This document shows, piece after piece, positions 1 to 64,000 of a DNA stretch of 64,000 nt; the stretch's first letter is position 1, and the number at the start of each line of letters is the position of its first letter. The notes under the pieces were generated by a model. The model ran no database searches, was not told the origin of the DNA, and saw only the letters and a list, made by a program, of their open reading frames with translations. A program made the position numbers and the translations under genes. Source of the stretch: a virus. The stretch covers positions 1-64,000 of the IMG/VR virus record IMGVR_UViG_3300025133_005699; one strand, 5' to 3'.

Positions 1-38
1 TGTTTGATAACTCTTACGTTGTGTGTTGCATTAATCAT
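1..38 (-). CDS. Start of a leftward gene, cut by the window edge
   Basis: The frame is open from an ATG at 36-38 to the left edge, giving only 12 residues (MINATHNVRVIK), so no function can be assigned. An in-frame ATG at 75-77 would extend it by 13 Asn-rich residues, but that codon lies at the predicted transcription start. The ATG at 38 instead has an AAAGGA ribosome-binding site (48-53) nine bases away. It is driven by the consensus promoter at 84-112. The leader resembles that of the next gene at 314, which also has an ACAAAGGA stretch. Confidence 0.4.
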   Translation of the reverse strand, partial: MINATHNVRVIK

Positions 39-83
39 ATCGTTGTTTCCTTTGTTGTTTGTATCGTTGTTTGTCATACTTAA

Positions 84-112
84 ATTATATACTAAATGGG
101 TCATTGTGTCAA
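84..112 (-). promoter_or_regulatory. Consensus sigma-70 promoter, leftward
   Basis: Read on the minus strand there is a perfect TTGACA (107-112) and a perfect TATAAT (84-89) separated by exactly 17 bases. The start of transcription would fall near 77-78 and the RNA would run off the left edge of the window. This is the strongest housekeeping-type promoter I can see in the window and it is probably an early promoter read by host RNA polymerase. Seen directly in sequence; activity is inferred. Confidence 0.85.
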
Positions 113-125
113 TAGCAATCGTTAA

Positions 126-314
126 TTAATTATATCTTTTTAGCAAGTATTTTTTATCGTTACTATTAGCGATTGGACTAATTACATTTAGCTTATCACC
201 TATGTTTAACTTAGCGTGCGATGCGTGAATAGTATATCGAACACCTTGCAACCGTTCAACTAAGTAGCGATTGTGAACACCGTTAAATCGTAGTTCTTTT
301 TTTACTGTAAACAT
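126..314 (-). CDS. Small basic protein of unknown function, 62 aa
   Basis: I do not recognise this protein. It has 62 residues, is rich in Lys, Arg and Asn, and ends in KKYLLKRYN. The middle reads like a small beta-barrel (short hydrophobic strands around KLNIGDKLNVISPI), so nucleic-acid binding is possible but unproven. The start at 314 is supported by an AAAGGA ribosome-binding site about eight bases upstream. The leader is similar to that of the truncated gene at the left edge, suggesting the two belong to one group of small, probably early genes. A weak -10-like TATAAG lies upstream, without a good -35. Confidence 0.6.
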   Translation of the reverse strand: MFTVKKELRFNGVHNRYLVERLQGVRYTIHASHAKLNIGDKLNVISPIANSNDKKYLLKRYN

Positions 315-611
315 TTTGTTGTCCTTTGTTTAACTCTTATACTATTAATATCGTCATTTTAGCACAGATTCTTTAATCACACAAGCCCAAATCAACCATT
401 TTCTCAGAATAATCCCAAATACTTTTTACCCCCCTCGTGGGGGGAAAGGTGCCCCCGTCGGCGGCCGCCCTAGTAGGTCAGGGTAGTTGTTTGTTCAGTA
501 GAAAAGTAGCTGCCTGTTTGTGTTTGCCCCGTGGTGGTGTAAACGAAAAGTAACATAAAATATATCAATGTATTAGCTAATCCTTCTCGACTGGCCCCCA
601 CCTCGCCCCTT
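315..611. other. Intergenic stretch between leftward genes
   Basis: No convincing gene is present. It contains the leader of the 314 gene at its left side, a very GC-rich hairpin island (429-471), and an AT-rich stretch next to the aminotransferase stop. A minus-strand frame from 694 down to 470 runs through it, but it starts inside the aminotransferase gene in another frame and has no ribosome-binding site. Confidence 0.5.
429..471. repeat. GC-rich hairpin island
   Basis: Six C (429-434) and six G (439-444) form a perfect 6-bp stem with a 4-base loop TCGT. A competing stem pairs the G run with CCCCC at 452-456. These are followed by the 10-bp palindrome GGCGGCCGCC. No T-run follows on either strand, so this is not a standard intrinsic terminator. 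Its composition is far more GC-rich than the AT-rich surroundings. Confidence 0.7.
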
Positions 612-1268
612 TTAGCTCCAAATCTCGTAATTAGATATATCTTTGTATTTCCATGATCCTCCCGAATCATCATTGTTTTCTTTTGTCCTGTCAAATAGTT
701 CTATACCACGAGCAGCTTGCTCAGGAGGCATATACATGTTCCATCCCACTATCGTTGGCTCAGGCATTTCATCGTGGGGTACACGCCTGTCCCTTCCTTC
801 GTATTCAGCTAGCTTAAGCCAGTCAACGGCTTCCGCATCGTCTGTTAGTATCATTCCCCCTTTAGCGATTGGCAATATCTTTCTAATATGAAAAGATAGA
901 CATTGGTATGACCCCTTAACATACATATCTTTAGTGAATCTTGTAGCACCATCTATAATCGGATATGGGTCTAGCTGATAAGCTCCAGACCATTCAAGGT
1001 CAGTAAACTCGACTTCACACCCAGCATGTATAACGCTTTGAGGTACAGACAGGTATGTCTTTTTAGGAACTTTAACCTTGCCGGTTGCATTGAGATACTT
1101 GAGGCAAAGAAAAAGGCTATTGGTACAACTGTCTGTTGCAACAGCATACTTACTACCCGCATACTTGGCAACCTTGTGTTCAAACGCCTCCACAATATCC
1201 CAAGGGTCGTTAATGATGTATCCGTCCTTTTCTAGGGACGAGATAGTTTTTTTTAATGGACTATACAT
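612..1268 (-). CDS. Short DegT/DnrJ/EryC1-type aminotransferase
   Basis: This looks like a PLP-dependent sugar aminotransferase of the DegT/DnrJ/EryC1/StrS family, which converts a keto-sugar nucleotide to an amino sugar. Family landmarks are visible in order: the YAGSKYAVATDSCTNSL stretch (residues 36-52, normally SGTSAL), IDGATR (105-110, normally DAAHA), SFHIRK with the PLP lysine at K130 followed by GGMILTDD, and GWNMYMPPEQAA (175-186, normally GYNYRMSELQAA). At 218 residues it stops soon after that last motif; free-living relatives are near 370-400, so the C-terminal domain is missing. It starts one base after the stop of the upstream methyltransferase and is probably translationally coupled. 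Whether the short form is active cannot be told from sequence. Confidence 0.8.
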   Translation of the reverse strand: MYSPLKKTISSLEKDGYIINDPWDIVEAFEHKVAKYAGSKYAVATDSCTNSLFLCLKYLNATGKVKVPKKTYLSVPQSVIHAGCEVEFTDLEWSGAYQLDPYPIIDGATRFTKDMYVKGSYQCLSFHIRKILPIAKGGMILTDDAEAVDWLKLAEYEGRDRRVPHDEMPEPTIVGWNMYMPPEQAARGIELFDRTKENNDDSGGSWKYKDISNYEIWS

Positions 1269-1269
1269 T

Positions 1270-2007
1270 TTACCACTCTATAATAGGAGAGTCGTGGTAC
1301 CGACCTCCGTTGTATTTTTTGTCTATTTTTTCTGTGAATTCATCCATCGAATATGATCCGCCCCAAGAATCTATATCATGATACAATATGTATCCACTTT
1401 CACTATTTCGGACAAGAGGCAAATAGGTGTCCTGTAGGTCGTGGTGCAGTTCGCAAATGGCGTGATTACTAATAACCAAATCAAACTTAAAATCATACCA
1501 CGGTTGAACTTCGTCTGGGCAAATTTTGGTAATTTGTATTGCATGGTGGCTCAAGTATTTTTCTTGAAGCTCTAAAACTATTGGAATGTCTACCATGTAA
1601 ACTTCAGATATGTCAATCAAATCTGACAGTATTTTTATTTGTCCGCCATAACCACCACCTATTTCTAAAACTTTAATATTTTTTTTATTTTTAACCAATT
1701 CTTTTATTTGATGGGCTATGGCCATGTATTTCACTGTACCCGTACCTATAGACCCTTTGAATAGTTCGCTCTCCCGTTTTTCGCCACCACCTATCGTGTC
1801 ATTCTCTTTAAACTTTTCTAGTAGTTCATCGCTAATATTTTTGTCTCTAAGTAGGCCACAGCACCCATTAAACTCTGAGAGACTAACATGCTCTAATATG
1901 CCCCTATATCTCGGATCTGATTTAAACTCCCCTAGTCCGTCTTTAACAGCCTTTTGAACGGCCTCAAGATAGTCTCCATCACCCTCCCAGTTTTTTATAT
2001 AACTCAT
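1270..2007 (-). CDS. Putative sugar O-methyltransferase (class I SAM fold)
   Basis: A class I methyltransferase is indicated by the motif I sequence VLEIGGGYGGQ about 115 residues in, followed by an acidic strand end (YMVDIP) and DLVISNHAICEL as the motif IV region. The overall pattern matches proteins annotated as putative sugar O-methyltransferases. I place the start at 2007 (MSYIKNW) because GGAG lies nine bases upstream; an in-frame ATG at 2022 would add five residues and overlap the previous gene by 13 bases. The gene sits inside a leftward run of sugar-modifying enzymes, which supports a glycan or nucleotide-sugar substrate. The exact substrate is unknown. Confidence 0.7.
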   Translation of the reverse strand: MSYIKNWEGDGDYLEAVQKAVKDGLGEFKSDPRYRGILEHVSLSEFNGCCGLLRDKNISDELLEKFKENDTIGGGEKRESELFKGSIGTGTVKYMAIAHQIKELVKNKKNIKVLEIGGGYGGQIKILSDLIDISEVYMVDIPIVLELQEKYLSHHAIQITKICPDEVQPWYDFKFDLVISNHAICELHHDLQDTYLPLVRNSESGYILYHDIDSWGGSYSMDEFTEKIDKKYNGGRYHDSPIIEW

Positions 2008-2009
2008 TT

Positions 2010-2687
2010 TTATTTTCTCCATTCATATAATCTATAGTAATCTCCGAGCACAAACTTTCTGCTGGCCGTAGCGGAGCTTTTAGCCGCAGACTCATCGTAT
2101 TTATCATAAGGCAATACCCTGAAGTCCATACTAACCCTAGTCCTGCCTGTTTTGTTTTCTTTATTTCCGTGGATACATTTGTTGCCATAGAATATAGTGT
2201 AATCTCCCACTTCCATTTCTACTGGCTTAAAATCGCCTAGACCGGGAACTGATTCTAACCACATTGCATTAGAGTCCCACATTTTAGTGAGGGCGACCTG
2301 AAAGTTAATCTCCCAGTCTGGATGGTTGTGATTTTCATCAGAGTCGTGATGCCACTTGTGAATGGCCTGATCGTTTGGTATGTGCACCCTGAAGCTGGGG
2401 AAAGTCTGGTAGACGAATGACCCTTCGAACATTGGGGCAACCACGTTCTTAATAAAAGCCTCGTAGACCGCCTTTACATCGTCCCCTTTGTCAGAATTTA
2501 AGGCACCATAGAATGTAGAGTGAAAATCTGTCCTTGTTTCGTTGTCAAAGTTAAGCTTATCTGGCGGCATCAAGTCGCTTCTAAGCTCGTGTAAATTATG
2601 TAGCTCCCCTTGCGGAACGCCAAATATCTTTTCAACCTCTCCACAAAAGTTATAATTGTCAGTGTCATAAGTGCTGATTACGCTCAT
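2010..2687 (-). CDS. 2-oxoglutarate/Fe(II) oxygenase, StrG-like
   Basis: The 225-residue protein has the layout of non-haem Fe(II)/2-oxoglutarate oxygenases related to StrG of streptomycin biosynthesis. The iron ligands would be H113 and D115 (in KWHHDSD) and the distal H173 (in CIHGNKENKTGRTRVSMDFR), with an arginine at 182 or 184 suited to hold 2-oxoglutarate. FPSFRVHIP before the HxD and NAMWLESVPG after it also fit the family. Its ATG shares one base with the stop of the gene upstream, and GAGGAG gives a good ribosome-binding site. In this operon it probably hydroxylates or oxidises a sugar or sugar-linked substrate; that part is inference. Confidence 0.75.
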   Translation of the reverse strand: MSVISTYDTDNYNFCGEVEKIFGVPQGELHNLHELRSDLMPPDKLNFDNETRTDFHSTFYGALNSDKGDDVKAVYEAFIKNVVAPMFEGSFVYQTFPSFRVHIPNDQAIHKWHHDSDENHNHPDWEINFQVALTKMWDSNAMWLESVPGLGDFKPVEMEVGDYTIFYGNKCIHGNKENKTGRTRVSMDFRVLPYDKYDESAAKSSATASRKFVLGDYYRLYEWRK

Positions 2688-3262
2688 TATTTTCTCCTCG
2701 ATAGCATGTGACCCTCAATCCACGATGGATCAAAGTTTTTCATATTGTATTGGTCTTGAATATCTTTGAAGTGAAGGTTTTCAAAACCCATGTCGTGCAT
2801 AAGCTCTTCTGACTTGAACTTAGCAGAATTAAGATTATTTCTTCCCAAGAAGTATCCTCCCTTAATAATATTCTTAGCTGCCCATTTTTGCCCATAAATT
2901 TTTAGCTCTGGTGTTTTAGGAAAACTTCCGAGATCATTATGGCAGAAAGCTATTGGTATGTTGTCCACTTCGGAAAGCTCCATGCAATCCTTCTCGATTA
3001 CGCAGTCATGTCCGATTGGATTATGTAAGTCATAACCAATACATCTATCTCGGCCAAAGTGATCGCACAATAAATCAAGTGCAACACATCTGTTTGTGCC
3101 AAGCAGGACTATGTATCCGTCTTTAGGAATGTCCTGAAGCTGAAGGATAACTTTTTCAAGTATTTGATATCCGTAATAGTTTTTTCCGTAGTTGTCTACA
3201 TCCGAATGCTCTTCTGGGCTATCGTACCAGTATTCTTTACTGTAAAATTGTTTTTCTGACAT
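2687..3262 (-). CDS. Rossmann-like protein, possible methyltransferase
   Basis: The 191-residue protein carries a Rossmann-type strand and turn (IVLLGTNRCVALDLL, near residue 52) followed by an acidic strand end (CIGYDLHNP), which resembles SAM-dependent methyltransferase motifs I and II. The glycine-rich loop is weaker than in true methyltransferases (GTNRCVA rather than GxGxG), so activity is uncertain. It sits between the glycosyltransferase and the oxygenase with one- to two-base junctions, so it is part of the same transcript. Alternatives are a binding or scaffold protein for the sugar pathway. Confidence 0.45.
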   Translation of the reverse strand: MSEKQFYSKEYWYDSPEEHSDVDNYGKNYYGYQILEKVILQLQDIPKDGYIVLLGTNRCVALDLLCDHFGRDRCIGYDLHNPIGHDCVIEKDCMELSEVDNIPIAFCHNDLGSFPKTPELKIYGQKWAAKNIIKGGYFLGRNNLNSAKFKSEELMHDMGFENLHFKDIQDQYNMKNFDPSWIEGHMLSRRK

Positions 3263-3263
3263 T

Positions 3264-4148
3264 TTATCTTTCTTCTATGTCCTGTAGGTTTACAAGCTTC
3301 CACTCGTCTTTATATTGTTTTATATATTTATACCTTTTTTCGTCATCCACAAATAGAGATACTCCCGGACTTTCTATACTCCACTCGTTTACATGCTCCC
3401 CTCCTTCTGGAACCGGAACAAATATCTCAGAAGCGCTTGATAAAAACGCGGCAAACCAAGAAAAGGTACTTTGTGACATTATTATTTTGTTAAAAGATTT
3501 TATTGTATTAAAGTCTTCTATGGTGCTTCCAGCAACCAGCTCAGGGCTGTACTTGTCAAGGCTTTCCATGTATTTGTGAAACATTGGATGGTCTATTGTT
3601 TCTGGATCAGAGCAAATGTAAAGTCTGTCAAAAGACATAGACTCCAAAGCCTTATGGAAGTATTCTGTCGGCATTACATACGGGTTCTCTTCTAGGTCTC
3701 CCAGTATACAATCACCAAGCCTAAGATGTATAATGGCGTCGTGTTTAGTTTGACCAACATCTTTATACTCTGTTTTTAGCCACTGTCTAATCTGTTTTTT
3801 ATATGGTTTATAGTATTCATATTTTTGAAAGAACGCCATAGGGCCGATAGCTATCGCAGCATCCTTAATCTTTATCGCTTTGTCCATATTAAAGTCTGAG
3901 TCCGATCTAATCACAACATTTCCATAACCCTTTGCTATGGCCTCAACGAGACATCTGCTTGTCTGACTACTGAATTGTTGAACTTTACGTGGAGACATAC
4001 AGTCCCCATCAACCAACTCTCTCGTTCCAAGAAATCCGTTTATTGGCCTGTTGTCAAGGTAAAATCCCATGCGGCTGGCAAGGATTCTGCCAAGGCAATA
4101 TTGTAACAATGTGTTACCGAGACCTCCACTATAGTTTACAATAATCAT
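3264..4148 (-). CDS. Fucosyltransferase-like glycosyltransferase (GT11-type)
   Basis: The 294-residue protein matches the alpha-1,2-fucosyltransferase-like fold. It begins with SGGLGNTLLQYCLGRILA (family: GGLGNQLFQY), has the donor-binding IIHLRLGDCI near residue 141 (family: HxRRGD), YICSDPE, and a C-terminal SQSTFSWFAAFLS (family: STFSWWAAxL). It should transfer a deoxysugar, classically fucose from GDP-fucose, onto a glycan. A strong AAAGGAG site precedes the ATG at 4148. The link to the GDP-mannose 4,6-dehydratase encoded at 6171 is notable, since that enzyme makes the precursor of GDP-fucose. No GDP-fucose synthase (epimerase-reductase) is visible in the window. Confidence 0.75.
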   Translation of the reverse strand: MIIVNYSGGLGNTLLQYCLGRILASRMGFYLDNRPINGFLGTRELVDGDCMSPRKVQQFSSQTSRCLVEAIAKGYGNVVIRSDSDFNMDKAIKIKDAAIAIGPMAFFQKYEYYKPYKKQIRQWLKTEYKDVGQTKHDAIIHLRLGDCILGDLEENPYVMPTEYFHKALESMSFDRLYICSDPETIDHPMFHKYMESLDKYSPELVAGSTIEDFNTIKSFNKIIMSQSTFSWFAAFLSSASEIFVPVPEGGEHVNEWSIESPGVSLFVDDEKRYKYIKQYKDEWKLVNLQDIEER

Positions 4149-4162
4149 ATAATTTTACTCCT

Positions 4163-4342
4163 TTAGTATTTTAGTCTTGGTATATCACGCACAGCATCCA
4201 CTATAGCTACAAAAAATGGGTGAGATATAAATATCATAGATATAATTGCAAAAATCGCACACCCAACCATAAATTTTGACAAGTCTAGTGTCTTATAGTC
4301 TTTAGGATCATAACTAGGAGGTCTATAGGGATTCACACTCAT
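4163..4342 (-). CDS. Small single-span membrane protein, 59 aa
   Basis: Reading leftward from an ATG at 4340-4342 gives a 59-residue protein with a Pro/Tyr-rich N-terminus (MSVNPYRPPSYDPKDYK), one clear hydrophobic segment at residues 24-48, and a short basic tail ending PRLKY. It is the first gene of the leftward sugar operon: its stop lies 14 bases before the glycosyltransferase start, and the ribosome-binding site of that gene lies within that gap. It might anchor the glycosyltransferase at the membrane, but that is only context. GGGA lies upstream as a weak ribosome-binding site. Confidence 0.65.
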   Translation of the reverse strand: MSVNPYRPPSYDPKDYKTLDLSKFMVGCAIFAIISMIFISHPFFVAIVDAVRDIPRLKY

Positions 4343-4489
4343 TATTTATTCCCATATGGTTAATAATTATATTAAACTCCACCACTAAAATCGCCCCTTA
4401 TGTTTTTCATGCTAATATTTACAGACCCATTTAGGCCCTAATTTTAAATATCTATACCTATTTCCGTAGGTTTTTGTAAAAAGACTTAT

Positions 4490-4502
4490 TTTATGTGTAT
4501 AT
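4490..4502 (+). promoter_or_regulatory. Late-type promoter element, variant TTTATGTGTATAT-like
   Basis: TTATGTGTATAT matches the recurring TTTTGTGTATA element with one change. It lies about 70 bases before the 4572 gene and just before a sigma-70-like promoter. Confidence 0.45.
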
Positions 4503-4505
4503 TTA

Positions 4506-4534
4506 TTTACAAAACACCTACAATGTTGTATACA
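4506..4534 (+). promoter_or_regulatory. Sigma-70-like promoter for the 4572 operon
   Basis: TTTACA (4506-4511) and TATACA (4529-4534) are 17 bases apart. The transcript would start near 4541, about 30 bases before the ATG at 4572. The -10 overlaps a 10-bp palindrome (TTGTATACAA), which could allow repression. Confidence 0.5.
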
Positions 4535-4571
4535 ATTGTAACACTTTTAACACAGATAAAATGGAGTTCCC

Positions 4572-4871
4572 ATGCCAAGTAATAAAGATGAACCAAAAGA
4601 AATTGAATCCGAATTCGTAGCCAGAGCCTCTGAAGAGCTAGAAGATGCAGTAGCGGAAGAATTGGAAGTCGAAGACCCCTCTGTAGAAGAAGCGGCGGCG
4701 ATTATCGAAGAGCTTTCTGTCGAAATCCCGGTAGTTGAAGAAGCTGTTGAAGCTAAAGAAGTTTGTGAAGCCGAGTGTGAAGCTCAGTGTGAAGCTGAGT
4801 GTGAAGAAGAGGCTTCGGCTCAGGAGCCAGACTCCGATGATCCTCCGGTCCGTATGAGGGGGCCTCAATAG
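4572..4871 (+). CDS. Acidic protein with Cys-Glu repeat, 99 aa
   Basis: Not recognised. The protein is extremely rich in Glu and Ala and would be almost entirely helical. Residues 64-80 carry cysteines at 65, 69, 73 and 77, each four residues apart inside CEAE/CEAQ/CEAE/CEEE units, so on a helix they form a stripe that could bind metal or form disulfides. The DNA there is a 12-base tandem repeat, so the array may have arisen by slippage. It is the first gene of the rightward operon, with GGAG five bases before the ATG, and its stop directly abuts the TTG start of the sigma-like gene. A role in controlling that protein is conceivable but unsupported. Confidence 0.6.
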   Translation: MPSNKDEPKEIESEFVARASEELEDAVAEELEVEDPSVEEAAAIIEELSVEIPVVEEAVEAKEVCEAECEAQCEAECEEEASAQEPDSDDPPVRMRGPQ

Positions 4872-5375
4872 TTGAAAATACCTAGTAATATGTCAGAGCA
4901 AGAAGTTGTTGATATAATTACTAAGGTTAGCGAAAGACTGTCCAACAAATTCACGTTCGCATTCTATACTACTGAAGATATAAAGCAGGAAGCTTTTATT
5001 ATAGGTATGGAGGCGCTTGAAAGATATGATGAGAGTAAACCTTTAGAGAATTTCTTATTTGTCCACATGGCGAATAGATTAAAGAATTTTAAAAGAGATA
5101 ACTACTTTCGTCAGGACGAAGGTAAGGCAGAGAAGGTACAGAAGAGGAAAAAGAATCTTCTAGAGCCTGCTAACTTAGAAAATTTCAGCGTCGCTCGTGA
5201 AGAGGAGGACTTATTGTCCAAAATATCTAATTCCGAAATAATGGAGTTAGTCAAGAGGAGTATACCCTCAAATATGAGGTCGGACTATTTAAGATTGTGT
5301 GCCGGAGTCTCAGTATCCAAAAATAGGAAAGCAGAGATAGAGGCAGTAATCAGGGAGATAATTGAAGGCGAATGA
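4872..5375 (+). CDS. Sigma-70 family protein, candidate late sigma factor
   Basis: Residues 28-80 match sigma-70 region 2, the core-polymerase and -10 binding domain: TTEDIKQEAFIIGMEALERYD corresponds to the DLxQExxxGLxxAxxxFD signature, followed by an aromatic and basic helix (FLFVHMANRLKNFKRDNYFR, split here for clarity at residues 61-80). A basic linker follows, then about 45 C-terminal residues that resemble region 4 only in outline. At 167 residues it is the size of T4 gp55, a late sigma that reads a single -10-like box. The TTG at 4872 has a GAGGGGG ribosome-binding site nine bases upstream; an ATG at 4890 (MSEQEVV) is the alternative. It overlaps the next gene by four bases. I infer that it reads the recurring TTTTGTGTATA promoters of this window. 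Confidence 0.75.
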   Translation: MKIPSNMSEQEVVDIITKVSERLSNKFTFAFYTTEDIKQEAFIIGMEALERYDESKPLENFLFVHMANRLKNFKRDNYFRQDEGKAEKVQKRKKNLLEPANLENFSVAREEEDLLSKISNSEIMELVKRSIPSNMRSDYLRLCAGVSVSKNRKAEIEAVIREIIEGE

Positions 5376-6169
5376 AGCGAGGGCGTTTTTCAGTAGAAGA
5401 GACACAATATATCGAGCAAAATTGCGAGGCTCTTTCTCCAGAGGCCATAGCCGATCATCTTGATCGTAGTGCTTCGTCTATAACTGCGTGGATCGAAGAG
5501 AATGTAGGGTTCTCGGCGAAACAGAAAAAGGAAGTCGAGGCCCATCGGGAACTCAGACAGAAACCTTACTGGGGCGAACTATTAAAGCAGTTCTCTGAGT
5601 CAGAATTGGACTTATTTCAGTTCCACTTCAAAAAGATGTGGGCGCAGTTCAAAGATGACGTGTTTCACACAGAAGAAATCCAAATCGTGGATACCATCAA
5701 GCTCGAAATTCTAATGAATCGCATCTTAACGAGTCAAAATGAAAACCTGACAGACATTGAGGCGACGCAGCTCCTAATTCAGGTCGAGAAGGAACAAGAT
5801 ACTGCGGATCAAGACCGTGACTACATCTCGTCACTAGAGCGCCAAGTATCTATGGCTAGGGCGGCGCATGAGACGCTATCTAAGGATTATAAAGATCTCC
5901 AGACACGTAAAGCAATAATGCTTAAAGATCTTAAGGGAACGAGAGAGCAGCGTATTAAACAAATCGAAGACTCTAAGCTGACGTTTGCATCGCTGGTGAA
6001 ACAGATATCATCAGATCCTACTTTCAGAAGCCAGATAGGAATGGAAATGGAAAAAATGCGTTTGGCAACTGAAGCTGAGAAAGAGCGTTTATCACAGTAT
6101 ATTCAATATGAGGATGGACAGATAGATCAACCATTTCTGTCCGCAGAAACCACTAAAGGAGGAAAATAA
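5372..6169 (+). CDS. HTH and coiled-coil protein, candidate terminase small subunit
   Basis: The first 50 residues form a Myb/homeodomain-like helix-turn-helix (RFSVEETQYIEQN, then LSPEAIADHLDRSASSITAWI). Residues about 155-205 form a long coiled coil, and the rest is helical. A DNA-binding N-terminus plus an oligomerising helical region, and a place a few genes upstream of the large terminase, fit a terminase small subunit that recognises the packaging site. The similarity is structural in kind, not a specific family match, and a transcription factor is the main alternative. The start overlaps the stop of the sigma-like gene (ATGA). Confidence 0.5.
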   Translation: MKRGRFSVEETQYIEQNCEALSPEAIADHLDRSASSITAWIEENVGFSAKQKKEVEAHRELRQKPYWGELLKQFSESELDLFQFHFKKMWAQFKDDVFHTEEIQIVDTIKLEILMNRILTSQNENLTDIEATQLLIQVEKEQDTADQDRDYISSLERQVSMARAAHETLSKDYKDLQTRKAIMLKDLKGTREQRIKQIEDSKLTFASLVKQISSDPTFRSQIGMEMEKMRLATEAEKERLSQYIQYEDGQIDQPFLSAETTKGGK

Positions 6170-6170
6170 T

Positions 6171-7337
6171 ATGAAGACCGCAATTATATTTGGGGTGACA
6201 GGCCAAGACGGTAGTTATTTAGCCGACTTGCTACTTTCTAAAAAATATAAGGTAGTAGGAGTCGCTAGACGTAGTAGCGTGGATACGACGGAGAGAATCG
6301 GCGAGCAATTAAAGCATCGCAACTTCTTACTCGTCGAGGGAGATATTACCGACGGATTTTGTGTTGCAGACATTATTAATAAACATGAGCCGGATGAAGT
6401 ATATAATCTTGCCGCACAGTCGCACGTAGGTACCTCATTTAAGCAGCCGACACTAACTTGGGACGTAACTGCCGCTGGATGTTTAAACATCTTAGAAGCG
6501 ATCAGAGCGTGTCCTAGAAGGGAACAAATTAAGTTTTATCAAGCGTCTTCGAGTGAAATGTTTGGTAAAAATTACTCAGTCTCCGGAACTGAACCAAGTG
6601 TGGGGGATACTCTCCTTGGGGTTGGCTCTACAATAAAATATCAAGACGAAGACACACCTTTCATTCCTCAGTCACCTTATGCTATCGCCAAACTAGCTGC
6701 GCACCACCTTGTGAGGAACTATAGAGATAGCTATGAGATATTTGGGTGTTGTGGTATATTGTTTAATCATGAGAGCGAGCGACGAGGAGAAAACTTCGTA
6801 ACCAGAAAGATTACTAAGTGGATAGCTAGATTCTTGGCTTGGGAGAAAAAAAATTCCACCGAAATACCATATGACTGTAGATTTGGCATTGGGGAAGAGG
6901 GCATTAGTATGCCAAGAGAACGACAGTTCATGGATATGATAGCAACACCTCGCTTTCCTAAACTCAGGCTTGGAAATTTAGATGCACAGAGAGATTGGGG
7001 TCACGCGAAAGATTATGTGCGGGCTATGTGGCTTATGCTACAAGAAGATATTCCTGAAGACTATGTTGTAGCGACAGGAAAGACTCATAGCGTTAGAGAT
7101 TTCTTAGATATTGCTTTTGAGAGAGCTGGAATAAGTGGCTGGGAAGATTTCGTATTTATTGATCCAGAATTCTTCAGACCGGCAGAGGTTGATTATCTAT
7201 TAGGTATTCCAGACAAAGCAAAGAACCAGCTTGGCTGGGAGCCTGAAATTTCGTTTGAGCAATTAGTACACAATATGATTGATGGAGATTTAGATGAGGA
7301 ACTACTCAGACCCAAGCTACAAGAAGTTCAGGACTGA
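6171..7337 (+). CDS. gmd: GDP-mannose 4,6-dehydratase
   Basis: This enzyme makes GDP-4-keto-6-deoxy-mannose from GDP-mannose, the branch point to GDP-fucose, GDP-rhamnose and GDP-perosamine. It is a clear extended short-chain dehydrogenase: NADP loop GVTGQDGSYLADLLL (residues 8-22), NLAAQSHVGTSF (79-90), YQASSSEMFG (123-132), the catalytic YxxxK as Y170 and K174, then GILFNHESERRGENFVTRKI (195-214) and LGNLDAQRDWGHAKDYV (267-283). Two stretches are not typical: about 25 residues after EMFG (133-158) and about 35 residues at 226-262, both where the family has short loops. A strong AAAGGAGG site lies eight bases upstream. It is unusual in lying between packaging genes. It may feed the glycosyltransferase at 3264 and the aminotransferase at 612. 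Confidence 0.93.
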   Translation: MKTAIIFGVTGQDGSYLADLLLSKKYKVVGVARRSSVDTTERIGEQLKHRNFLLVEGDITDGFCVADIINKHEPDEVYNLAAQSHVGTSFKQPTLTWDVTAAGCLNILEAIRACPRREQIKFYQASSSEMFGKNYSVSGTEPSVGDTLLGVGSTIKYQDEDTPFIPQSPYAIAKLAAHHLVRNYRDSYEIFGCCGILFNHESERRGENFVTRKITKWIARFLAWEKKNSTEIPYDCRFGIGEEGISMPRERQFMDMIATPRFPKLRLGNLDAQRDWGHAKDYVRAMWLMLQEDIPEDYVVATGKTHSVRDFLDIAFERAGISGWEDFVFIDPEFFRPAEVDYLLGIPDKAKNQLGWEPEISFEQLVHNMIDGDLDEELLRPKLQEVQD

Positions 7338-7560
7338 CGTTCTGAAGAGAGATAAGTTTACCTGTAAGATGTGCAAGTCTAAGGGTGTTAAGGGCAAACG
7401 TAAAAAACTGTATGTTCACCACATTAGAAAATGGGCTAGCGCGTCTTCGTTGAGATACGAAGTAAGCAATGGAATATCTCTTTGCTATAATTGCCACAAA
7501 GAGGTTACAGGTAAAGAAGAACACTACGAATATTATTTATTAGGATTATTGGAGAGGTAA
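7294..7560 (+). CDS. HNH endonuclease
   Basis: The 88-residue protein has the full HNH zinc-finger nuclease pattern: CKMC (first zinc pair), a short basic loop GVKGKRKK, the catalytic LYVHHI, and NGISLCYNCHKEV with the central Asn and second zinc pair. Small HNH proteins encoded next to the large terminase are known to act with it in genome packaging in several phages, and this gene is three genes upstream of terminase. Its ATG lies inside the end of the dehydratase gene (44-base overlap), with GGAG six bases upstream. A homing nuclease is less likely, since it is not inside another gene and matches the operon layout. Confidence 0.8.
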   Translation: MRNYSDPSYKKFRTDVLKRDKFTCKMCKSKGVKGKRKKLYVHHIRKWASASSLRYEVSNGISLCYNCHKEVTGKEEHYEYYLLGLLER

Positions 7561-8210
7561 TGGAAAACATTTTACCAAGAGAAGCAGAGCATCAACTACC
7601 AGAATGGCTTACGGGCCAGATGTCCGACCTAGAAAGACAAAAACTTTTTGATTGGGTTTATACGAGTGAGCCCTCTACGGTAGTAGAAATCGGTGGTGGG
7701 TCAGGAGGAGGTTCTACTTTTTCTATAGCTGAGGCTATGGCTAGACTGCGGGACGAGGGCAAGTGTCAAAACTCTGTTCTTCTAACCGCAGATCCGCAAA
7801 ATGGACCGGCTAGAGAGTTTTATGGGCAGAACGAAAGGTATAAGGACTTTATCAAGTTCCTATCGTTTTCTTCAGAATTTGAGTATATTTTTCCAAGTCA
7901 GATTTTGCCCTCTCCTGATTTTCTATTCTTTGATGGGCCCGAAGATCCCACTCTTAATTTAGAAGATTTTAAGTTTTTTGACAATATAGTAAAAAGCGGT
8001 TGTAAGTTTTCATGTCACGACTGGGAGACATCACCAAGAGCTTTTGATGGAGCTACATCCGTTAAGGCTTCAATGTTGAGGCCATATCTAGAAGGTCTTG
8101 AAACATGGGAAACCTCGGAGTACTTGTCTGGACTAGATGGTGAGTGGCCAAACTTAGACCCCGAATCTAGAGCAGTATCTGTAGGGTTAATATGTATGGT
8201 GAAAAAATAA
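7560..8210 (+). CDS. Class I SAM-dependent methyltransferase
   Basis: The protein (216 residues) has a motif I of the form VVEIGGGSGGGSTFSIAEA (about residues 41-59), an acidic second strand end in LLTADPQNGP, and DFLFFDGPEDPTLNLEDF (about 120-137), the motif IV region typical of the methyltransferase type found in polysaccharide and antibiotic clusters. A C-terminal half of about 60 residues is not recognised. It starts at the last base of the HNH stop. The neighbouring dehydratase suggests a sugar or glycan substrate, but DNA or protein cannot be excluded. Confidence 0.65.
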   Translation: MENILPREAEHQLPEWLTGQMSDLERQKLFDWVYTSEPSTVVEIGGGSGGGSTFSIAEAMARLRDEGKCQNSVLLTADPQNGPAREFYGQNERYKDFIKFLSFSSEFEYIFPSQILPSPDFLFFDGPEDPTLNLEDFKFFDNIVKSGCKFSCHDWETSPRAFDGATSVKASMLRPYLEGLETWETSEYLSGLDGEWPNLDPESRAVSVGLICMVKK

Positions 8211-8228
8211 CACGGAGACACTAAACAG

Positions 8229-8744
8229 GTGGCAAAGAAAATACCAAACTATACCGTCATTAAAGACACCAGAGAGCAGCGTGGCTGGATTTTTAACAAA
8301 TCCGACCGATGTGACGGTATGCGTGTCGAAACGCTTAAGACGGGCGACTACACGCTCAAGGGCTTCGAGGAAATGGTTTGTATGGAGCGAAAGTTTAGTG
8401 TGGAAGAAATAGCCACCAATTTAGGCAAAAAGAAAAAGGCTTTTGGAGAAGAGATGAAAAGAATGAGGGAATTTCCCTTTAAGTTCATTATCTGTGAGTT
8501 TACTTTGGATGATTTGGTTAATTATCCGAACTCTATCTTTTCTGAGGAGATGAAGAAAGCAAGACCGGAATTTACAAAAAGTAAAATAGCAGAGAGAAAA
8601 GTCACAGGGAAGTACTTATTAAAAGCCCTTATGGAATACCAGATATGGAATGGAGTACATATTTTGTTCTGTGGAGATAAGACAAATGGGTTCTATGTCG
8701 CTAGCAGTATTTTTAAGAGATTAAACGAGATGTTTCATGAGTAG
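8229..8744 (+). CDS. ERCC4-type nuclease
   Basis: The 171-residue protein matches the XPF/ERCC4 nuclease domain. It has DTREQRGWIF near the start (first catalytic Asp), LKTGDYTLKGFEEMVCMERK (the GDY and ERK catalytic motifs), and a long helical rest. There is no helicase or HhH domain, so it is a stand-alone nuclease as found in other phages, likely cutting branched or flapped DNA. The start is GTG, with GGAG eleven bases upstream. Its place between the HNH nuclease and terminase suggests trimming of replication or packaging intermediates. It overlaps the ClpP-like gene by eight bases. Confidence 0.8.
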   Translation: MAKKIPNYTVIKDTREQRGWIFNKSDRCDGMRVETLKTGDYTLKGFEEMVCMERKFSVEEIATNLGKKKKAFGEEMKRMREFPFKFIICEFTLDDLVNYPNSIFSEEMKKARPEFTKSKIAERKVTGKYLLKALMEYQIWNGVHILFCGDKTNGFYVASSIFKRLNEMFHE

Positions 8745-9384
8745 ACCTACTAATTATTCAGCACTATCAAATTGGCATGACTATGGGGTTTTGTCTAGCA
8801 CGCGAGAAATATTCCTTTCTCCAGCAGATGATGATGGACTGTCTTCTAAAGACGCAGTAACATTTATCAAGAACCTAGTAATGCTTGAATCTTTAAGTTC
8901 TAACCCTGTTGTTATACATCAATACAACGTGGGTGGAGACCAGAGCGCCGGACTAGCTATCTATGATGCGATTATAGCCAGTAAGTGCAAGTTTTTGTTT
9001 ATCTGCTATGGTTCCGCATCTTCGATGGGGAGTATAATCCCACAGGCCGTCTTTGGAAAAGGTATCAGGGCGACACACGCTAATTGTGAGTGGGTTATCC
9101 ACGAAGGGGCTTGTGAGCTTAGCGGAACGACAAAACAGTTTATATCTAACGCAGAGGCTCTTAAACGCAGTAAAAATGCAATGTATGATATATATACTAA
9201 GTGCTGCAAGAAGGGCTCGGCTTTTAAGGGTAAGAAACCCGAAGAGATTAAAGCTATACTTAAGCGTAGACTGAATGTAAAAGAAGACTGGATACTTAGC
9301 GGGGAGCAGGCGGTAGAGTATGGGTTCGCCGATGTTTTAATTAGAGGGAAAAACTCTGTAGAAACCCTATTGAAAAAAATATGA
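8737..9384 (+). CDS. ClpP-like serine protease
   Basis: The protein has the ClpP/crotonase-type protease fold: the nucleophile sequence YGSASSMGSIIPQA (catalytic serine S96), the histidine in WVIHEGA (H122), and a C-terminal LSGEQAVEYGFADVLI that matches the region following the third catalytic residue in ClpP. NVGGDQSAGLAIYDAI is the family's oxyanion and substrate-strand region. Phages often use ClpP-type enzymes as head-maturation proteases; here a separate protease-scaffold gene lies at 13595, so its target is unclear. The length (215) equals cellular ClpP. It overlaps the terminase start by four bases (ATGA). Confidence 0.85.
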   Translation: MSRPTNYSALSNWHDYGVLSSTREIFLSPADDDGLSSKDAVTFIKNLVMLESLSSNPVVIHQYNVGGDQSAGLAIYDAIIASKCKFLFICYGSASSMGSIIPQAVFGKGIRATHANCEWVIHEGACELSGTTKQFISNAEALKRSKNAMYDIYTKCCKKGSAFKGKKPEEIKAILKRRLNVKEDWILSGEQAVEYGFADVLIRGKNSVETLLKKI

Positions 9385-11381
9385 GCGAAAAAAACATAAT
9401 AAAGACTATAGAGGATGCTTGGCTAGGCGTAGACCTAAGGGAAGAAGATTTATTCAACCCTATGGATTTTCTTTTTTATGATAACGATCCAGAAAAGATG
9501 CTAGAGAGAACAGCATGGCTCATGATGAGACCGGAGTATTTCTCTTTTGTTTGTAAATATGTTCTTAATATTGAGCTGTCCCCTTTTCAGTCTCTCATAC
9601 TCCAAGAAGTTTGGAACAAGAAATTCCCAATGCTTATCGGTAGTCGTGGTATGGGTAAATCATTCCTACTCTCTGTGTATCCTTTGCTAAGAGCCTTGTT
9701 TATGCCTAGACGAAAAATCATTGTCGTCGGTGCGGCCTTTAGGCAGTCTAAAGTTCTATTTGAGTATATGGACACCATTTGGAAGAACGCACCCGTCCTG
9801 AGAGATCTGTGCGGCTCTAACAGCGGTCCCAGAAGAGACGTTGACCGATGTGTTATGCATATTGGAGATAGCACTATAACCTGTTTACCTCTGGGTGATG
9901 GAAGCAAGATTCGTGGTCAGCGTGCGAACGATATTATTGCAGACGAATTTGCGTCTATTCCACGAGAGATTTTTGAAAACGTTGTTGCTGGTTTTGCTGC
10001 TGTAGCATCCTCCCCTATTGAGAAGGTCAAAGCTAAGGCTAGACAGAAAAAAGCGGTTGAGCTTGGGGTAGAATACAAAGAGAAGGAGACAGGACTGGCT
10101 GACGATAAGTCAAACCAAATTATCTTATCTGGTACCGCTTATTATGATTTCAATCACTTTGCTGAATATTGGAAGAGATATAGAGACATCATAAATAGTC
10201 AGGGCGATAAAGCTAAACTCAGGGAGATCTTTGGAGACGATGCTCCAGAGGATTTTGCTTGGGAAGAGTATTCTGTAATTCGTATGCCCGTAACAACTAT
10301 TCCCGCAGGCTTTATGGATGAGGGTCAGGTAGCAAGAGCGAGAGCAACAATTCACTCCGGTATCTTCCAGATGGAATATGGGGCGTGTTTTACTACAGAT
10401 AGTCAGGGATTCTTTAAAAGGTCTTTAATTGAGGGGTGCATTGCCTCTCCAGAAAACAGCATAAAGATAAACGGCGAGGATATTAATTTTGAATCGCAGC
10501 TAAAGGGAGATCCAAACAAACAATATATTTTTGGCGTTGACCCTGCATCAGAAGTTGATAACTTTAGCATTGTTGTATTAGAGGTAAACAAAGACCATAG
10601 ACGTATTGTTCATTGCTGGACTACAAACAGGAGTCAACATAGAGAGAAGCTCAAGTCTCATCTTGTTGAGGAGGATGATTTTTATTCATACTGCGCCAGA
10701 AAGATTAGAAACCTTATGAGGGTATTCCCTTGCGTGGAAATAGCTCTTGATGCTCAGGGTGGTGGTATAGCCGTCATGGAAGCCCTGCACGACAAAGACA
10801 AGGTTCAGGAGGGCGAGGTCAAGATATGGCCGGTCATAGATTACGATAAGCCCAAAGATACAGATGACGAACCCGGATTACACATATTGCGGATGTGTCA
10901 GTTTGCAAAATACGACTGGCTCGCAGAAGCTAATCATGGACTCAGAAAAGACTTTGAAGATAAGCTCGTTTTATTCCCAGACTTCGACGCCGTGAGTCTC
11001 GGTCTTTCTGCTGAAGATGACGGAATACACGGAAGAGTGTATGATACGCTAGAGGACTGTGTTATGGAGATAGAGGAGCTTAAGAATGAGCTATCTATGA
11101 TTATAATGACACAAACAGGACTAGGTAGAGAAAAGTGGGATACTCCTGAAGTAAAGGTAGCAGCAGGTAGAAAAAGGCGACTAAGAAAAGACCGTTACTC
11201 TTCTTTGATTATGGCCAACATGTCTGCCAGACAGATGTTTGTAGAGAGAACAGTACGGACTTATGACCACTATGGCGGGTTTGCCGAAAAGTCGGCAGAA
11301 AAGAACGATAATGACAAGGACGATGGCCCCTTGTATCAAGGCCCTGCATGGTTTACAGAAAATATGGGCGATATATACTAA
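9381..11381 (+). CDS. Terminase large subunit
   Basis: This is the DNA-packaging motor ATPase and headful or cos nuclease. Walker A is GSRGMGKS (residues 87-94), Walker B is IIADE (185-189), and the coupling motif is LSGTAYYDFN (249-258). The RNase H-like nuclease domain follows, with D387 in FGVDPAS and D457 in IALDAQGGG as metal ligands. The 666-residue length is within the usual range. A 35-residue Lys-rich helical insert (about 214-245) sits between the ATPase motifs. It is the last gene of a tightly overlapped packaging run and is followed by a late-type promoter for the portal. Confidence 0.95.
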   Translation: MSEKNIIKTIEDAWLGVDLREEDLFNPMDFLFYDNDPEKMLERTAWLMMRPEYFSFVCKYVLNIELSPFQSLILQEVWNKKFPMLIGSRGMGKSFLLSVYPLLRALFMPRRKIIVVGAAFRQSKVLFEYMDTIWKNAPVLRDLCGSNSGPRRDVDRCVMHIGDSTITCLPLGDGSKIRGQRANDIIADEFASIPREIFENVVAGFAAVASSPIEKVKAKARQKKAVELGVEYKEKETGLADDKSNQIILSGTAYYDFNHFAEYWKRYRDIINSQGDKAKLREIFGDDAPEDFAWEEYSVIRMPVTTIPAGFMDEGQVARARATIHSGIFQMEYGACFTTDSQGFFKRSLIEGCIASPENSIKINGEDINFESQLKGDPNKQYIFGVDPASEVDNFSIVVLEVNKDHRRIVHCWTTNRSQHREKLKSHLVEEDDFYSYCARKIRNLMRVFPCVEIALDAQGGGIAVMEALHDKDKVQEGEVKIWPVIDYDKPKDTDDEPGLHILRMCQFAKYDWLAEANHGLRKDFEDKLVLFPDFDAVSLGLSAEDDGIHGRVYDTLEDCVMEIEELKNELSMIIMTQTGLGREKWDTPEVKVAAGRKRRLRKDRYSSLIMANMSARQMFVERTVRTYDHYGGFAEKSAEKNDNDKDDGPLYQGPAWFTENMGDIY

Positions 11382-11382
11382 T

Positions 11383-11393
11383 ACTGTGTATAT
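11383..11393 (+). promoter_or_regulatory. Late-type promoter element before portal
   Basis: ACTGTGTATAT lies in the gap between terminase and portal, 48 bases before the portal ATG. It matches the core TGTGTATA of the recurring element but has a weaker T-tract. Confidence 0.55.
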
Positions 11394-11440
11394 CTAAATG
11401 TAATAGAATTATCAATACTATTGTTTAAGGAACAATACAA

Positions 11441-13543
11441 ATGGCAGACGACCTTTATTTAACATGGGGAAACGACCAAGAGCGCAGCAAGGCCTATGAA
11501 GCATCTTCTGACGCCGTTCATGCTTATGACGGCATACAAAAGTCCTTTGCTTACGACAATAGAACGTTCTTAGATATTGAATCTTCTCGCTCAGTTCGTC
11601 CTAGTTTTCATAAAGGTGATTATACTGCCTTTCGTCCCGGCGAAGCCGTTCCAACACATCAAAAACGCATCATAAAGGCATGCATGCAAGCATATGATAA
11701 GGTTGGCATTATCAGAAATGTTATCGATCTGATGGGGGATTTTGCCTCTCAGGGGATTACTCTTGTCCATCCAAACAAGACAATTGAAAGATTCTATAGA
11801 AAATGGTTCGAGCAAATTGGTGGCTTAGATAGGTCAGAGAGATTCTTAAATTATCTTTACAGATGTGGAAACGTTACGGTAAAGAGAAACACTGCTAGAA
11901 TAAGCAAGAAAAAAGAATCTGAACTCAAGAGAAGTACTGCTGCCGCAGATATGAAGATTGAAAATATAGACGTTACCAAGAGAGAGGTTCCTTGGAAGTA
12001 TGATTTTCTCAACCCTTTAGCTGTCGATGTTAAAAATGTTGATGCGTCGATGTTTACCGGAGATCTCGAATATGTACTAAAAGTATCAAAGACAACCGTG
12101 AATTCTTTGATGATGTCTGGTAGCGGAAAGCGACCGAGCTTACCTACCGAGATGATGAAAAGGTTTGCACAGGGCGAAAGAGAAATTCCGCTAGATAAAG
12201 ACAAAGTTAGAATGTTCCATTACAAAAAAGATGACTGGAACCTTTGGGCAAACCCAATGATTTATGCGATCCTTGATGATATTATTATGCTGGAAAAAAT
12301 GAAGCTCGCAGACCTAGCGGCTCTTGATGGGGCTATATCTAACGTTAGGTTGTGGAGAATTGGCGATTTAGACCATAAGATTATACCGACCAAAGCGGCT
12401 ATTAATAAACTTAGAGACATCCTTGCTAGTAACGTCGGTGGCGGAACCATGGATTTAGTATGGGGTCCTGAGATTGACTTTAAAGAAAGCAGTACACAGG
12501 TATATAAATTTTTAGGTTCAGAAAAATACCAGCCAGTATTGACAAGCGTATATGCGGGCCTTGGAATTCCTCCAACCCTAACTGGCGCGGCCTCTGGTGG
12601 TGGGTATACCAATAACTTTGTCAGTCTGAAAACCTTAGTAGAAAGACTCGAATATGGCCGAGAGATATTAAAAGGGTTTTGGCAGCACGAAATTAAGCTT
12701 GTCCAGAAAGCTATGGGTTTTAGATTTCCCGCAGAACTTCACTTCGACTCAATTATATTGTCAGACGAAGCAGCGCAGAAACAATTACTAGTTCAATTAG
12801 CAGACAGAGACATTATATCTCATGAAACGCTTCTCGAAAGATTTAGAGAGTTACCAGCCATTGAAAAGATTAGAGTACGTAGAGAAGAACGGACTAGAGT
12901 TAAGGATGCACTCGCGCCCAAGAAGGCTGGCCCATATCACAACCCACAACACAAAGAAGATATTGCCAAGATTGCGCTTACCAAAGACGTTTTGGATAAT
13001 GATATATATCTTGAGAATTTAGGTCTTCCTACATCTGAAATTGATCAGATAAATAAAATAGAGGTTGATGATGCCCCAAAACCAGTAGTAGAGGACACAA
13101 ATCCTGCATCTCCCGACCCAAAGGGTGGCAGGCCCAATAATTCTAGAGATCAACAGAAGAGAAAAGAAAAGCGAGTTCTACCTCGCAGCAAGGGCGATGT
13201 ATCTACTACGCTATGGGCTTATGAAGCACAGAAAGATATTTCTGAGTTAGTTATGCCTATGGCTCTAGCTCACTTCAAAAAGAAGAACGCTCGAAGCTTA
13301 ACAAAATCAGAGTTTGACCAGCTAGAATATCTCAAGCTCTGTATCTTAACCGGCGTCAAGCCATATATGGATATTGATGCGGATGTAATAAAAGCTATCA
13401 TTGACTCTGATACAAAACCATCAGATGGTTTTAAGAATGAAATAGAAATCTCTATTGCTGACTTTTCACAAACACAGAACAGAAAACCTAGTGTTGATGA
13501 AATGCGCTATATATACGCCTCTACTTTTGCTAGTTTTACCTAA
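11441..13543 (+). CDS. Portal protein
   Basis: The 700-residue protein follows the large terminase and shows portal features: an N-terminal region with a tryptophan- and arginine-rich wing (IIRNVIDLMGDFASQG), a central stem helix region (IYAILDDIIMLEKMKLADLAALDGAI), and GIPPTLTGAASGGGYTNN, the glycine-rich tunnel-loop region seen in aquatic-phage portals, then a long helix (LVERLEYGREILKGFW). It should form the dodecameric ring at the capsid vertex. The C-terminal 170 residues are charged and include a basic patch (RDQQKRKEKRVLPRSKG), and may line the head interior. The leader after the promoter is 48 bases with AAGGAAC as ribosome-binding site. Confidence 0.88.
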   Translation: MADDLYLTWGNDQERSKAYEASSDAVHAYDGIQKSFAYDNRTFLDIESSRSVRPSFHKGDYTAFRPGEAVPTHQKRIIKACMQAYDKVGIIRNVIDLMGDFASQGITLVHPNKTIERFYRKWFEQIGGLDRSERFLNYLYRCGNVTVKRNTARISKKKESELKRSTAAADMKIENIDVTKREVPWKYDFLNPLAVDVKNVDASMFTGDLEYVLKVSKTTVNSLMMSGSGKRPSLPTEMMKRFAQGEREIPLDKDKVRMFHYKKDDWNLWANPMIYAILDDIIMLEKMKLADLAALDGAISNVRLWRIGDLDHKIIPTKAAINKLRDILASNVGGGTMDLVWGPEIDFKESSTQVYKFLGSEKYQPVLTSVYAGLGIPPTLTGAASGGGYTNNFVSLKTLVERLEYGREILKGFWQHEIKLVQKAMGFRFPAELHFDSIILSDEAAQKQLLVQLADRDIISHETLLERFRELPAIEKIRVRREERTRVKDALAPKKAGPYHNPQHKEDIAKIALTKDVLDNDIYLENLGLPTSEIDQINKIEVDDAPKPVVEDTNPASPDPKGGRPNNSRDQQKRKEKRVLPRSKGDVSTTLWAYEAQKDISELVMPMALAHFKKKNARSLTKSEFDQLEYLKLCILTGVKPYMDIDADVIKAIIDSDTKPSDGFKNEIEISIADFSQTQNRKPSVDEMRYIYASTFASFT

Positions 13544-13561
13544 AAAAATAGTCAAACTGTA

Positions 13562-13574
13562 TTTTTTGTGTATT
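13562..13574 (+). promoter_or_regulatory. Late-type promoter element before protease-scaffold
   Basis: TTTTTTGTGTATT is a near-perfect match to the recurring element. It lies 20 bases before the ATG at 13595, the shortest distance of the set, leaving room only for the TGAGGAG ribosome-binding site. Confidence 0.65.
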
Positions 13575-13594
13575 ACCTCTTGAGGAGTATTCAC

Positions 13595-15085
13595 ATGAAA
13601 GCATATGCACAAGAAATAGCAGACGGTATTCAAGACCTAGTAGAAAACAACTGTACGATTGCGTACTGTTCCCCTATAGATCTGGAAATAACCGATGAAG
13701 AAAAGGCTATTGCCTTATCTCATGCGGGCGTTGATGATAAAGAAGATAAGCAGTTTGATCTTTATTACCTTAGTTCTGTTCTGGTGAGTAGCGGCTGGAA
13801 TAAAAACGATGATGTTTTTGACCCCCAAGAAATGTGGTCAGCACGCTCAACCCCCGAAGACAAACAATTTAATTATATGCACGACGAAAAAGACATTATT
13901 GGTCACATTACAGGAAACTATGTGGTTGATTTTGGTGGTAAGTCTTTAGATGGAACTGTTGACTGGAGTCAAGCTGGTTCTCCTGAGGACTTTAATATTA
14001 TCACAAACGCCGTGCTCTATAAGTCTTGGAGTGATATGGATCTCCAAGTACGTATGGCTAATATTATAGAAGAGATTGAGGAAGGAAACCGATGGTTCGT
14101 ATCCATGGAATGTTTGTTCCCAAATTTTGATTACGCTTTGAGAAATTCTCAAGGTGAGACCAAAGTTGTTGCGAGAGAAGAGGCTTCTGCATTTTTGTCG
14201 AAGCACCTTCGATCCTATGGTGGAACAGGAAAGTATGAGGGTTATGAAGTGGGTAGATTATTAAGAAATATATCTTTCTCTGGCAAGGGCTTGGTTTCTA
14301 AACCTGCTAATCCTCGAAGTATCATTTTAAATGATAGTCAAAGTTTTAGTGAATGTAAAAGTAAATTTATTACTGTTTCATCAATAAAGGAGACTAAAAT
14401 GTCCGATGTTTTACAGAAACAGTTGGATGAGCTAAAGGCTGAGTTGGCCGAAGCACGTCTAACTAACGAAACTATGAAGCAGGAGATGGAAACTCAGAAG
14501 ACTGAAGCGATTGAATCTCAATTGCAAACGTTTGAAGAAACTATTTCTGCTAAAGACGAGGCTGCTGCCTCTCTTGAGTCTCAAGTCACGGAAGCTCTAG
14601 CTAGAGTGGAAGAACTTGAGGTATCATTGGCTTCAGCTGAAGCCGCCAAAGAAGAAGCTATTGCTAAAGTAGCCGAAATTGAAAAAGCCGCCGCTCTCGA
14701 AAAGAGAATTGCTGCTTTAACCGAAGCTGGTCTTGAAGGCGAAGAGCTGGACGAGGCTATTGCTAAGTTTGAAGATCTTGATCAAGAGACTTTCGAGTTT
14801 ATTGTTGCAAAAATGCCACCTTGGCTCAACAAAGACAAGAAAGACGACGAAGATAAAGACGAAGACAAGAAGGACGAGAAAGCCTCTAAGGCCGACGACG
14901 AACTTCTTGAAGAAGAGGTTGACGAGTCCGAAGCATCTGCTGAAGATCTCGAAGAAGTAGAAGTGGAAGAGAACATTGCAATGGCTGAAGCTATTGACGA
15001 AGACGACCCTTCGGTTGAACTTCGCTCGACAGCTAGCGATTGGTTTGGTTCTTTACTTAAATCAACGGCTAATCTTAAGAAATAA
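13595..15085 (+). CDS. Capsid maturation protease fused to scaffold
   Basis: The N-terminal 250 residues look like a phage prohead protease: SSVLVSSGWNKNDDVFDPQEMW, then a His-containing NYMHDEKDIIGHITGNY, and WFVSMECLF with a serine that could be the nucleophile. The remaining half is a long Glu/Lys/Ala coiled coil with a very acidic tail, as expected of a scaffold. I start it at 13595 because TGAGGAG precedes that ATG; the upstream GTG at 13568 lies inside the promoter element. The gene contains a strong internal start at 14399 in the same frame, so it may yield both a fusion and a free scaffold, as in the lambda C/Nu3 pair. It sits between portal and capsid genes, as expected. Confidence 0.75.
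   Translation: MKAYAQEIADGIQDLVENNCTIAYCSPIDLEITDEEKAIALSHAGVDDKEDKQFDLYYLSSVLVSSGWNKNDDVFDPQEMWSARSTPEDKQFNYMHDEKDIIGHITGNYVVDFGGKSLDGTVDWSQAGSPEDFNIITNAVLYKSWSDMDLQVRMANIIEEIEEGNRWFVSMECLFPNFDYALRNSQGETKVVAREEASAFLSKHLRSYGGTGKYEGYEVGRLLRNISFSGKGLVSKPANPRSIILNDSQSFSECKSKFITVSSIKETKMSDVLQKQLDELKAELAEARLTNETMKQEMETQKTEAIESQLQTFEETISAKDEAAASLESQVTEALARVEELEVSLASAEAAKEEAIAKVAEIEKAAALEKRIAALTEAGLEGEELDEAIAKFEDLDQETFEFIVAKMPPWLNKDKKDDEDKDEDKKDEKASKADDELLEEEVDESEASAEDLEEVEVEENIAMAEAIDEDDPSVELRSTASDWFGSLLKSTANLKK
14399..15085 (+). CDS. Scaffold protein from internal in-frame start
   Basis: An ATG at 14399-14401 lies exactly 268 codons into the protease-scaffold frame and is preceded by AAAGGAGA (14386-14393) with six bases of spacing, as good as any ribosome-binding site in the window. 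It would give a 228-residue protein (MSDVLQKQLDELKAEL...) consisting only of coiled coil and acidic tail, the part that serves as scaffold. This overlaps the protease entry by design. The last residues (STASDWFGSLLKSTANLKK) are basic and could bind the capsid protein. Confidence 0.7.
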   Translation: MSDVLQKQLDELKAELAEARLTNETMKQEMETQKTEAIESQLQTFEETISAKDEAAASLESQVTEALARVEELEVSLASAEAAKEEAIAKVAEIEKAAALEKRIAALTEAGLEGEELDEAIAKFEDLDQETFEFIVAKMPPWLNKDKKDDEDKDEDKKDEKASKADDELLEEEVDESEASAEDLEEVEVEENIAMAEAIDEDDPSVELRSTASDWFGSLLKSTANLKK

Positions 15086-15103
15086 TTAAAAGGAGAATAG
15101 ATA

Positions 15104-15568
15104 ATGGCTCTTAAATCAGATAGAAATGAAGTTCAAACTGACATTAGTTTCTTCATGAATGAAGTTGCTACTAGAGGTGGTATTGCTTCGATGAGCACTG
15201 CTGGTAGTGGTGCAGCTATGGATCAGGGCGTAGCCTTGGTTACGTATGCAGCATCTGCCTCAGGTCAAGTCCCTATGGGATTGTTGCTGAACGATATGGT
15301 CAATCTTGACCTTACTCGCCAGCATATTAATCAACATAAGGATGAAGTGCAAAAGGGTGGTAAAGTTACCATTCTTCGTAAAGGCTATGTTGTCACCAAT
15401 AATATTGAAGGTACTACACCTACTGCTGGAGCACAAGCTTTCCCAGCACATAGTGGTAATCTTTCAATTACAGATATTGTTGGCGACGGAACTGGTTCCG
15501 CTATTGGTCGATTCTTGTCTACTGTAGACCAAGATGGATATGCCAAAGTAGAAATTAACCTACCGTAA
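15104..15568 (+). CDS. Putative head decoration protein
   Basis: The 154-residue protein lies between the scaffold and the capsid protein, the position of the decoration protein (gpD) in lambda-like head clusters. It is predicted to be mostly beta (KVTILRKGYVVTNNI, then GRFLSTVDQDGYAKVEINLP at the end) with a small-residue-rich N-terminus (GGIASMSTAGSGAAMDQGVALVTYAASAS). I assign it by position and composition, not by a specific motif. An AAAGGAGAAT ribosome-binding site of the type shared by the abundant structural genes precedes it. Confidence 0.6.
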   Translation: MALKSDRNEVQTDISFFMNEVATRGGIASMSTAGSGAAMDQGVALVTYAASASGQVPMGLLLNDMVNLDLTRQHINQHKDEVQKGGKVTILRKGYVVTNNIEGTTPTAGAQAFPAHSGNLSITDIVGDGTGSAIGRFLSTVDQDGYAKVEINLP

Positions 15569-15597
15569 TTTTTAGCTCATAAAAGGAGAATAATAAT

Positions 15598-16602
15598 ATG
15601 AATATGAAAGAACGTCCTTCCGATGAATTCATCGCATTGCTAAAACAATCCGGTAGTTCAGATAAAGCAGTGGCTATCGAGGCTCAGCGAGAAATCGCAA
15701 AAGCTTTGGAAACGCCACTACGTAAAGGAGTTTTGTTCGGCGATGTCGTAACTTCAATTTATGAAGCTATGCCACTTGAGCCGGGCGCAACCCCTGAATT
15801 CCCACTCGACCTTCTTGCTCCGGGTACGGAAAGCGAACATGTCGCTTATACCAATCCGGGTCACGGTCGTATTCCAGAACGTAGCGTCGAAGGCGATTAC
15901 GTAATGGTTAACACTTACGGCATTACTAGCTCGATTGATTTCTTGCTTAAGTATGCTCGTGAGGCTAACTGGAACGTTGTTGCTCGCGCAATGCAGGTTT
16001 TGGAATCATCTTTTGTCAAAAAGATCAACGACGATGGCTGGCACACATTGCTCGCCGCTGCTGTTGATAGAAATATTTTAGTTTATGATGCAGACGCTGC
16101 GGTTGGTCAATTTACCAAGCGTATTGTTTCGCTCATGAAGACAGTTATGAGACGTAATGGTGGTGGTAATAGCGTTACCGCTAACGGCCGCCTTACAGAC
16201 ATGTACCTGTCTCCAGAAGCTATTGAAGATATCCGTAACTGGGGTGTCGATCAGCTTGATGAAGTTTCACGACGTGAAATCTATCAATCGGCTGACGACG
16301 GAGCTCCTTTGACGAGACTCTTCGGTGTTAACTTGCACGACTTGTTCGAGTTTGGTGACGGTCAAGAATATCAAAATTACTTCACGAGTGATCTTGGTGG
16401 TTCGTTGGCTAGTACAGACGTCGAGCTTATCATTGGTCTTGACCAAGCAAGTAGCGATAGTTTTGTAATGCCTCTTAAAAAGGAAGTTGAAGTTTATGAA
16501 GACGAAGCTCTTCACCGACATCAACGCCAAGGGTATTACGGCTGGGCTGAAATCGGCTTTGGTGTACTAGATAATAGAAGAGTTCTCGCTGGCTCATTCT
16601 AA
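15598..16602 (+). CDS. Major capsid protein (HK97-fold)
   Basis: The 334-residue protein is placed right after scaffold and decoration genes, has the size of HK97-fold capsid proteins, and is followed by a terminator, as is typical. Features include an N-terminal helical arm (residues 1-45), an E-loop-like stretch (VAYTNPGHGRIPERSVEGDYVMVNTY), a central spine helix (NWNVVARAMQVLESSFVKKI), and an ending with QGYYGWAEIGFGVLDNRRVLAGSF that matches the P-domain terminus of many capsid proteins. GC at third positions looks higher than in neighbouring genes, as for highly expressed genes. No protease-processed delta domain is evident. Confidence 0.82.
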   Translation: MNMKERPSDEFIALLKQSGSSDKAVAIEAQREIAKALETPLRKGVLFGDVVTSIYEAMPLEPGATPEFPLDLLAPGTESEHVAYTNPGHGRIPERSVEGDYVMVNTYGITSSIDFLLKYAREANWNVVARAMQVLESSFVKKINDDGWHTLLAAAVDRNILVYDADAAVGQFTKRIVSLMKTVMRRNGGGNSVTANGRLTDMYLSPEAIEDIRNWGVDQLDEVSRREIYQSADDGAPLTRLFGVNLHDLFEFGDGQEYQNYFTSDLGGSLASTDVELIIGLDQASSDSFVMPLKKEVEVYEDEALHRHQRQGYYGWAEIGFGVLDNRRVLAGSF

Positions 16603-16628
16603 TTTAGGTACTTTACCTGAGTTTAAAG

Positions 16629-16663
16629 AACCGTCCTGTTGGCAACAATGGGGCGGTTTTTTT
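16629..16663 (+). terminator. Intrinsic terminator after major capsid gene
   Basis: AACCGTCC (16629-16636) pairs with GGGCGGTT (16651-16658) through one G-U, with a 14-base loop, followed by a run of T to 16663. It would end the head operon just before the next promoter. Confidence 0.85.
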
Positions 16664-16667
16664 GTAG

Positions 16668-16680
16668 TTTTTGTGTATAC
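16668..16680 (+). promoter_or_regulatory. Late-type promoter element before 16720 gene
   Basis: TTTTTGTGTATAC follows directly after the capsid-gene terminator and lies 40 bases before the next ATG. The terminator-promoter arrangement supports its role as a real start of a new transcript. Confidence 0.75.
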
Positions 16681-16719
16681 ATAGTTGAATGAGCTTTAAT
16701 ATGAACTTAGGGGTAAAGT

Positions 16720-17487
16720 ATGGAACTGCTAATAAAAACAAACAGTGTAGAAGGCGACACCTCATATAAAGATGGGGATATTGTGCAGGCGTTCTCTTAC
16801 GAGCGCATACATTTAACCAATGCTCAGGTAATATGCAATGTAAATAACTTTCCTCTTGACGATGTTACAGGGTTGAGAGTTAATGATTCATTGCTCATGA
16901 AATACCTAGAAAGAGCGTCTTTGTATAGGTTTGAGCGCACTGGAGCTGATACGGTGAAGAAAATAAACCTATCAACACTAGGAGAAGAAATTCTTGGAGC
17001 AGAAAGTATAGACGTTTCGGAATTCCTTAAAAACAGACTAAAAAGCCCTAGACACAAAGTGTTTGGGTCTTCTGGATCAGAAATTTGGTATGGAGATTCG
17101 AGAGAATTAGATATAGATGCCATGTGGGACGATATAGAAGCCCATTCAGACAGTTTGAAGTCCGAAAATAGCAGTTGGCCATTTACAGAAATAGAGAAAA
17201 AACATCTGTTGATATTAAATTCATCGGGCTTTAGAAACGACACAGTTACAGAAATTTCCAATGACACCGCCAGCGATAGACAATCGTCAGCTATCAGCGG
17301 AACAGATATGGTCGCCAAGAGACAGTGGCAGGTTCCTTACTGGGATTTGGCTCAAGACTTGGGGATTAATATTGATGATGTAAGAAATAAAGATATTACA
17401 TTAGACGGAAGGAAGCCGGTACCTGAAAGACCCTACATAGATAACTTGAATGTAGACAAGGTTGTCGCGGGAATTATCACACTATAA
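16720..17487 (+). CDS. Structural protein of unknown function, 255 aa
   Basis: Not recognised. It is the first gene of a new transcript after the capsid terminator. It is moderately acidic, with a beta-rich N-terminus (MELLIKTNSVEGDTSYKDGD, then IVQAFSYERIHL) and a helical middle. The position after the capsid gene and before fibre genes suggests a virion or head-tail role. A GGGG-rich site precedes the ATG. Confidence 0.55.
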   Translation: MELLIKTNSVEGDTSYKDGDIVQAFSYERIHLTNAQVICNVNNFPLDDVTGLRVNDSLLMKYLERASLYRFERTGADTVKKINLSTLGEEILGAESIDVSEFLKNRLKSPRHKVFGSSGSEIWYGDSRELDIDAMWDDIEAHSDSLKSENSSWPFTEIEKKHLLILNSSGFRNDTVTEISNDTASDRQSSAISGTDMVAKRQWQVPYWDLAQDLGINIDDVRNKDITLDGRKPVPERPYIDNLNVDKVVAGIITL

Positions 17488-17517
17488 TTTATACATATTA
17501 TTACAGGAGTATATGTC

Positions 17518-17931
17518 ATGACTGCAATGTCAAACTATTTGGAAAATAAGCTTATAGACCACCTCTTGAGGGGCACGTCTTATAGTCAACCAGACGTTTA
17601 TGTGGGGCTAGTAGGTAAATACGATGCAGCTCAACTTGAGGCTGGAACCCTTACCCATGAACTATCTGGCGGGTCTTACGCTAGGGTTGGTAGTATTCGC
17701 GGAGATTCATATTGGAGTGCGGGCTCTACTAACGGCCTTACAGATAATGAAAACGCCATAACATTTCCTGCCGCGACCAGCGAGTGGGGTCATGTGTCAG
17801 GTGTTTTTATAGCAGATGCAACTAGCACCGGAAACGTTTTGCTGTATGGGTCATTGACAGCCACTAAGTTTGTTGAGAATACAGACCAGTTTATCATTTC
17901 GGCGGGTGATTTTGATATTACCTTTGCTTAA
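17518..17931 (+). CDS. Small phage virion protein, fibre-associated, 137 aa
   Basis: The protein begins MSNYLENKLIDHLLRGTSY (second ATG four residues in) and continues with VYVGLVG, GGSYARV, ITFPAATSEWGHVSGVFIAD and LTATKFV. This pattern is common in small virion proteins encoded next to tail fibres in aquatic and other phages, and is predicted to be a single beta-sandwich domain. The 22-residue N-terminal helix is followed by strands. It precedes the large repeat fibre and is probably part of the same receptor-binding structure. AGGAG is eight bases before the ATG at 17518. Confidence 0.65.
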   Translation: MTAMSNYLENKLIDHLLRGTSYSQPDVYVGLVGKYDAAQLEAGTLTHELSGGSYARVGSIRGDSYWSAGSTNGLTDNENAITFPAATSEWGHVSGVFIADATSTGNVLLYGSLTATKFVENTDQFIISAGDFDITFA

Positions 17932-17951
17932 TTTTATAAGGAGCATAGGCA

Positions 17952-20900
17952 ATGGCTTTAGTACTTAAAGATAGAGTAAAAGAAACTACCACAACTACCG
18001 GAACCGGGACGATAACTCTTGCCGGAGCTGTGACTGGTTATCAGGCTTTTTCTGCTATTGGTGACGGCAATACAACCCATTATGTTATCGAAGACGCTAA
18101 TGGTACTGGTTGGGAAGTCGGTATTGGGACGTATACTTTGTCGGGAACCACCTTGGCTAGGACGACCGTGCTTGCAAGCACCAACAGTGATAGTCAAATA
18201 ACCCTGAGTAGCGGCACGCACACTGTTTTTTGTGGTTATCCCGCCGGGAAATCCGTAAATACTGCCGATAACCTTTCGGTAATGGCAGCTACTACATCCG
18301 CTCAGTTGGCAGGAGTGATATCAGATGAAACAGGTAGTGGTTCAGTGGTGTTTGCTACAAGTCCTACGTTGGTAACTCCAGCCTTAGGAACACCTTCGGC
18401 ATTAGTTGCTACTAACGCAACCGGAACCGCTGCGAGTTTAACCGCTGGAACCTCCACGCTAGCAACCAGCATTACGGTTAGTGCTAACAATACTGCCGAT
18501 GAGACCGTTTATCCGCTCTTTGTAGACGGAGCAACGGGAACTCAGGGCGCTGAGACTGACACGGGATTAACGTATAACCCAAGTAGTGGGCTTCTTACGT
18601 CTACACTCTTTGCTGGAGCTTTAACTGGCAATGTTACGGGTGATGTCTCTGGCAGCTCAGGTAGCTGCACAGGCAACGCCGCTACGGTAACAAACGGAGT
18701 CTACACCACCAGCAAAATTAACGTATTAGCTGCTACAACTTCCTCTGAATTGGCGGGAGTAATATCGGACGAAACGGGCAGCGGGGCATTAGTATTCGCC
18801 AATAGTCCGACACTGGTAACACCTGCTCTAGGGACGCCTTCAGCACTAGTCGCTACCAATGCAAGCGGAACTGCTGCTAGTTTAACCGCTGGAACAGCTA
18901 CTGTCGCAACAACTGTTACTATTACAGATAACGAAAGCACAAACGAAAATAACGCTATTATTTTCACCGCTGGTGGAGATCTAGACGGTGGCAATCTTGG
19001 TTTGGAATCTGACGGAGATTTACATTACAATCCAAGTACAGGAACTGTAACCGCCACAGTCTTTGTTGGTGCCTTGACAGGTAACGTTACGGGTAACGTT
19101 TCTGGCAGTTCGGGTAGTTGTACGGGTAACGCGGCTACCGCTACGGCGTTGGCCAGCTCTAGAACAATCGGCATGACAGGTGATGTCGTATGGACTTCTG
19201 CTAGTTTTGACGGAAGTGGAAATGTAACCGGGACATCTGCAATACAAGCTAACTCTGTTGATGGAACAATGATCGCTTTGGGGTCGGATGCTCAGGGTGA
19301 CATTATGTACTATACTGGTACTGACTGGGCTAGGCTTGGGGCGGGAACATCAGGGCATTATTTAAAGACACAAGGTACTAGCGCCAATCCAGTTTGGGCT
19401 TCTGTTGGTGGCGGAACTGCTACAGCGGTAACCGTGGCTGACGAATCTACCGATGAGACATGTTTTCCGTTGTTCGTCACTGCTGCAACTGGCGATTTGG
19501 GGCCGAAGTCAGGTAGTAATCTAACATTTAATTCCAATACGGGTGTTTTAACGGCAACAGGGTTTGCTGGTCCTCTTACGGGTAACGTAACCGGAAACGC
19601 GAGCGGAACTGCTGCGACTGTCACTGGCGGCACGCAGGCTTCTATTACAACGTTAGCAAATGTTACTACCGTTGGTACTATTGGGACGGGTGTATGGCAA
19701 GGTACCGCAATTGACGGAGCTTATATTGATATCGAAGGCACCGAGGTTAAGTCTACCGGAGAAACCGGCGGAAGCAAGTTTCTTCGGGAAGATGGGGACG
19801 GTACATGTAGCTGGCAGACCGTTAGCGGCGGAGGCGGTGGAGATATTACAGGAGTAACCGCTGGGACCGGGCTTAACGGCGGCGGAGCCAGTGGTGCTGT
19901 GACTTTGAACGTAGATGCCGCACAAACTGTTATTACCTCTCTTTTTGCTACAGATATTAAGATTGGTGAAGATGATGAGACTAAGATTGATTTTGAAGAT
20001 GTTAACACAATTAACTTTTACGCAGGAAATGAAAAACAATTAATTTTAACTGACGGAGCATTAACGCCGGGAACTAACAATATTGTTGACCTTGGAACAG
20101 ACGCTTTGGAGTTTAAAGACGCTTGGTTTGATGGTACTGTAACTTCCGACGCCTTTGCTGGCCCTCTCACTGGTAATGTAACTGGGGATGTCTCCGGCAG
20201 TTCGGGTAGCTGTACAGGTAACGCTGCTACAGTAACAAATGGCGTTTATACTAGTAATAACCTTTCGGTTATGGCCGCCACAACATCTGCTCAGCTGGCG
20301 GGAGTAATATCAGATGAGACTGGTAGTGGAGCATTGGTATTCGCCAATAGCCCAACATTGGTAACACCCGCGTTAGGGACACCATCGGCTCTGGTTGCGA
20401 CTAACGCAAGCGGAACTGCCGCTAACCTAACTGCTGGAACCGCCACGGTAGCCACTACTGTTACGATTACAGACAACGAAAGCACAAATGAAGATAACGC
20501 AATTATCTTTGCCGCAGGCGCCGACCTAGACGGAGGTAATTTGGGTCTGGAGTCCGATGGAACACTAACTTACAATCCAAGCACAGGAACAGTTACCTCT
20601 ACAGTCTTTGCTGGCGCCTTGACTGGTAACGCATCCGGTAGCTCTGGTAGCTGTACTGGCAATGCTGCTACCGCAACCGCACTAGCAAGCGCGAGAACTA
20701 TCAATGGAGTGTCTTTCGATGGTACTGGCAATATAACTGTAACTGCGGCAGGAAGCACCTTGTCTGATACGGTTACTGTCGCTAAAGGCGGTACTGGAGC
20801 AACTTCTCTTACTGATGGTGGTATTCTTTTAGGTAGTGGAACTGGTGCTATTACGGCGCTAGCTGTTTTAGGCGATGGTGTTATCGTGGTTGGTGACAAT

Positions 20901-22151
20901 TCCACCGACCCTACGACAATTACCGCATTCACCGCCTCAGACGGAGTTCTTAAACATGAAGTTGGCGGGCTGGAACTCGACATATCCGGCATTGCTATTG
21001 GCGACGTGCTGGCAGGTACAGGTACTGGAGCGGTTGGTATTGTAACCTCTACCGGGCATAGCGATGGTGACGTTCTTACCATACAAGCCGATGGAACCGT
21101 TGACTGGGAAGCCGTTTCTGGTGGTGGTGGTGGTATATCGTGGGATGGTTCTACGGCAAATGGTATTGCCACATTTAAAGATTCGGACGAGGCAACCGTA
21201 GAGTCTAACTTAACATTCGATGGATCGGCATTAACCTGCATAGGTACAATAACAGTTGGTGTTGACGGCACAGGGCATGACGTGAAATTCTTTGGCGCAA
21301 CATCTGGTAGATATTTGTTGTGGGACGAAGCTAACGACAGACTAAAGTACCGTGATAATGTAAAAGCTGTGTTTGGAAACAATAATGATTTAGAAATATA
21401 TCATGATGCAACGGACTCAGTTATTAAAAGTAATACTGCTAAATTAAAAGTACTAACTGATAAATATAGACTTAATAATAATGCTGATGATGAAAGTATG
21501 ATATATGCAGAGGCTGATGCAGCTGTTAAATTATACTACAATGGTGGTGCAAAAATAGAGACCACAAACACCGGCATTGATGTGACTGGTGAGGTTAAAG
21601 GTGATAGTTTAGATATAGACGGTAACTCCCAGCTTGATGGTACAGTAACGGTTGGTGTTGATGATACTGGTTATGATGTTAAGTTTTTTGGTGCTACTTC
21701 TGGTTCTTACTTAGAGTGGGACGAGAGCGAAGATAGATTAAATTTAGTTGGTGGTTCATATGTTCAAGAAGCTGTCCCGGCTAACGATACACCCACAGCG
21801 TCTTCCGCAAGAACTCTTACTTTTGATTTAAGTACTGGTAATTATCAAAATCAATCTTTACCTTCCAATAGCGGTGTCGGCACTGTAAACAAGATAATAT
21901 TTGCTAATGCAAAAAGAGGGCAAAGGTTTATCATTAGACTTACGCAACATGCATCCTCTGCAAACACGGTCTCTTGGGCTGATGTTGATTCTGACGCTAG
22001 CAATACAGCAGCAACGGTTAGGTGGGCTGGAGATATAACCCCAACCATGTCTACCGCAACAGCCCATACAGATGTTTATGGATTCCTCTGCACGAATGAC
22101 GCTGGAACCGCTTTTGATGGATTTATTATAGGTCAGGATTTACCAGACTAA
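17952..22151 (+). CDS. Large repeat-built tail fibre, 1399 aa
   Basis: A fibre-type protein made almost wholly of short beta-rich repeats of Gly, Thr, Ser and Ala. Three copies of a lattice module ([11 protein letters not shown]...[17 protein letters not shown]) occur near residues 115-165, 260-315 and 780-835. About five copies of a [22 protein letters not shown] module occur between them. A tail-lattice region typical of aquatic-phage fibres ([20 protein letters not shown] and [14 protein letters not shown]) lies near residues 1100-1260, and the C-terminus ([27 protein letters not shown]) is a small terminal domain. Base composition changes sharply at 21361-21560. It starts after AGGAGC and its stop overlaps the next start by one base. 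Confidence 0.85.
18281..18490 (+). repeat. Fibre lattice repeat, copy 1
   Basis: Encodes the module [19 protein letters not shown] followed by [17 protein letters not shown]. Copies 2 and 3 lie near 18730-18920 and 20275-20470. The protein is nearly identical between copies while the DNA differs mostly at synonymous third positions. Confidence 0.8.
18730..18920 (+). repeat. Fibre lattice repeat, copy 2
   Basis: Second copy of the module. Its protein sequence ([13 protein letters not shown] onward) is closest to copy 3, although the DNA of the two differs at many third positions. Confidence 0.8.
20275..20470 (+). repeat. Fibre lattice repeat, copy 3
   Basis: Third copy, continuing into [17 protein letters not shown], which is also present after copy 2. 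The duplicated block therefore includes more than the shared module. Confidence 0.8.
21361..21560 (+). repeat. AT-rich module inside tail-fibre gene
   Basis: About 200 bases coding [19 protein letters not shown] and the following strands, strongly enriched for A and T (codons AAT, TTA, AAA, ATA, GAT) compared with the GC-balanced fibre on both sides. It encodes a known lattice domain of aquatic-phage fibres, suggesting import from an AT-rich phage. Confidence 0.65.
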
Positions 22152-22519
22152 TGGCAAGAAATACTATTACAATATATTCTAGCGTTGCTTTAAGTAGCTG
22201 TTCTGGCTCTGGCCCAACCTATACGGCAAACTATGGGTCTTCCGTGGCTAATGCTCAGGTTGGAGACTGGATTACCGCAAACAAAAGAGCAGCAGGAGCA
22301 GGGGGAAGTAGTACGATAGAATCAGTATATACTTATCAAGTTACTGCAATAACTGACGCTGACACTCTTACTGTAAAATATATATCAGACACAGCTGGTA
22401 GTGGCGATGACTCTCCGTGTGATCTACCCTCCGGCACAGGCAGTTCTGGGTCTCCAGACAAAGCCCCCCATAAATTTACAAGAGATTTGGGAGCCGCATT
22501 TTTAATGTTTGTTGATTAA
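22151..22519 (+). CDS. Small virion protein, 122 aa
   Basis: Not recognised by family. It is a Ser/Gly/Thr-rich beta-type domain (ITIYSSVALSSCSGSG, then VYTYQVTAITDADTLTVKYI) ending in a helix. It begins within the stop codon of the fibre gene (one-base overlap), so it is probably translated with it and may be a fibre cap, adaptor or chaperone. Confidence 0.55.
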   Translation: MARNTITIYSSVALSSCSGSGPTYTANYGSSVANAQVGDWITANKRAAGAGGSSTIESVYTYQVTAITDADTLTVKYISDTAGSGDDSPCDLPSGTGSSGSPDKAPHKFTRDLGAAFLMFVD

Positions 22520-22541
22520 GTTAAGGATTTAGGAGAAAAGT

Positions 22542-23552
22542 ATGGAAAAATGTCAATGTGCACAGTCGGGATTTTGTGAGTTTTTCAGACAGGAAATGAC
22601 TTATAGCCCGCCAAATTGGCAATGGTGCCAAAACGCCACTCCGGGAGAAAGAGCGCAATACAAGATAGATTGCGATAAAAAACACAATAGAAACGAAAAA
22701 TTTCTTGGTACCGAATATATAAAAACCTCACAGCTTGTTGAAGACTGTAGAGATCTTCTATTACCTCAAATAGGCCATCTAAACTTAAAAGGCGTGCTCG
22801 GAATACCAAGGTCTGGAATGTTTCCAGCCAGTATGATTGCCTTATGGTTAAATTTGCCACTCTATACAATGAATAAGTCTTCCCATGAGCTTGAGGTCAT
22901 GTCGGCCTGCTCAGAATTTGGTGGGATAAGGATGAGAGACTATGAGGGTTCTGGAGGTAAGGTTTTAATTGTTGATGATACAGTCTACGCAGGTACGGCA
23001 ATTGTAGACATAAGAGAGAAAATAAAAGAGGACGCGATTTATGCTACTGTTTATGCTCATCCCGACTCGCTAGACAAGGTAGACTTTTTTGCAAAATCAC
23101 TCATGCCTCCCCATATACTCGAATGGAACCTATTTAATTGCGTGTACATAGAAAGTGCTCTCTTAGATTTTGATGGAATACTCTGTCCAAATGTTCCATA
23201 TAACAAATGCATAAATGAAGAAGATTATATAGAATATATAAAGAATGTTGAGCCATTCTATCACAGGATACCCAAAACCCGTTGTCGTGGAATAGTTACG
23301 GCAAGACTTGAAAAATATCGAGACATAACAGAGGAGTGGCTAGAGAGGCACGGAATAAGATATGGTTCTCTAGAAATGTATCCAACAGAAAAAGAGGAAA
23401 TTCGGGATAAAAATCATATACAGGAAGCGGCCAATTTCAAAGCTGATCACTTCAAAAGATCTAGTGCTCACTTTTTCGTAGAAAGCGAGTTGCCCGAAGC
23501 CGTCATAATAAGAAGGGAAAGCGGTAAGTTTGTAATTTGCCCGGAGGAATAA
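22542..23552 (+). CDS. Phosphoribosyltransferase-HAD fusion, 336 aa
   Basis: Residues 1-50 hold cysteines at 4, 6, 12, 29 and 44, possibly a metal-binding cap. Residues 70-190 form a phosphoribosyltransferase-type domain with VLGIPRSGMFPA and the PRPP-binding VLIVDDTVYAGTAI (141-154, acidic pair D145/D146). Residues 205-336 form a HAD-like phosphatase or kinase-type domain: nucleophile motif LLDFDGILCPN (D209, D211), second motif IVTARLEKYRD (251-261), and HFFVESELPEA as the distal motif. It may make and then dephosphorylate a ribose-linked intermediate, but the substrate is unknown. It heads a four-gene run and is preceded by AGGAGAA. Confidence 0.75.
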   Translation: MEKCQCAQSGFCEFFRQEMTYSPPNWQWCQNATPGERAQYKIDCDKKHNRNEKFLGTEYIKTSQLVEDCRDLLLPQIGHLNLKGVLGIPRSGMFPASMIALWLNLPLYTMNKSSHELEVMSACSEFGGIRMRDYEGSGGKVLIVDDTVYAGTAIVDIREKIKEDAIYATVYAHPDSLDKVDFFAKSLMPPHILEWNLFNCVYIESALLDFDGILCPNVPYNKCINEEDYIEYIKNVEPFYHRIPKTRCRGIVTARLEKYRDITEEWLERHGIRYGSLEMYPTEKEEIRDKNHIQEAANFKADHFKRSSAHFFVESELPEAVIIRRESGKFVICPEE

Positions 23553-23555
23553 AGT

Positions 23556-24080
23556 ATGATATATTTACCACAAAGAGCTGTTTTTATTCACATACCTAGA
23601 GCCGCAGGAAATTCTGTCACAGGCGCAATAGCTGGAGTCTGTGCAGGGAAGGGGATCGATATAATACTCGGAACGGGTGGAGATATAAAAAACTGGCAAG
23701 GTATGAAGCGTCACGCAAGAGCAGTCGCGCTGAAAGAAATCATAGATGAGTGGGATGACATATACAAGTTTGCTATTCATCGCCCTATGAAAGATAGAGT
23801 AAAAAGTGTCGCTAGGTTAATACAAAGAGATTTGGATAATGGGGTGCATGAAGATGCTACCTGTCCAGAGGCTTGGAAAAAGGTTCTCAAAAACGAAGAC
23901 GAAAATTACTGGCAAGTTTTTATGAGTCACACGATTGACTGGTATACTAGGGGGACTGACGGAGAGAGTCTAGGGGTAGAGACTTATGACTTCTCTGAAA
24001 TAAATAATCAATGGCATGATATATGTAATAAGTGCGATATACCTCAATGCTCTCTCCCAAGATTAAATTCGAGTAAATAA
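23556..24080 (+). CDS. Sulfotransferase-like protein
   Basis: The protein starts with a PAPS-binding loop (VFIHIPRAAGNSVTGAI, residues 9-25) that matches the IPKTGGTS loop of sulfotransferases, and has YKFAIHRPMKDRVKSVARL (near 70), which corresponds to the 3'-phosphate-binding RNPYDRxxS motif. At 174 residues it is shorter than typical (about 250-300), but both cofactor motifs are present. It would move sulfate from PAPS to a hydroxyl, probably of a sugar. It sits three bases after the fusion gene and one base before the pyruvyltransferase gene. Confidence 0.7.
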   Translation: MIYLPQRAVFIHIPRAAGNSVTGAIAGVCAGKGIDIILGTGGDIKNWQGMKRHARAVALKEIIDEWDDIYKFAIHRPMKDRVKSVARLIQRDLDNGVHEDATCPEAWKKVLKNEDENYWQVFMSHTIDWYTRGTDGESLGVETYDFSEINNQWHDICNKCDIPQCSLPRLNSSK

Positions 24081-24081
24081 A

Positions 24082-24843
24082 ATGAGACTTATTGATCTAT
24101 CTCTATTTGAACCAATTTTTGAACCACTGTCTGGACTAACCGTGGGCATAGTAGACGGAATAGGTAATATAGGCGATCAGTTACTGTATTTGGCTGCTAG
24201 ACAATTTTGCAAAGAGTTTAACATAGAACATTTTACGGTTAACGCCCTAGCTGAAAATCCTATACCAAAGTGCGATAAGCTACTACTTTTTGGTGGTGGC
24301 AATATTGGTTTTCCACCGGCTGTAGCGATAAGAAGGAAAGCGTTTGAGTCAGGTATTCCATGCTGGCTTTTGCCTCAAAGCGTAATAAGGCATGAAGATC
24401 TTCAGTGCGAGAAAGTGTTTTTTAGAGAGTCTATTAGTCGAGACATTATTGGTTATGGAGAAATAGCTCCGGACTTAGCATTGGGATTTGACTTTCCGGA
24501 GTCGGCTATCAATAAAAACGGATCTGAAATTTTTCTTAGAAGAAACGGTGGATCTGTACATCACCACGTAAGAGTTCAATTAAAGGTAGACCCTGCTATG
24601 TTCTGTCACACTCCGGAAGACTACTGGAGCCTGACAGATGAATTTGAGGAAATCACAACAGACAGGTTGCATTTAGCTATATGTTCCCTAGCTATGCAGA
24701 CCAAAACGACACTATTGCCTATAAACTACCACAAGAACATGGCTATGTTTAAAGAATGGTTAGAGCCACTTGGATGCCTTTGGAAAGATCAGGTTCTCTC
24801 TAATGACACCTCAGACACTCTGGAAGACAGGTTTCTAAAATGA
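24082..24843 (+). CDS. Polysaccharide pyruvyltransferase-like protein
   Basis: The family signature is clear: GNIGDQLLYLAAR (N-terminal donor loop, near residue 30), LLLFGGGNIG (near 68), CWLLPQSVI, VFFRESISRDII, APDLALGFD, FLRRN and ITTDRLHLAI near the C-terminus. Such enzymes attach pyruvate ketals to sugars using phosphoenolpyruvate. The 253-residue size is slightly below that of full-length relatives. The gene overlaps the radical SAM gene by four bases (ATGA), so their products are likely made together. Confidence 0.8.
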   Translation: MRLIDLSLFEPIFEPLSGLTVGIVDGIGNIGDQLLYLAARQFCKEFNIEHFTVNALAENPIPKCDKLLLFGGGNIGFPPAVAIRRKAFESGIPCWLLPQSVIRHEDLQCEKVFFRESISRDIIGYGEIAPDLALGFDFPESAINKNGSEIFLRRNGGSVHHHVRVQLKVDPAMFCHTPEDYWSLTDEFEEITTDRLHLAICSLAMQTKTTLLPINYHKNMAMFKEWLEPLGCLWKDQVLSNDTSDTLEDRFLK

Positions 24844-25850
24844 AATTCTGTGGAAACCCGTTCAATACTCTACATGTTCATCCCGCAAGCTATATAACAT
24901 GTTGTCCCAGCTGGTTCACAAGCCACTTAGAGGTGATGGTGGAAGGTAGATATGAAAACTTATGGAAGGTATGGAATCATGAAAAGTTTCAAAAGTTAAG
25001 GGAGTCTTGGCTTAATCAAGATAATTCTTTATGTAAAAACTGCGTTCTGCCCTTGTTAGAAAACAACGCTACGCCCGTTGCTGGTAGGGTAGATCCTCCA
25101 ATAAAGAGCTATATGACTCCTGTAATGACAAGAGGGCCGTCTGTTATTGTTTTTTCAAATGATATGACTTGCAATCTACATTGTTGGTCTTGTAGATCTA
25201 AGCCCATAATTGAGAAACGCCAAGATGAAATATTTAGACAGACAAGAAACGTACTAGATACTTTTCACGACAGTATAAAATTTATTTCTGCTATAGGGTC
25301 TGGAGATCCTTTAGCAAGTCCTGCTTGGCTTAAAATATTACAAACCTTTGATATTAAAAAATACGATAATCTCGATATTGAATTATTTACTAATGGTCTA
25401 TTAATCCCTAAGTATTGGGACTCTCTTTCTCACATTCATGGCAATATAACTAGAATCAAAATGAGTGTTGATGCCGCAAGTAAAGATATATATGAAAAGA
25501 CTAGACTTGGAGGAAAGTTTGAGGATCTTAATAAAGCTATGAAGTTTATATCTAAGCTAGGTAAGGATTTTATATTAAACATGGTAGTTGAATCAGATAA
25601 TTTTACGGATATCCCTTTGTTTATTGAAAGAGCCGTAGAGCATAATTCTACAAGGGTTAATCTCACAATGTTAAGAGATTGGCCCGACATAAGAGGGGGA
25701 ACCTCCACGTTTAAAGAGAAGAGTTTGGCAAATGTAAACCATCCAAAATATGAGGAGTTTTTAAAATTACTACAAAACAATGAAGATCTATTGTCACATC
25801 CGATAGTTGATGCTTCTCGTATTAGACCTGAGGGTCATGCAATTTTGTAA
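24840..25850 (+). CDS. Radical SAM enzyme with N-terminal Cys-rich region
   Basis: Residues 111-118 have the radical SAM motif CNLHCWSC (C-x3-C-x2-C), followed by ISAIGSGDPLAS (GGE-like SAM contact) and ELFTNGLLI. The N-terminal stretch has CC at 21-22 and SLCKNC at 63-68, an arrangement like the SPASM-type auxiliary cluster ligands that are normally C-terminal, but here placed before the core. It might modify a sugar, a peptide or another small molecule. It is the last gene of the four-gene cassette and is followed by a 97-base gap with a late-type promoter. Confidence 0.85.
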   Translation: MKFCGNPFNTLHVHPASYITCCPSWFTSHLEVMVEGRYENLWKVWNHEKFQKLRESWLNQDNSLCKNCVLPLLENNATPVAGRVDPPIKSYMTPVMTRGPSVIVFSNDMTCNLHCWSCRSKPIIEKRQDEIFRQTRNVLDTFHDSIKFISAIGSGDPLASPAWLKILQTFDIKKYDNLDIELFTNGLLIPKYWDSLSHIHGNITRIKMSVDAASKDIYEKTRLGGKFEDLNKAMKFISKLGKDFILNMVVESDNFTDIPLFIERAVEHNSTRVNLTMLRDWPDIRGGTSTFKEKSLANVNHPKYEEFLKLLQNNEDLLSHPIVDASRIRPEGHAIL

Positions 25851-25891
25851 TAATAACCAGAAAGATTTTATATTATTTTTAGATCCATAAA

Positions 25892-25905
25892 CATTGTGTA
25901 TATAA
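25892..25905 (+). promoter_or_regulatory. Late-type promoter element before 25948 gene
   Basis: CATTGTGTATATAA lies 43 bases before the ATG of the next virion gene and matches the recurring element with a short T-tract. It separates the cassette from the tail-spike genes. Confidence 0.65.
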
Positions 25906-25947
25906 CATTAAGCGATTGATAACATCTTAACTTAAAAGGGGGTATAA

Positions 25948-26508
25948 ATGAGTTTTTCAGCAGCCCCATTTTCATCGGCGCCCTTTTCCTCTGTACCAGT
26001 AGTTAGCACAACAACTATTTCAGGAGCTGCCAGTATTTCGGCATCAGTCGCAGTTTCTGCTGCTGGATCAACCAAGAAAAGCGCAGCTGCATCTATCTCA
26101 GGCTCCATAGCAGTTTCTGTTACTGCGAAAGCTAAGAACACTGGCGCGACATCTATAACGGCAACAATCTCAGTCACCAAAGCAGAGGCGATGACCAAGT
26201 TACTTGGGTCTGCTTCTATATCGGGTTCAATTTCCACCGCAACAACGGGAGCCGTCAAAAGGTTTGCCGCCTCTAGCATGGCTGCCAGCGTAACCATATC
26301 GGCTGCCGGTACCGTCTCCGATAGCATCCTTGGTGCTGCTTCATTGCTTACTAGCTCTAGTGTTTCAGTTGCTGGAAAAATAAGTCAATTCCCAGATACC
26401 GAAGAGTTTATTGTGTATATCAATACGGATATAGGCAAGGTTGCGTCTATTAATACAGCAAAAAATGTGGACGCTAGCATAGAAACATTAAGAATATTTG
26501 AGGGGTAA
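25948..26508 (+). CDS. Ala/Ser-rich repeat virion protein, 186 aa
   Basis: Built from repeats of about 25-30 residues with the core S-I-S-G/A-S-I-x-V-S (SASVAVSAAG, SISGSIAVSVTA, ITATISVTKAE, SISGSISTATTG), suggesting a small beta-solenoid or stacked strands. The first 17 residues repeat AAPFSSAPFSSVP, a motif common at the start of such virion proteins. The C-terminus (EEFIVYINTDIGKVASINTA) is a separate domain. A ribosome-binding site GGGGG lies just before. Function in the virion is inferred from position only. Confidence 0.6.
   Translation: MSFSAAPFSSAPFSSVPVVSTTTISGAASISASVAVSAAGSTKKSAAASISGSIAVSVTAKAKNTGATSITATISVTKAEAMTKLLGSASISGSISTATTGAVKRFAASSMAASVTISAAGTVSDSILGAASLLTSSSVSVAGKISQFPDTEEFIVYINTDIGKVASINTAKNVDASIETLRIFEG
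26408..26420 (+). promoter_or_regulatory. Possible late-type element inside the 25948 gene
   Basis: TTATTGTGTATAT matches the element well, but it lies in coding sequence, 91 bases before the 26511 start. It could be an internal promoter or a chance match. Confidence 0.3.
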
Positions 26509-26510
26509 CT

Positions 26511-26819
26511 ATGGCATCTAACGAAATACATGTTAACGATATAGGGACTACGTTCCAACTAACGTTCAAAGACGACGGCTCTGTTGTTAATATTAGTTCT
26601 GCCACTATTACTATAATGCTTCAGGGGCCCGACGATGCAACACTATCGAAAAGTGGCGCTCTTGTTAGCGACGGTACCGACGGAAAAGCTAAATATGTAA
26701 CAGTTTCTGGAGACTTATCTTCCCCGGGAACTTGGAAACTTCAGGGAAAACTCGTGATTGGGGCTACCACCTATTTTAGTGATGTCCATACTTTTATGGT
26801 TCATAAGAATTTAGTATAA
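26511..26819 (+). CDS. BppU-like baseplate upper protein N-domain
   Basis: The 102-residue protein matches the N-terminal domain of BppU-type baseplate or fibre-adaptor proteins: EIHVNDIGTTFQLTFKDDGS, then NISSATITIMLQGPD, VSDGTDGKAKYVTVSGDLSSPGTW and HTFMVHKNL. This domain links receptor-binding parts to the tail. Only the domain is present, with no extension. It lies two bases after the previous stop and just before the beta-helix protein, so it may hold that protein on the tail. Confidence 0.65.
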   Translation: MASNEIHVNDIGTTFQLTFKDDGSVVNISSATITIMLQGPDDATLSKSGALVSDGTDGKAKYVTVSGDLSSPGTWKLQGKLVIGATTYFSDVHTFMVHKNLV

Positions 26820-26831
26820 AGGGATAAGCAT

Positions 26832-27896
26832 ATGGCCAATGTAGCAAGAACGATAGGTACAGTCGGGCGTGACTATAGCACTATAGCTGCGTGGGAATCT
26901 GATTTAGCCGATACCAGTATTTATGCGTCTGGAGACAGCGCCGAGGCAAGCTGCTATGCCGACAGTGATTTTAGTGAAACCTTATCTATTAATGGGGTAT
27001 TTGACCTTTCGGGTATACACCTTACTTGCGATGTGACACAGAGGCACGACGGAACAGCTGGGTCGGGAGTTGTCATCAAGCCAGCAAGTGCAGGCTCCTA
27101 TACTGTTAATGTCTTTGAAAGCAATACTACTATATCTTGGCTAGAAATAAATGGGAATGATAGTGGTGCATACGGACTGCGTTTCAATACGGGGCTCTCT
27201 GGTTGTAGTGTTCAGAACTGTTTAATACATAACTTTGGAAGTACTTCTGTTAGTTCCACAGATGTCTACATAATGAGAAATCGCAGTCCCGTGAGTTTTA
27301 CTAATAATTTTATTTTTAACAATACCAGTGGATCAAGCGCAGATCTTTTTGTTCACCATTCGGATACTTCGGTGGCGTCTTATGTGTACAACAACACATA
27401 TTACTATAATAACGTAGGGGATAGTAGCTCAAATGATGGGTATATATTTTACGGCACCTTGGAGAACGAAGGGTCCGTAGCTAAGAACATAGTAGTATTA
27501 AGATATAGCGATAGCTACTGGAACGCTAAACATAGTAGTGCCACCTTAGATTACTGGGGCGCGGTTGGAGCTATAACTGGAGTAAGTAATGTTACAACAG
27601 ATACATACGCCAACTCTTTTATTGACACCTCTACTAGCGATCCTGATTTACACCTAAAGACTGGCTGTAATTTTATAGACGCTGCCGTTGACGTAGGGAC
27701 AAGCCCGACGAATGTAGAGATTGATATTAACGGGAATAATAGAGATACTGGTGGTGTTACGTGGGACTTGGGCGCACATGAATTTGGACTGTCCCCACCT
27801 TCTGCTGTAGGGAAAAAGATAAAAGCGAATACGAGATTTCACCTTTTTCATGGCGTGGAAGGTTTTGGGGCCTTTTCTACCGAGTTTAATTTTTAA
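26832..27896 (+). CDS. Right-handed beta-helix protein, tailspike-like
   Basis: The protein has the short-turn, Asn- and Ser-rich repeats of a parallel beta-helix: TTISWLEINGNDSGAYGLRF, CSVQNCLIHNFGS, VSFTNNFIFNNTSG, VYNNTYYYNN, each about one helical turn. The N-terminal GTVGRDYSTIAAWESDLADTS is the usual first cap of such proteins. They often bind or cleave surface polysaccharide, so this may be the tailspike; no catalytic residues can be assigned from sequence. The C-terminal 50 residues are probably a trimerisation or attachment part. It follows the BppU-like domain in the same run. Confidence 0.7.
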   Translation: MANVARTIGTVGRDYSTIAAWESDLADTSIYASGDSAEASCYADSDFSETLSINGVFDLSGIHLTCDVTQRHDGTAGSGVVIKPASAGSYTVNVFESNTTISWLEINGNDSGAYGLRFNTGLSGCSVQNCLIHNFGSTSVSSTDVYIMRNRSPVSFTNNFIFNNTSGSSADLFVHHSDTSVASYVYNNTYYYNNVGDSSSNDGYIFYGTLENEGSVAKNIVVLRYSDSYWNAKHSSATLDYWGAVGAITGVSNVTTDTYANSFIDTSTSDPDLHLKTGCNFIDAAVDVGTSPTNVEIDINGNNRDTGGVTWDLGAHEFGLSPPSAVGKKIKANTRFHLFHGVEGFGAFSTEFNF

Positions 27897-27912
27897 TATT
27901 ATTTATAGGACA

Positions 27913-27924
27913 TTTTGTGTATAG
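27913..27924 (+). promoter_or_regulatory. Late-type promoter element before connector genes
   Basis: TTTTGTGTATAG is an exact match to the core consensus and lies 38 bases before the ATG at 27962. It starts the connector and neck group. Confidence 0.72.
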
Positions 27925-27961
27925 TTAGATAGTATTAACTTTATTTAGAAAGGAAATTATA

Positions 27962-28471
27962 ATGGCTTGGACAACAGATTTGGTTCTTTTTGTCAGAACG
28001 CTAATTGGAGATTTAGATAGCTCCAAATATGCCGACTCTAGACTAGAGCAGATTATAGCTGTAGCCGCCTACAAGGTGTACGATCAAGCTGATTTTAGTT
28101 ATACATACGTAGTAGATATTGCAACAAAAGAAATTACCCCAGATCCAGTAGATAACAAAGATACGGATTTCACTGTTCTTACAGCCTATCAGGCTGCCTG
28201 TATTATTTTAGGGAGTGAAGTAAAGACAGAATCGGCAAATTCCCTATCTTTAAGAGATGGCCCTTCTGCTATTGATCTTAGGGGTGTATCAACAGCCCTG
28301 AATAGTTTATATCAAGATCTTTCTACAAAATTTGAAGAGTTAATGAATACTTATAAAACAACTAACAGTATACACGGTCAGGCAGTTCTTGGTCCTTATA
28401 GTCCCGGAAGCGCTGGTATCGGAAATTCTTACGGGTACGGTGGTCGATCAGGCTCTGTATTTCGAAATTAA
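27962..28471 (+). CDS. Head-tail connector/adaptor protein
   Basis: The 169-residue, helical N-terminal half (LVLFVRTLIGDLDSSKYADSRLEQIIAVAAYKV) and the ITPDPVDNKD and AYQAACIILGSEVKT stretches match connector proteins that sit under the portal in many phages. The C-terminal 40 residues are Gly/Tyr/Ser-rich and probably flexible. It is the first of the connector-neck group and has AAAGGAAAT before the ATG. Confidence 0.65.
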   Translation: MAWTTDLVLFVRTLIGDLDSSKYADSRLEQIIAVAAYKVYDQADFSYTYVVDIATKEITPDPVDNKDTDFTVLTAYQAACIILGSEVKTESANSLSLRDGPSAIDLRGVSTALNSLYQDLSTKFEELMNTYKTTNSIHGQAVLGPYSPGSAGIGNSYGYGGRSGSVFRN

Positions 28472-28487
28472 TAAAAGGAGATAAATA

Positions 28488-28715
28488 ATGGCTATAGACG
28501 TAGCACAAAAAGCTAAAACTGGTGATGATCAGCCGAATGGTGGAGAAGGTATTGTTGGTGTCGCAGGAGCTAAAGGCTTAACTGCCGCCAATAAAATTGA
28601 TTCCAATCATTCTGTTTCTGCTGGAAAATCAGCATCTTTAATTGACCAACCAACAGACGTAATGTATTCAAATCTCAAAGATAGATTTGATGATTATAAT
28701 ACTTATAGCGCATAA
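28488..28715 (+). CDS. Small virion protein, 75 aa
   Basis: Not recognised. It is Gly/Ala/Ser-rich at the N-terminus and ends in a helix (VMYSNLKDRFDDYNTY). It has a strong AAAAGGAG ribosome-binding site and lies among connector genes, so it is likely a small virion part. Confidence 0.5.
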   Translation: MAIDVAQKAKTGDDQPNGGEGIVGVAGAKGLTAANKIDSNHSVSAGKSASLIDQPTDVMYSNLKDRFDDYNTYSA

Positions 28716-28726
28716 GGAGAACTAAT

Positions 28727-29020
28727 ATGGCAGCCGTACCAAATTTTTTAACCGGCAGAAAAAGCAGTATCGGCACAACTGCTCTGCAACTAACAACGAC
28801 TAGTCATGTATCGCGTGGCGTTCAGGTCATAGCTGACTCTACTAACTCAGTTAAGATTTATGTAGGTATTTCTACGGTCACTACGGATGCCGCAGATGGA
28901 ACTGATGGGTTCCCATTGGCTGCCGGAGAAAGTATTGTCATTCCGGTTAGCGACCCCAGTTTAGTGTATGTTAGAGCCCCAAGCGGAACTAGTTCAAAAG
29001 TATTCTTTATAGCGGTATAA
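28727..29020 (+). CDS. Small beta-rich virion protein, 97 aa
   Basis: Not recognised by a named family. It is a single beta-sandwich-like domain (GVQVIADSTNSVKIYVGIS, then AAGESIVIPV and VYVRAPSGTSSKVFFIAV), the type of small domain used as head decoration or fibre in many phages. A strong ribosome-binding site precedes it. Confidence 0.5.
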   Translation: MAAVPNFLTGRKSSIGTTALQLTTTSHVSRGVQVIADSTNSVKIYVGISTVTTDAADGTDGFPLAAGESIVIPVSDPSLVYVRAPSGTSSKVFFIAV

Positions 29021-29023
29021 AAT

Positions 29024-29536
29024 ATGCCTATAGTAATCCCTACAGGCGTTTTTAACGTCTATAATGAGGCGGTCACTCTTTTTGAGAGGGTCGCCACGTT
29101 AGTATATCCAGAAAAAAAAGAACAGTGTCCTAACTGTTATTTGGATACTCTAGGTACTCGCACGCGATCTGTTAGCGTGTACAAGACTGGCGGCCCTTAT
29201 CCTTTTGGTAGAGGTATGCCGTGCCCTTACTGTGATGGCAGAGGCTACAAGGCAATTGAAGTTGAAGAGGATGTTAATATTAGAATATACTGGGAGCCTC
29301 GCCAATGGAAAGATGTTGGCATGGCTATAAATTTACCAGAGGGCTCAATACAGATAATATCAAAAATGACAGACTTACCAAAGCTAGATAAAGCTAAATA
29401 TCTAATACCTAAGTCTTATGGAGATATAAGTAATTACCACACTATGAAGTTTACTAAGGCTAGTGCCGCTTATCCTCAGGGGTTTAAGCAAAACCCAGAG
29501 AAATACGCCGTTACCTTTTGGACAAGGAATGGATAA
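29024..29536 (+). CDS. Zinc-ribbon neck or connector protein
   Basis: The protein carries two pairs of cysteines, CPNC near residue 37 and CPYC near 66, spaced as in a zinc ribbon, followed by a beta domain (VNIRIYWEPRQWKDVG, then IINLPEGSIQIISKMTDLP). Zinc-ribbon connector proteins of this size occur in phage neck clusters. It is between the decoration-like and neck genes and overlaps the next frame slightly. Confidence 0.6.
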   Translation: MPIVIPTGVFNVYNEAVTLFERVATLVYPEKKEQCPNCYLDTLGTRTRSVSVYKTGGPYPFGRGMPCPYCDGRGYKAIEVEEDVNIRIYWEPRQWKDVGMAINLPEGSIQIISKMTDLPKLDKAKYLIPKSYGDISNYHTMKFTKASAAYPQGFKQNPEKYAVTFWTRNG

Positions 29537-29538
29537 TA

Positions 29539-30159
29539 ATGGCTAACATTAAACTAATACAGAGTGTCGCTCAAATAGAGAAAGAGATTATGCAAGCTCT
29601 TGTTAAAGAGGTTAATTATGTCTTTAGAAACTCTATGGGTAAAATGCTATCGCCAATAAGAAGGATCGTTTCGTCTGCAATAGAATCAAGTCCAGTGATA
29701 TCATCGCTAAATGGGGGTATTCTTAGAGCTGACTTTGGTATCCCTAAAGGCAAAGACGTCACAAGCGCGATTGTTGCATCTGTTGCAAACTCCACAGTCA
29801 TTAGCATGAAAAGATTTTCAGTCGCCGGTAAAAAGATTTCGGGCGGCCTCTTTATACATGTACAGCCTTCTAGCTTTGCTAATTTATTATCTCTATCAGT
29901 CGGAGAGATTATTACAGAAAAAGGGACGCGATTACCTTGGTTAGAATGGTTGCTCACCTTAGGAGATCAAGTCATTATTGCTGATTTTGGGGTTGAATAT
30001 ACTAGCGCCGGGAGAAGTGGTGCGGGTCACATGACATCGCAGGCGAGGCCTTTTAAGGTTAATACTAGCTTCTCTGGAACTACCGGAAATAACTTTATTA
30101 CCAGAGCGTTGGATAGGCATGTGGGCGAAATCGCTAAGGTTATAGAGAGGAGTATATAA
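29539..30159 (+). CDS. Neck or tail-completion protein
   Basis: The 206-residue protein (start at 29539, MANIKLIQ) is helical at its N-terminus and beta in the middle (IIADFGVEYTSAGRSGAG). Proteins of this size and layout occupy the tail-completion position in this gene order. An in-frame ATG at 29518 would add seven residues and overlap the previous gene. Assignment is by position. Confidence 0.5.
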   Translation: MANIKLIQSVAQIEKEIMQALVKEVNYVFRNSMGKMLSPIRRIVSSAIESSPVISSLNGGILRADFGIPKGKDVTSAIVASVANSTVISMKRFSVAGKKISGGLFIHVQPSSFANLLSLSVGEIITEKGTRLPWLEWLLTLGDQVIIADFGVEYTSAGRSGAGHMTSQARPFKVNTSFSGTTGNNFITRALDRHVGEIAKVIERSI

Positions 30160-31151
30160 TGGCAGAAAACGAACAATATAAACATTTAAGAGGTATTGTA
30201 AACACCCAAGACGCCAATCTATCGAACACCCTTCTAGAAAACTTTATATCTTTTTACGATTGGGGCTTTACTGATGTTGGCGCTTTTTATAATATAGAAA
30301 TCCCCCAGTCTGGTATCTATGGTGGAGACAGACATAAGCTTCGAGTTGTCGATGACCCTAATTATACGGATGGTCAGGCGTGGGAAGGGTATCGCTCTAA
30401 TTGGGTTTGGGAAACAGGTGTTCTAAATTCAGAACAACCAATAAGAATTTCTGGCGTTTTTGTTGGAGGTACGTTTAGGGCTACTGGTAATGTAGAACAG
30501 CCTTATCATATAAATTACCCAGACGGCAGGGTTGTTTTTGACACCGCTGTTTCTACCAGTACCGAAGTTAAATTAGAATATGCACATAAATGGGTTAATG
30601 TTATTCCCGCAGAGGGCGTGCCTTGGTTTAGGCAAATTCAGCAAGGCTCTTTCAGGGCTGATAATACAACCTTTACGCAGTTTGGGTCTGGCGACTGGGC
30701 ACAGCTAGGTCAAACCAGAGTTCAGCTACCTACTATTGCTGTAGAGGTAGACCCCACAAAATCACTACAGGGTTATCAATTGGGTGGTGGACAGATAATA
30801 AATTCAGACGTGGTTTTCTATGTTATTACAGAAACCCACTGGGAATGTAGCAATTTAATGGATCAAATAGCCTATCAAAATGATAGAAATATATGGCTGT
30901 TTGATACAAACAAAATAGCTGTATCTGGGGTATATCCTCTTGATTATAGGGGAGAGCTTAATGAAAATGCTTTACCTAGCGGTCTTTATCCTCAGTTGGT
31001 AGATGACGCACCAAATGTAAGTGATCCATCTTATAATCTTAGATATAAAAAGTGTTTTATAAGCGATACAAGATCGCAACCTATAACGGAGCTATCGCCA
31101 GAGCTATACATGGGAACAGTTCGATGTTCCACGCAAGTTAGAGCAATCTAG
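30159..31151 (+). CDS. Neck or tail-terminator-region protein, 330 aa
   Basis: Not recognised by a specific motif. It has a beta-rich domain (QPIRISGVFVGGTFRATGNV, then GRVVFDTAVSTSTEVKLEY) and a second half that includes YVITETHWECSNLMDQIA. Its start overlaps the preceding stop by one base and it is followed by the tail-tube promoter. Position fits a neck or tail-terminator component. Confidence 0.45.
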   Translation: MAENEQYKHLRGIVNTQDANLSNTLLENFISFYDWGFTDVGAFYNIEIPQSGIYGGDRHKLRVVDDPNYTDGQAWEGYRSNWVWETGVLNSEQPIRISGVFVGGTFRATGNVEQPYHINYPDGRVVFDTAVSTSTEVKLEYAHKWVNVIPAEGVPWFRQIQQGSFRADNTTFTQFGSGDWAQLGQTRVQLPTIAVEVDPTKSLQGYQLGGGQIINSDVVFYVITETHWECSNLMDQIAYQNDRNIWLFDTNKIAVSGVYPLDYRGELNENALPSGLYPQLVDDAPNVSDPSYNLRYKKCFISDTRSQPITELSPELYMGTVRCSTQVRAI

Positions 31152-31164
31152 CCTGCTTTTTATG

Positions 31165-31180
31165 TTTTTTGTGTATATAT
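31165..31180 (+). promoter_or_regulatory. Late-type promoter element before tail tube
   Basis: TTTTTTGTGTATATAT is one of the best matches to the element. It lies 64 bases before the tail-tube ATG, leaving room for a structured leader. Confidence 0.75.
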
Positions 31181-31181
31181 T

Positions 31182-31227
31182 TATAACTAACCCAGAGGGC
31201 CAGAGGTGGATAGTTATACATATATGT
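31182..31227 (+). promoter_or_regulatory. Structured leader with ACATATATGT palindrome
   Basis: TATAACTA (31182-31189) pairs perfectly with TAGTTATA (31211-31218), enclosing CCCAGAGGG, which can form its own small stem. It is followed by ACATATATGT (31218-31227), a 10-bp palindrome repeated in the tape-measure leader at 34833-34842. The ribosome-binding site AAGGAG lies just downstream. Confidence 0.6.
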
Positions 31228-31243
31228 TAATAAGGAGAAAATT

Positions 31244-32272
31244 ATGGCGCTGAATAATAGAATTTTCTATGCGTGTCAAGCGGTTGCAGTTTGCAATACG
31301 GGTTATCCCCCGACGGATGGTGCGTCTTCAAACGTCGCGTTTGTGAAAGGCGTTCAGTCGGTTGGTATTACGAGTAACTTTACTTTAGACCAAGCATTTG
31401 AACTGGGCCAAATTGAAATTTATGAGAACTCGGAAGAAATCGCCGATATTGAAGTTACTATTGAAAAAGTTATTGATGGAGACAAGCTTATTTATGGATC
31501 TGCTTGTGGTAATTCTGTCAAGACTGATATGGTCGCGGCAGGTAAGAAAAAGTGTGATATCTACTTAGCTATCTATACAGACGCTGCTTCAAGTACGAGT
31601 GCTACTACACCCGTTCAGGTTGTAATGTGTTCTGGTATGTTTGTTAGCTCTGTTTCTTACACTTATCCTTCTGATGGTAATGCCACAGAGTCGTGTTCCT
31701 TTGTTGGGAATGATAAATTCTGGACAGATGGGGCCAACGCCTCGGCAGCAAACCCAAAAACCGCATTTGGTAGTCCGACCACTGATTTTGATGGTGCGGA
31801 TGTTCCATCATCGGGTCTTGTAAGAAGAACAAATGTTGATATTGAAAACTGTAGTCTTCCAGCAGCCGTGAAGTCACAATCTTCGGGCGCTGGTGGAAAA
31901 AGTGGAGGTCATCATATCGTAAGCATGAGTGCAAGTACTGACTTTGGTCGTGAAAGTATCATGGAACTCGGTAAATTTGGCCCTTATCACAGATACGCAG
32001 GCTTCCCAGTTGAAGTAACTAGCGAATTTGAGGTAACGGCAGCTAGTGGTGACTTAGTTAATGTTTCAGGTAGTCATCCTAATCTTCACGCCACAGGTGA
32101 GCAGATTACGCTTAAAGATGATGCCGGTACGGTCATTGACTTGGGTAATAAGAACAAGCTATCTTCGGTTTCTTATTCTGGTGGCGACACTGGTGGTGGA
32201 AACGCAACAGTTACTTATTCTTACTCAACATTCAATACGTTCAACATCAATGGTGGTGGAACTTATTGGTAG
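31244..32272 (+). CDS. Major tail tube protein
   Basis: The 342-residue protein begins with the tail-tube pattern (VKGVQSVGITSNFTLDQAFELGQIEIYENSEEIADIEVTIEKVIDG, quoted in parts at residues 30-75) and continues as a beta-barrel domain with an added C-terminal sandwich (about 220-342). The opening words, followed by a strand that doubles back, are the usual signature of tube proteins. It is placed before three small genes and the tape measure, as expected. AAGGAG precedes the ATG. Confidence 0.8.
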   Translation: MALNNRIFYACQAVAVCNTGYPPTDGASSNVAFVKGVQSVGITSNFTLDQAFELGQIEIYENSEEIADIEVTIEKVIDGDKLIYGSACGNSVKTDMVAAGKKKCDIYLAIYTDAASSTSATTPVQVVMCSGMFVSSVSYTYPSDGNATESCSFVGNDKFWTDGANASAANPKTAFGSPTTDFDGADVPSSGLVRRTNVDIENCSLPAAVKSQSSGAGGKSGGHHIVSMSASTDFGRESIMELGKFGPYHRYAGFPVEVTSEFEVTAASGDLVNVSGSHPNLHATGEQITLKDDAGTVIDLGNKNKLSSVSYSGGDTGGGNATVTYSYSTFNTFNINGGGTYW

Positions 32273-32282
32273 TAGATAATTC

Positions 32283-32317
32283 GCGATAGTCGCTAGCACA
32301 CAATTCGGGACGTGTGC
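32283..32317 (+). promoter_or_regulatory. Tandem hairpins after tail tube gene
   Basis: GCGATAGTCGC (32283-32293) is a perfect 4-bp stem-loop, and GCACAC (32296-32301) pairs with GTGTGC (32312-32317). No T-run follows, so neither is an intrinsic terminator. They could stabilise or process the tube mRNA. Confidence 0.45.
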
Positions 32318-32365
32318 GGTGGCAAGCGAAAAAGAGACGTTGGAATGGACTAAGGAAGGGTTTAG

Positions 32366-33415
32366 ATGTCAAATATAGATATCGAAAAAGCTTTATATAG
32401 AATTATACAAGGTCGCTTGCGCTATAAGGTGCGAGACGGCCTTGTTCTATATATACATGAGCCTACACCAGAGCTAGTCTATGAGTCTTATGACGTTTAC
32501 GATGAAGCCTACGAAAAGGCCTACTGGAGAGGTGTCTACGTTAAAGAAGAAGTCCTCCCCATACTCTTAGAAAACGATTACTGGAGCCCTCTAGACGACA
32601 AAGAGGCAGAAAGAGTCCAGAAGGAAATTGAAGACAAAAAGCTAGAAGCCTTTAAACAATTTATCCACAAGAAGCAGCTCGGCGCCATTAAAAGGGAAAT
32701 ATTCTACCTAGAGAAAAAATGGCAAAAGCTATATCTAAAAAAGAATTCTCTAGACCATGTAACATGCGCGGGATGCGCAGAGCTAACTAGAAACCAATGG
32801 CTTATTGAGAAGACAACAAGATTTCCTGATGGTTCTTCCTATAGTTGGAAAGAAGCCTCTGTCCCTAGCGCTACGAACTATAGAGCCTCTAGTGCTATTT
32901 CACAAGGGATGTATAGGTCTGTTGCTAGATCTGACACTTGGCGAGGAATGTGGGGCGCGGGCAAAGGAACAGAAATATTTGGGGTGCCCTTTTCTAGGAT
33001 TACGCAAGAGCAGGCTAGACTTTGCATGTACGCTAGAATGTATGATAACGTGGCGGAAAGTCCGGAAGCTCCCATAGAGGAGATAATAGCGGATGATATT
33101 TGTCTTGATGGATGGTTCATAGATCAGAAGAAAAAACAAGACAAGCAGAAGAAACAAAACCAAGTTGATGGGATGATCTCGAATGATAAGATTAAGAACT
33201 CTGGAGAGGTGTTTGTTATGGCTCAAGACAAAGAAGACGCCCAAGAAGTATACGATCTCAACGATGGGATGGCCAGAAGCACAGTACATCAGAGACAAGC
33301 ACAAATAGACGGGCAAGAGGACATGATGAAGTTCCAAGAGCTTGCAGACGTTAAACAAGATATAGGAATACAAAGACAACAACAGTTTAGTCAATCACTT
33401 AAAAATAGGAGATAA
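32366..33415 (+). CDS. Pre-tape-measure protein, 349 aa, unknown
   Basis: Not recognised. The first half is helical with an acidic N-terminus and a repeating EAYEKAYW pattern. A CAGCAEL motif near residue 134 and a conserved-looking VARSDTWRGMWGAGKGTEIFG follow. The C-terminal 100 residues are Gln- and Lys-rich (IDQKKKQDKQKKQNQ). Genes at this position often encode tail assembly chaperones, which fits an assembly factor. Confidence 0.5.
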   Translation: MSNIDIEKALYRIIQGRLRYKVRDGLVLYIHEPTPELVYESYDVYDEAYEKAYWRGVYVKEEVLPILLENDYWSPLDDKEAERVQKEIEDKKLEAFKQFIHKKQLGAIKREIFYLEKKWQKLYLKKNSLDHVTCAGCAELTRNQWLIEKTTRFPDGSSYSWKEASVPSATNYRASSAISQGMYRSVARSDTWRGMWGAGKGTEIFGVPFSRITQEQARLCMYARMYDNVAESPEAPIEEIIADDICLDGWFIDQKKKQDKQKKQNQVDGMISNDKIKNSGEVFVMAQDKEDAQEVYDLNDGMARSTVHQRQAQIDGQEDMMKFQELADVKQDIGIQRQQQFSQSLKNRR

Positions 33416-33426
33416 AGGAATGAAAA

Positions 33427-33789
33427 ATGGATGATTACAATGCTTTACTGAAGCAGTCCCTTGACCTAAAGGGCAAGAGACAGGAAAAGTATAAAGAGCT
33501 ATCGAAGGATAGGCTGTATAAAATAGCTAAGAAAAAAATACAGACAACTATGATCGGTGCTTTGGATACGATAGAGAAAAGCTTTGGTTTTTTGTGGGAG
33601 TCCGATGAAGAATTAACTAATGAGCAAGTTCAACTTAAAACTATTTTTGAAGATGCTCGCTCACAAATTCTAGATCGGGGAAATACCCAAATGAGAAACC
33701 TAGAGGCGGAAATGACACAGTACGACATTTCTTGGAACAGACATACAATTAATTTACCAGTAGTAGAAAAAGGAGAAGATAATGAGTGA
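33427..33789 (+). CDS. Small helical tail-assembly-region protein, 120 aa
   Basis: Not recognised. It is entirely helical and rich in Lys, Glu and Gln (DYNALLKQSLDLKGKRQEKYKELS). It overlaps the next gene by eight bases and sits in the region that normally encodes tail chaperones. No clear programmed-frameshift site was seen. Confidence 0.5.
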   Translation: MDDYNALLKQSLDLKGKRQEKYKELSKDRLYKIAKKKIQTTMIGALDTIEKSFGFLWESDEELTNEQVQLKTIFEDARSQILDRGNTQMRNLEAEMTQYDISWNRHTINLPVVEKGEDNE

Positions 33790-34786
33790 TAAGAAGGATA
33801 AAGATTTTGTAGAGGTTAACGCTAAAGACAAGAACGATAAAGACGTTACTGTCTGGGTTAAAAGACCTTCTACGGCAGAGTACAAGGATTCTCAGATTGA
33901 GTATAATAAGGCTTTTCGCGAAGCGTTAGAAGGCGGAGCTATTCTTAAGAAAAAGCTTGGCGAATACATGAGGTCTCAGGGGCTTTGGGATGATGCTAAA
34001 GATTCTGAAGAAAAGAAACTTCTTGCGGCAGTAGCAAAAGAAGAAGGCAAGCTCAAAAAGGGTGGTATCCCTCTTGAAGATGCTAAACAGATTGCGCTTG
34101 ACTTGAGAAAGACGCGCGCTAAATTTAGAACTCTAATCGCGGAGAGAACTTTGTTGGACTCTAATACCGTTGAGGGCCAATCTGACAATGCTCGCTTTAA
34201 TGCTCTAGTAACACTCTGTGTTTTGGATACAGATAAGATTACGCCAGTGTTTGAAGACTTGGCTCAGTATGATAAAAAGGGTGACGAGCCTTGGGCCATT
34301 GAAGCCGCTAGTGAGTTAGCTTCTTTGATTTATGAGTTAGATCCTAATTATGATAATACTCTTGAAGAAAACAAATTCCTCAAGAATTATAACTTTGCTA
34401 ATAAAGAAAATGAGCTGATTAATTCTGACGGGCATGCAATTTTTCTAGATCAGGAAACAGGCAAAGAACACCTGATCGAAACAGAAGGTATGCGATTTGT
34501 TGCTTATCGCACAGAAGAAGGTTATCAAAAGCAGGATGAAGAAGATAGATATTTCGTTAATAAAGACGGAGTTGAAATTGATGAAGATGGTAATCCTGTT
34601 GTAGATGACTTTGTTCCATTCTTGGATGATTCTGGCAAACCTATCCCTGTGCCTATTAGCGCAGAAGAGGCGGAAAAAGCTGCGGAAGAAGCCGAAACCA
34701 ATGAAGAAGAGGCTGAGACAGCTGAGGGCGAAGAAACCACATCAAAAAAGCGTGGTAGACCAAAAAAGACTGAAGAAGTTACATAA
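33782..34786 (+). CDS. Pre-tape-measure protein with AT-hook-like tail
   Basis: The 334-residue protein is helical and acidic, and ends in a long Glu-rich stretch followed by SKKRGRPKKTEE. RGRP flanked by Lys is the AT-hook core that binds the minor groove of AT-rich DNA. The rest (residues 1-280) is not recognised; the middle, YNKAFREALEGGAILKKKL, is amphipathic. Such an acidic-then-basic tail is unusual for an assembly chaperone. It overlaps the previous gene by eight bases and ends just before the promoter-terminator region of the tape measure. Confidence 0.55.
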   Translation: MSDKKDKDFVEVNAKDKNDKDVTVWVKRPSTAEYKDSQIEYNKAFREALEGGAILKKKLGEYMRSQGLWDDAKDSEEKKLLAAVAKEEGKLKKGGIPLEDAKQIALDLRKTRAKFRTLIAERTLLDSNTVEGQSDNARFNALVTLCVLDTDKITPVFEDLAQYDKKGDEPWAIEAASELASLIYELDPNYDNTLEENKFLKNYNFANKENELINSDGHAIFLDQETGKEHLIETEGMRFVAYRTEEGYQKQDEEDRYFVNKDGVEIDEDGNPVVDDFVPFLDDSGKPIPVPISAEEAEKAAEEAETNEEEAETAEGEETTSKKRGRPKKTEEVT

Positions 34787-34799
34787 TTTTGTGTATATA
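34786..34799 (+). promoter_or_regulatory. Late-type promoter element before tape measure
   Basis: AATTTTGTGTATATA is an excellent match to the element, straddling the end of the upstream gene. It lies 93 bases before the tape-measure ATG, the longest leader of the set, and that leader contains a terminator-like hairpin. Confidence 0.75.
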
Positions 34800-34814
34800 A
34801 ACGTGGACAGTCTT

Positions 34815-34864
34815 AAAGGGGTAGCAAACGATACATATATGTATTTCGAGCTGCCCCTTTTTTT
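34815..34864 (+). terminator. Terminator-like hairpin in tape-measure leader
   Basis: AAAGGGGTAGC (34815-34825) pairs with GCTGCCCCTTT (34850-34860) over 11 bp with one G-U, followed by TTTT. The loop contains ACATATATGT (34833-34842). It lies downstream of the promoter and upstream of the gene, so it should act as an attenuator or antitermination target rather than as an operon end. Confidence 0.75.
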
Positions 34865-34891
34865 ATATCAAACAGAGCATGAGAGGAGAAT

Positions 34892-37800
34892 ATGTCAAAA
34901 TTCAATTTAACAGCGCAGTTGAGCTTGGCGCCTCCTACAAACGTTCCTCAAATAGTTAGGCAGGTTAATCAGCAGCTTCAGGGTATACAGATGCAGATTA
35001 ACCCTGTTGTTAATGCCAAATCTCTTAACCAAGCAAATCAGGCTGTTCAGAGGGTTGGAGTAAGTGCAAAGGTTACTTCCAAAAATCTAAATACTGCTGC
35101 CGGTTCGGCAAACAGTTTGGGTTCTGCATTAGGGGCGGCGGCTAGAAGGTTCGCCTCTATTACGTTGGCTACGGGTTTCTTCTTAGCCTTGACTAGAGCT
35201 CTAGGTTCTGCTGTTGGTAGGGCTATCGAGTTTGAGAAAGAGATGTTGAAAATTTCTCAGGTTACTGGTAAATCAGTGCGGTCACTTAGGGATCTCAGTA
35301 ATGAGGTAACAAGACTGTCTGGTAATCTAGGTGTATCCTCCGAAGAATTATTAAATGCTGCGAGAACTTTATCTCAGGCAGGTTTTGCTGCCGACAAGGT
35401 AACTGGGGCGTTGAAGGTTTTAGCTCAGACTGATTTAGCTGCTACGTTTGATAACATTAAAGACACGACAGAAGGCGCTATAGCTATTCTTAGTCAGTTT
35501 AGAAAAGAAGTTCGGGCGGCGGGCGGAGAAGTTCAGTTCTTAGAAATGGCTATGGACTCCATTAACGCAGTCTCTAAGAGTTTTGCTGTCGAGTCTGCCG
35601 ACCTTATCTCTGTGGTCAGAAGGACTGGTGGTGTATTCGAGGCTGCCGGTGGTAAGCTAAATGAATTGATTGCCTTGTTTACATCTGTTCGTGCGACAAC
35701 CCGTGAAACCGCTGATACTATTGCTACTGGTTTTAGAACTATCTTTACTCGTATCCAGAGGTCTGAAACTATTGATAGCCTTAGAGAGCTAGGTATTGTT
35801 CTTCAGGATACTGAGGGCAAATTTGTTGGCCCAATGCAGGCTATAGCGAGACTCTCTGCCGGATTACAAGCTCTTGATCCGAGAGACTTTAGATTTAATG
35901 AGATTGTAGAACAGCTTGGTGGATTCCGTCAAATTGGTAAGGTTATCCCTCTTATTAAACAGTATACCACGTCTACTGAGGCCTTAGCGGTAGCGAATAA
36001 CGCGATGGGTTCTACCGCTAGAGATGCAGGTATTGCTCAACAGGGTCTTGGCAACCAGTTTGCACAGCTGAAAGAAAAGTTTGATGCCACTGTTCGTTCT
36101 TTGGCTGATAGTGATACATTTCAAACCCTAGCCACATCGGCAATTAAAATGGCTGAAGCCATATTGAGAATTGTTGATGCCCTTGAGCCATTGCTTCCTA
36201 TGTTGACTGCTCTGGCGGCATTTAAGTTAGGTCAAATTGCAATTCCGGCGTTTGGTAAATTTGCCGGTATTAGCGCAAATGCGGGTGGTAAAATACACGG
36301 CTTCGCTGGTGGTGGTATGGTTCCCGGTCGAGGAAATAGAGATACAGTTCCGGCGATGTTAGAGCCCGGTGAGTTCGTTATGCGCAAATCCGCAGTCAAG
36401 AAAATTGGCGCGAACAATATAGCACAGATGAATAATGGCTATGCTGCGGGTGGTATTGTTACTGGGAGACGAAATAATTATGGTTTTAAGCCAAACAAAA
36501 AAACTTTTGATAAAGCCTTGACGCCGGAAGATAAAGCGCGATTGTTAGGTACGTCAGAATTGGCATCTAAAGAGACATCTGAGGACGCCAAAGTTTTAGC
36601 TGCTATTGGTAAAGCGAATGCAACTTATGGCCTATCTACAGGCACGGTTCCGGGTGGTTTTTCTCTTGACGCATCAACTAAGCAGGTTAAAGAAATAACA
36701 AGTGACAAGCCTTTAGGCAGCATCCCTCTTACCAAAATGACAGCTAAGGATTTTCAAATATTTGCCAAGGGCATTATGGCAAAAGTGCCGGGATCTACCA
36801 TTGATGATGTAGCTCAGGCACAGAGATCAGGCGTTACGACTAATGCAACCATGCAGGCTTCGTCATACCCTATTGCTTCTATTGTAGAAAGTGGTGTGAG
36901 GTCCCAAGTAGACAGCGATCTGCAAGCTAGTGCTGCGCAAGGACTAAAAGACTCTGTTGAAGAGACAATATCAAGATTACAGTCTAGTGACGCGGGTGCA
37001 ACCGTTAAGAATATGGGACTAACACTCAGTAGGGGTGCAGCACAACGAGCTGCGACAACCACCTCGAAAGATGAGCAAGCAGTTTCCTCGATGGTCGGGT
37101 TTTTGTTTGAGGGTGTTATTGATGCTATGTCGGGTGCAACACCTGCGGGAGAGAGAGCTAGTTTTGACTTACCAAGAGAGTCTGTAAGCTCAGCAAGACC
37201 TGAGTTAGTGAAATTGTTTGGTTCGCAGGCTAACCAAATGAAAATGGCCGAAGTCAAATCTTCTTTTGGAAAGCTATCCCAAATTCCAACAAAACTAAAA
37301 ACATTTATAGGCGAACAAAGCAAAGTAGGACAAAGAACAACGGGAATAGATTTAAAGCGTGTAGGCTTCGCCAAAGGAGGTAAACCAAAAGGCACAGACA
37401 CTGTTCCCGCAATGCTCACACCCGGTGAGTTTGTAATGAAAAAATCCGCCGCTCAGGGTATAGGTTATTCCAACCTTCATAGAATGAATCAATCTAATGG
37501 TGTTAATGGATATGCCGCCGGTGGTATTGTTACTGGGACAAGAGGGTTTTACGGGAATGGAGTGCCCGGTGGAGGCGCGTCTATAGGAACTATTCCCGGC
37601 ATAGAAAGCGCGTCTAAAGGCTTTACACAACTTGCTAAAAGTATAGGGGATCTTGTTGGACAGCTGATAAGAGCTGGCGAATCTATTACATTGGGCGCAA
37701 ATTCAGCGTCTGAAAAGCTGGTTCAGGGTGCAAATGTACTTGGGCCGGAACTCAGTCAGGCGGGTCAGGCATTTATAGGTTTGCCCGCAACGATTTTGAA

Positions 37801-40800
37801 CCTGTTGGATGATGGAGCAGTTCAGCTCGGAACTGGCCTAGCAGACGCCGCCAAAGGAATAGGCTCTATAGACAATATAATGATAGAAGCCCTTACGGCA
37901 TCATTAGCCCCTTTCACAGCAGCTATGGCAGATGCTTCCAAGGGAATTAGCGCTGTTGACAACATAATGAACACCACTATGACAGGAGCAATGGCACCAC
38001 TCAAAACATCACTGTCATTGCTTGATGGAGAATTTAAGAAGTTTGGTAAAGAGCTAATGCTTAAGCTCAAATATTTTGATATTTTAAAGAAAGCCAATAC
38101 TGATCTAGTTACCGTTATGAACGATCTCGGCAAGAAGCTTATAGAAAAGGGTGATGATTTTGACATATTGAAACCACCTATTGCCACTGTCGAGCAGGCA
38201 CTTATTAGGGTTTCTGGTTACCTGAACAACTTTTATCAGATCTTTACGCCACTTGCGGGGGCTGTGCGGCAACTTTCTGTCGCCATGCAGAATCAGGCGG
38301 GAACAATAGCTGCAAGCGGTGCAGGAGTTGCGGCAGGAGCGGGCGGTGCGGCACTACAGGGGCCCATGACTCAGCTAGCCGCGAACATGTCTAGGGCAGC
38401 CAAAATTATGAGCAATATTGCAATCATTGGTGCTAGCCTTCAGCGGGCGATGGCTAATATGGTTGCGTCCCTTAATTCGGGTAAAGGTAGTATAAATAAT
38501 ATAACTATTAATTCCGCAGCCACAGCTCAGGAATTAGCCGAGCTAAAGGCTGAACTAGCAAAGGCCCAAGCTAGAATACTAGAGTTGGAAACTGCCGCAG
38601 CGCAAGCCTCCACCCAAATGAAAAAGACTGGCGCTAGTGGTGGCGCAGCCGCCGGAGGCATGATGATGGGTGGTGGTGGTGGTGGTGGTGGCCAAATGGG
38701 GAACAACCTAATGATGGCGGGCATGGCGGCGGGGATGGTTGCCCAGAGCATGGACGGGCTGAACGACAAAACAAAAACTTTCGTGACAGATCTTACCATG
38801 ATTGGTATGATGTTGGGGATGGTTGCAATGTCCTTTTCTCCTATACTAGCGGGCCTGTTTGTACTGACTGGATCTTCGACCACAGCCGCTGCGGCACTTT
38901 CCGCACAGACTGCGGCGACAGCTGTTGAAGTTGCGGCATCTGAAGCGGCGACTTTAGCGAAAATGCAGGAGACAGGTGCCGGATTCTCCGCAGCCGCGAT
39001 AGATGCACAGAAAACGGTTGCCGGTGGTGCTGCTACCATAGCCGATAGACTCAAAACCGTTGCTGCCGCCGATGCGGCGAAGGCAGATGCAATGAAAGCC
39101 AGTGCCGCCATGCTGGCAGGCGGAGTTATGGCAGGTATGGCGATAGCCGCCACTTATGTTATAATGAGAAGTAAGGCGCTTGGTGAACAGGCGAAAAAGC
39201 TAACCGAGGAATATCAAGATTCTATAAAAGGGTTGCAGGAGGGTGGCGCAGGTACGAATCTCGCAGACGCTCAGGCTAAAGTTAGAGCTGCCCTTCAGAA
39301 AGAGGCAGAAGCCGCTGGGGCTACATTCAGTGGTTTCTTAGCGATGACGGCAGCGGCTATTGTAGTTGTCGTCTCTGCGATTGCCCTATTTATCGCGGGG
39401 GTTGCCACGGGTGGTCTGGCTTGGGCGGCTGCGGCAGCCATTTTTATTGGGGCGGCTGGAGCTGCTGGGGCGGAAATAGGGGCGGCGTTTGCAACGGCCG
39501 AGGAGGCGATAGGGGCGTCTACTGACGCTTTAGTAGCATCAACGTTCCATGCCGCCACAGCTCTGAACGGACTTACTGCGGCAAACCAAGCTATGGAACT
39601 TGAGCAGCTTAGCGGCGTTGCGTTAATGGAGAGACAAGGACAGGCTTTTGACGACTTCTATGCTTCTTCTCTCCAAGCCGCCGGAGCTATGGCGTCTTTT
39701 CAGGGGATGGAAGCTGGTATGGATCAGGAGTTCAGGGGTGAGATGATGGACTCAGACGTCTTTGAGGCCGTCAAGGATGGTGGGGTTGATGCAATGAAGG
39801 AGTTAAGTCAGGCATGGTTTAAAATGGCTTCCGACATGAAGAACGGCATGAATAGTGCTGTAGACGAAATGATTAAAGGTGGTAAATCTGCCAAAGACGC
39901 GATGGATAGCGCCGCAATACAGGGTCAGCTTAAAAAGTACGGAGCTGCCGTCGAGATGGCTACGCGACTCCAGATGATGATGAGCGGACTCCAAAAACAA
40001 GCAGCTAAACAGCAGCTGGGGCTTGCTGGCATGACAGACGCAGAAATGTCTCGGGCTCAGCGCCTTCAGGTGATGGCGAGGGAAAAAGAGCTTATAGATG
40101 CGCAATCCGCTGATACAGCTAAGAAAGCGTCAGCCGCTCAAGAAAAATCAATGCGGGACAGGTTAGAAGCTGAGGCAAAAGCGAAAAAGGCTGCGGCAGA
40201 AAAGCTCGCTGCGGACATAGCTCTCGCAAAACAGGCATATCGATCTGCTTTAGCGTTAAGCACGTTTGAGGTTGCCATGGTTGGGCTGAGCGGCGCGATG
40301 AGCATGGCAGATATGGAATTTGGGGCCCTTACCGGCAGTATAAAACAGTTTAAATCAGTTAACGATAAACTAATTTCCACCTTAGCCTCTGGAAATGTTT
40401 CTCCCGAGGCTGAACAAGCAGCAATGGCTACGGCTGGCCAATTTGGACTAGAGGGGGAGACAGTCGCTCTTATTCAAAAAATGAAAGATAACGAAAAAAT
40501 ACGAAAAGTATTGACCGAAAAGGGGATGGAGGCATTTAGTGGAGCACTTGAGGAGAGCGCAGCAAATTTAAGGTTTGATGAATTCATGAGAGATCAGGGT
40601 ATTGATCTGTCTGGACTTGACGCTGACATAAGAACAGAAATTATGAATATGCTAGAGGATGGGCTTCAGCCGGGCGAGATTGAAGAAATCATGAATAAAA
40701 TAAATGGCGCCAATGAAGAGCAGATAAAGGTGCTTGCGGAACTAGCCAAAGCACAGAATGATTATGTTGGTGCTCTGTTTAAATTTGGTGGTGAGGTAGT

Positions 40801-43800
40801 AAAGCTCAATGAACTATATGCTAAGGCTATTAGTAATGTAATTAGCGTCCAGCTAAAGGGAGCAGAGCGCCTAGCTAAGGCTCAAGGAAGAGACATGACC
40901 GTGGGAGATGTTAGGGCGGCAGAAGAAGCTAAAAGAAGAGCGCCATTACAGGCAAGAGGTCTTGTTGGAGGTGGAGTCGGCGCTACGCAAATACAGCTAG
41001 AAAGAAACAGACAGAAGGCTAGGGAGCTGGCCAATAGAGTTAAGGCAGAGGCTGAGGGCGGTCAAGACGCAGAAACAATAACCAATCTACAAAACGAACA
41101 AAAAAACCTAGCATCTGAGACCAACGCTCTTACGGAGAACCTTAAGAAACTTTCAGATCAGTCTAAGTTGGCCGCCGCCATTATGGGCGAGATAGATAAA
41201 GAAAAGGGAAAACGGGAGACAATAAGAGGTTTAATCTCCGAGTTTACCTTTGCTAGTAATCAGGGCCGGAAGGATATGGATAGGAATTTCATGGCTCTCC
41301 AGAGGGTGATGGAGACTGGGAGCTTGAATAGTATTCCGGACGAGATGAGGTCTGCTGTTGGAGGGTTATTAGGAACCCTTGAGGATATAGCGATTGGGCC
41401 ACAAGGTCAAACGGGTGGAGAAATCAAGAAGATGCTAGAGATGCAGATGGCTAACCAGCTTAAGATTAGAGCTACTGGTAGGCCGCTTACTGCGGAAGAG
41501 ATGCAGAGAATATTTGATAAAACAACAAAAGAAGAGAAACTTATAGATGACCTAAAAGCTCTTAATGCCGAAGAGGTTGCGGCGGCGACGGCTCTCGCTG
41601 ATCATCAAGCAGATAAGATTGACGACTTGTTGGTGGGAATTGAGAGACTCATTGCAACCCTAGAGGCTGCGCAAGCGAATGCTGGTAATGCGGCACAAGG
41701 TGCGATGCAGCAGATGCAGATACAAGGGCCTATGCATGGAGGGTTAATTCAGAGATTCGCAGAGGGTGGAACAACAAAAGCAGCAAGATATACATCGAGC
41801 AGTAAAAATATGTTCCAGCCGCGAGGCACAGATACTGTTCCCGCCATGCTTACTCCGGGTGAGTTTGTTATGCAGAAGAGCGCCGTGGATAGTATTGGGT
41901 TATCAACCCTAAGTTCTATGAATAGTGGCAAGAAGCCTATCTATAGGCAGGCGGGTGGTCCTGTTACGAGTTGGACGAATTTTAACCAAGAACAACTCAA
42001 TAAAGGTGTTCAGATATCGCCAGAATTACAGAAGATCCAAGACACTATTTTAAACGGTATAACTAATAGTATTAACAGTATCGATAAGTTAAATTTTGCA
42101 GAGCTTAATCCTGCGATTGATGGTAAAAAAATAATAGAGGCCGATACGGGCTGGCCGATGGGCGGAGCGAATTGGAAAAATTTTGAAATGGATACTGGGG
42201 CTGGCGGTGCTGTTTTTCTACAAAACGGTGCCTTAGCTAGGGCTGCGCTAAACGATAAGGCGAAGCAGGGGATTAAGGCGTGGAGTCTGCTGGCAACCCC
42301 TCTTGGTGCAATCAATGACCCCCTTCTGATGGCAAACCTTATGTTACAAAAATATGAGGGAAAAGATGCTGCTAGAGCTATCCAAGCCCATAGATTCTTT
42401 TACAATAAAACATATCCGAATGGTGGCCGCATAGGAAACAATAAAAACACGCTCGCTTATGACTGGTGGGATATTGACGAAAATACTGGGACTCGTAATA
42501 CGCTAACGGCTCTTGTGACCTCTTCAAGTACAGACGACGATACGATTCAGGGGGATATTTCAGGTGGCCTTATTCAAAGCGTAATGGGTTCTGGGCAGAT
42601 TAGGGACTGGTATAAGGATGGTGGAACAGGCGACTTGGGCTATAAAGATCTCGATAATGTTAAAAATGTGGAACGCACGGGCCCAGCGATGGCAAATATA
42701 TTTAAGCAATATACCGAAAATTCTACATGGCCATGGAAATCACATTCTTCAGATCTATATGGAGGGACTAGTGTAGCCGGTATAAATTATGGACTACCCT
42801 ATCCTCCTAGCGAAGAACGTGGATTAATAATTCCAAACCGAGCAACCGCCGGAACCCTTATGGGTAATCCGGGCAAGCAACAGTTTCAATGGTTGAGTGG
42901 TTCTCGTTTTAGGGGGACCAAGTCTGTAGAACAAAACGAAGAGTACTACCGCGCTTTGCTTAAGAGTGGGGAATTTAATGATGTGAAAATGCCGCTCTTC
43001 GTTATAGATCAGCTTGCTGGGGGAGCTATGAAGTCCGCATCTTCTGCTTATGGTAGCTTTTTGCACGACAATTTATTTAACGAAGCAATGCAGGGTCAGC
43101 TTAAAGAGTTTTATACAGACCCAAACGCGGCGACCGCAGAATTTCAAATGGGCAACATAGCCAACGCACTTACAAATGCCGCATATGGTAACTGGTCGGG
43201 TACACCCAACGCACAGGCTATGCTCAAAGTTGATGGTGCGATATCCGCAATGCCAAACTTTGAGCTAGATACGGCTGCAAAATCTGGGTTTACTGGCGGG
43301 CCTTTTGGAGACACTGAGGTAGCAAAGGCCTTTAAGGGAAAAGTTGGATACATTCCTTGGAGTCTTCAGCATGAGCCAGTGTTAAATCGCGGACTACTAC
43401 AGAATCTTATGGACATGCAGGCGAATGCCACGGGGAGACTCGCCGCAGCTAACAACATAACTAACGGTTGGGGCGCAGAGTTCACAAACCTTTGGAAGAA
43501 TAGCGACGCTGAAAATAAAGGTCAGTCGGCGGAATTTCTCGCAACAAAGATTTCAGAGCTTTTTAATAAGATAGAGGGAGGAAATGATGTTTGGGGAGCA
43601 CCTCTTTTGGGTGTCATCAAACAACAACAAGAAGCCGCTGCCGCCGACGCAGCAGCACAAGAAGCCGCCGCTGTGGAAGAGGTTGAAGGTAGGGTCGTGC
43701 CAAATCTAGATGTTTTCTATGGCGGTGATGCTCAAAAAGCACAGGCTTTACTGACGGCTCTTGGAGAATATCCGGGTCGCGACAAAGCACCAAAAGGTAT

Positions 43801-45559
43801 ATATCGAATGCCAGCATACTCAGGATTACGCGGAGAGGAGGGTGTCATTGATGAAAAAACGGGCAACCCAAGGCGAATCTTCGCCATAACAGATATCAAG
43901 CGTAATAAAGATCATTTTGATGCAATGTTCCCGTTCTTTAAGGAACTCAGTAACGAGATTTTGGGTATGGCAGGACAGGGCTATATTACGTCAGCTTCTA
44001 CGGATGGAGGTGTTGGGTTTAATCCACAGAAAATGGCAGACCTTGGCGGAGGAATAGGTGGGGCGAGTAGGGATGCTCTAGCGCGTTGGTCAACGCTGGA
44101 GGATGTATCCAGTTGGTATGGTAAAGACGGACTCCCAGATAGAGAAGCAGAGAAGATGATTGGCCTGTTTTGGAATTTTAAAAAGGTAAACACAGCTCTT
44201 AAAAAGATGCAGGGAAATGCACGAACAGCAATGCGAATGGCTGAGGAGCAAAATAACGGAATGTGGGCTAGATCTGGCCTGTTTGGTGGCGATGTCAAAA
44301 ATTATCCAGACTGGCTGAAACCCGCACAAAGAAATCAACCAAATCAACGACCAAACCAACAGCCAAACCAACCCCAGCAGATTCCCCAACAAAACGCACA
44401 AGGCCAAGCATTCGCAACAGGTGGCCCAGTAGGAATAGACTGGTCTCCAAGAGGAACTGACACCGTTCCCGCGATGCTAACACCCGGCGAGTTTGTTATG
44501 AAAAAATCCGCCGTAGACAAGTACGGCATAGGCTTTATGGCTGCTATTAATGAAGGCAGAGGAGGTTCTGGAGGATATATGCACGAAGGTGGTGTTGCTA
44601 GTGGTAGTGTTTCACAGTTTGGCCCACAAGAAGACTTGCGTATCGATAGAGTGTTAAGCAACACGAAAACAACCTCCAACACCGTTAAGAAGATAGCGGG
44701 CATGATAACCAATGTGGACAATAAAACCACTAATCAGGAAGACCTATTAAATAGTTTTAACACAATGAGTGAAGCTGATTCGGCACTTTCCGCCCAAATC
44801 CAGTCGGGACTCTCCGCCATACTCAATCAGCGAATAGACCTCCCCGAAGATCTTGGTGAGGGTATTGTTGGTCGTCTAACAGGTGAATTTTTGGCTCAGC
44901 TTGGCACCCTCAGACAGGAGATGGACACAGAGCATACAGACCTAAAGAAACAAAATCGACGAATGCTGAAGCGGACGCGGGGGAATTTCGGTATATTGGC
45001 AGGCGCCATACCAGCAATGATGAGACCTTTTAATCCGGCGGGACCCCCTCAGTTTATGGCCACGGGAGGTATGGCTAGAGGAACCGACACTGTTCCCGCA
45101 ATGTTAACTCCCGGCGAATTTGTAATGAAGAAAAGCGCTGTTGATAAGTATGGCGTAGGCTTTATGAGAAGCCTTAATAATGGTGCCTCTCCTACATCAA
45201 GGTCAAGAGGTGTACAATACCTTAAAAATGGAGACTTGGCAACATCGGGTGGCGGAAACCTCTTTGCGGGGGTCGGAGATATTGTTTCTTCAATTAGTGA
45301 CTCTTTATCTGCCTTTACTCAAGCTTTTAGCTTATTTAGTGGGCTTTCTAACCTGCTAAGCAATACAATTAATAGTATGGCAGACATGAACATAACCCAT
45401 AATATTAACATTAATGGAAGCGTAAACATTCCGGGCTTCTCAAAGAGGGCAGTCAAAAAGATAATTAACGCCGTAGTTGAAGAGGTTGTTGATGACGTAG
45501 ACGCGAAGATAGACCAAGCTTTTGCAGAGCGAGACAGGAACAACGAGAACAGAACATAA
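34892..45559 (+). CDS. Tail tape-measure protein, 3555 aa
   Basis: The N-terminal 450 residues match the phage-minor-tail/TP901 tape-measure domain: FEKEMLKISQVTGKS, LSGNLGVSSEELLNAARTL, GVFEAAGGKLNELIALF, TIATGFRTIFTRIQR and VEQLGGFRQIGKVIPLI occur in the family order. Five copies of a GTDTVPAMLTPGEFVM-type motif (residues about 483, 833, 2311, 3188 and 3397) separate later domains. Hydrophobic segments near 90-114, 1300-1327, 1406-1427 and 1481-1533 could enter the host membrane. Between motif copies 1 and 2 a nuclease-like segment is present (see findings). A run of Gly near residue 1258 marks a flexible linker. By the rule of about 0.15 nm per residue, the tail would be near half a micrometre. 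Confidence 0.93.
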   Translation: MSKFNLTAQLSLAPPTNVPQIVRQVNQQLQGIQMQINPVVNAKSLNQANQAVQRVGVSAKVTSKNLNTAAGSANSLGSALGAAARRFASITLATGFFLALTRALGSAVGRAIEFEKEMLKISQVTGKSVRSLRDLSNEVTRLSGNLGVSSEELLNAARTLSQAGFAADKVTGALKVLAQTDLAATFDNIKDTTEGAIAILSQFRKEVRAAGGEVQFLEMAMDSINAVSKSFAVESADLISVVRRTGGVFEAAGGKLNELIALFTSVRATTRETADTIATGFRTIFTRIQRSETIDSLRELGIVLQDTEGKFVGPMQAIARLSAGLQALDPRDFRFNEIVEQLGGFRQIGKVIPLIKQYTTSTEALAVANNAMGSTARDAGIAQQGLGNQFAQLKEKFDATVRSLADSDTFQTLATSAIKMAEAILRIVDALEPLLPMLTALAAFKLGQIAIPAFGKFAGISANAGGKIHGFAGGGMVPGRGNRDTVPAMLEPGEFVMRKSAVKKIGANNIAQMNNGYAAGGIVTGRRNNYGFKPNKKTFDKALTPEDKARLLGTSELASKETSEDAKVLAAIGKANATYGLSTGTVPGGFSLDASTKQVKEITSDKPLGSIPLTKMTAKDFQIFAKGIMAKVPGSTIDDVAQAQRSGVTTNATMQASSYPIASIVESGVRSQVDSDLQASAAQGLKDSVEETISRLQSSDAGATVKNMGLTLSRGAAQRAATTTSKDEQAVSSMVGFLFEGVIDAMSGATPAGERASFDLPRESVSSARPELVKLFGSQANQMKMAEVKSSFGKLSQIPTKLKTFIGEQSKVGQRTTGIDLKRVGFAKGGKPKGTDTVPAMLTPGEFVMKKSAAQGIGYSNLHRMNQSNGVNGYAAGGIVTGTRGFYGNGVPGGGASIGTIPGIESASKGFTQLAKSIGDLVGQLIRAGESITLGANSASEKLVQGANVLGPELSQAGQAFIGLPATILNLLDDGAVQLGTGLADAAKGIGSIDNIMIEALTASLAPFTAAMADASKGISAVDNIMNTTMTGAMAPLKTSLSLLDGEFKKFGKELMLKLKYFDILKKANTDLVTVMNDLGKKLIEKGDDFDILKPPIATVEQALIRVSGYLNNFYQIFTPLAGAVRQLSVAMQNQAGTIAASGAGVAAGAGGAALQGPMTQLAANMSRAAKIMSNIAIIGASLQRAMANMVASLNSGKGSINNITINSAATAQELAELKAELAKAQARILELETAAAQASTQMKKTGASGGAAAGGMMMGGGGGGGGQMGNNLMMAGMAAGMVAQSMDGLNDKTKTFVTDLTMIGMMLGMVAMSFSPILAGLFVLTGSSTTAAAALSAQTAATAVEVAASEAATLAKMQETGAGFSAAAIDAQKTVAGGAATIADRLKTVAAADAAKADAMKASAAMLAGGVMAGMAIAATYVIMRSKALGEQAKKLTEEYQDSIKGLQEGGAGTNLADAQAKVRAALQKEAEAAGATFSGFLAMTAAAIVVVVSAIALFIAGVATGGLAWAAAAAIFIGAAGAAGAEIGAAFATAEEAIGASTDALVASTFHAATALNGLTAANQAMELEQLSGVALMERQGQAFDDFYASSLQAAGAMASFQGMEAGMDQEFRGEMMDSDVFEAVKDGGVDAMKELSQAWFKMASDMKNGMNSAVDEMIKGGKSAKDAMDSAAIQGQLKKYGAAVEMATRLQMMMSGLQKQAAKQQLGLAGMTDAEMSRAQRLQVMAREKELIDAQSADTAKKASAAQEKSMRDRLEAEAKAKKAAAEKLAADIALAKQAYRSALALSTFEVAMVGLSGAMSMADMEFGALTGSIKQFKSVNDKLISTLASGNVSPEAEQAAMATAGQFGLEGETVALIQKMKDNEKIRKVLTEKGMEAFSGALEESAANLRFDEFMRDQGIDLSGLDADIRTEIMNMLEDGLQPGEIEEIMNKINGANEEQIKVLAELAKAQNDYVGALFKFGGEVVKLNELYAKAISNVISVQLKGAERLAKAQGRDMTVGDVRAAEEAKRRAPLQARGLVGGGVGATQIQLERNRQKARELANRVKAEAEGGQDAETITNLQNEQKNLASETNALTENLKKLSDQSKLAAAIMGEIDKEKGKRETIRGLISEFTFASNQGRKDMDRNFMALQRVMETGSLNSIPDEMRSAVGGLLGTLEDIAIGPQGQTGGEIKKMLEMQMANQLKIRATGRPLTAEEMQRIFDKTTKEEKLIDDLKALNAEEVAAATALADHQADKIDDLLVGIERLIATLEAAQANAGNAAQGAMQQMQIQGPMHGGLIQRFAEGGTTKAARYTSSSKNMFQPRGTDTVPAMLTPGEFVMQKSAVDSIGLSTLSSMNSGKKPIYRQAGGPVTSWTNFNQEQLNKGVQISPELQKIQDTILNGITNSINSIDKLNFAELNPAIDGKKIIEADTGWPMGGANWKNFEMDTGAGGAVFLQNGALARAALNDKAKQGIKAWSLLATPLGAINDPLLMANLMLQKYEGKDAARAIQAHRFFYNKTYPNGGRIGNNKNTLAYDWWDIDENTGTRNTLTALVTSSSTDDDTIQGDISGGLIQSVMGSGQIRDWYKDGGTGDLGYKDLDNVKNVERTGPAMANIFKQYTENSTWPWKSHSSDLYGGTSVAGINYGLPYPPSEERGLIIPNRATAGTLMGNPGKQQFQWLSGSRFRGTKSVEQNEEYYRALLKSGEFNDVKMPLFVIDQLAGGAMKSASSAYGSFLHDNLFNEAMQGQLKEFYTDPNAATAEFQMGNIANALTNAAYGNWSGTPNAQAMLKVDGAISAMPNFELDTAAKSGFTGGPFGDTEVAKAFKGKVGYIPWSLQHEPVLNRGLLQNLMDMQANATGRLAAANNITNGWGAEFTNLWKNSDAENKGQSAEFLATKISELFNKIEGGNDVWGAPLLGVIKQQQEAAAADAAAQEAAAVEEVEGRVVPNLDVFYGGDAQKAQALLTALGEYPGRDKAPKGIYRMPAYSGLRGEEGVIDEKTGNPRRIFAITDIKRNKDHFDAMFPFFKELSNEILGMAGQGYITSASTDGGVGFNPQKMADLGGGIGGASRDALARWSTLEDVSSWYGKDGLPDREAEKMIGLFWNFKKVNTALKKMQGNARTAMRMAEEQNNGMWARSGLFGGDVKNYPDWLKPAQRNQPNQRPNQQPNQPQQIPQQNAQGQAFATGGPVGIDWSPRGTDTVPAMLTPGEFVMKKSAVDKYGIGFMAAINEGRGGSGGYMHEGGVASGSVSQFGPQEDLRIDRVLSNTKTTSNTVKKIAGMITNVDNKTTNQEDLLNSFNTMSEADSALSAQIQSGLSAILNQRIDLPEDLGEGIVGRLTGEFLAQLGTLRQEMDTEHTDLKKQNRRMLKRTRGNFGILAGAIPAMMRPFNPAGPPQFMATGGMARGTDTVPAMLTPGEFVMKKSAVDKYGVGFMRSLNNGASPTSRSRGVQYLKNGDLATSGGGNLFAGVGDIVSSISDSLSAFTQAFSLFSGLSNLLSNTINSMADMNITHNININGSVNIPGFSKRAVKKIINAVVEEVVDDVDAKIDQAFAERDRNNENRT
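36337..36402 (+). repeat. Tape-measure DTVPAMLEPGEFVM motif, copy 1
   Basis: First and most diverged of five copies of the same motif in the tape-measure gene. The others lie at about 37390, 41824, 44455 and 45080. Each is followed by a KSAV-type helix and preceded by a Gly-rich linker. Confidence 0.8.
45080..45145 (+). repeat. Tape-measure GTDTVPAMLTPGEFVM motif, copy 5
   Basis: Last copy. It and copy 4 (about 44455) share the following helix KKSAVDKYG. The DNA of the two is similar but differs at several third positions. Confidence 0.8.
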
Positions 45560-48500
45560 TGGCAACAAAATCACTACATATACAGAATGATCAGACCGAC
45601 GATGCTGGTGTATACCAGCGTAACAGGGGTGCGGATCTTTTTATGGAAGCTCCCGGCGGAATTCAGCAGTTTACAAACTTTGACGCCAAAGTTACGTCTT
45701 ATAACAATAGTGGTAACGAGGTCAAAGCGGGATTCTTTGATAGCCCATATAGATATAGGGAAGTGTTCAGAACATACGGCAACGCCACCAATATGCCTTT
45801 CGAGTATGAGAATGGCCAGTACTCCCCAAGCGACATAAAGATTCTTGATGATATAGCTATCGTTGCCTATAAAGAGCATAGCCAATCAGTTTATACTGTT
45901 AATCAGGAACTAGAAGGCGGGCATGTCATTATAAAAGTTACATATGAAAAGACTGGCGAAAAGGTTGAAGCTTTTAGAAGTGTTGATCTTAATAGCGGGT
46001 TGGTCATTCCGGACCTTGGAACCGCAGCTAGAAACTTAACGGAGTTTACTGGTAGCAACGAGATACCGGGCACTAATGCTGGCATAAATGCTGGATATAG
46101 TATTCAACCTATTGGAGATGTTGCTGATGCTTTGGGGATAGGTCCGACTACTGAGAGTGGAAGTACTGGGCCATGCGCTGATGGTTTAGTAGGGGATACT
46201 TGGACTTGGAATATGTCCGAAGAGGAGCCGGGATGGACAATAACCTCTCCGGGGGAATGTGCAGCGGCAGGGTGCGGCAGCCTGCCTCCTGCTTATGAGG
46301 GGGGGTCTGATCTTGAAACAGGAGTAGGGCGTTGTGGTGTGGATGATACGATTGTATATGATCCGTTTGTATCCGATGATGATATCCCGAAGAAGGTTAA
46401 CGAGGGGGTTCAAGGTTGCGCAGGTCCGACAATGCCCGCAGACGCACTAGAGAATAAAGACAGCGCAATATTCTTCAGTCAGGTAAAGAACAAAAAGGGC
46501 GAAATTATTGACGTTCTTCAGGGGCTTGTGGTTGATTTTACACACGGTTCAACACCTGATGACGCAACACTGTTAAGCCTCAAGAGCATGTCTAATGCTA
46601 ACTTGATATGGGTAGATGAGTGCTCCGCCGATTACGTGACTTACTATTATAAGGTTCCGGTCCCGCTGTCAGGTTACTACTACCAATACGGACAGAAGAC
46701 CCAGTGCGGAAGAGTGGATATTTTTGAGCGGCGTAGCGGGACTATAACAGCTGTTGACGGGAATAAGATTACGGTAACAGGACCAACTGGAGATGGTGAG
46801 TTTGATATTCATCTGCTGAATGACTACGATAGAATTAAAATTGTTTCTGGGGTAAACGAAACTAAAAAAGATCACCCCCATCCTATTAACGGAATTAAGT
46901 ACGTTAAACGACTTCCTGATTTGTATAATTCTGAAACAGAGAAATATGATATCCCTGTGGATAATCAGTATTATATATATGATGATGAAAACTTAACAAT
47001 GGAAACAGAGACCTCGTCTCTTAGGGGTACCGATGGGCTACTATGGGCTTTTCAGCCGGACGACCCTAACTCTCGCACCGCAATGCCGTGGAGCACCGCT
47101 GGTTCGAACAAAGGCGCAGTTGGGGTTTGGAGATATAAGCAAACATTGTTTTCCCCTCACGGCCTCAACGGAGATGGTGTGATATCTCGCGGGACTACAC
47201 CCTATATAAACGCGATGGGCATAGCGCCAATATCTGATTATGGGGGTGGATATGATGGCGCAATGGAGGACGATATAGAAAGAGTCAGCGATATTCGCAA
47301 TGCTATGCATTTAATGGCGTGGGGATATAGGTTTGGTCAGGCAATAGATATTATAAAACAGCCCGGCACAGATTATTACTGGCTTGCTATTAGCGAGCTG
47401 GGGAATATAGCCAATGCAGATAGTGGAATGACTTATTTTGGGGAGATTCAGACTGTTACTGGCATGAGCCCTGTAGTTAACGTTCCGACTTACGATGAGG
47501 AGGGCAAAATTAACGGATATATAAAACGAGGTATAGGTCTACAAGCAGCTATTGACTTCGGTCTAGATCCCACAACGAAGGGGCTAGCCACGATATTTAT
47601 AAATCATGAGACTGGTAAATATGATCAATCTATCGACTGGAACAACATAGGAAACTATTCTTACGGCGGGTTCGAGGATGATATAAAAAGCGCGAAGAAG
47701 GGTATAACCACAACTATTGTTTCTCCCTTTGGGTATCAATCCGTTCCGCCACTTAGCAAAGGATATGGGAAGGTTTGGCTTTACAAGGTAAGCATGAATA
47801 GTGCTGACTCTGCTATTCAGGCAATAGAAACCCCTGAGGAGATTAATGCGGGAACAAGAAATGGTCACGTTTCCTCAACTTCCGTTTTTACAAGGCGCCT
47901 GATGGATGTGTTCGCAACGGTCGGAGGTTTGTACTGGTTTAGAGCATGGATTTCTAACCTTAAGGCTGGACTGACTGGGTCGCCAAAACATTTCAAGACC
48001 CATAGAAGTAATGTCAACACCGGCAGTTTTGGCACCACGGCTTCTGATCAAATCCATTATAATTTTGGATACCCCGAAAGATGGGCACCTTCATGGATAG
48101 ATGGAGACGAAGACGAATATGGAAATCCGGGCGGATTTGATTCGGGTACGGGTGCTGATCTGCCCGACGGCGGTATGATGGGCGGCATGGGTATGGGCGG
48201 TGACGGTATGGGCGGTGACGGTATGGGCGGTGACGGTATGGGCGGTGACGGTGGCGACGGAGTCGAACCTGTCAGTCGTTCCGCTGGTACAAACCTATTG
48301 TTTGTTAAGTCGCAGAAGTTCGTAGCTGAGCTAATTACATATCAAGAAGAGTTCTCAAAAACGTGGGGCGATTCCGACGGGGGTGTTGATTTGTTTCGAG
48401 AATGGGTGATTCCTTATTATAGGACTAACGAGTCTCCGTTTCACCCCTATCAAACATCCATGAATGCCATGACTAATGGCTTTAAATTCGCTGACGGGTT

Positions 48501-51500
48501 TGGCTTTAATATATGTATGAAGGTTGACGATATTACAGATGGAAATAAGCCAATAATAGCTATTGCAAATACGGTATTCCCATATTTACCCAGTATTAGT
48601 AGAACGGCGGACGCTGCCCTGCAATCAATGCAGCAAGAATTAGATAGGCTTAAAAGGAGGGGGTATGAAGACGCAAACACTCAGAGCTTTATAGACAGAC
48701 ATACCAAAACGAATGAGTTTATTACAGACTTTCTTAGTGATGGAAGCGGAGAAGCTATAGATCTTGCCAGTATGGCTAGAAATGGATCAATTTTCATACA
48801 TAATTGTAACCAGCCGGTAAATACTCAGGAGTTAGACTACACGTTAAGAGTCTCCCGGATGGACGCTATCCCCGAAGACCCTCGACTTGGTTGGCTAAAT
48901 AAGAAATATCAAGGAAATTATTTTTATGAGTACAACTATTGGTATAGCGATCCCCCATCGATGATGTTTAGAGATGGGTCACTTCTTGTCGGCACAGATG
49001 AGGGTCGAATTAAAGTGTTTAAAGAGGAGTCTCTATCAACGCATAGATATAAAGCTAAACGGATGCAGAACTATCCGACTCAACACAGTAGGTTTATCAC
49101 CATTGGCGGCGTTGATTACCTTCTTCCAGAAAATAAAGCGGCTGGGGGCTTTGCGGGGGGTATGGATACGGGCCAGAGCATAATGGACGGCGATATGGGC
49201 GGTGATATGGGCGGCGGCATGGGCGGCGGCATGGGCGACAACAGCTATATACCAGACACACCCGTAGAGGGTTCGGGCTATAAGTATTTTACCGACGAAG
49301 AGAAAAAACACATGAAGAAAGGCTTCTGGGCGAATAACGGGATGCTCGGCGATAGCGGCACCTCCGAGGGGGATGTGGATTATCTCGATACGTGGGTATG
49401 GAACGCGGGCCCGGGTGGCTACGACTACATGATAGACAGCGGTGTAACTGGATGGGCCAGCCTCCAGAGCCTCCTCGACGCTGGGCATGGCAGAGAAAGT
49501 TATGCTCCCGCTGGTTTTGTACCAATGATAACGGAAGATGATAAACCGGCAGATTATGTTTCCGTTTATCGCAATTACTCTCACTACTATATCAATCCTA
49601 CTAGCGATGTTCTCACGACCCCTATTATGCCAGTGGGTGAACGTTTCATGCACACAGCAACCATATCCAAAGACAGGCACCCTGCTTATACTCTTGAGAA
49701 CCAGAAAGACCCAAGGGTTCTACCCAAAGACGAAAGGAATATATTACTTGGTCAGCCTTTTGGGTATCTATTTAGATGTGATAATGGACTTCTCGTTACT
49801 CACGGAGCTTCTTATACTAACGAGTTTGATATTGAGGGCAAGAGTCTAGCCCATAGGTTATATCTATACGAGGTAAATAAGGATGGGTTTTTTGACTTCT
49901 TCCAGAAGATAACTCCGGCTACTAGCAATATGGCCAATGGGCTTATTCCCACAAACGGCATTCAGAATAAATACAATAGAGATGGCAATACTACTAGATA
50001 TCGCACATTAGATATTCCAAAAGAATCTGTACCAAATTATGTCAATATCTTTCCCGAAGGATCTATAACTTTTGAAGAGAAGATAGAAGAAAGCAGAACA
50101 ATAGCATACCTAATGAAAAATATGTATGACGTTCTGTCTGGGATGGTGGTATTGATGACTCCTTACGGGAATGCCGTATTTAGCGATAGCGGAGCCTCTA
50201 AGAGCTATGATTTTATTAGCGACCACAGAAGCTCTCAGGTGTCTCCGTATTTCTCATTCACAGAAGAGTTTAATGCAAAAAATCCATATAACCTTAACAA
50301 TATGTACTCATATCGTGAGGGTCTTGGCATTGATTACCCCGCAAATATCTATGATGTAAATGATGAGCATAGCGGCCTATGTGCCTTCTATAACATAGAA
50401 ACCAGCTCATCACAATATAACTCAATTAGAATATTAAAAAGTGTAATATTTACAATTGATGTAGAAGAAAATACCACCCTTAAGGGTGCGGATGACTCTG
50501 ACATTGCACAAGTTTTGCCGATTTTAACATTCTATAAAGACGACCCTAGAAAGACAATAACACAAACGGCAGTTGCTGATGCGATGGGGGGCGGAACCAA
50601 GCTGCCTTATGGGCCTAATTCGGTTTACAATCCTAACTCGCCACACAGCCCTCTCTACGCCGATGGACTTCAAGATAGCGCAGCCCTAATAAAATATCCT
50701 ACTTATCGCAGAACCAGTGTTGCTGGAGATCAGGGTTGGCGCGCAACAGTAGTCATAGATGGGCCTACTCTGTCCGCTCTTTCCGCGCATGGGTCGTTAA
50801 TTAAGAATTCTAACGACAACAAGACTATTCTTTATAATGATGGAAATGGATATACAGATGGGTCTTACAGTCAAACGTTTGATGATGTAAACAAAGCTAG
50901 CTTTGATTCTAGGGCTCAGGTTGAAAGCACTTTAGTTGTAGGTCTGATGTCTCATAACACTCAAACTTCAGACTTTGACGGAATCTATAGAACGAAGTGG
51001 GTAGCTGGGGACGAGAATAAAGGAACGTGGGGTCAAGAACTTAACTATATCCCATACAGTAAGCCATTTGATATTTCCTCCAACGTGCACTCATTTATAA
51101 ATAAAGCTAAAATATCATCCGTTAAGCTTGCTTACAATGACTATGATCTTGGAGATATAAGGAGGTTTCGGTGTGCATCTTTCCGTGAGAATCAACACTC
51201 ACCATCTGTTTTTTTTACGCGCCTTGAGGGAAATGATGCTCCGACAAAATTTGCACAGCCGGGCACTGAAGGGTTTTTAAGAATGGGAAGATCTAAAACC
51301 CCTGCGCTTTTTGATATAGAAGGTACAGTTCTTGGTGGCACAAATAGTGAATCTATACAGATAGTACAATCTGCTAGTTATGATTTTTGGGGTGAATGGG
51401 CCGTTAATTACGTTGCGGATTACGTTAGTCACTCTTCAGATATTCAAAAACCAGAGTTCTTAAGTCTCTCAATATACTCTGCACCCCAAAGCTCTAAAAG

Positions 51501-54500
51501 CTTTAATATGTCAACATCTGGTCATGTTGTTTCTAGTGGATTGGCTCCTACTTACATAGGCGGTGTCGCGAGTCATTCTGATAGTATGCCACTCAAAATT
51601 GGATCTACTCCAGCTGTGAATTATCTGGGGTTATCTCTTCCTGTTCCGCTTGGATTTAGATGTGGCGGAACATCTCTGTTTACCCCAACAGCATTTGGTA
51701 ACACCATAGTTAGCGGTATGTCGGCTCAATTTCCGGGCGGAACTGGCGTAAATAAAGGTGTGGCGCTATCTGTAGGTATGCCTTATAGTAGTGGAGGAAT
51801 GAGGCTTGCAATGGGTCAGCCACATTTAGGTAGTGGCAATATGAATGTTGCAATGTCTGGAGTGTATGGCTCCTATAATAGCATACCATGCATAGAGGGG
51901 AATTTATATCTTAACGCTACTCATGTCGATAACGCCAATATACCTTTAAACTTAGGTAGGCTTTCAGATAGTGGAAATATGCCACTATACATGAGAACAC
52001 CAGACCCTGCGTCCGGAGTCATGAACCTAACCATTAATACAGAACCATTTAATAGCAATAACGCTTCATATCCATCTGGGCTTCATCTTCACCAAAAGGG
52101 GTTTGCAGAAAAGACAGCAAATACAAGCCTGTATATTGGTGAGCAGGCTAGTGCGGGCTCTGCACCTCTGTTCTTAATGCAGCCACACAGGCTTCCGTTT
52201 ATAGACCCACAGTCACCGCCAACATTTGAGGGTGATGACACAATGCAGATACCCAATCTTTATGTGTCTGGAGCCGCTGTTCCTACTGCTAATAGTTTAG
52301 ATGATAATTTTCATCATCAAAAACAGATCGTTCGGGAAAATTCACAGCTTGACTATAGCTCTAACGCAGAGTCTATTATTTCTTACAATAGCTCGAACTC
52401 TCTATCTAGGAATGCATTTATTCCAAACGGGTCACATGACTATGGCGTAAAAAGGATTTCTAAAGTCGGAAGCAGTCTAGAAAGCTATAACGGGTTGGGC
52501 ACAACCTCTTTCTATAACAATGAAATGTCTAGGCAGGCAATAGATTCAAATGGAACATATTTAGCGGTTGGCACGAATTCTAGCCTCGTGTCCAATATGC
52601 CACCTTTGCAGATTTTTAATATTTTAGATGAAAGCTCTGTCAAGTTAGCATATACATACACTGAGTTTAAGGAAGACCTTGTAGATTTGAGCATTTCTAA
52701 TGCTAGTGAGGTTATGTTTTATTATAAAGACGTTAAGATCTCACCAGAAAATAAAATAGCAGTTTCCGTAAGGGCTCAGTTTAATGAGTATATTTCTGAT
52801 ATGATATTCATATTAGAGGAAAAAGCGTTCGATAGATTATCAACAACAAAAAATGCTTTTGATGAGTGCGCAATAAAGCCTCAAAAAAGACTTAACGTTA
52901 CCATCGAATCTTTCAAGAGGTGGAAAATCACATCAGCATTTACTTCTAGCTCTTGGAAAAAAACGACCAGCGTAGATAAGATTCTGAATAGGGTTATGGG
53001 CGAATCTATATCTTGGAAGGGTGAAGACCTATACTACGGAAAACAAAGTACGCGGTTTGCCAATATTTACGCTAGGTATGAATCGGATGATTATGCAACA
53101 GAAAACAAAGCGTTTGGATTCAACCAGACGCGCGACGCTGCGGGATACAACAGCAATATAAACAATATACCAGCAGGAACAAAAACTGGATTTGGATCAA
53201 AAATTCAGCTTGCGGGAGACTTCGCTTTTGTTGGTGCTCCACTGCTCGACCCATACATTGCAAACAATAATCTTTCTGCTGTTAATGCCGCATCGCCAGA
53301 TGGAGCCGTTTACATATTCAAATATGATAGTGGGTGGTCGTATGTTGATGCAATTTATAGTGGCGGATTAATCTCTTCTGCTATTGCAGGAGTGGATAGT
53401 TGTGCTTATGATGCAAAACTGTTTGGTTATGATTTAGATTATGATTCTAAGTCTGGATACCTATCTGTGGGTGAACCAATGTCTAATACAGTATATCAGT
53501 TTAATATCAACGCTGCGGGAACGCCTTCGCTATTGAATTCTTACTCTAGTACAGACAGCAAGTTTGGAACTTTTGTTAATTCTGTATCGGCAGGACTGAT
53601 AACAAATACAAAGTCTAAAATACAAGATGTAGTATATTCTCAAGATTTTGAGTTCTCAACAGAAGAAATAGAATCCGAAATTCAGCAATATGTACCCGGC
53701 ATCAATGTTATAAACAGCGTTTCTCACGAGATAGTGTCAGTCCAGAAGGCTACCCTTATCGGTGAAGAAAAGCTATTGGTGACGCGAGATTTTGAGGTCA
53801 ATTACGGTGCTGGAAGAATCAAGAAAATACAAAAGATATCACTCTTGGACCTGCGAGATATAAACGGCACGCTGTATATCTCTGGCCCATCACCCGTTTC
53901 TGATTCACTAAACCTAAGTGTTCTCATTCCTTCGGGAGGGGCTACTGGAGATTTAGGTATAACATTCGGGTCAATCGGGACTGGCGTCGCGATGCCATTA
54001 CATCTAACTAATTATATTGGTAGTGGAGAAGCTCCTCTATATATGAGGGCACCATTACAGCATCCTCAAACCCTCTATATGAGCGCTGACTTTACACCGG
54101 CTACATCAGAGTCTTCATTAGTTACGGCAGGGCCACTTTATGCTAGCAACGCTTCTGATCTTAGTATTGAGGGCAAAACTGCTCGGGACTTGTCTTCCTC
54201 AGTATTTGTTCTTGGGGGAAGAGAAGGGGGCGGAGGAATGGCTCAAATGGGCGTGAATATGAGGATTGCTCAGGTTGATCTTTATCCTACATCTGGCCAG
54301 CAAGATGTTTTAATTACTGGTATCGGACATGGAACCGGAAATATCACGGGCAGTCCTTCTCTTTGGCTTGGTGCTGGGGATTATGGGCCTGCTAGCGGAA
54401 CAACCTTCATGAGAATGGAAGCACCTCCATCGGCAGAGGTTAGTGCTTCTAAAGGCTTGGCAATCATTACAGATCCCGCGTCGGGAGTAGCTGAGAACAC

Positions 54501-54822
54501 AGCCACCCTAATGATGCCTAACACACAAACTATTGAGGTAAACCCCACCATACTAAGAGAGGCTCAACCTCTACATATAATTTCTTATGTTCAAAGCTCT
54601 GGAAATAAGAATCTGGTTGTATGGAGAGAAGGTGTTGGTGGAGGAACAGAGGCAGAGGCAGATACTAGCCTAACGCTAACCAGTATTACATCAGCATCGG
54701 GCGTAAATGTGTATATGTCAGGGGGATATATATCTACAAACACAGCAAGTCTTACACTTCCAGAGGTTTACACGACACCTAGTGGAGATCCAGATTTGTT
54801 CATAAGAGGTTATAGCGAGTAA
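45559..54822 (+). CDS. Giant tail protein, 3087 aa
   Basis: A giant virion protein, starting at the last base of the tape-measure stop. Segments seen: two Met/Gly-rich flexible loops (residues about 871-898 and 1200-1228), a middle region of mixed folds, a block of short repeats of the form SGNMPLYM/GSGNMNVAM (about 1970-2230), a FG-GAP-like beta-propeller segment (FGSKIQLAGDFAFVGAPL near 2553 and two weaker copies) and a second block of MPLYM-type repeats (about 2774-3087). The repeats are likely beta-strand stacks used to reach the host. No catalytic motif was recognised. Distal tail attachment or receptor binding is inferred. Confidence 0.75.
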   Translation: MATKSLHIQNDQTDDAGVYQRNRGADLFMEAPGGIQQFTNFDAKVTSYNNSGNEVKAGFFDSPYRYREVFRTYGNATNMPFEYENGQYSPSDIKILDDIAIVAYKEHSQSVYTVNQELEGGHVIIKVTYEKTGEKVEAFRSVDLNSGLVIPDLGTAARNLTEFTGSNEIPGTNAGINAGYSIQPIGDVADALGIGPTTESGSTGPCADGLVGDTWTWNMSEEEPGWTITSPGECAAAGCGSLPPAYEGGSDLETGVGRCGVDDTIVYDPFVSDDDIPKKVNEGVQGCAGPTMPADALENKDSAIFFSQVKNKKGEIIDVLQGLVVDFTHGSTPDDATLLSLKSMSNANLIWVDECSADYVTYYYKVPVPLSGYYYQYGQKTQCGRVDIFERRSGTITAVDGNKITVTGPTGDGEFDIHLLNDYDRIKIVSGVNETKKDHPHPINGIKYVKRLPDLYNSETEKYDIPVDNQYYIYDDENLTMETETSSLRGTDGLLWAFQPDDPNSRTAMPWSTAGSNKGAVGVWRYKQTLFSPHGLNGDGVISRGTTPYINAMGIAPISDYGGGYDGAMEDDIERVSDIRNAMHLMAWGYRFGQAIDIIKQPGTDYYWLAISELGNIANADSGMTYFGEIQTVTGMSPVVNVPTYDEEGKINGYIKRGIGLQAAIDFGLDPTTKGLATIFINHETGKYDQSIDWNNIGNYSYGGFEDDIKSAKKGITTTIVSPFGYQSVPPLSKGYGKVWLYKVSMNSADSAIQAIETPEEINAGTRNGHVSSTSVFTRRLMDVFATVGGLYWFRAWISNLKAGLTGSPKHFKTHRSNVNTGSFGTTASDQIHYNFGYPERWAPSWIDGDEDEYGNPGGFDSGTGADLPDGGMMGGMGMGGDGMGGDGMGGDGMGGDGGDGVEPVSRSAGTNLLFVKSQKFVAELITYQEEFSKTWGDSDGGVDLFREWVIPYYRTNESPFHPYQTSMNAMTNGFKFADGFGFNICMKVDDITDGNKPIIAIANTVFPYLPSISRTADAALQSMQQELDRLKRRGYEDANTQSFIDRHTKTNEFITDFLSDGSGEAIDLASMARNGSIFIHNCNQPVNTQELDYTLRVSRMDAIPEDPRLGWLNKKYQGNYFYEYNYWYSDPPSMMFRDGSLLVGTDEGRIKVFKEESLSTHRYKAKRMQNYPTQHSRFITIGGVDYLLPENKAAGGFAGGMDTGQSIMDGDMGGDMGGGMGGGMGDNSYIPDTPVEGSGYKYFTDEEKKHMKKGFWANNGMLGDSGTSEGDVDYLDTWVWNAGPGGYDYMIDSGVTGWASLQSLLDAGHGRESYAPAGFVPMITEDDKPADYVSVYRNYSHYYINPTSDVLTTPIMPVGERFMHTATISKDRHPAYTLENQKDPRVLPKDERNILLGQPFGYLFRCDNGLLVTHGASYTNEFDIEGKSLAHRLYLYEVNKDGFFDFFQKITPATSNMANGLIPTNGIQNKYNRDGNTTRYRTLDIPKESVPNYVNIFPEGSITFEEKIEESRTIAYLMKNMYDVLSGMVVLMTPYGNAVFSDSGASKSYDFISDHRSSQVSPYFSFTEEFNAKNPYNLNNMYSYREGLGIDYPANIYDVNDEHSGLCAFYNIETSSSQYNSIRILKSVIFTIDVEENTTLKGADDSDIAQVLPILTFYKDDPRKTITQTAVADAMGGGTKLPYGPNSVYNPNSPHSPLYADGLQDSAALIKYPTYRRTSVAGDQGWRATVVIDGPTLSALSAHGSLIKNSNDNKTILYNDGNGYTDGSYSQTFDDVNKASFDSRAQVESTLVVGLMSHNTQTSDFDGIYRTKWVAGDENKGTWGQELNYIPYSKPFDISSNVHSFINKAKISSVKLAYNDYDLGDIRRFRCASFRENQHSPSVFFTRLEGNDAPTKFAQPGTEGFLRMGRSKTPALFDIEGTVLGGTNSESIQIVQSASYDFWGEWAVNYVADYVSHSSDIQKPEFLSLSIYSAPQSSKSFNMSTSGHVVSSGLAPTYIGGVASHSDSMPLKIGSTPAVNYLGLSLPVPLGFRCGGTSLFTPTAFGNTIVSGMSAQFPGGTGVNKGVALSVGMPYSSGGMRLAMGQPHLGSGNMNVAMSGVYGSYNSIPCIEGNLYLNATHVDNANIPLNLGRLSDSGNMPLYMRTPDPASGVMNLTINTEPFNSNNASYPSGLHLHQKGFAEKTANTSLYIGEQASAGSAPLFLMQPHRLPFIDPQSPPTFEGDDTMQIPNLYVSGAAVPTANSLDDNFHHQKQIVRENSQLDYSSNAESIISYNSSNSLSRNAFIPNGSHDYGVKRISKVGSSLESYNGLGTTSFYNNEMSRQAIDSNGTYLAVGTNSSLVSNMPPLQIFNILDESSVKLAYTYTEFKEDLVDLSISNASEVMFYYKDVKISPENKIAVSVRAQFNEYISDMIFILEEKAFDRLSTTKNAFDECAIKPQKRLNVTIESFKRWKITSAFTSSSWKKTTSVDKILNRVMGESISWKGEDLYYGKQSTRFANIYARYESDDYATENKAFGFNQTRDAAGYNSNINNIPAGTKTGFGSKIQLAGDFAFVGAPLLDPYIANNNLSAVNAASPDGAVYIFKYDSGWSYVDAIYSGGLISSAIAGVDSCAYDAKLFGYDLDYDSKSGYLSVGEPMSNTVYQFNINAAGTPSLLNSYSSTDSKFGTFVNSVSAGLITNTKSKIQDVVYSQDFEFSTEEIESEIQQYVPGINVINSVSHEIVSVQKATLIGEEKLLVTRDFEVNYGAGRIKKIQKISLLDLRDINGTLYISGPSPVSDSLNLSVLIPSGGATGDLGITFGSIGTGVAMPLHLTNYIGSGEAPLYMRAPLQHPQTLYMSADFTPATSESSLVTAGPLYASNASDLSIEGKTARDLSSSVFVLGGREGGGGMAQMGVNMRIAQVDLYPTSGQQDVLITGIGHGTGNITGSPSLWLGAGDYGPASGTTFMRMEAPPSAEVSASKGLAIITDPASGVAENTATLMMPNTQTIEVNPTILREAQPLHIISYVQSSGNKNLVVWREGVGGGTEAEADTSLTLTSITSASGVNVYMSGGYISTNTASLTLPEVYTTPSGDPDLFIRGYSE
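48190..48249 (+). repeat. 15-bp minisatellite x4, Met-Gly-Gly-Asp-Gly
   Basis: Four exact copies of GGTATGGGCGGTGAC (48190, 48205, 48220, 48235). Exact identity suggests recent copy-number change. Confidence 0.9.
49189..49236 (+). repeat. 12-bp minisatellite x4, Gly-Asp/Gly-Met-Gly
   Basis: Four 12-base units: GGCGATATGGGC, GGTGATATGGGC and two of GGCGGCATGGGC. The same type of loop as at 48190, with a different unit length. Confidence 0.85.
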
Positions 54823-54833
54823 GGAGTTAATTT

Positions 54834-56309
54834 ATGGCAGTTACATTTAATCCAGTTGGGGGAGACTCAATCACAATCGGCGGTACAGCCGCTACGGGGC
54901 CTTTCCCTAAATATTCAGTTTCTACCGAAAGGGTAGAGGCGTCGGACGGCACCCTTATAGATATGACATACAGCATATCTGTAACTGGTCAGATTATAGC
55001 TAGTGGAGACATGGTAGATGCTGGTGCCAGACAGGATAGTTTACATGAAGCAATGATAGCTAAACTAGTAGCTATGGAAAATGATATTCCTGTTGGAACT
55101 CTGGAAATAGTTGCCTATGGTGGGCGCGCAAATGTTTTGAATTTTAATGACGCAACACTCACAAGTATAAGCTTTGGTGAACAAGATGACGACACCGCCG
55201 GAACTCAAGTTGGGGATTATACTTTTGAGTTTACCGCCCATAAAAGAAGTTCTACTAAAACTGGTAGTTCGTACAGTCTAGCCAGTGCAGAAGAGAGTTG
55301 GGATATATCTGAGAACGCTGAGCGATATTACGCAAGTAATGATTTCACCAACCTTCCTAGCAAGACTTATACTATAACCCACACAGTAAGTGCTGCCGGA
55401 TATAACAAAGTTACAGATACTACGTTTAATGATTCTGGATGGGCTCAAGCTAAAGACTGGGTTCTCAGTAGGTTGGTTACTACTCCCGCAACAACTATCA
55501 CACAAAGTGTTGCAGGACAAGACAGGTTCACGGATTTTCAGGGAATCTACATGGGCGAAAGCTCTAGCGACTTTATTGACCTAAGCACCGATAGCGCATA
55601 CAACCATAGTCGAGTGGCGCAGTCAGACCTTCCCGGCGGCTCATATTCTGTTACAGAAACATGGTACATATCTAAACTCGCGGTCACGCATGATTTTGAT
55701 ATGTCGTTAGATACGGGAGAAGATGGAGTAACCAATATTACAGTTAATGGTAGCATACAGGGGCTTAACACATCTTCTTTTGCTACAAGATCTGAAGATA
55801 AAATTACACAGGCGGAGGGCGTTCTTGATAATTGTTTAACTCAGGCTTATGGGTTAGCAAATACCTTTTATCAAGCAACTATTACGTCTGCTACACCTCT
55901 TAGTACCTCAGAAATGTCTAAAAGTGTATCTAAAAATAGAACAACTGGTGTTATAACCTATAGTTTAAGCTATAATGATAATGAGTTAGAGTCAGATGAT
56001 ACAATAACTGAAAGTCTTCAAATTTCAGACGATAACGAAGATCGGTCAAACAATGTTGTTGCCATAATACAAATTATAGGTAAAACTGATGGCCCTATTT
56101 TTCAGAATATGGGAACAACCACTGAAAGGAAAAGGAGTGCAAGCTTGGAATGGACAATGAAAAGAGCTAATAGGAGCAGTAAGCCCTCTGCGGATGCTCT
56201 CGCTGCTGTTAATGCGTATAAACCTACAGGAGCGTATCAGCTGAGTAAGTCAGAAAGTTGGACACCCTCAACTGGCGGATATTCTTTATCAATAGAATGG
56301 ACATATTAG
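54834..56309 (+). CDS. Tail-tip protein with repeated beta domains, 491 aa
   Basis: Beta-rich throughout, with a first domain of about 140 residues (VTFNPVGGDSITIGGTAAT, then LIDMTYSISVTGQIIASGD) and later parts built from SYSVTETWYISKLAVTHDFD-like strands, ending in SLSIEWTY. Size, position after the tape measure and the strand pattern suggest a distal-tail or baseplate ring component. I cannot give a family. Confidence 0.5.
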   Translation: MAVTFNPVGGDSITIGGTAATGPFPKYSVSTERVEASDGTLIDMTYSISVTGQIIASGDMVDAGARQDSLHEAMIAKLVAMENDIPVGTLEIVAYGGRANVLNFNDATLTSISFGEQDDDTAGTQVGDYTFEFTAHKRSSTKTGSSYSLASAEESWDISENAERYYASNDFTNLPSKTYTITHTVSAAGYNKVTDTTFNDSGWAQAKDWVLSRLVTTPATTITQSVAGQDRFTDFQGIYMGESSSDFIDLSTDSAYNHSRVAQSDLPGGSYSVTETWYISKLAVTHDFDMSLDTGEDGVTNITVNGSIQGLNTSSFATRSEDKITQAEGVLDNCLTQAYGLANTFYQATITSATPLSTSEMSKSVSKNRTTGVITYSLSYNDNELESDDTITESLQISDDNEDRSNNVVAIIQIIGKTDGPIFQNMGTTTERKRSASLEWTMKRANRSSKPSADALAAVNAYKPTGAYQLSKSESWTPSTGGYSLSIEWTY

Positions 56310-56310
56310 C

Positions 56311-59300
56311 ATGGTACAATTAACAGAGCCTTTAAAAATGTTCGGCGTATACGTCGAATCTTTTACGTCGTCGGTTGGATATGGCGCGGAATCCAGCACT
56401 ATGCAGATGACCCTCGTAGAAGATCCAGACGATAACATTACAATAAAGCACTCTCTTGATGGTGGAGCTACATTTGTAGATGGGTTTCCAGAGGTTGGCA
56501 CAGTGTGCCAGTTTGCTTTTGAGGGGTTTGAGTTTGTAGGTATATTCCAGAGGTATAACTATTCTGAGTCTACTGGTGGTAGAAAGTATGACGTAACTTT
56601 TGAGTCTCCATCTAAAATTCTTGATGGCGTACAGGTTATATTGAGTGGGTTTGAGGGTACTGGATTTTGGGATAAACCATTTTACCCTTCTACTGATTGG
56701 AATTTCACTAGCCAACTTAACAATGTTTATAACCCCTTTGGTATTAAAGAAAACTACACTTGGGGAGGAACGTTTGGCTATTCTGATTATAACTCAGCTG
56801 GCTTTCCTGTCGTAGACGACCCAAACCAAACAGGGTTGGCGGCTAAGGGTCTCCTCACCATGATAGAGGAGATATCTCAGTCTAAGTATACTTACGACAA
56901 TCCAAACGGAGCCGCGATACATACTTCAGTTAACTCTAGCGGTGAAGAGCTGATAGGTGGGCCCATATGTTATGGCGACAGTAAATTTGTCATAGACTTT
57001 GGAAATCTAAAAACTATTGTGCCGGATTTCTTCAGGCTAAAGGGGCCCACCAAAAGTATAAATGCTATACTTCAAGAGTGCTGTGAATTGATTGTTCATG
57101 ATTATGTTACGATCATAGACCCTGTATATACTCAGGTACAAACAGGGTATAGCGTTGCCCGCCCCACTAGCTTTGCTCCCGGTGTTCCGCAGGGTCAATA
57201 CAAAAAGGTTATTAGAAATGGAGTAGTTCCAATTCAATATGATGTAAATGGTAACGTCACAGGGCCGGTAATATCATTTAAGTACTTAGATAAGTCTGAG
57301 CAGCCCAGACCGGGCGTTGTCGCAGACCTTGTTGCGGCGGCAAAACAAAACGATACTCTTATTTCTGCTAATAATGGTCAGGAATATGCTGATGTCGTTA
57401 CACAAAAAATGATTATTGGAGATCAAGCTACTCGCGTATGGGAAGCGGGTATGGAATATCTTATTCCCGTATATGGAAAAGATCTTAACGGTAACTGGCT
57501 AGTAGGAACGGGGTTTGGCGATCAAGATTTCGCTCCAGTGGCGCTCGGTAATGGTGGAGTGTATCAGGCTCGTATTCAGGAGTTTAGGTCTGCAATGTCG
57601 GGATTTGAGCAGTGGCAATTATATCATGAGCTAGGGGGATTTTATGGGTATAGCAATGTGGGCAACCCTCTTTACGGTTCAATAGCTATGGGTACTTCGG
57701 CAGCTATGAGCGCCTTTCTCCAAAACACGATGCCGGGTGGCGCTGTCTTACCCGGCTTTAATGGAGATTGGCATAGAAGGATGTTAATGGATGGGAGGGG
57801 GGCAGCTTCAGAAGGCGCGGGTCGCGGTCAGCAAAAAGAGATATTTGACGCGGTTTTAAATGCGGCTACAAACTATTGGGGTAAGACATACTTTGTATTG
57901 CTCCCCGTAGAGCCGGGCGGCTATGATAACAATATTAGATATAAGAATGCATTTGAAACAGAAGCAGCTTGGGAAATAACTGATGCTGGCTGGGACCCTG
58001 ATTTTCGTGTTAAAGACATAAGTATGTATAATGATGAGGGCGCACTAAAAGCTTGCGCCGGATATTATCCCTCTATTTCATCAGGCAGAACAAGTGCAGC
58101 CAAGATGAAAGATTTTGGGAATATAGAAAAAACTGTACCTTATACACTTCCCGGATCTACCACACTAGTAGGGTCAGAGATAAAGGTTGATAAGCAGATC
58201 TACTGGATGAATAATCCATACCATCAGAATAATAATAATCCATATGATGATGTAAGTGCTATGGTACATATAGAGTGCCCACAAGTATGGGAATTTGACC
58301 CTAATGCAAGCGAAAAGGCTGCTTTAGATTCCACGATGGGGCTCGGGGCATTCTCGGCTGCATTCCTGCACACTCCCGGGTGGGGGGGAAGTATCGATGT
58401 AGAGGGTGAGCAATACTGGCTGGAGGTGGAAAATCCGGATACTGGCAATAAGACAACGGAATACTACAACACATCTAGCTATTCATCATTTGAAAACGAG
58501 ATGATGGCAATGAGATATTCGCCAAGGGTTGTTAGGCCTTTTAAGGTTTCAATTCCTCAAAAGAGCAATCGCTATAGCTGGGGTCCTTGGTATAGGTTTA
58601 GCACTAAAATAGGTAAGGCTGAGGTAGAACAAAACAGTCAGTTAAAACCTGAAACATTTGGAAGTAGAGCGCTTTTAGATAAAGCCGGTGCGGCTTTAAC
58701 TTATGCTGGAACTGCTGATTTATATGCTTCTGAGTCTGGGTCTGTTGATTTAGCTGAATTCCCACAATACAACATTGCAGATAGGTTTGACACAAACGGC
58801 CCATATATTACAAAGATGGATGTCTCCGTTGGTACGGGTGGGATTACTACAAAATATCAGTTCTCTACATGGACTAGGAATTTTGGTAAGATAGCTAAGT
58901 ATAATATTGACCGAATAGCGAAGATAAACAAAGATAAAATTAAGGCCCAGAAAGAGGGAACTGTCGCTCGGTTTAGCACTAATCAAAAGAGCTCTGTAAA
59001 TGCATTACAGCAGCATGCCAATGTCCTTAATCCCATAGATACAAACTTCATGAGTGGACTTCAGGTTCCTGCTCTTCCCGCTGGCGGCGCTAACTCCAAT
59101 TCGCTTGGGTCAACTGTTATGTCTATGTCTACAAAAAATGCGGCGTCTTTACATTTTTCTTCTGGTCGAGGTGTTAGCTTTCACGGCAAGAATGCGCCCA
59201 GTTATAATTTTAGCTTTGGATGTACTCCCGAGCAGCTATGGTCTCCGGTCGGTATAAGAAAAGCACCCACCGAGGGAAAAGATCCGCAAGGCAATCCAGA

Positions 59301-60096
59301 CATTCTACCTTACATTTGGGAGCCGACTAAGGGGGAAAATATAGATGAAGATGCCGATACGTCTGGTGGAGCAGATCATTTTTATAACCAGCACGTATCT
59401 CCTACTTCCAGAGATTTAGACCCATATGCTTTGAGTAGGGATGATCCAAATATGCCTGCGAGAATGAAAGAATTCGTTAAGCTTGATTTTGGGGCAGTTC
59501 TGATGGATGACTTTAATTGGCTAATTGGTAAGAGTCCCCTTACGGGCGAAACAAACAACATGCATCTATCTTTCAATGGTAATACTGTTCCTAGCGATGT
59601 TGACGAGGTAAGAACATTTGGCTTGCGTGGCCCACTACTGCTGTCTGGTTGGGGTTATGACGTTATGGGGCATCCTGTTCCCGGAAAGGCAGATGGTAAT
59701 TTTGAACCACTTAATCCCGCAGAAAATAGAGCGAGCTGGAAAACCGGCCCTGTTGATTTAAAATGGGACGATGAGCGTCAGGTTTGGGCTGGCGGACTTC
59801 AGTTTGTAGAGGGGATTCTCGAAACCAAGATTGAACCAGCTGAAGATGCTATTGATACGCCAGACACTACGGGCACAATGAAAGTATATAGGCGTACCAA
59901 TAAGGTCGCAGGGATGGAATGGAGCGAGGAAGACGAACATGGAGAATATGGAATTATAACCCTTACAAACCGTGACCCCTCTTTGTCTGTTGATCCCGGC
60001 GCCGCTGACTATGATATATATGTAATGGCGGTGAGGATTAATCAAGAGTGGCGAGTAGTTTATGTAAGTTGTGACAACAAAAGCACAGGAGCATAA
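56311..60096 (+). CDS. Tail hub-like protein, 1261 aa
   Basis: The first 110 residues look like the N-terminal beta-barrel of tail hub proteins of the T4 gp27 type (FAFEGFEFVGIFQRYNYSES, then GRKYDVTFESPSKILDGVQVI). A much longer part of unknown fold follows, containing many aromatic residues, two predicted helical stretches (IDRIAKINKDKIKAQKEG near 870) and a C-terminal beta domain (about 1160-1261). The hub would join the tail tube to the tip. It begins one base after the previous stop. Confidence 0.55.
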   Translation: MVQLTEPLKMFGVYVESFTSSVGYGAESSTMQMTLVEDPDDNITIKHSLDGGATFVDGFPEVGTVCQFAFEGFEFVGIFQRYNYSESTGGRKYDVTFESPSKILDGVQVILSGFEGTGFWDKPFYPSTDWNFTSQLNNVYNPFGIKENYTWGGTFGYSDYNSAGFPVVDDPNQTGLAAKGLLTMIEEISQSKYTYDNPNGAAIHTSVNSSGEELIGGPICYGDSKFVIDFGNLKTIVPDFFRLKGPTKSINAILQECCELIVHDYVTIIDPVYTQVQTGYSVARPTSFAPGVPQGQYKKVIRNGVVPIQYDVNGNVTGPVISFKYLDKSEQPRPGVVADLVAAAKQNDTLISANNGQEYADVVTQKMIIGDQATRVWEAGMEYLIPVYGKDLNGNWLVGTGFGDQDFAPVALGNGGVYQARIQEFRSAMSGFEQWQLYHELGGFYGYSNVGNPLYGSIAMGTSAAMSAFLQNTMPGGAVLPGFNGDWHRRMLMDGRGAASEGAGRGQQKEIFDAVLNAATNYWGKTYFVLLPVEPGGYDNNIRYKNAFETEAAWEITDAGWDPDFRVKDISMYNDEGALKACAGYYPSISSGRTSAAKMKDFGNIEKTVPYTLPGSTTLVGSEIKVDKQIYWMNNPYHQNNNNPYDDVSAMVHIECPQVWEFDPNASEKAALDSTMGLGAFSAAFLHTPGWGGSIDVEGEQYWLEVENPDTGNKTTEYYNTSSYSSFENEMMAMRYSPRVVRPFKVSIPQKSNRYSWGPWYRFSTKIGKAEVEQNSQLKPETFGSRALLDKAGAALTYAGTADLYASESGSVDLAEFPQYNIADRFDTNGPYITKMDVSVGTGGITTKYQFSTWTRNFGKIAKYNIDRIAKINKDKIKAQKEGTVARFSTNQKSSVNALQQHANVLNPIDTNFMSGLQVPALPAGGANSNSLGSTVMSMSTKNAASLHFSSGRGVSFHGKNAPSYNFSFGCTPEQLWSPVGIRKAPTEGKDPQGNPDILPYIWEPTKGENIDEDADTSGGADHFYNQHVSPTSRDLDPYALSRDDPNMPARMKEFVKLDFGAVLMDDFNWLIGKSPLTGETNNMHLSFNGNTVPSDVDEVRTFGLRGPLLLSGWGYDVMGHPVPGKADGNFEPLNPAENRASWKTGPVDLKWDDERQVWAGGLQFVEGILETKIEPAEDAIDTPDTTGTMKVYRRTNKVAGMEWSEEDEHGEYGIITLTNRDPSLSVDPGAADYDIYVMAVRINQEWRVVYVSCDNKSTGA

Positions 60097-60098
60097 CT

Positions 60099-63000
60099 AT
60101 GGGTAGGCCAGCGTGCAGCTCTTGTTGTAAAGTAATAGAAATCCTCCCTACGAGGAGCGGGTGTCGTGACCAATACTATAAAGTATATTATAAGTTAGGG
60201 GGTGGCGGATGGAAGACGTCCGATGAATATGATGACCACTTGCAAAATAATGAGCTTAAGTTAGGCGACAAAATAGGTGCTGCTTGGCGTTCCACCCGCA
60301 ATAAATCCCCAGCGACAGCCACAGTCACCATAACTGATGTTGCTGAGCTTGCTATCGGAGACAAAGTGACTCTGCGGGCAACAGATGCCCCAGCTACGGA
60401 TATTGATTTTAGCGTAGCCTTGGCCGGACCTAATACTTGGGCTGTTGCCTTAACAAACGCCGCCACGGCAACTAGCTTGGCAGCAGCGATTGACGACCAC
60501 CCCGATTTTAGCGCTTCGGCAGTCGGTGAGGTTGTAACGATCACGCAGGAAACCAAGGGGCTGGCAGGAAACACCCCCGTGACGTTAACAGATGCCGGAA
60601 TTGCTGGCATGACCTCGACAGATTTCGTTGATGGCAGCGATAGTAAAGCCCACAGATTCCCCTTCGATTGGAGTGGTCGCCGTTGGGACGGATCGATGGG
60701 CTACAACGCCGTTTTTCCATATACCATTACCAACATAGTGGCGACGGGACCAAATGGTGAACCTACTAAGATTGAACTTACACCTCTACCTTGGGGTGGC
60801 TATCCGGCAGTCGGTAGCCCCTTCGTGATCGACGTAACAGAAACAAGCACCTATGAACTAAGAAAAGAGGACGGCATTGTCGTGTGGAATAAGAAGGGTT
60901 TTAAAGGTCTAACAGCAATAAAGTATGTCCTTACCAAGTCTGATTATGGTGAATACCTTTTGGGCAAAACAGAAGATTGGCCCGCAGTCAGCTGTTGGAC
61001 TTTCGGTCAGGACTTTTATAATCCAAACGATACAGATGCTGAGATAATGGATAATTTCAAATCTGGGGATCAAGACGTTGGCTGGCATCTACCAGCCCGT
61101 TGGACCGCTACGATTGGCGATGCTAATGGGCAAAATATAGTAGTTACTAAACAGATTTCTGGGAACATCTCGCGCGCAAGTTTCGAAAGAAAGCCAAGCC
61201 CAGATCATATACCACCAACCGTGTTGATGAATGTTGACTGTAGGGATAATCTAGGGGTCGATCAATCTGGTCGCATAGACTGTCTGCCCTCAGAGAAAGA
61301 TGCTTTTGGTCAATGCCCGACTGTTAAGCCGGTTCTTGCTTGGAAAGATTGGTTAATCAACAACGGCTATCTAAAGCCCGGCACTTACGGGGGAGTTGTA
61401 GATTCAGGTAAACCTAGTAATTTCTCAGTTCAGGTTACAGATTATTTTGTAGAACATACTACAAAAATAACCCACAATGGAAAAATAATATCTGACACCG
61501 TTACAGAGACGCTCTATAAGACCGAGCGGAGGCTATTTAATTTTGGAGTTGATACCTACGCGGGAACTTGCACCAGCTTCCGAATGGGTATGAAGATATC
61601 AGGCCAAGGGGGGGCCGTTTCAAGTACATTGTGGGGCACCAACATGGACGAGTATACTTCGCTAAGTTACTGTCTTACGTATCCATTTTTTAGCCATGAA
61701 CACGGTACATATTATTTCCGCAACGGTGTGGATGTCGATTTCACCCCACCTCCAGACGGAACAATAGAGGATACGGATGGAATAGAATTTTATCATGCAG
61801 ATAAAAAATTGTTTAACAAAATAAGTGTAGAGTCTACAGAGTTTAGGGTGTTCAACCCATACTCGAATGCAGGCCCTGAGGGGGTGGGGAGAGTGGTAAC
61901 AGGTAGCGAGCTTGAGGACTATACTACCATTGATCCACGTTTTAAACCCCAAAACCCATATCCGTACTATGGAGGTATACAGGCCGCAGAACATGGGGAC
62001 AGTCTTAACACTTGGCAAACGTGGTATGTAACTCCGCCGAGCGCTATATATACTGACAACAAGCTGAGCCTTTCGAGAGAAGAGCCTCAAAGTATAGTGG
62101 CGGAGGATCAATCTCTAGATAAGATAGTGGAACTCCCAGTGGGTTGGCCTAGAGTTGATGGAAAGCTCGGTCAGTCAGTTGAAACATTTGAAAAATATAT
62201 GCTCTCGAACCCCAGAAAACACGAAGAAGGCGGCCCATATATTGATATTATTTTTGTGTCATTCAGAACGAAGAGGGGTGCTGATGAATCTGGGATAGAT
62301 ATTGAAGAAGGTATGGAAGTATATCATCCTGTGGGAGATGATGATAAATATACCATTAAACAAATATTAGAACAGGGGCCAAATCTTAAGCCTACCAAAG
62401 TCAGGATTAGTAGTGGTAGGATCATGAATGATAAGGTTGTTGATGTATCAGAGATTGAGCTATTAGAAGACGTACTTCAATACACTATGTGTGAACGTAC
62501 ATATAAATTACAGTTGGTATACCTCAAAGCTTTGAGCACAAAAGAGGGTAAAGATTATTATAATCCATTTAAATATAGGGTTACGCGGATTGATCTTATT
62601 AATCCGGACATTGATATAGATCGTGTAGGGAGTGAGATTTCCGGGAGCCCACAGATGGTAGATATTGAGGTGGGCGTTAAGGTTTTATATCCTATTGGGC
62701 AGTTTGACGCGAATGGTGATGCGATAGTTCCCGATGAATACACTATTGACGAAATAGTGGAGCCTGCGCCAGACTCTGAAAACGCTGGAGACGAACCCAC
62801 TAAGGTTAGGCTTAGCAACCCATTAGCCGGTGCTGATGGAGATGTGGTTGACGTGTCAGAGATTGAGCTGATAAACCCAAATGAAAACCCGACCTATATA
62901 AAGATGACGAATAACTGGACGCTTGATGTGTGGGATAGTCGAGCCGATTGGCTTGAAAGGGCCTACGGTTTTGATGTTTTTGGAGAAAGTTATTATTTGA

Positions 63001-63518
63001 GCCTAACCGAAGGAAACCCTGCAAATTTAGAGCCCGTTAAGTCATTACCAAAAGGTGTACGTAACACCCTTGTTACTAGTGAATTCGCCTTTGAAGAGTA
63101 TACTAGTACAACGGAGGAACTGGTAGACAAAAGAAAACAGGGTGCGACATATGGACAACATTCAAGGGAGAAAGGTGTCGAAAATGATAATATCTTTGCC
63201 AGCAGAGACAAGATGTTTCCGAAACAAACTCATTGGGTTATTGGAACGTATAATATGGGACGAGAGGCCCTAGCGTTCCAACACAAAGAAGATGGCACAG
63301 CGATGAGGCATAGCGGCGGCGCGAGGGTGACAAACCCGAAGGCTGGCTTGGGGGGTGGGTTTCCCAACGGGCAAGGTGGGAATCCTTGGAATTCCTATTA
63401 TCTTGGTCCACGCTGGGAGAATAGACAGCTACCTCAATCCGGGTATTTCTTTGGTGGAGGTTTCAAATTAAAATTTTATTTACAGGATATAGATGAATGG
63501 AAAAAAAAGCAGCTATAG
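60099..63518 (+). CDS. Tail-tip protein with inserted Ig-like domain, 1139 aa
   Basis: Residues about 71-181 are a phage Ig-like module (ATVTITDVAELAIGDKVTL, NAATATSLAAAIDDHPDF, VVTITQETKGLAGNTPV, then STDFVDG), the type spread among phage tail proteins. It interrupts a small beta module that recurs near residues 731-794 and 853-927: the pattern is GxxVxxPxxxxxYTIxxI then PTKVRLS and VVDVSEIEL. N-terminal CSSCC and many aromatic residues follow. It may bind the host or attach fibres. The start is two bases after the previous stop, with GGAG-like sequence upstream. Confidence 0.6.
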   Translation: MGRPACSSCCKVIEILPTRSGCRDQYYKVYYKLGGGGWKTSDEYDDHLQNNELKLGDKIGAAWRSTRNKSPATATVTITDVAELAIGDKVTLRATDAPATDIDFSVALAGPNTWAVALTNAATATSLAAAIDDHPDFSASAVGEVVTITQETKGLAGNTPVTLTDAGIAGMTSTDFVDGSDSKAHRFPFDWSGRRWDGSMGYNAVFPYTITNIVATGPNGEPTKIELTPLPWGGYPAVGSPFVIDVTETSTYELRKEDGIVVWNKKGFKGLTAIKYVLTKSDYGEYLLGKTEDWPAVSCWTFGQDFYNPNDTDAEIMDNFKSGDQDVGWHLPARWTATIGDANGQNIVVTKQISGNISRASFERKPSPDHIPPTVLMNVDCRDNLGVDQSGRIDCLPSEKDAFGQCPTVKPVLAWKDWLINNGYLKPGTYGGVVDSGKPSNFSVQVTDYFVEHTTKITHNGKIISDTVTETLYKTERRLFNFGVDTYAGTCTSFRMGMKISGQGGAVSSTLWGTNMDEYTSLSYCLTYPFFSHEHGTYYFRNGVDVDFTPPPDGTIEDTDGIEFYHADKKLFNKISVESTEFRVFNPYSNAGPEGVGRVVTGSELEDYTTIDPRFKPQNPYPYYGGIQAAEHGDSLNTWQTWYVTPPSAIYTDNKLSLSREEPQSIVAEDQSLDKIVELPVGWPRVDGKLGQSVETFEKYMLSNPRKHEEGGPYIDIIFVSFRTKRGADESGIDIEEGMEVYHPVGDDDKYTIKQILEQGPNLKPTKVRISSGRIMNDKVVDVSEIELLEDVLQYTMCERTYKLQLVYLKALSTKEGKDYYNPFKYRVTRIDLINPDIDIDRVGSEISGSPQMVDIEVGVKVLYPIGQFDANGDAIVPDEYTIDEIVEPAPDSENAGDEPTKVRLSNPLAGADGDVVDVSEIELINPNENPTYIKMTNNWTLDVWDSRADWLERAYGFDVFGESYYLSLTEGNPANLEPVKSLPKGVRNTLVTSEFAFEEYTSTTEELVDKRKQGATYGQHSREKGVENDNIFASRDKMFPKQTHWVIGTYNMGREALAFQHKEDGTAMRHSGGARVTNPKAGLGGGFPNGQGGNPWNSYYLGPRWENRQLPQSGYFFGGGFKLKFYLQDIDEWKKKQL
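60309..60642 (+). repeat. Ig-like module insertion, GC-rich
   Basis: This stretch encodes the Ig-like domain of the tail-tip protein. Its DNA is visibly more GC-rich than the genes around it, with codons such as GCC, GCG and ACG favoured. It fits a separately acquired cassette. Confidence 0.6.
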
Positions 63519-64000
63519 GCATTAACGGACAAAGCTTTGCGGGACAATGCTATCGATGTTGGACATCATGTGGTAGCGAAATAGCTAAGTTTGCAAGTAA
63601 ATTTCCTCAGGGTATTTCTGTTGACGCTCAAAATGGCGCCAGTAATCCTAACCTTTTATATACAATAATCGGCGATCTTAGCGAATCGCGGCTTTATGAC
63701 CAGTCATCCTATTGGGATGAGAATCCCGGGTATAGTCTTTTTCCTGTAAATCTTACGGATGGGGTTTTTACTGTTCGGAACAAAGAAGCAACTATAGATG
63801 GCTGTGAACCTGAGGAAGAGAGAATAATCCCCAACTTTTGGGACCCCAGCGAGCCGCCACGGATTGTTCCTGCGGTTGATTGTATAGGCCCTCCTAATTG
63901 TGGCTATTGGACAAATCCAAATAATCCCCAAACCGGTGGTCCATCCCCCGATCTGAGTACCAAGAAGTGGGTGAAAGGCGACTGTACGACCACACAAGAC
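63497..64000 (+). CDS. Tail-tip protein, cut by right edge
   Basis: The frame is open from the ATG at 63497 to the window edge (168 codons). Residues seen: MEKKAAIGINGQSFAGQCYR at the start, then cysteine-containing stretches (CWTSCGSEIAKF) and a Pro/Asn-rich part near the edge (NPNNPQTGGPSPDL). It overlaps the end of the previous gene by 22 bases in another frame. The overlap includes no clear ribosome-binding site, so coupling is likely. Not recognised by family. Confidence 0.7.
   Translation, partial: MEKKAAIGINGQSFAGQCYRCWTSCGSEIAKFASKFPQGISVDAQNGASNPNLLYTIIGDLSESRLYDQSSYWDENPGYSLFPVNLTDGVFTVRNKEATIDGCEPEEERIIPNFWDPSEPPRIVPAVDCIGPPNCGYWTNPNNPQTGGPSPDLSTKKWVKGDCTTTQD

Follow-up and report, generated by a model that had tools for sequence, protein, structure and literature searches.

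Which promoters would a phage protein serve that is recognizable as a σ factor only in region 2? The question is raised by a 167-amino-acid protein encoded in the DNA analyzed here, hereafter the window, which comprises bases 1–64,000 of a 105,810-base virus record (G000). A sequence-only reading had described the protein as a σ70 region 2 with a vestige of region 4, had likened it to T4 gp55, and had paired it with late promoters consisting of a single box. We examined the protein, the box and their relatives computationally; the features are collected in Table 1.

Domain architecture of the 167-residue protein

The coordinates of the gene stand because its relatives share the start position, mostly with an ATG codon. 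The Pfam profile Sigma70_r2 matches 35 of 35 aligned relatives (best E 1.3e-8). The window protein itself matches with E=7.2e-5 in hmmscan, 1.1 bits below the gathering score, and with 24.4 bits, above the gathering score, in a genome search. Compared with the PDB, a wider profile of the family retrieved a solved σ factor (E 1.4e-4) and CnrH (7e-4). In an AlphaFold model based on 35 sequences (mean pLDDT 75.8), residues 9–77 form three confident helices with region-2 pLDDT values of 85–95, followed by a disordered linker (79–112) and a helical C-terminal part. Nearly all of the top Foldseek matches of this model in the PDB are σ factors, none of them at E<0.001. The relatives share the invariant core F..Y...DI.QEAF..........YD...PLENF......NRL....R. 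Profiles, model and fold search agree with the earlier recognition of region 2, and judged by sequence and predicted structure the product of this ORF is a genuine σ70 region-2 protein. We assign residues ∼9–77 to region 2, ∼78–112 to the disordered linker and ∼114–166 to a three-helix C-terminal domain.

The protein had also been credited with a vestige of region 4. Modeled alone, the C-terminal 66 residues form three helices (mean pLDDT 83). The Pfam profile Sigma70_r4 matches neither the window σ factor nor its aligned relatives, and a comparison of the C-terminal model with the PDB gave no σ4 match. Because of these two results, we dropped the assignment to region 4.

Table 1. Features of the locus and of the remaining record. 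Positions up to 64,000 lie in the window; higher positions refer to record G000.
Feature	Position	Strand	Remarks
Late box GTGTATA	4495–4501	+	before σ operon; predicted start 4509
Acidic ORF	4572–4871	+	99 aa; ahead of σ gene, cotranscribed; group A only
Putative late σ factor ORF	4872–5375	+	167 aa; TTG start
D5-like partner gene	5372–6169	+	265 aa; PHROG 323 "transcriptional regulator, D5-like"
ERCC4 nuclease, prohead protease, terminase large subunit (TerL)	8229–11381	+	same block, downstream of σ gene
Late box GTGTATA	11386–11392	+	after TerL, before 700-aa gene 11441–13543; predicted start 11400
Direct repeats	11400–11440		upstream of post-terminase gene
Late box variant GTGTATT	13568–13574	+	predicted start 13582
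Late box GTGTATA	16673–16679	+	just past terminator closing capsid operon; predicted start 16687
Late box GTGTATA	25896–25902	+	predicted start 25910
Late box GTGTATA	27917–27923	+	predicted start 27931
Late box GTGTATA	31171–31177	+	predicted start 31185
Late box GTGTATA	34791–34797	+	before 3555-aa gene; predicted start 34805
Terminator-like hairpin	34805–34860		−22.4 kcal/mol
Glycosyltransferase-like and sugar-nucleotide genes	612–4148, 6171–7337		large block, continued below
Glycosyltransferase-like and sugar-nucleotide genes	69190–85243	−	same block
Second σ factor	85233–85712	−	159 aa; region 2 (Pfam 3e-10) and clear region-4-like C-terminus
DnaE-like polymerase	86087–90126	−	series of neighboring ORFs; an exonuclease-like ORF and a small one intervene
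Three DUF1501 genes	101974–105809	−	E down to 4e-114

A conserved box upstream of the virion genes

The sequence TTTTGTGTATA occurs four times exactly and seven times with at most one mismatch in the window, compared with 2.0 expected, always on the plus strand and at a frequency found in 0 of 100 shuffles. In the form GTGTAT(A/T), the box stands ahead of eight virion transcription units on their coding strand. Behind the GTGTATT variant, we place the start of the gene at ATG 13595 because the mechanically predicted GTG start lies inside the box. A literature search for the box TGTGTATA together with phage late promoters found no report of it.

In the relatives, exact copies of the box lie on the σ-coding strand, with the exception of one site in G006, and a control with the reversed pattern gave zero hits. 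We also ranked intergenic 7-mers upstream of late-strand genes within each group of relatives without presupposing any motif. TGTGTAT or GTGTATA came first in group A (24 vs. 0.64), in group B (23 vs. 0.63) and in the single genome G014 (7 vs. 0.17), while GTGTATA was second in group C to the overlapping GGTGTAT, with five occurrences each (5 vs. 0.12). The first-ranked words were TGTGTAT in G013 (6 vs. 0.21) and TTGTGTA in G012 (6 vs. 0.25). Applied to the late genes of T4 as a positive control, the same procedure returned TATAAAT at the second rank. On the early strand, too, the intergenic regions of G005, G006 and G009 contain some copies of GTGTATA, and G009 has few late boxes. The GTGTAT preceding the post-terminase gene in group B was discarded as independent evidence, being partly forced by the conserved end of the terminase gene, GAT GTG TAT TAA (DVY stop).

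Additional elements were observed near individual boxes. Between the box at 34791 and the 3555-aa gene lies a strong terminator-like hairpin; this arrangement, kept in G001–G003, hints at attenuation or at a short RNA. Upstream of the post-terminase gene, at least two direct repeats like CAATNCNATT, ∼11 nt apart and widely conserved, could function in packaging, at the RNA level or as an operator.

Predicted start site and the missing –35 region

A T-purine step is present at positions +13/+14 of the box in 31 of 39 non-redundant boxes, against a background of 17% (p 2e-17); the next best position reaches 15 of the 39. The step was first recognized in one set of contigs; among sites of other contigs, held out for testing, 15 of 19 carry it at the same fixed distance (p 4e-9). 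At the 31/39 and 15/19 sites, the predicted initiator lies 8 nt past the last A of GTGTATA, and the YR test, when applied to T4 TATAAATA, has its maximum at the corresponding position. We read the T-purine step as the transcriptional start, which would place GTGTATA at about –14 to –8.

Upstream of the box, a T-tract alone is informative. With spacers of 15–19 bp, the best TTGACA match at the late boxes scores 3.03/6 compared with 3.00 in shuffled sequences, whereas 119 early-strand TATAAT sites of the same genomes score 4.18 vs. 2.98, and 52 of these sites have at least 5/6 TTGACA positions vs. 3.7 expected. The late-box and TTGACA/TATAAT promoter classes are clearly distinct. The earlier description of the late promoters as lacking a –35 region is confirmed by this test, and their architecture agrees with a σ factor in which no region 4 is detected.

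Early promoters of the type TTGACA-N17-TATAAT in G001, G003, G004, G005, G007 and G008 contain GCCGATA within the spacer and an AAAG element ∼21 nt upstream of GCCGATA. GCCGATA resembles the –10 element of σ28 promoters, or it may be an operator.

Since the box holds a TATA preceded by TG, and thus resembles a shifted extended –10 element, it might instead be a promoter of the host primary σ factor that depends on a phage activator, for example the D5-like partner, leaving the small σ factor with some other job. Nine of the 39 sites indeed read GTGTATAAT, and a report on T5 offers a precedent, late genes read by the host σ70 holoenzyme with phage factors (PMC7472727). We nevertheless regard this explanation as unlikely. 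The invariant GTG abuts TATA on its upstream side and is shifted by one base relative to TGNTATAAT, and no A-T is conserved after TATA; the box therefore differs from the extended –10 form of host σ70, in which TGN directly precedes TATAAT. Moreover, the ordinary host-type promoters of the same genomes are clearly TTGACA/TATAAT and belong to the early strand, and the phage σ factor is conserved throughout.

Candidate readers of the box

We consider it probable that the 167-aa protein is a late σ factor of the phage that acts through region 2 on the host core RNA polymerase and reads one –10-type box. The argument is built on sequence features, namely region 2, enrichment and strand bias of the box, the missing –35 region, the fixed initiator and co-conservation. 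The proposed pairing of box and σ factor draws on this co-conservation and on the matching absences of region 4 and –35: the box co-occurs with the σ factor across relatives ∼39–100% identical in σ sequence and marks mainly the virion genes of one strand. A search with PF04542 found a single region-2 protein, the orthologue of the window σ factor, in G005 (149 kb), G006 (167 kb) and G014 (159 kb), all of which have the box. The records may be incomplete, however, and their missing parts could encode another reader. A multisubunit RNA polymerase is encoded in none of the phage records searched; such an enzyme was ruled out as reader of the box, and the host enzyme is therefore presumably used.

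That a different phage σ factor reads the box is decidedly improbable. One such protein, of 159 aa, is encoded by G000, G002 and G003, and additional region-2 proteins occur in other relatives. Its region 4, however, predicts a –35 element, of which none is seen at the late boxes, and its gene adjoins SSB and DnaE-like genes in a replication block. Among the records tested, orthologues occur in G002 and G003 only; it is missing from G005, G006 and G014, which carry the box and whose sole σ factor is of the window type. Because of its absence from the other records tested, the 159-aa protein is not the common reader.

For the 167-aa protein, we infer core binding, box reading, timing and the role of the partner as follows. 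Region 2 would bind the host core RNA polymerase and direct it to promoters of one –10-type box, (T)TTTGTGTATA, whose span relative to the T-purine start is suggested by the initiator signal and by comparison with T4. Since no region 4 is detectable in the protein, contact with a –35 region would be unnecessary. The host main σ factor would transcribe the early genes, which lie mostly on the opposite strand, from TTGACA-N17-TATAAT promoters. The late box of the σ operon would amplify late expression of the σ factor, and the adjacent D5-like protein may act as a co-regulator. Most likely, the σ factor switches the host RNA polymerase to the late genes. The functional idea of the sequence-only reading, a late σ factor paired with a single box, is thus well supported by the co-conserved box, the fixed distance to the start and the missing –35; its assignment to the gp55 family is not, as detailed below.

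The σ operon and its neighborhood

The σ gene heads a block of virion genes, which includes capsid genes further downstream. A σ70 scan ahead of the σ operon revealed no promoter above chance. The operon is preceded by its own late box, and late expression of the σ factor is therefore probably self-amplifying. The partner gene overlaps the σ gene by 4 bp and adjoins it in nearly every relative. Its product consists of an N-terminal HTH-like stretch followed by long helices, and of the 28 members aligned, 22 hit PHROG 323 (best 8.7e-8); it may be a co-regulator. Glycosyltransferase-like and sugar-nucleotide genes form a large block in the record, and the DnaE-like polymerase appears to be divided among several ORFs in a row (Table 1).

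Distribution and host

In IMG/VR, a first scan yielded 57 relatives of the σ factor, and a pattern derived from the profile raised this to at least 377 stretches encoding such relatives. By tblastn against 50,697 annotated phages, neither the σ factor nor the D5-like partner found a match.

The far end of the record carries three genes of the DUF1501 type, which is typical of Planctomycetota. In addition, positions 10001–14503 of L122, a sequence from the chromosome of Limnoglobus roseus, a planctomycete, encode a distant relative of the σ factor and two homologues from the capsid region; this locus is probably a prophage. Because of these two observations, a planctomycete is a likely host, and the uncultivated phages carrying the σ factor probably infect Planctomycetota.

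Comparison with known σ factors

T4 late promoters are built from one TATA-type box, which lies roughly a helical turn ahead of the start, and have no –35 region (PMC2988020, PMC7892883). The resemblance to gp55 is a general one: a region-2-only σ factor of about the same size and single-box late promoters lacking a –35. The shared promoter logic and the similar box position would suit a true orthologue of gp55 that acts together with gp33- and sliding-clamp-like proteins, and single comparisons with region 2 of gp55 gave a BLASTP E of 3e-5 and an hhalign E of ∼1e-5. We still judge orthology to be very improbable. PHROG 234, which represents gp55, is matched at E<1 by only 9 of 44 relatives (best 0.0093) and not at all by the window σ factor at E up to 10, whereas 43 of 44 match PHROG 1740; the hits to PHROG 234 are thus few and weak. 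The C-termini read ..EIIEGE or ..ELIDEEG, in place of ..LDFLYE in gp55, and lack the hydrophobic-acidic clamp epitope. Phage sliding clamps were sought with PF02768 in 10 records and with PF02916 in 8, none with a match, whereas T4 itself is recovered by the gp45 search with PF02916 (the records may be incomplete). Comparison of TerL places the σ-bearing phage in a non-T4 lineage. On these grounds, orthology counts as refuted in part, and membership in the T4 gp55 family was rejected. T4 further differs in its use of gp33 and gp45 and in the late box itself, TATAAATA vs. GTGTATA, a difference already noted in the earlier reading.

Bacterial ECF σ factors include the nearest solved structures, among them CnrH, SigW and σE. 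They have a region 4 and two-part promoters, however, and neither was found here.

Region-2-only phage σ factors with single-box late promoters are known elsewhere; the lineage described here is new and widespread. With T4 and phiEco32, it would bring to three the apparent lineages that combine a phage σ factor without region 4 with single-box late promoters. The analysis provides a predicted map of late promoters and start sites for a phage group that is widespread and of which the phage collection searched contains no close isolate, and the conserved partner gene offers a route to testing how the σ factor copes without –35 contact and phage clamp. A bolder reading, which we hold to be less likely than not, is that these phages, a large and wholly uncultivated lineage, possess a late system of their own and independent of those of T4 and phiEco32. 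In it, a region-2-only σ factor with a new helical C-terminal domain in place of region 4 and an obligately linked D5-like protein would together read GTGTATA without a phage clamp.

The nearest precedent is gp36 of phiEco32, a phage ECF σ factor without region-4 homology that uses the single element tAATGTAtA, with the start 6–8 bp downstream (PMC8948821). PHROG 1740, which holds gp36 (1.9e-45), is matched by the 43 relatives at E<1 with a best value of 2.1e-8; the window σ factor alone matches it weakly (0.0058). Direct homology to gp36 was rejected as not significant (hhalign E 0.021, BLASTP E 0.25). In phiEco32, too, middle and late promoters are single-element and the late cluster runs opposite to the early genes; the boxes share TGTATA, and the start predicted here, 8 nt past the box, falls within the 6–8 bp range. 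In contrast to phiEco32, the box here is TTTTGTGTATA, the σ gene heads the late block and is accompanied by a D5-like partner, the C-terminal domain consists of three helices, and the genomes are far larger and unrelated. Most likely, we are dealing with the same logic as in T4 and phiEco32, realized in an unrelated lineage.
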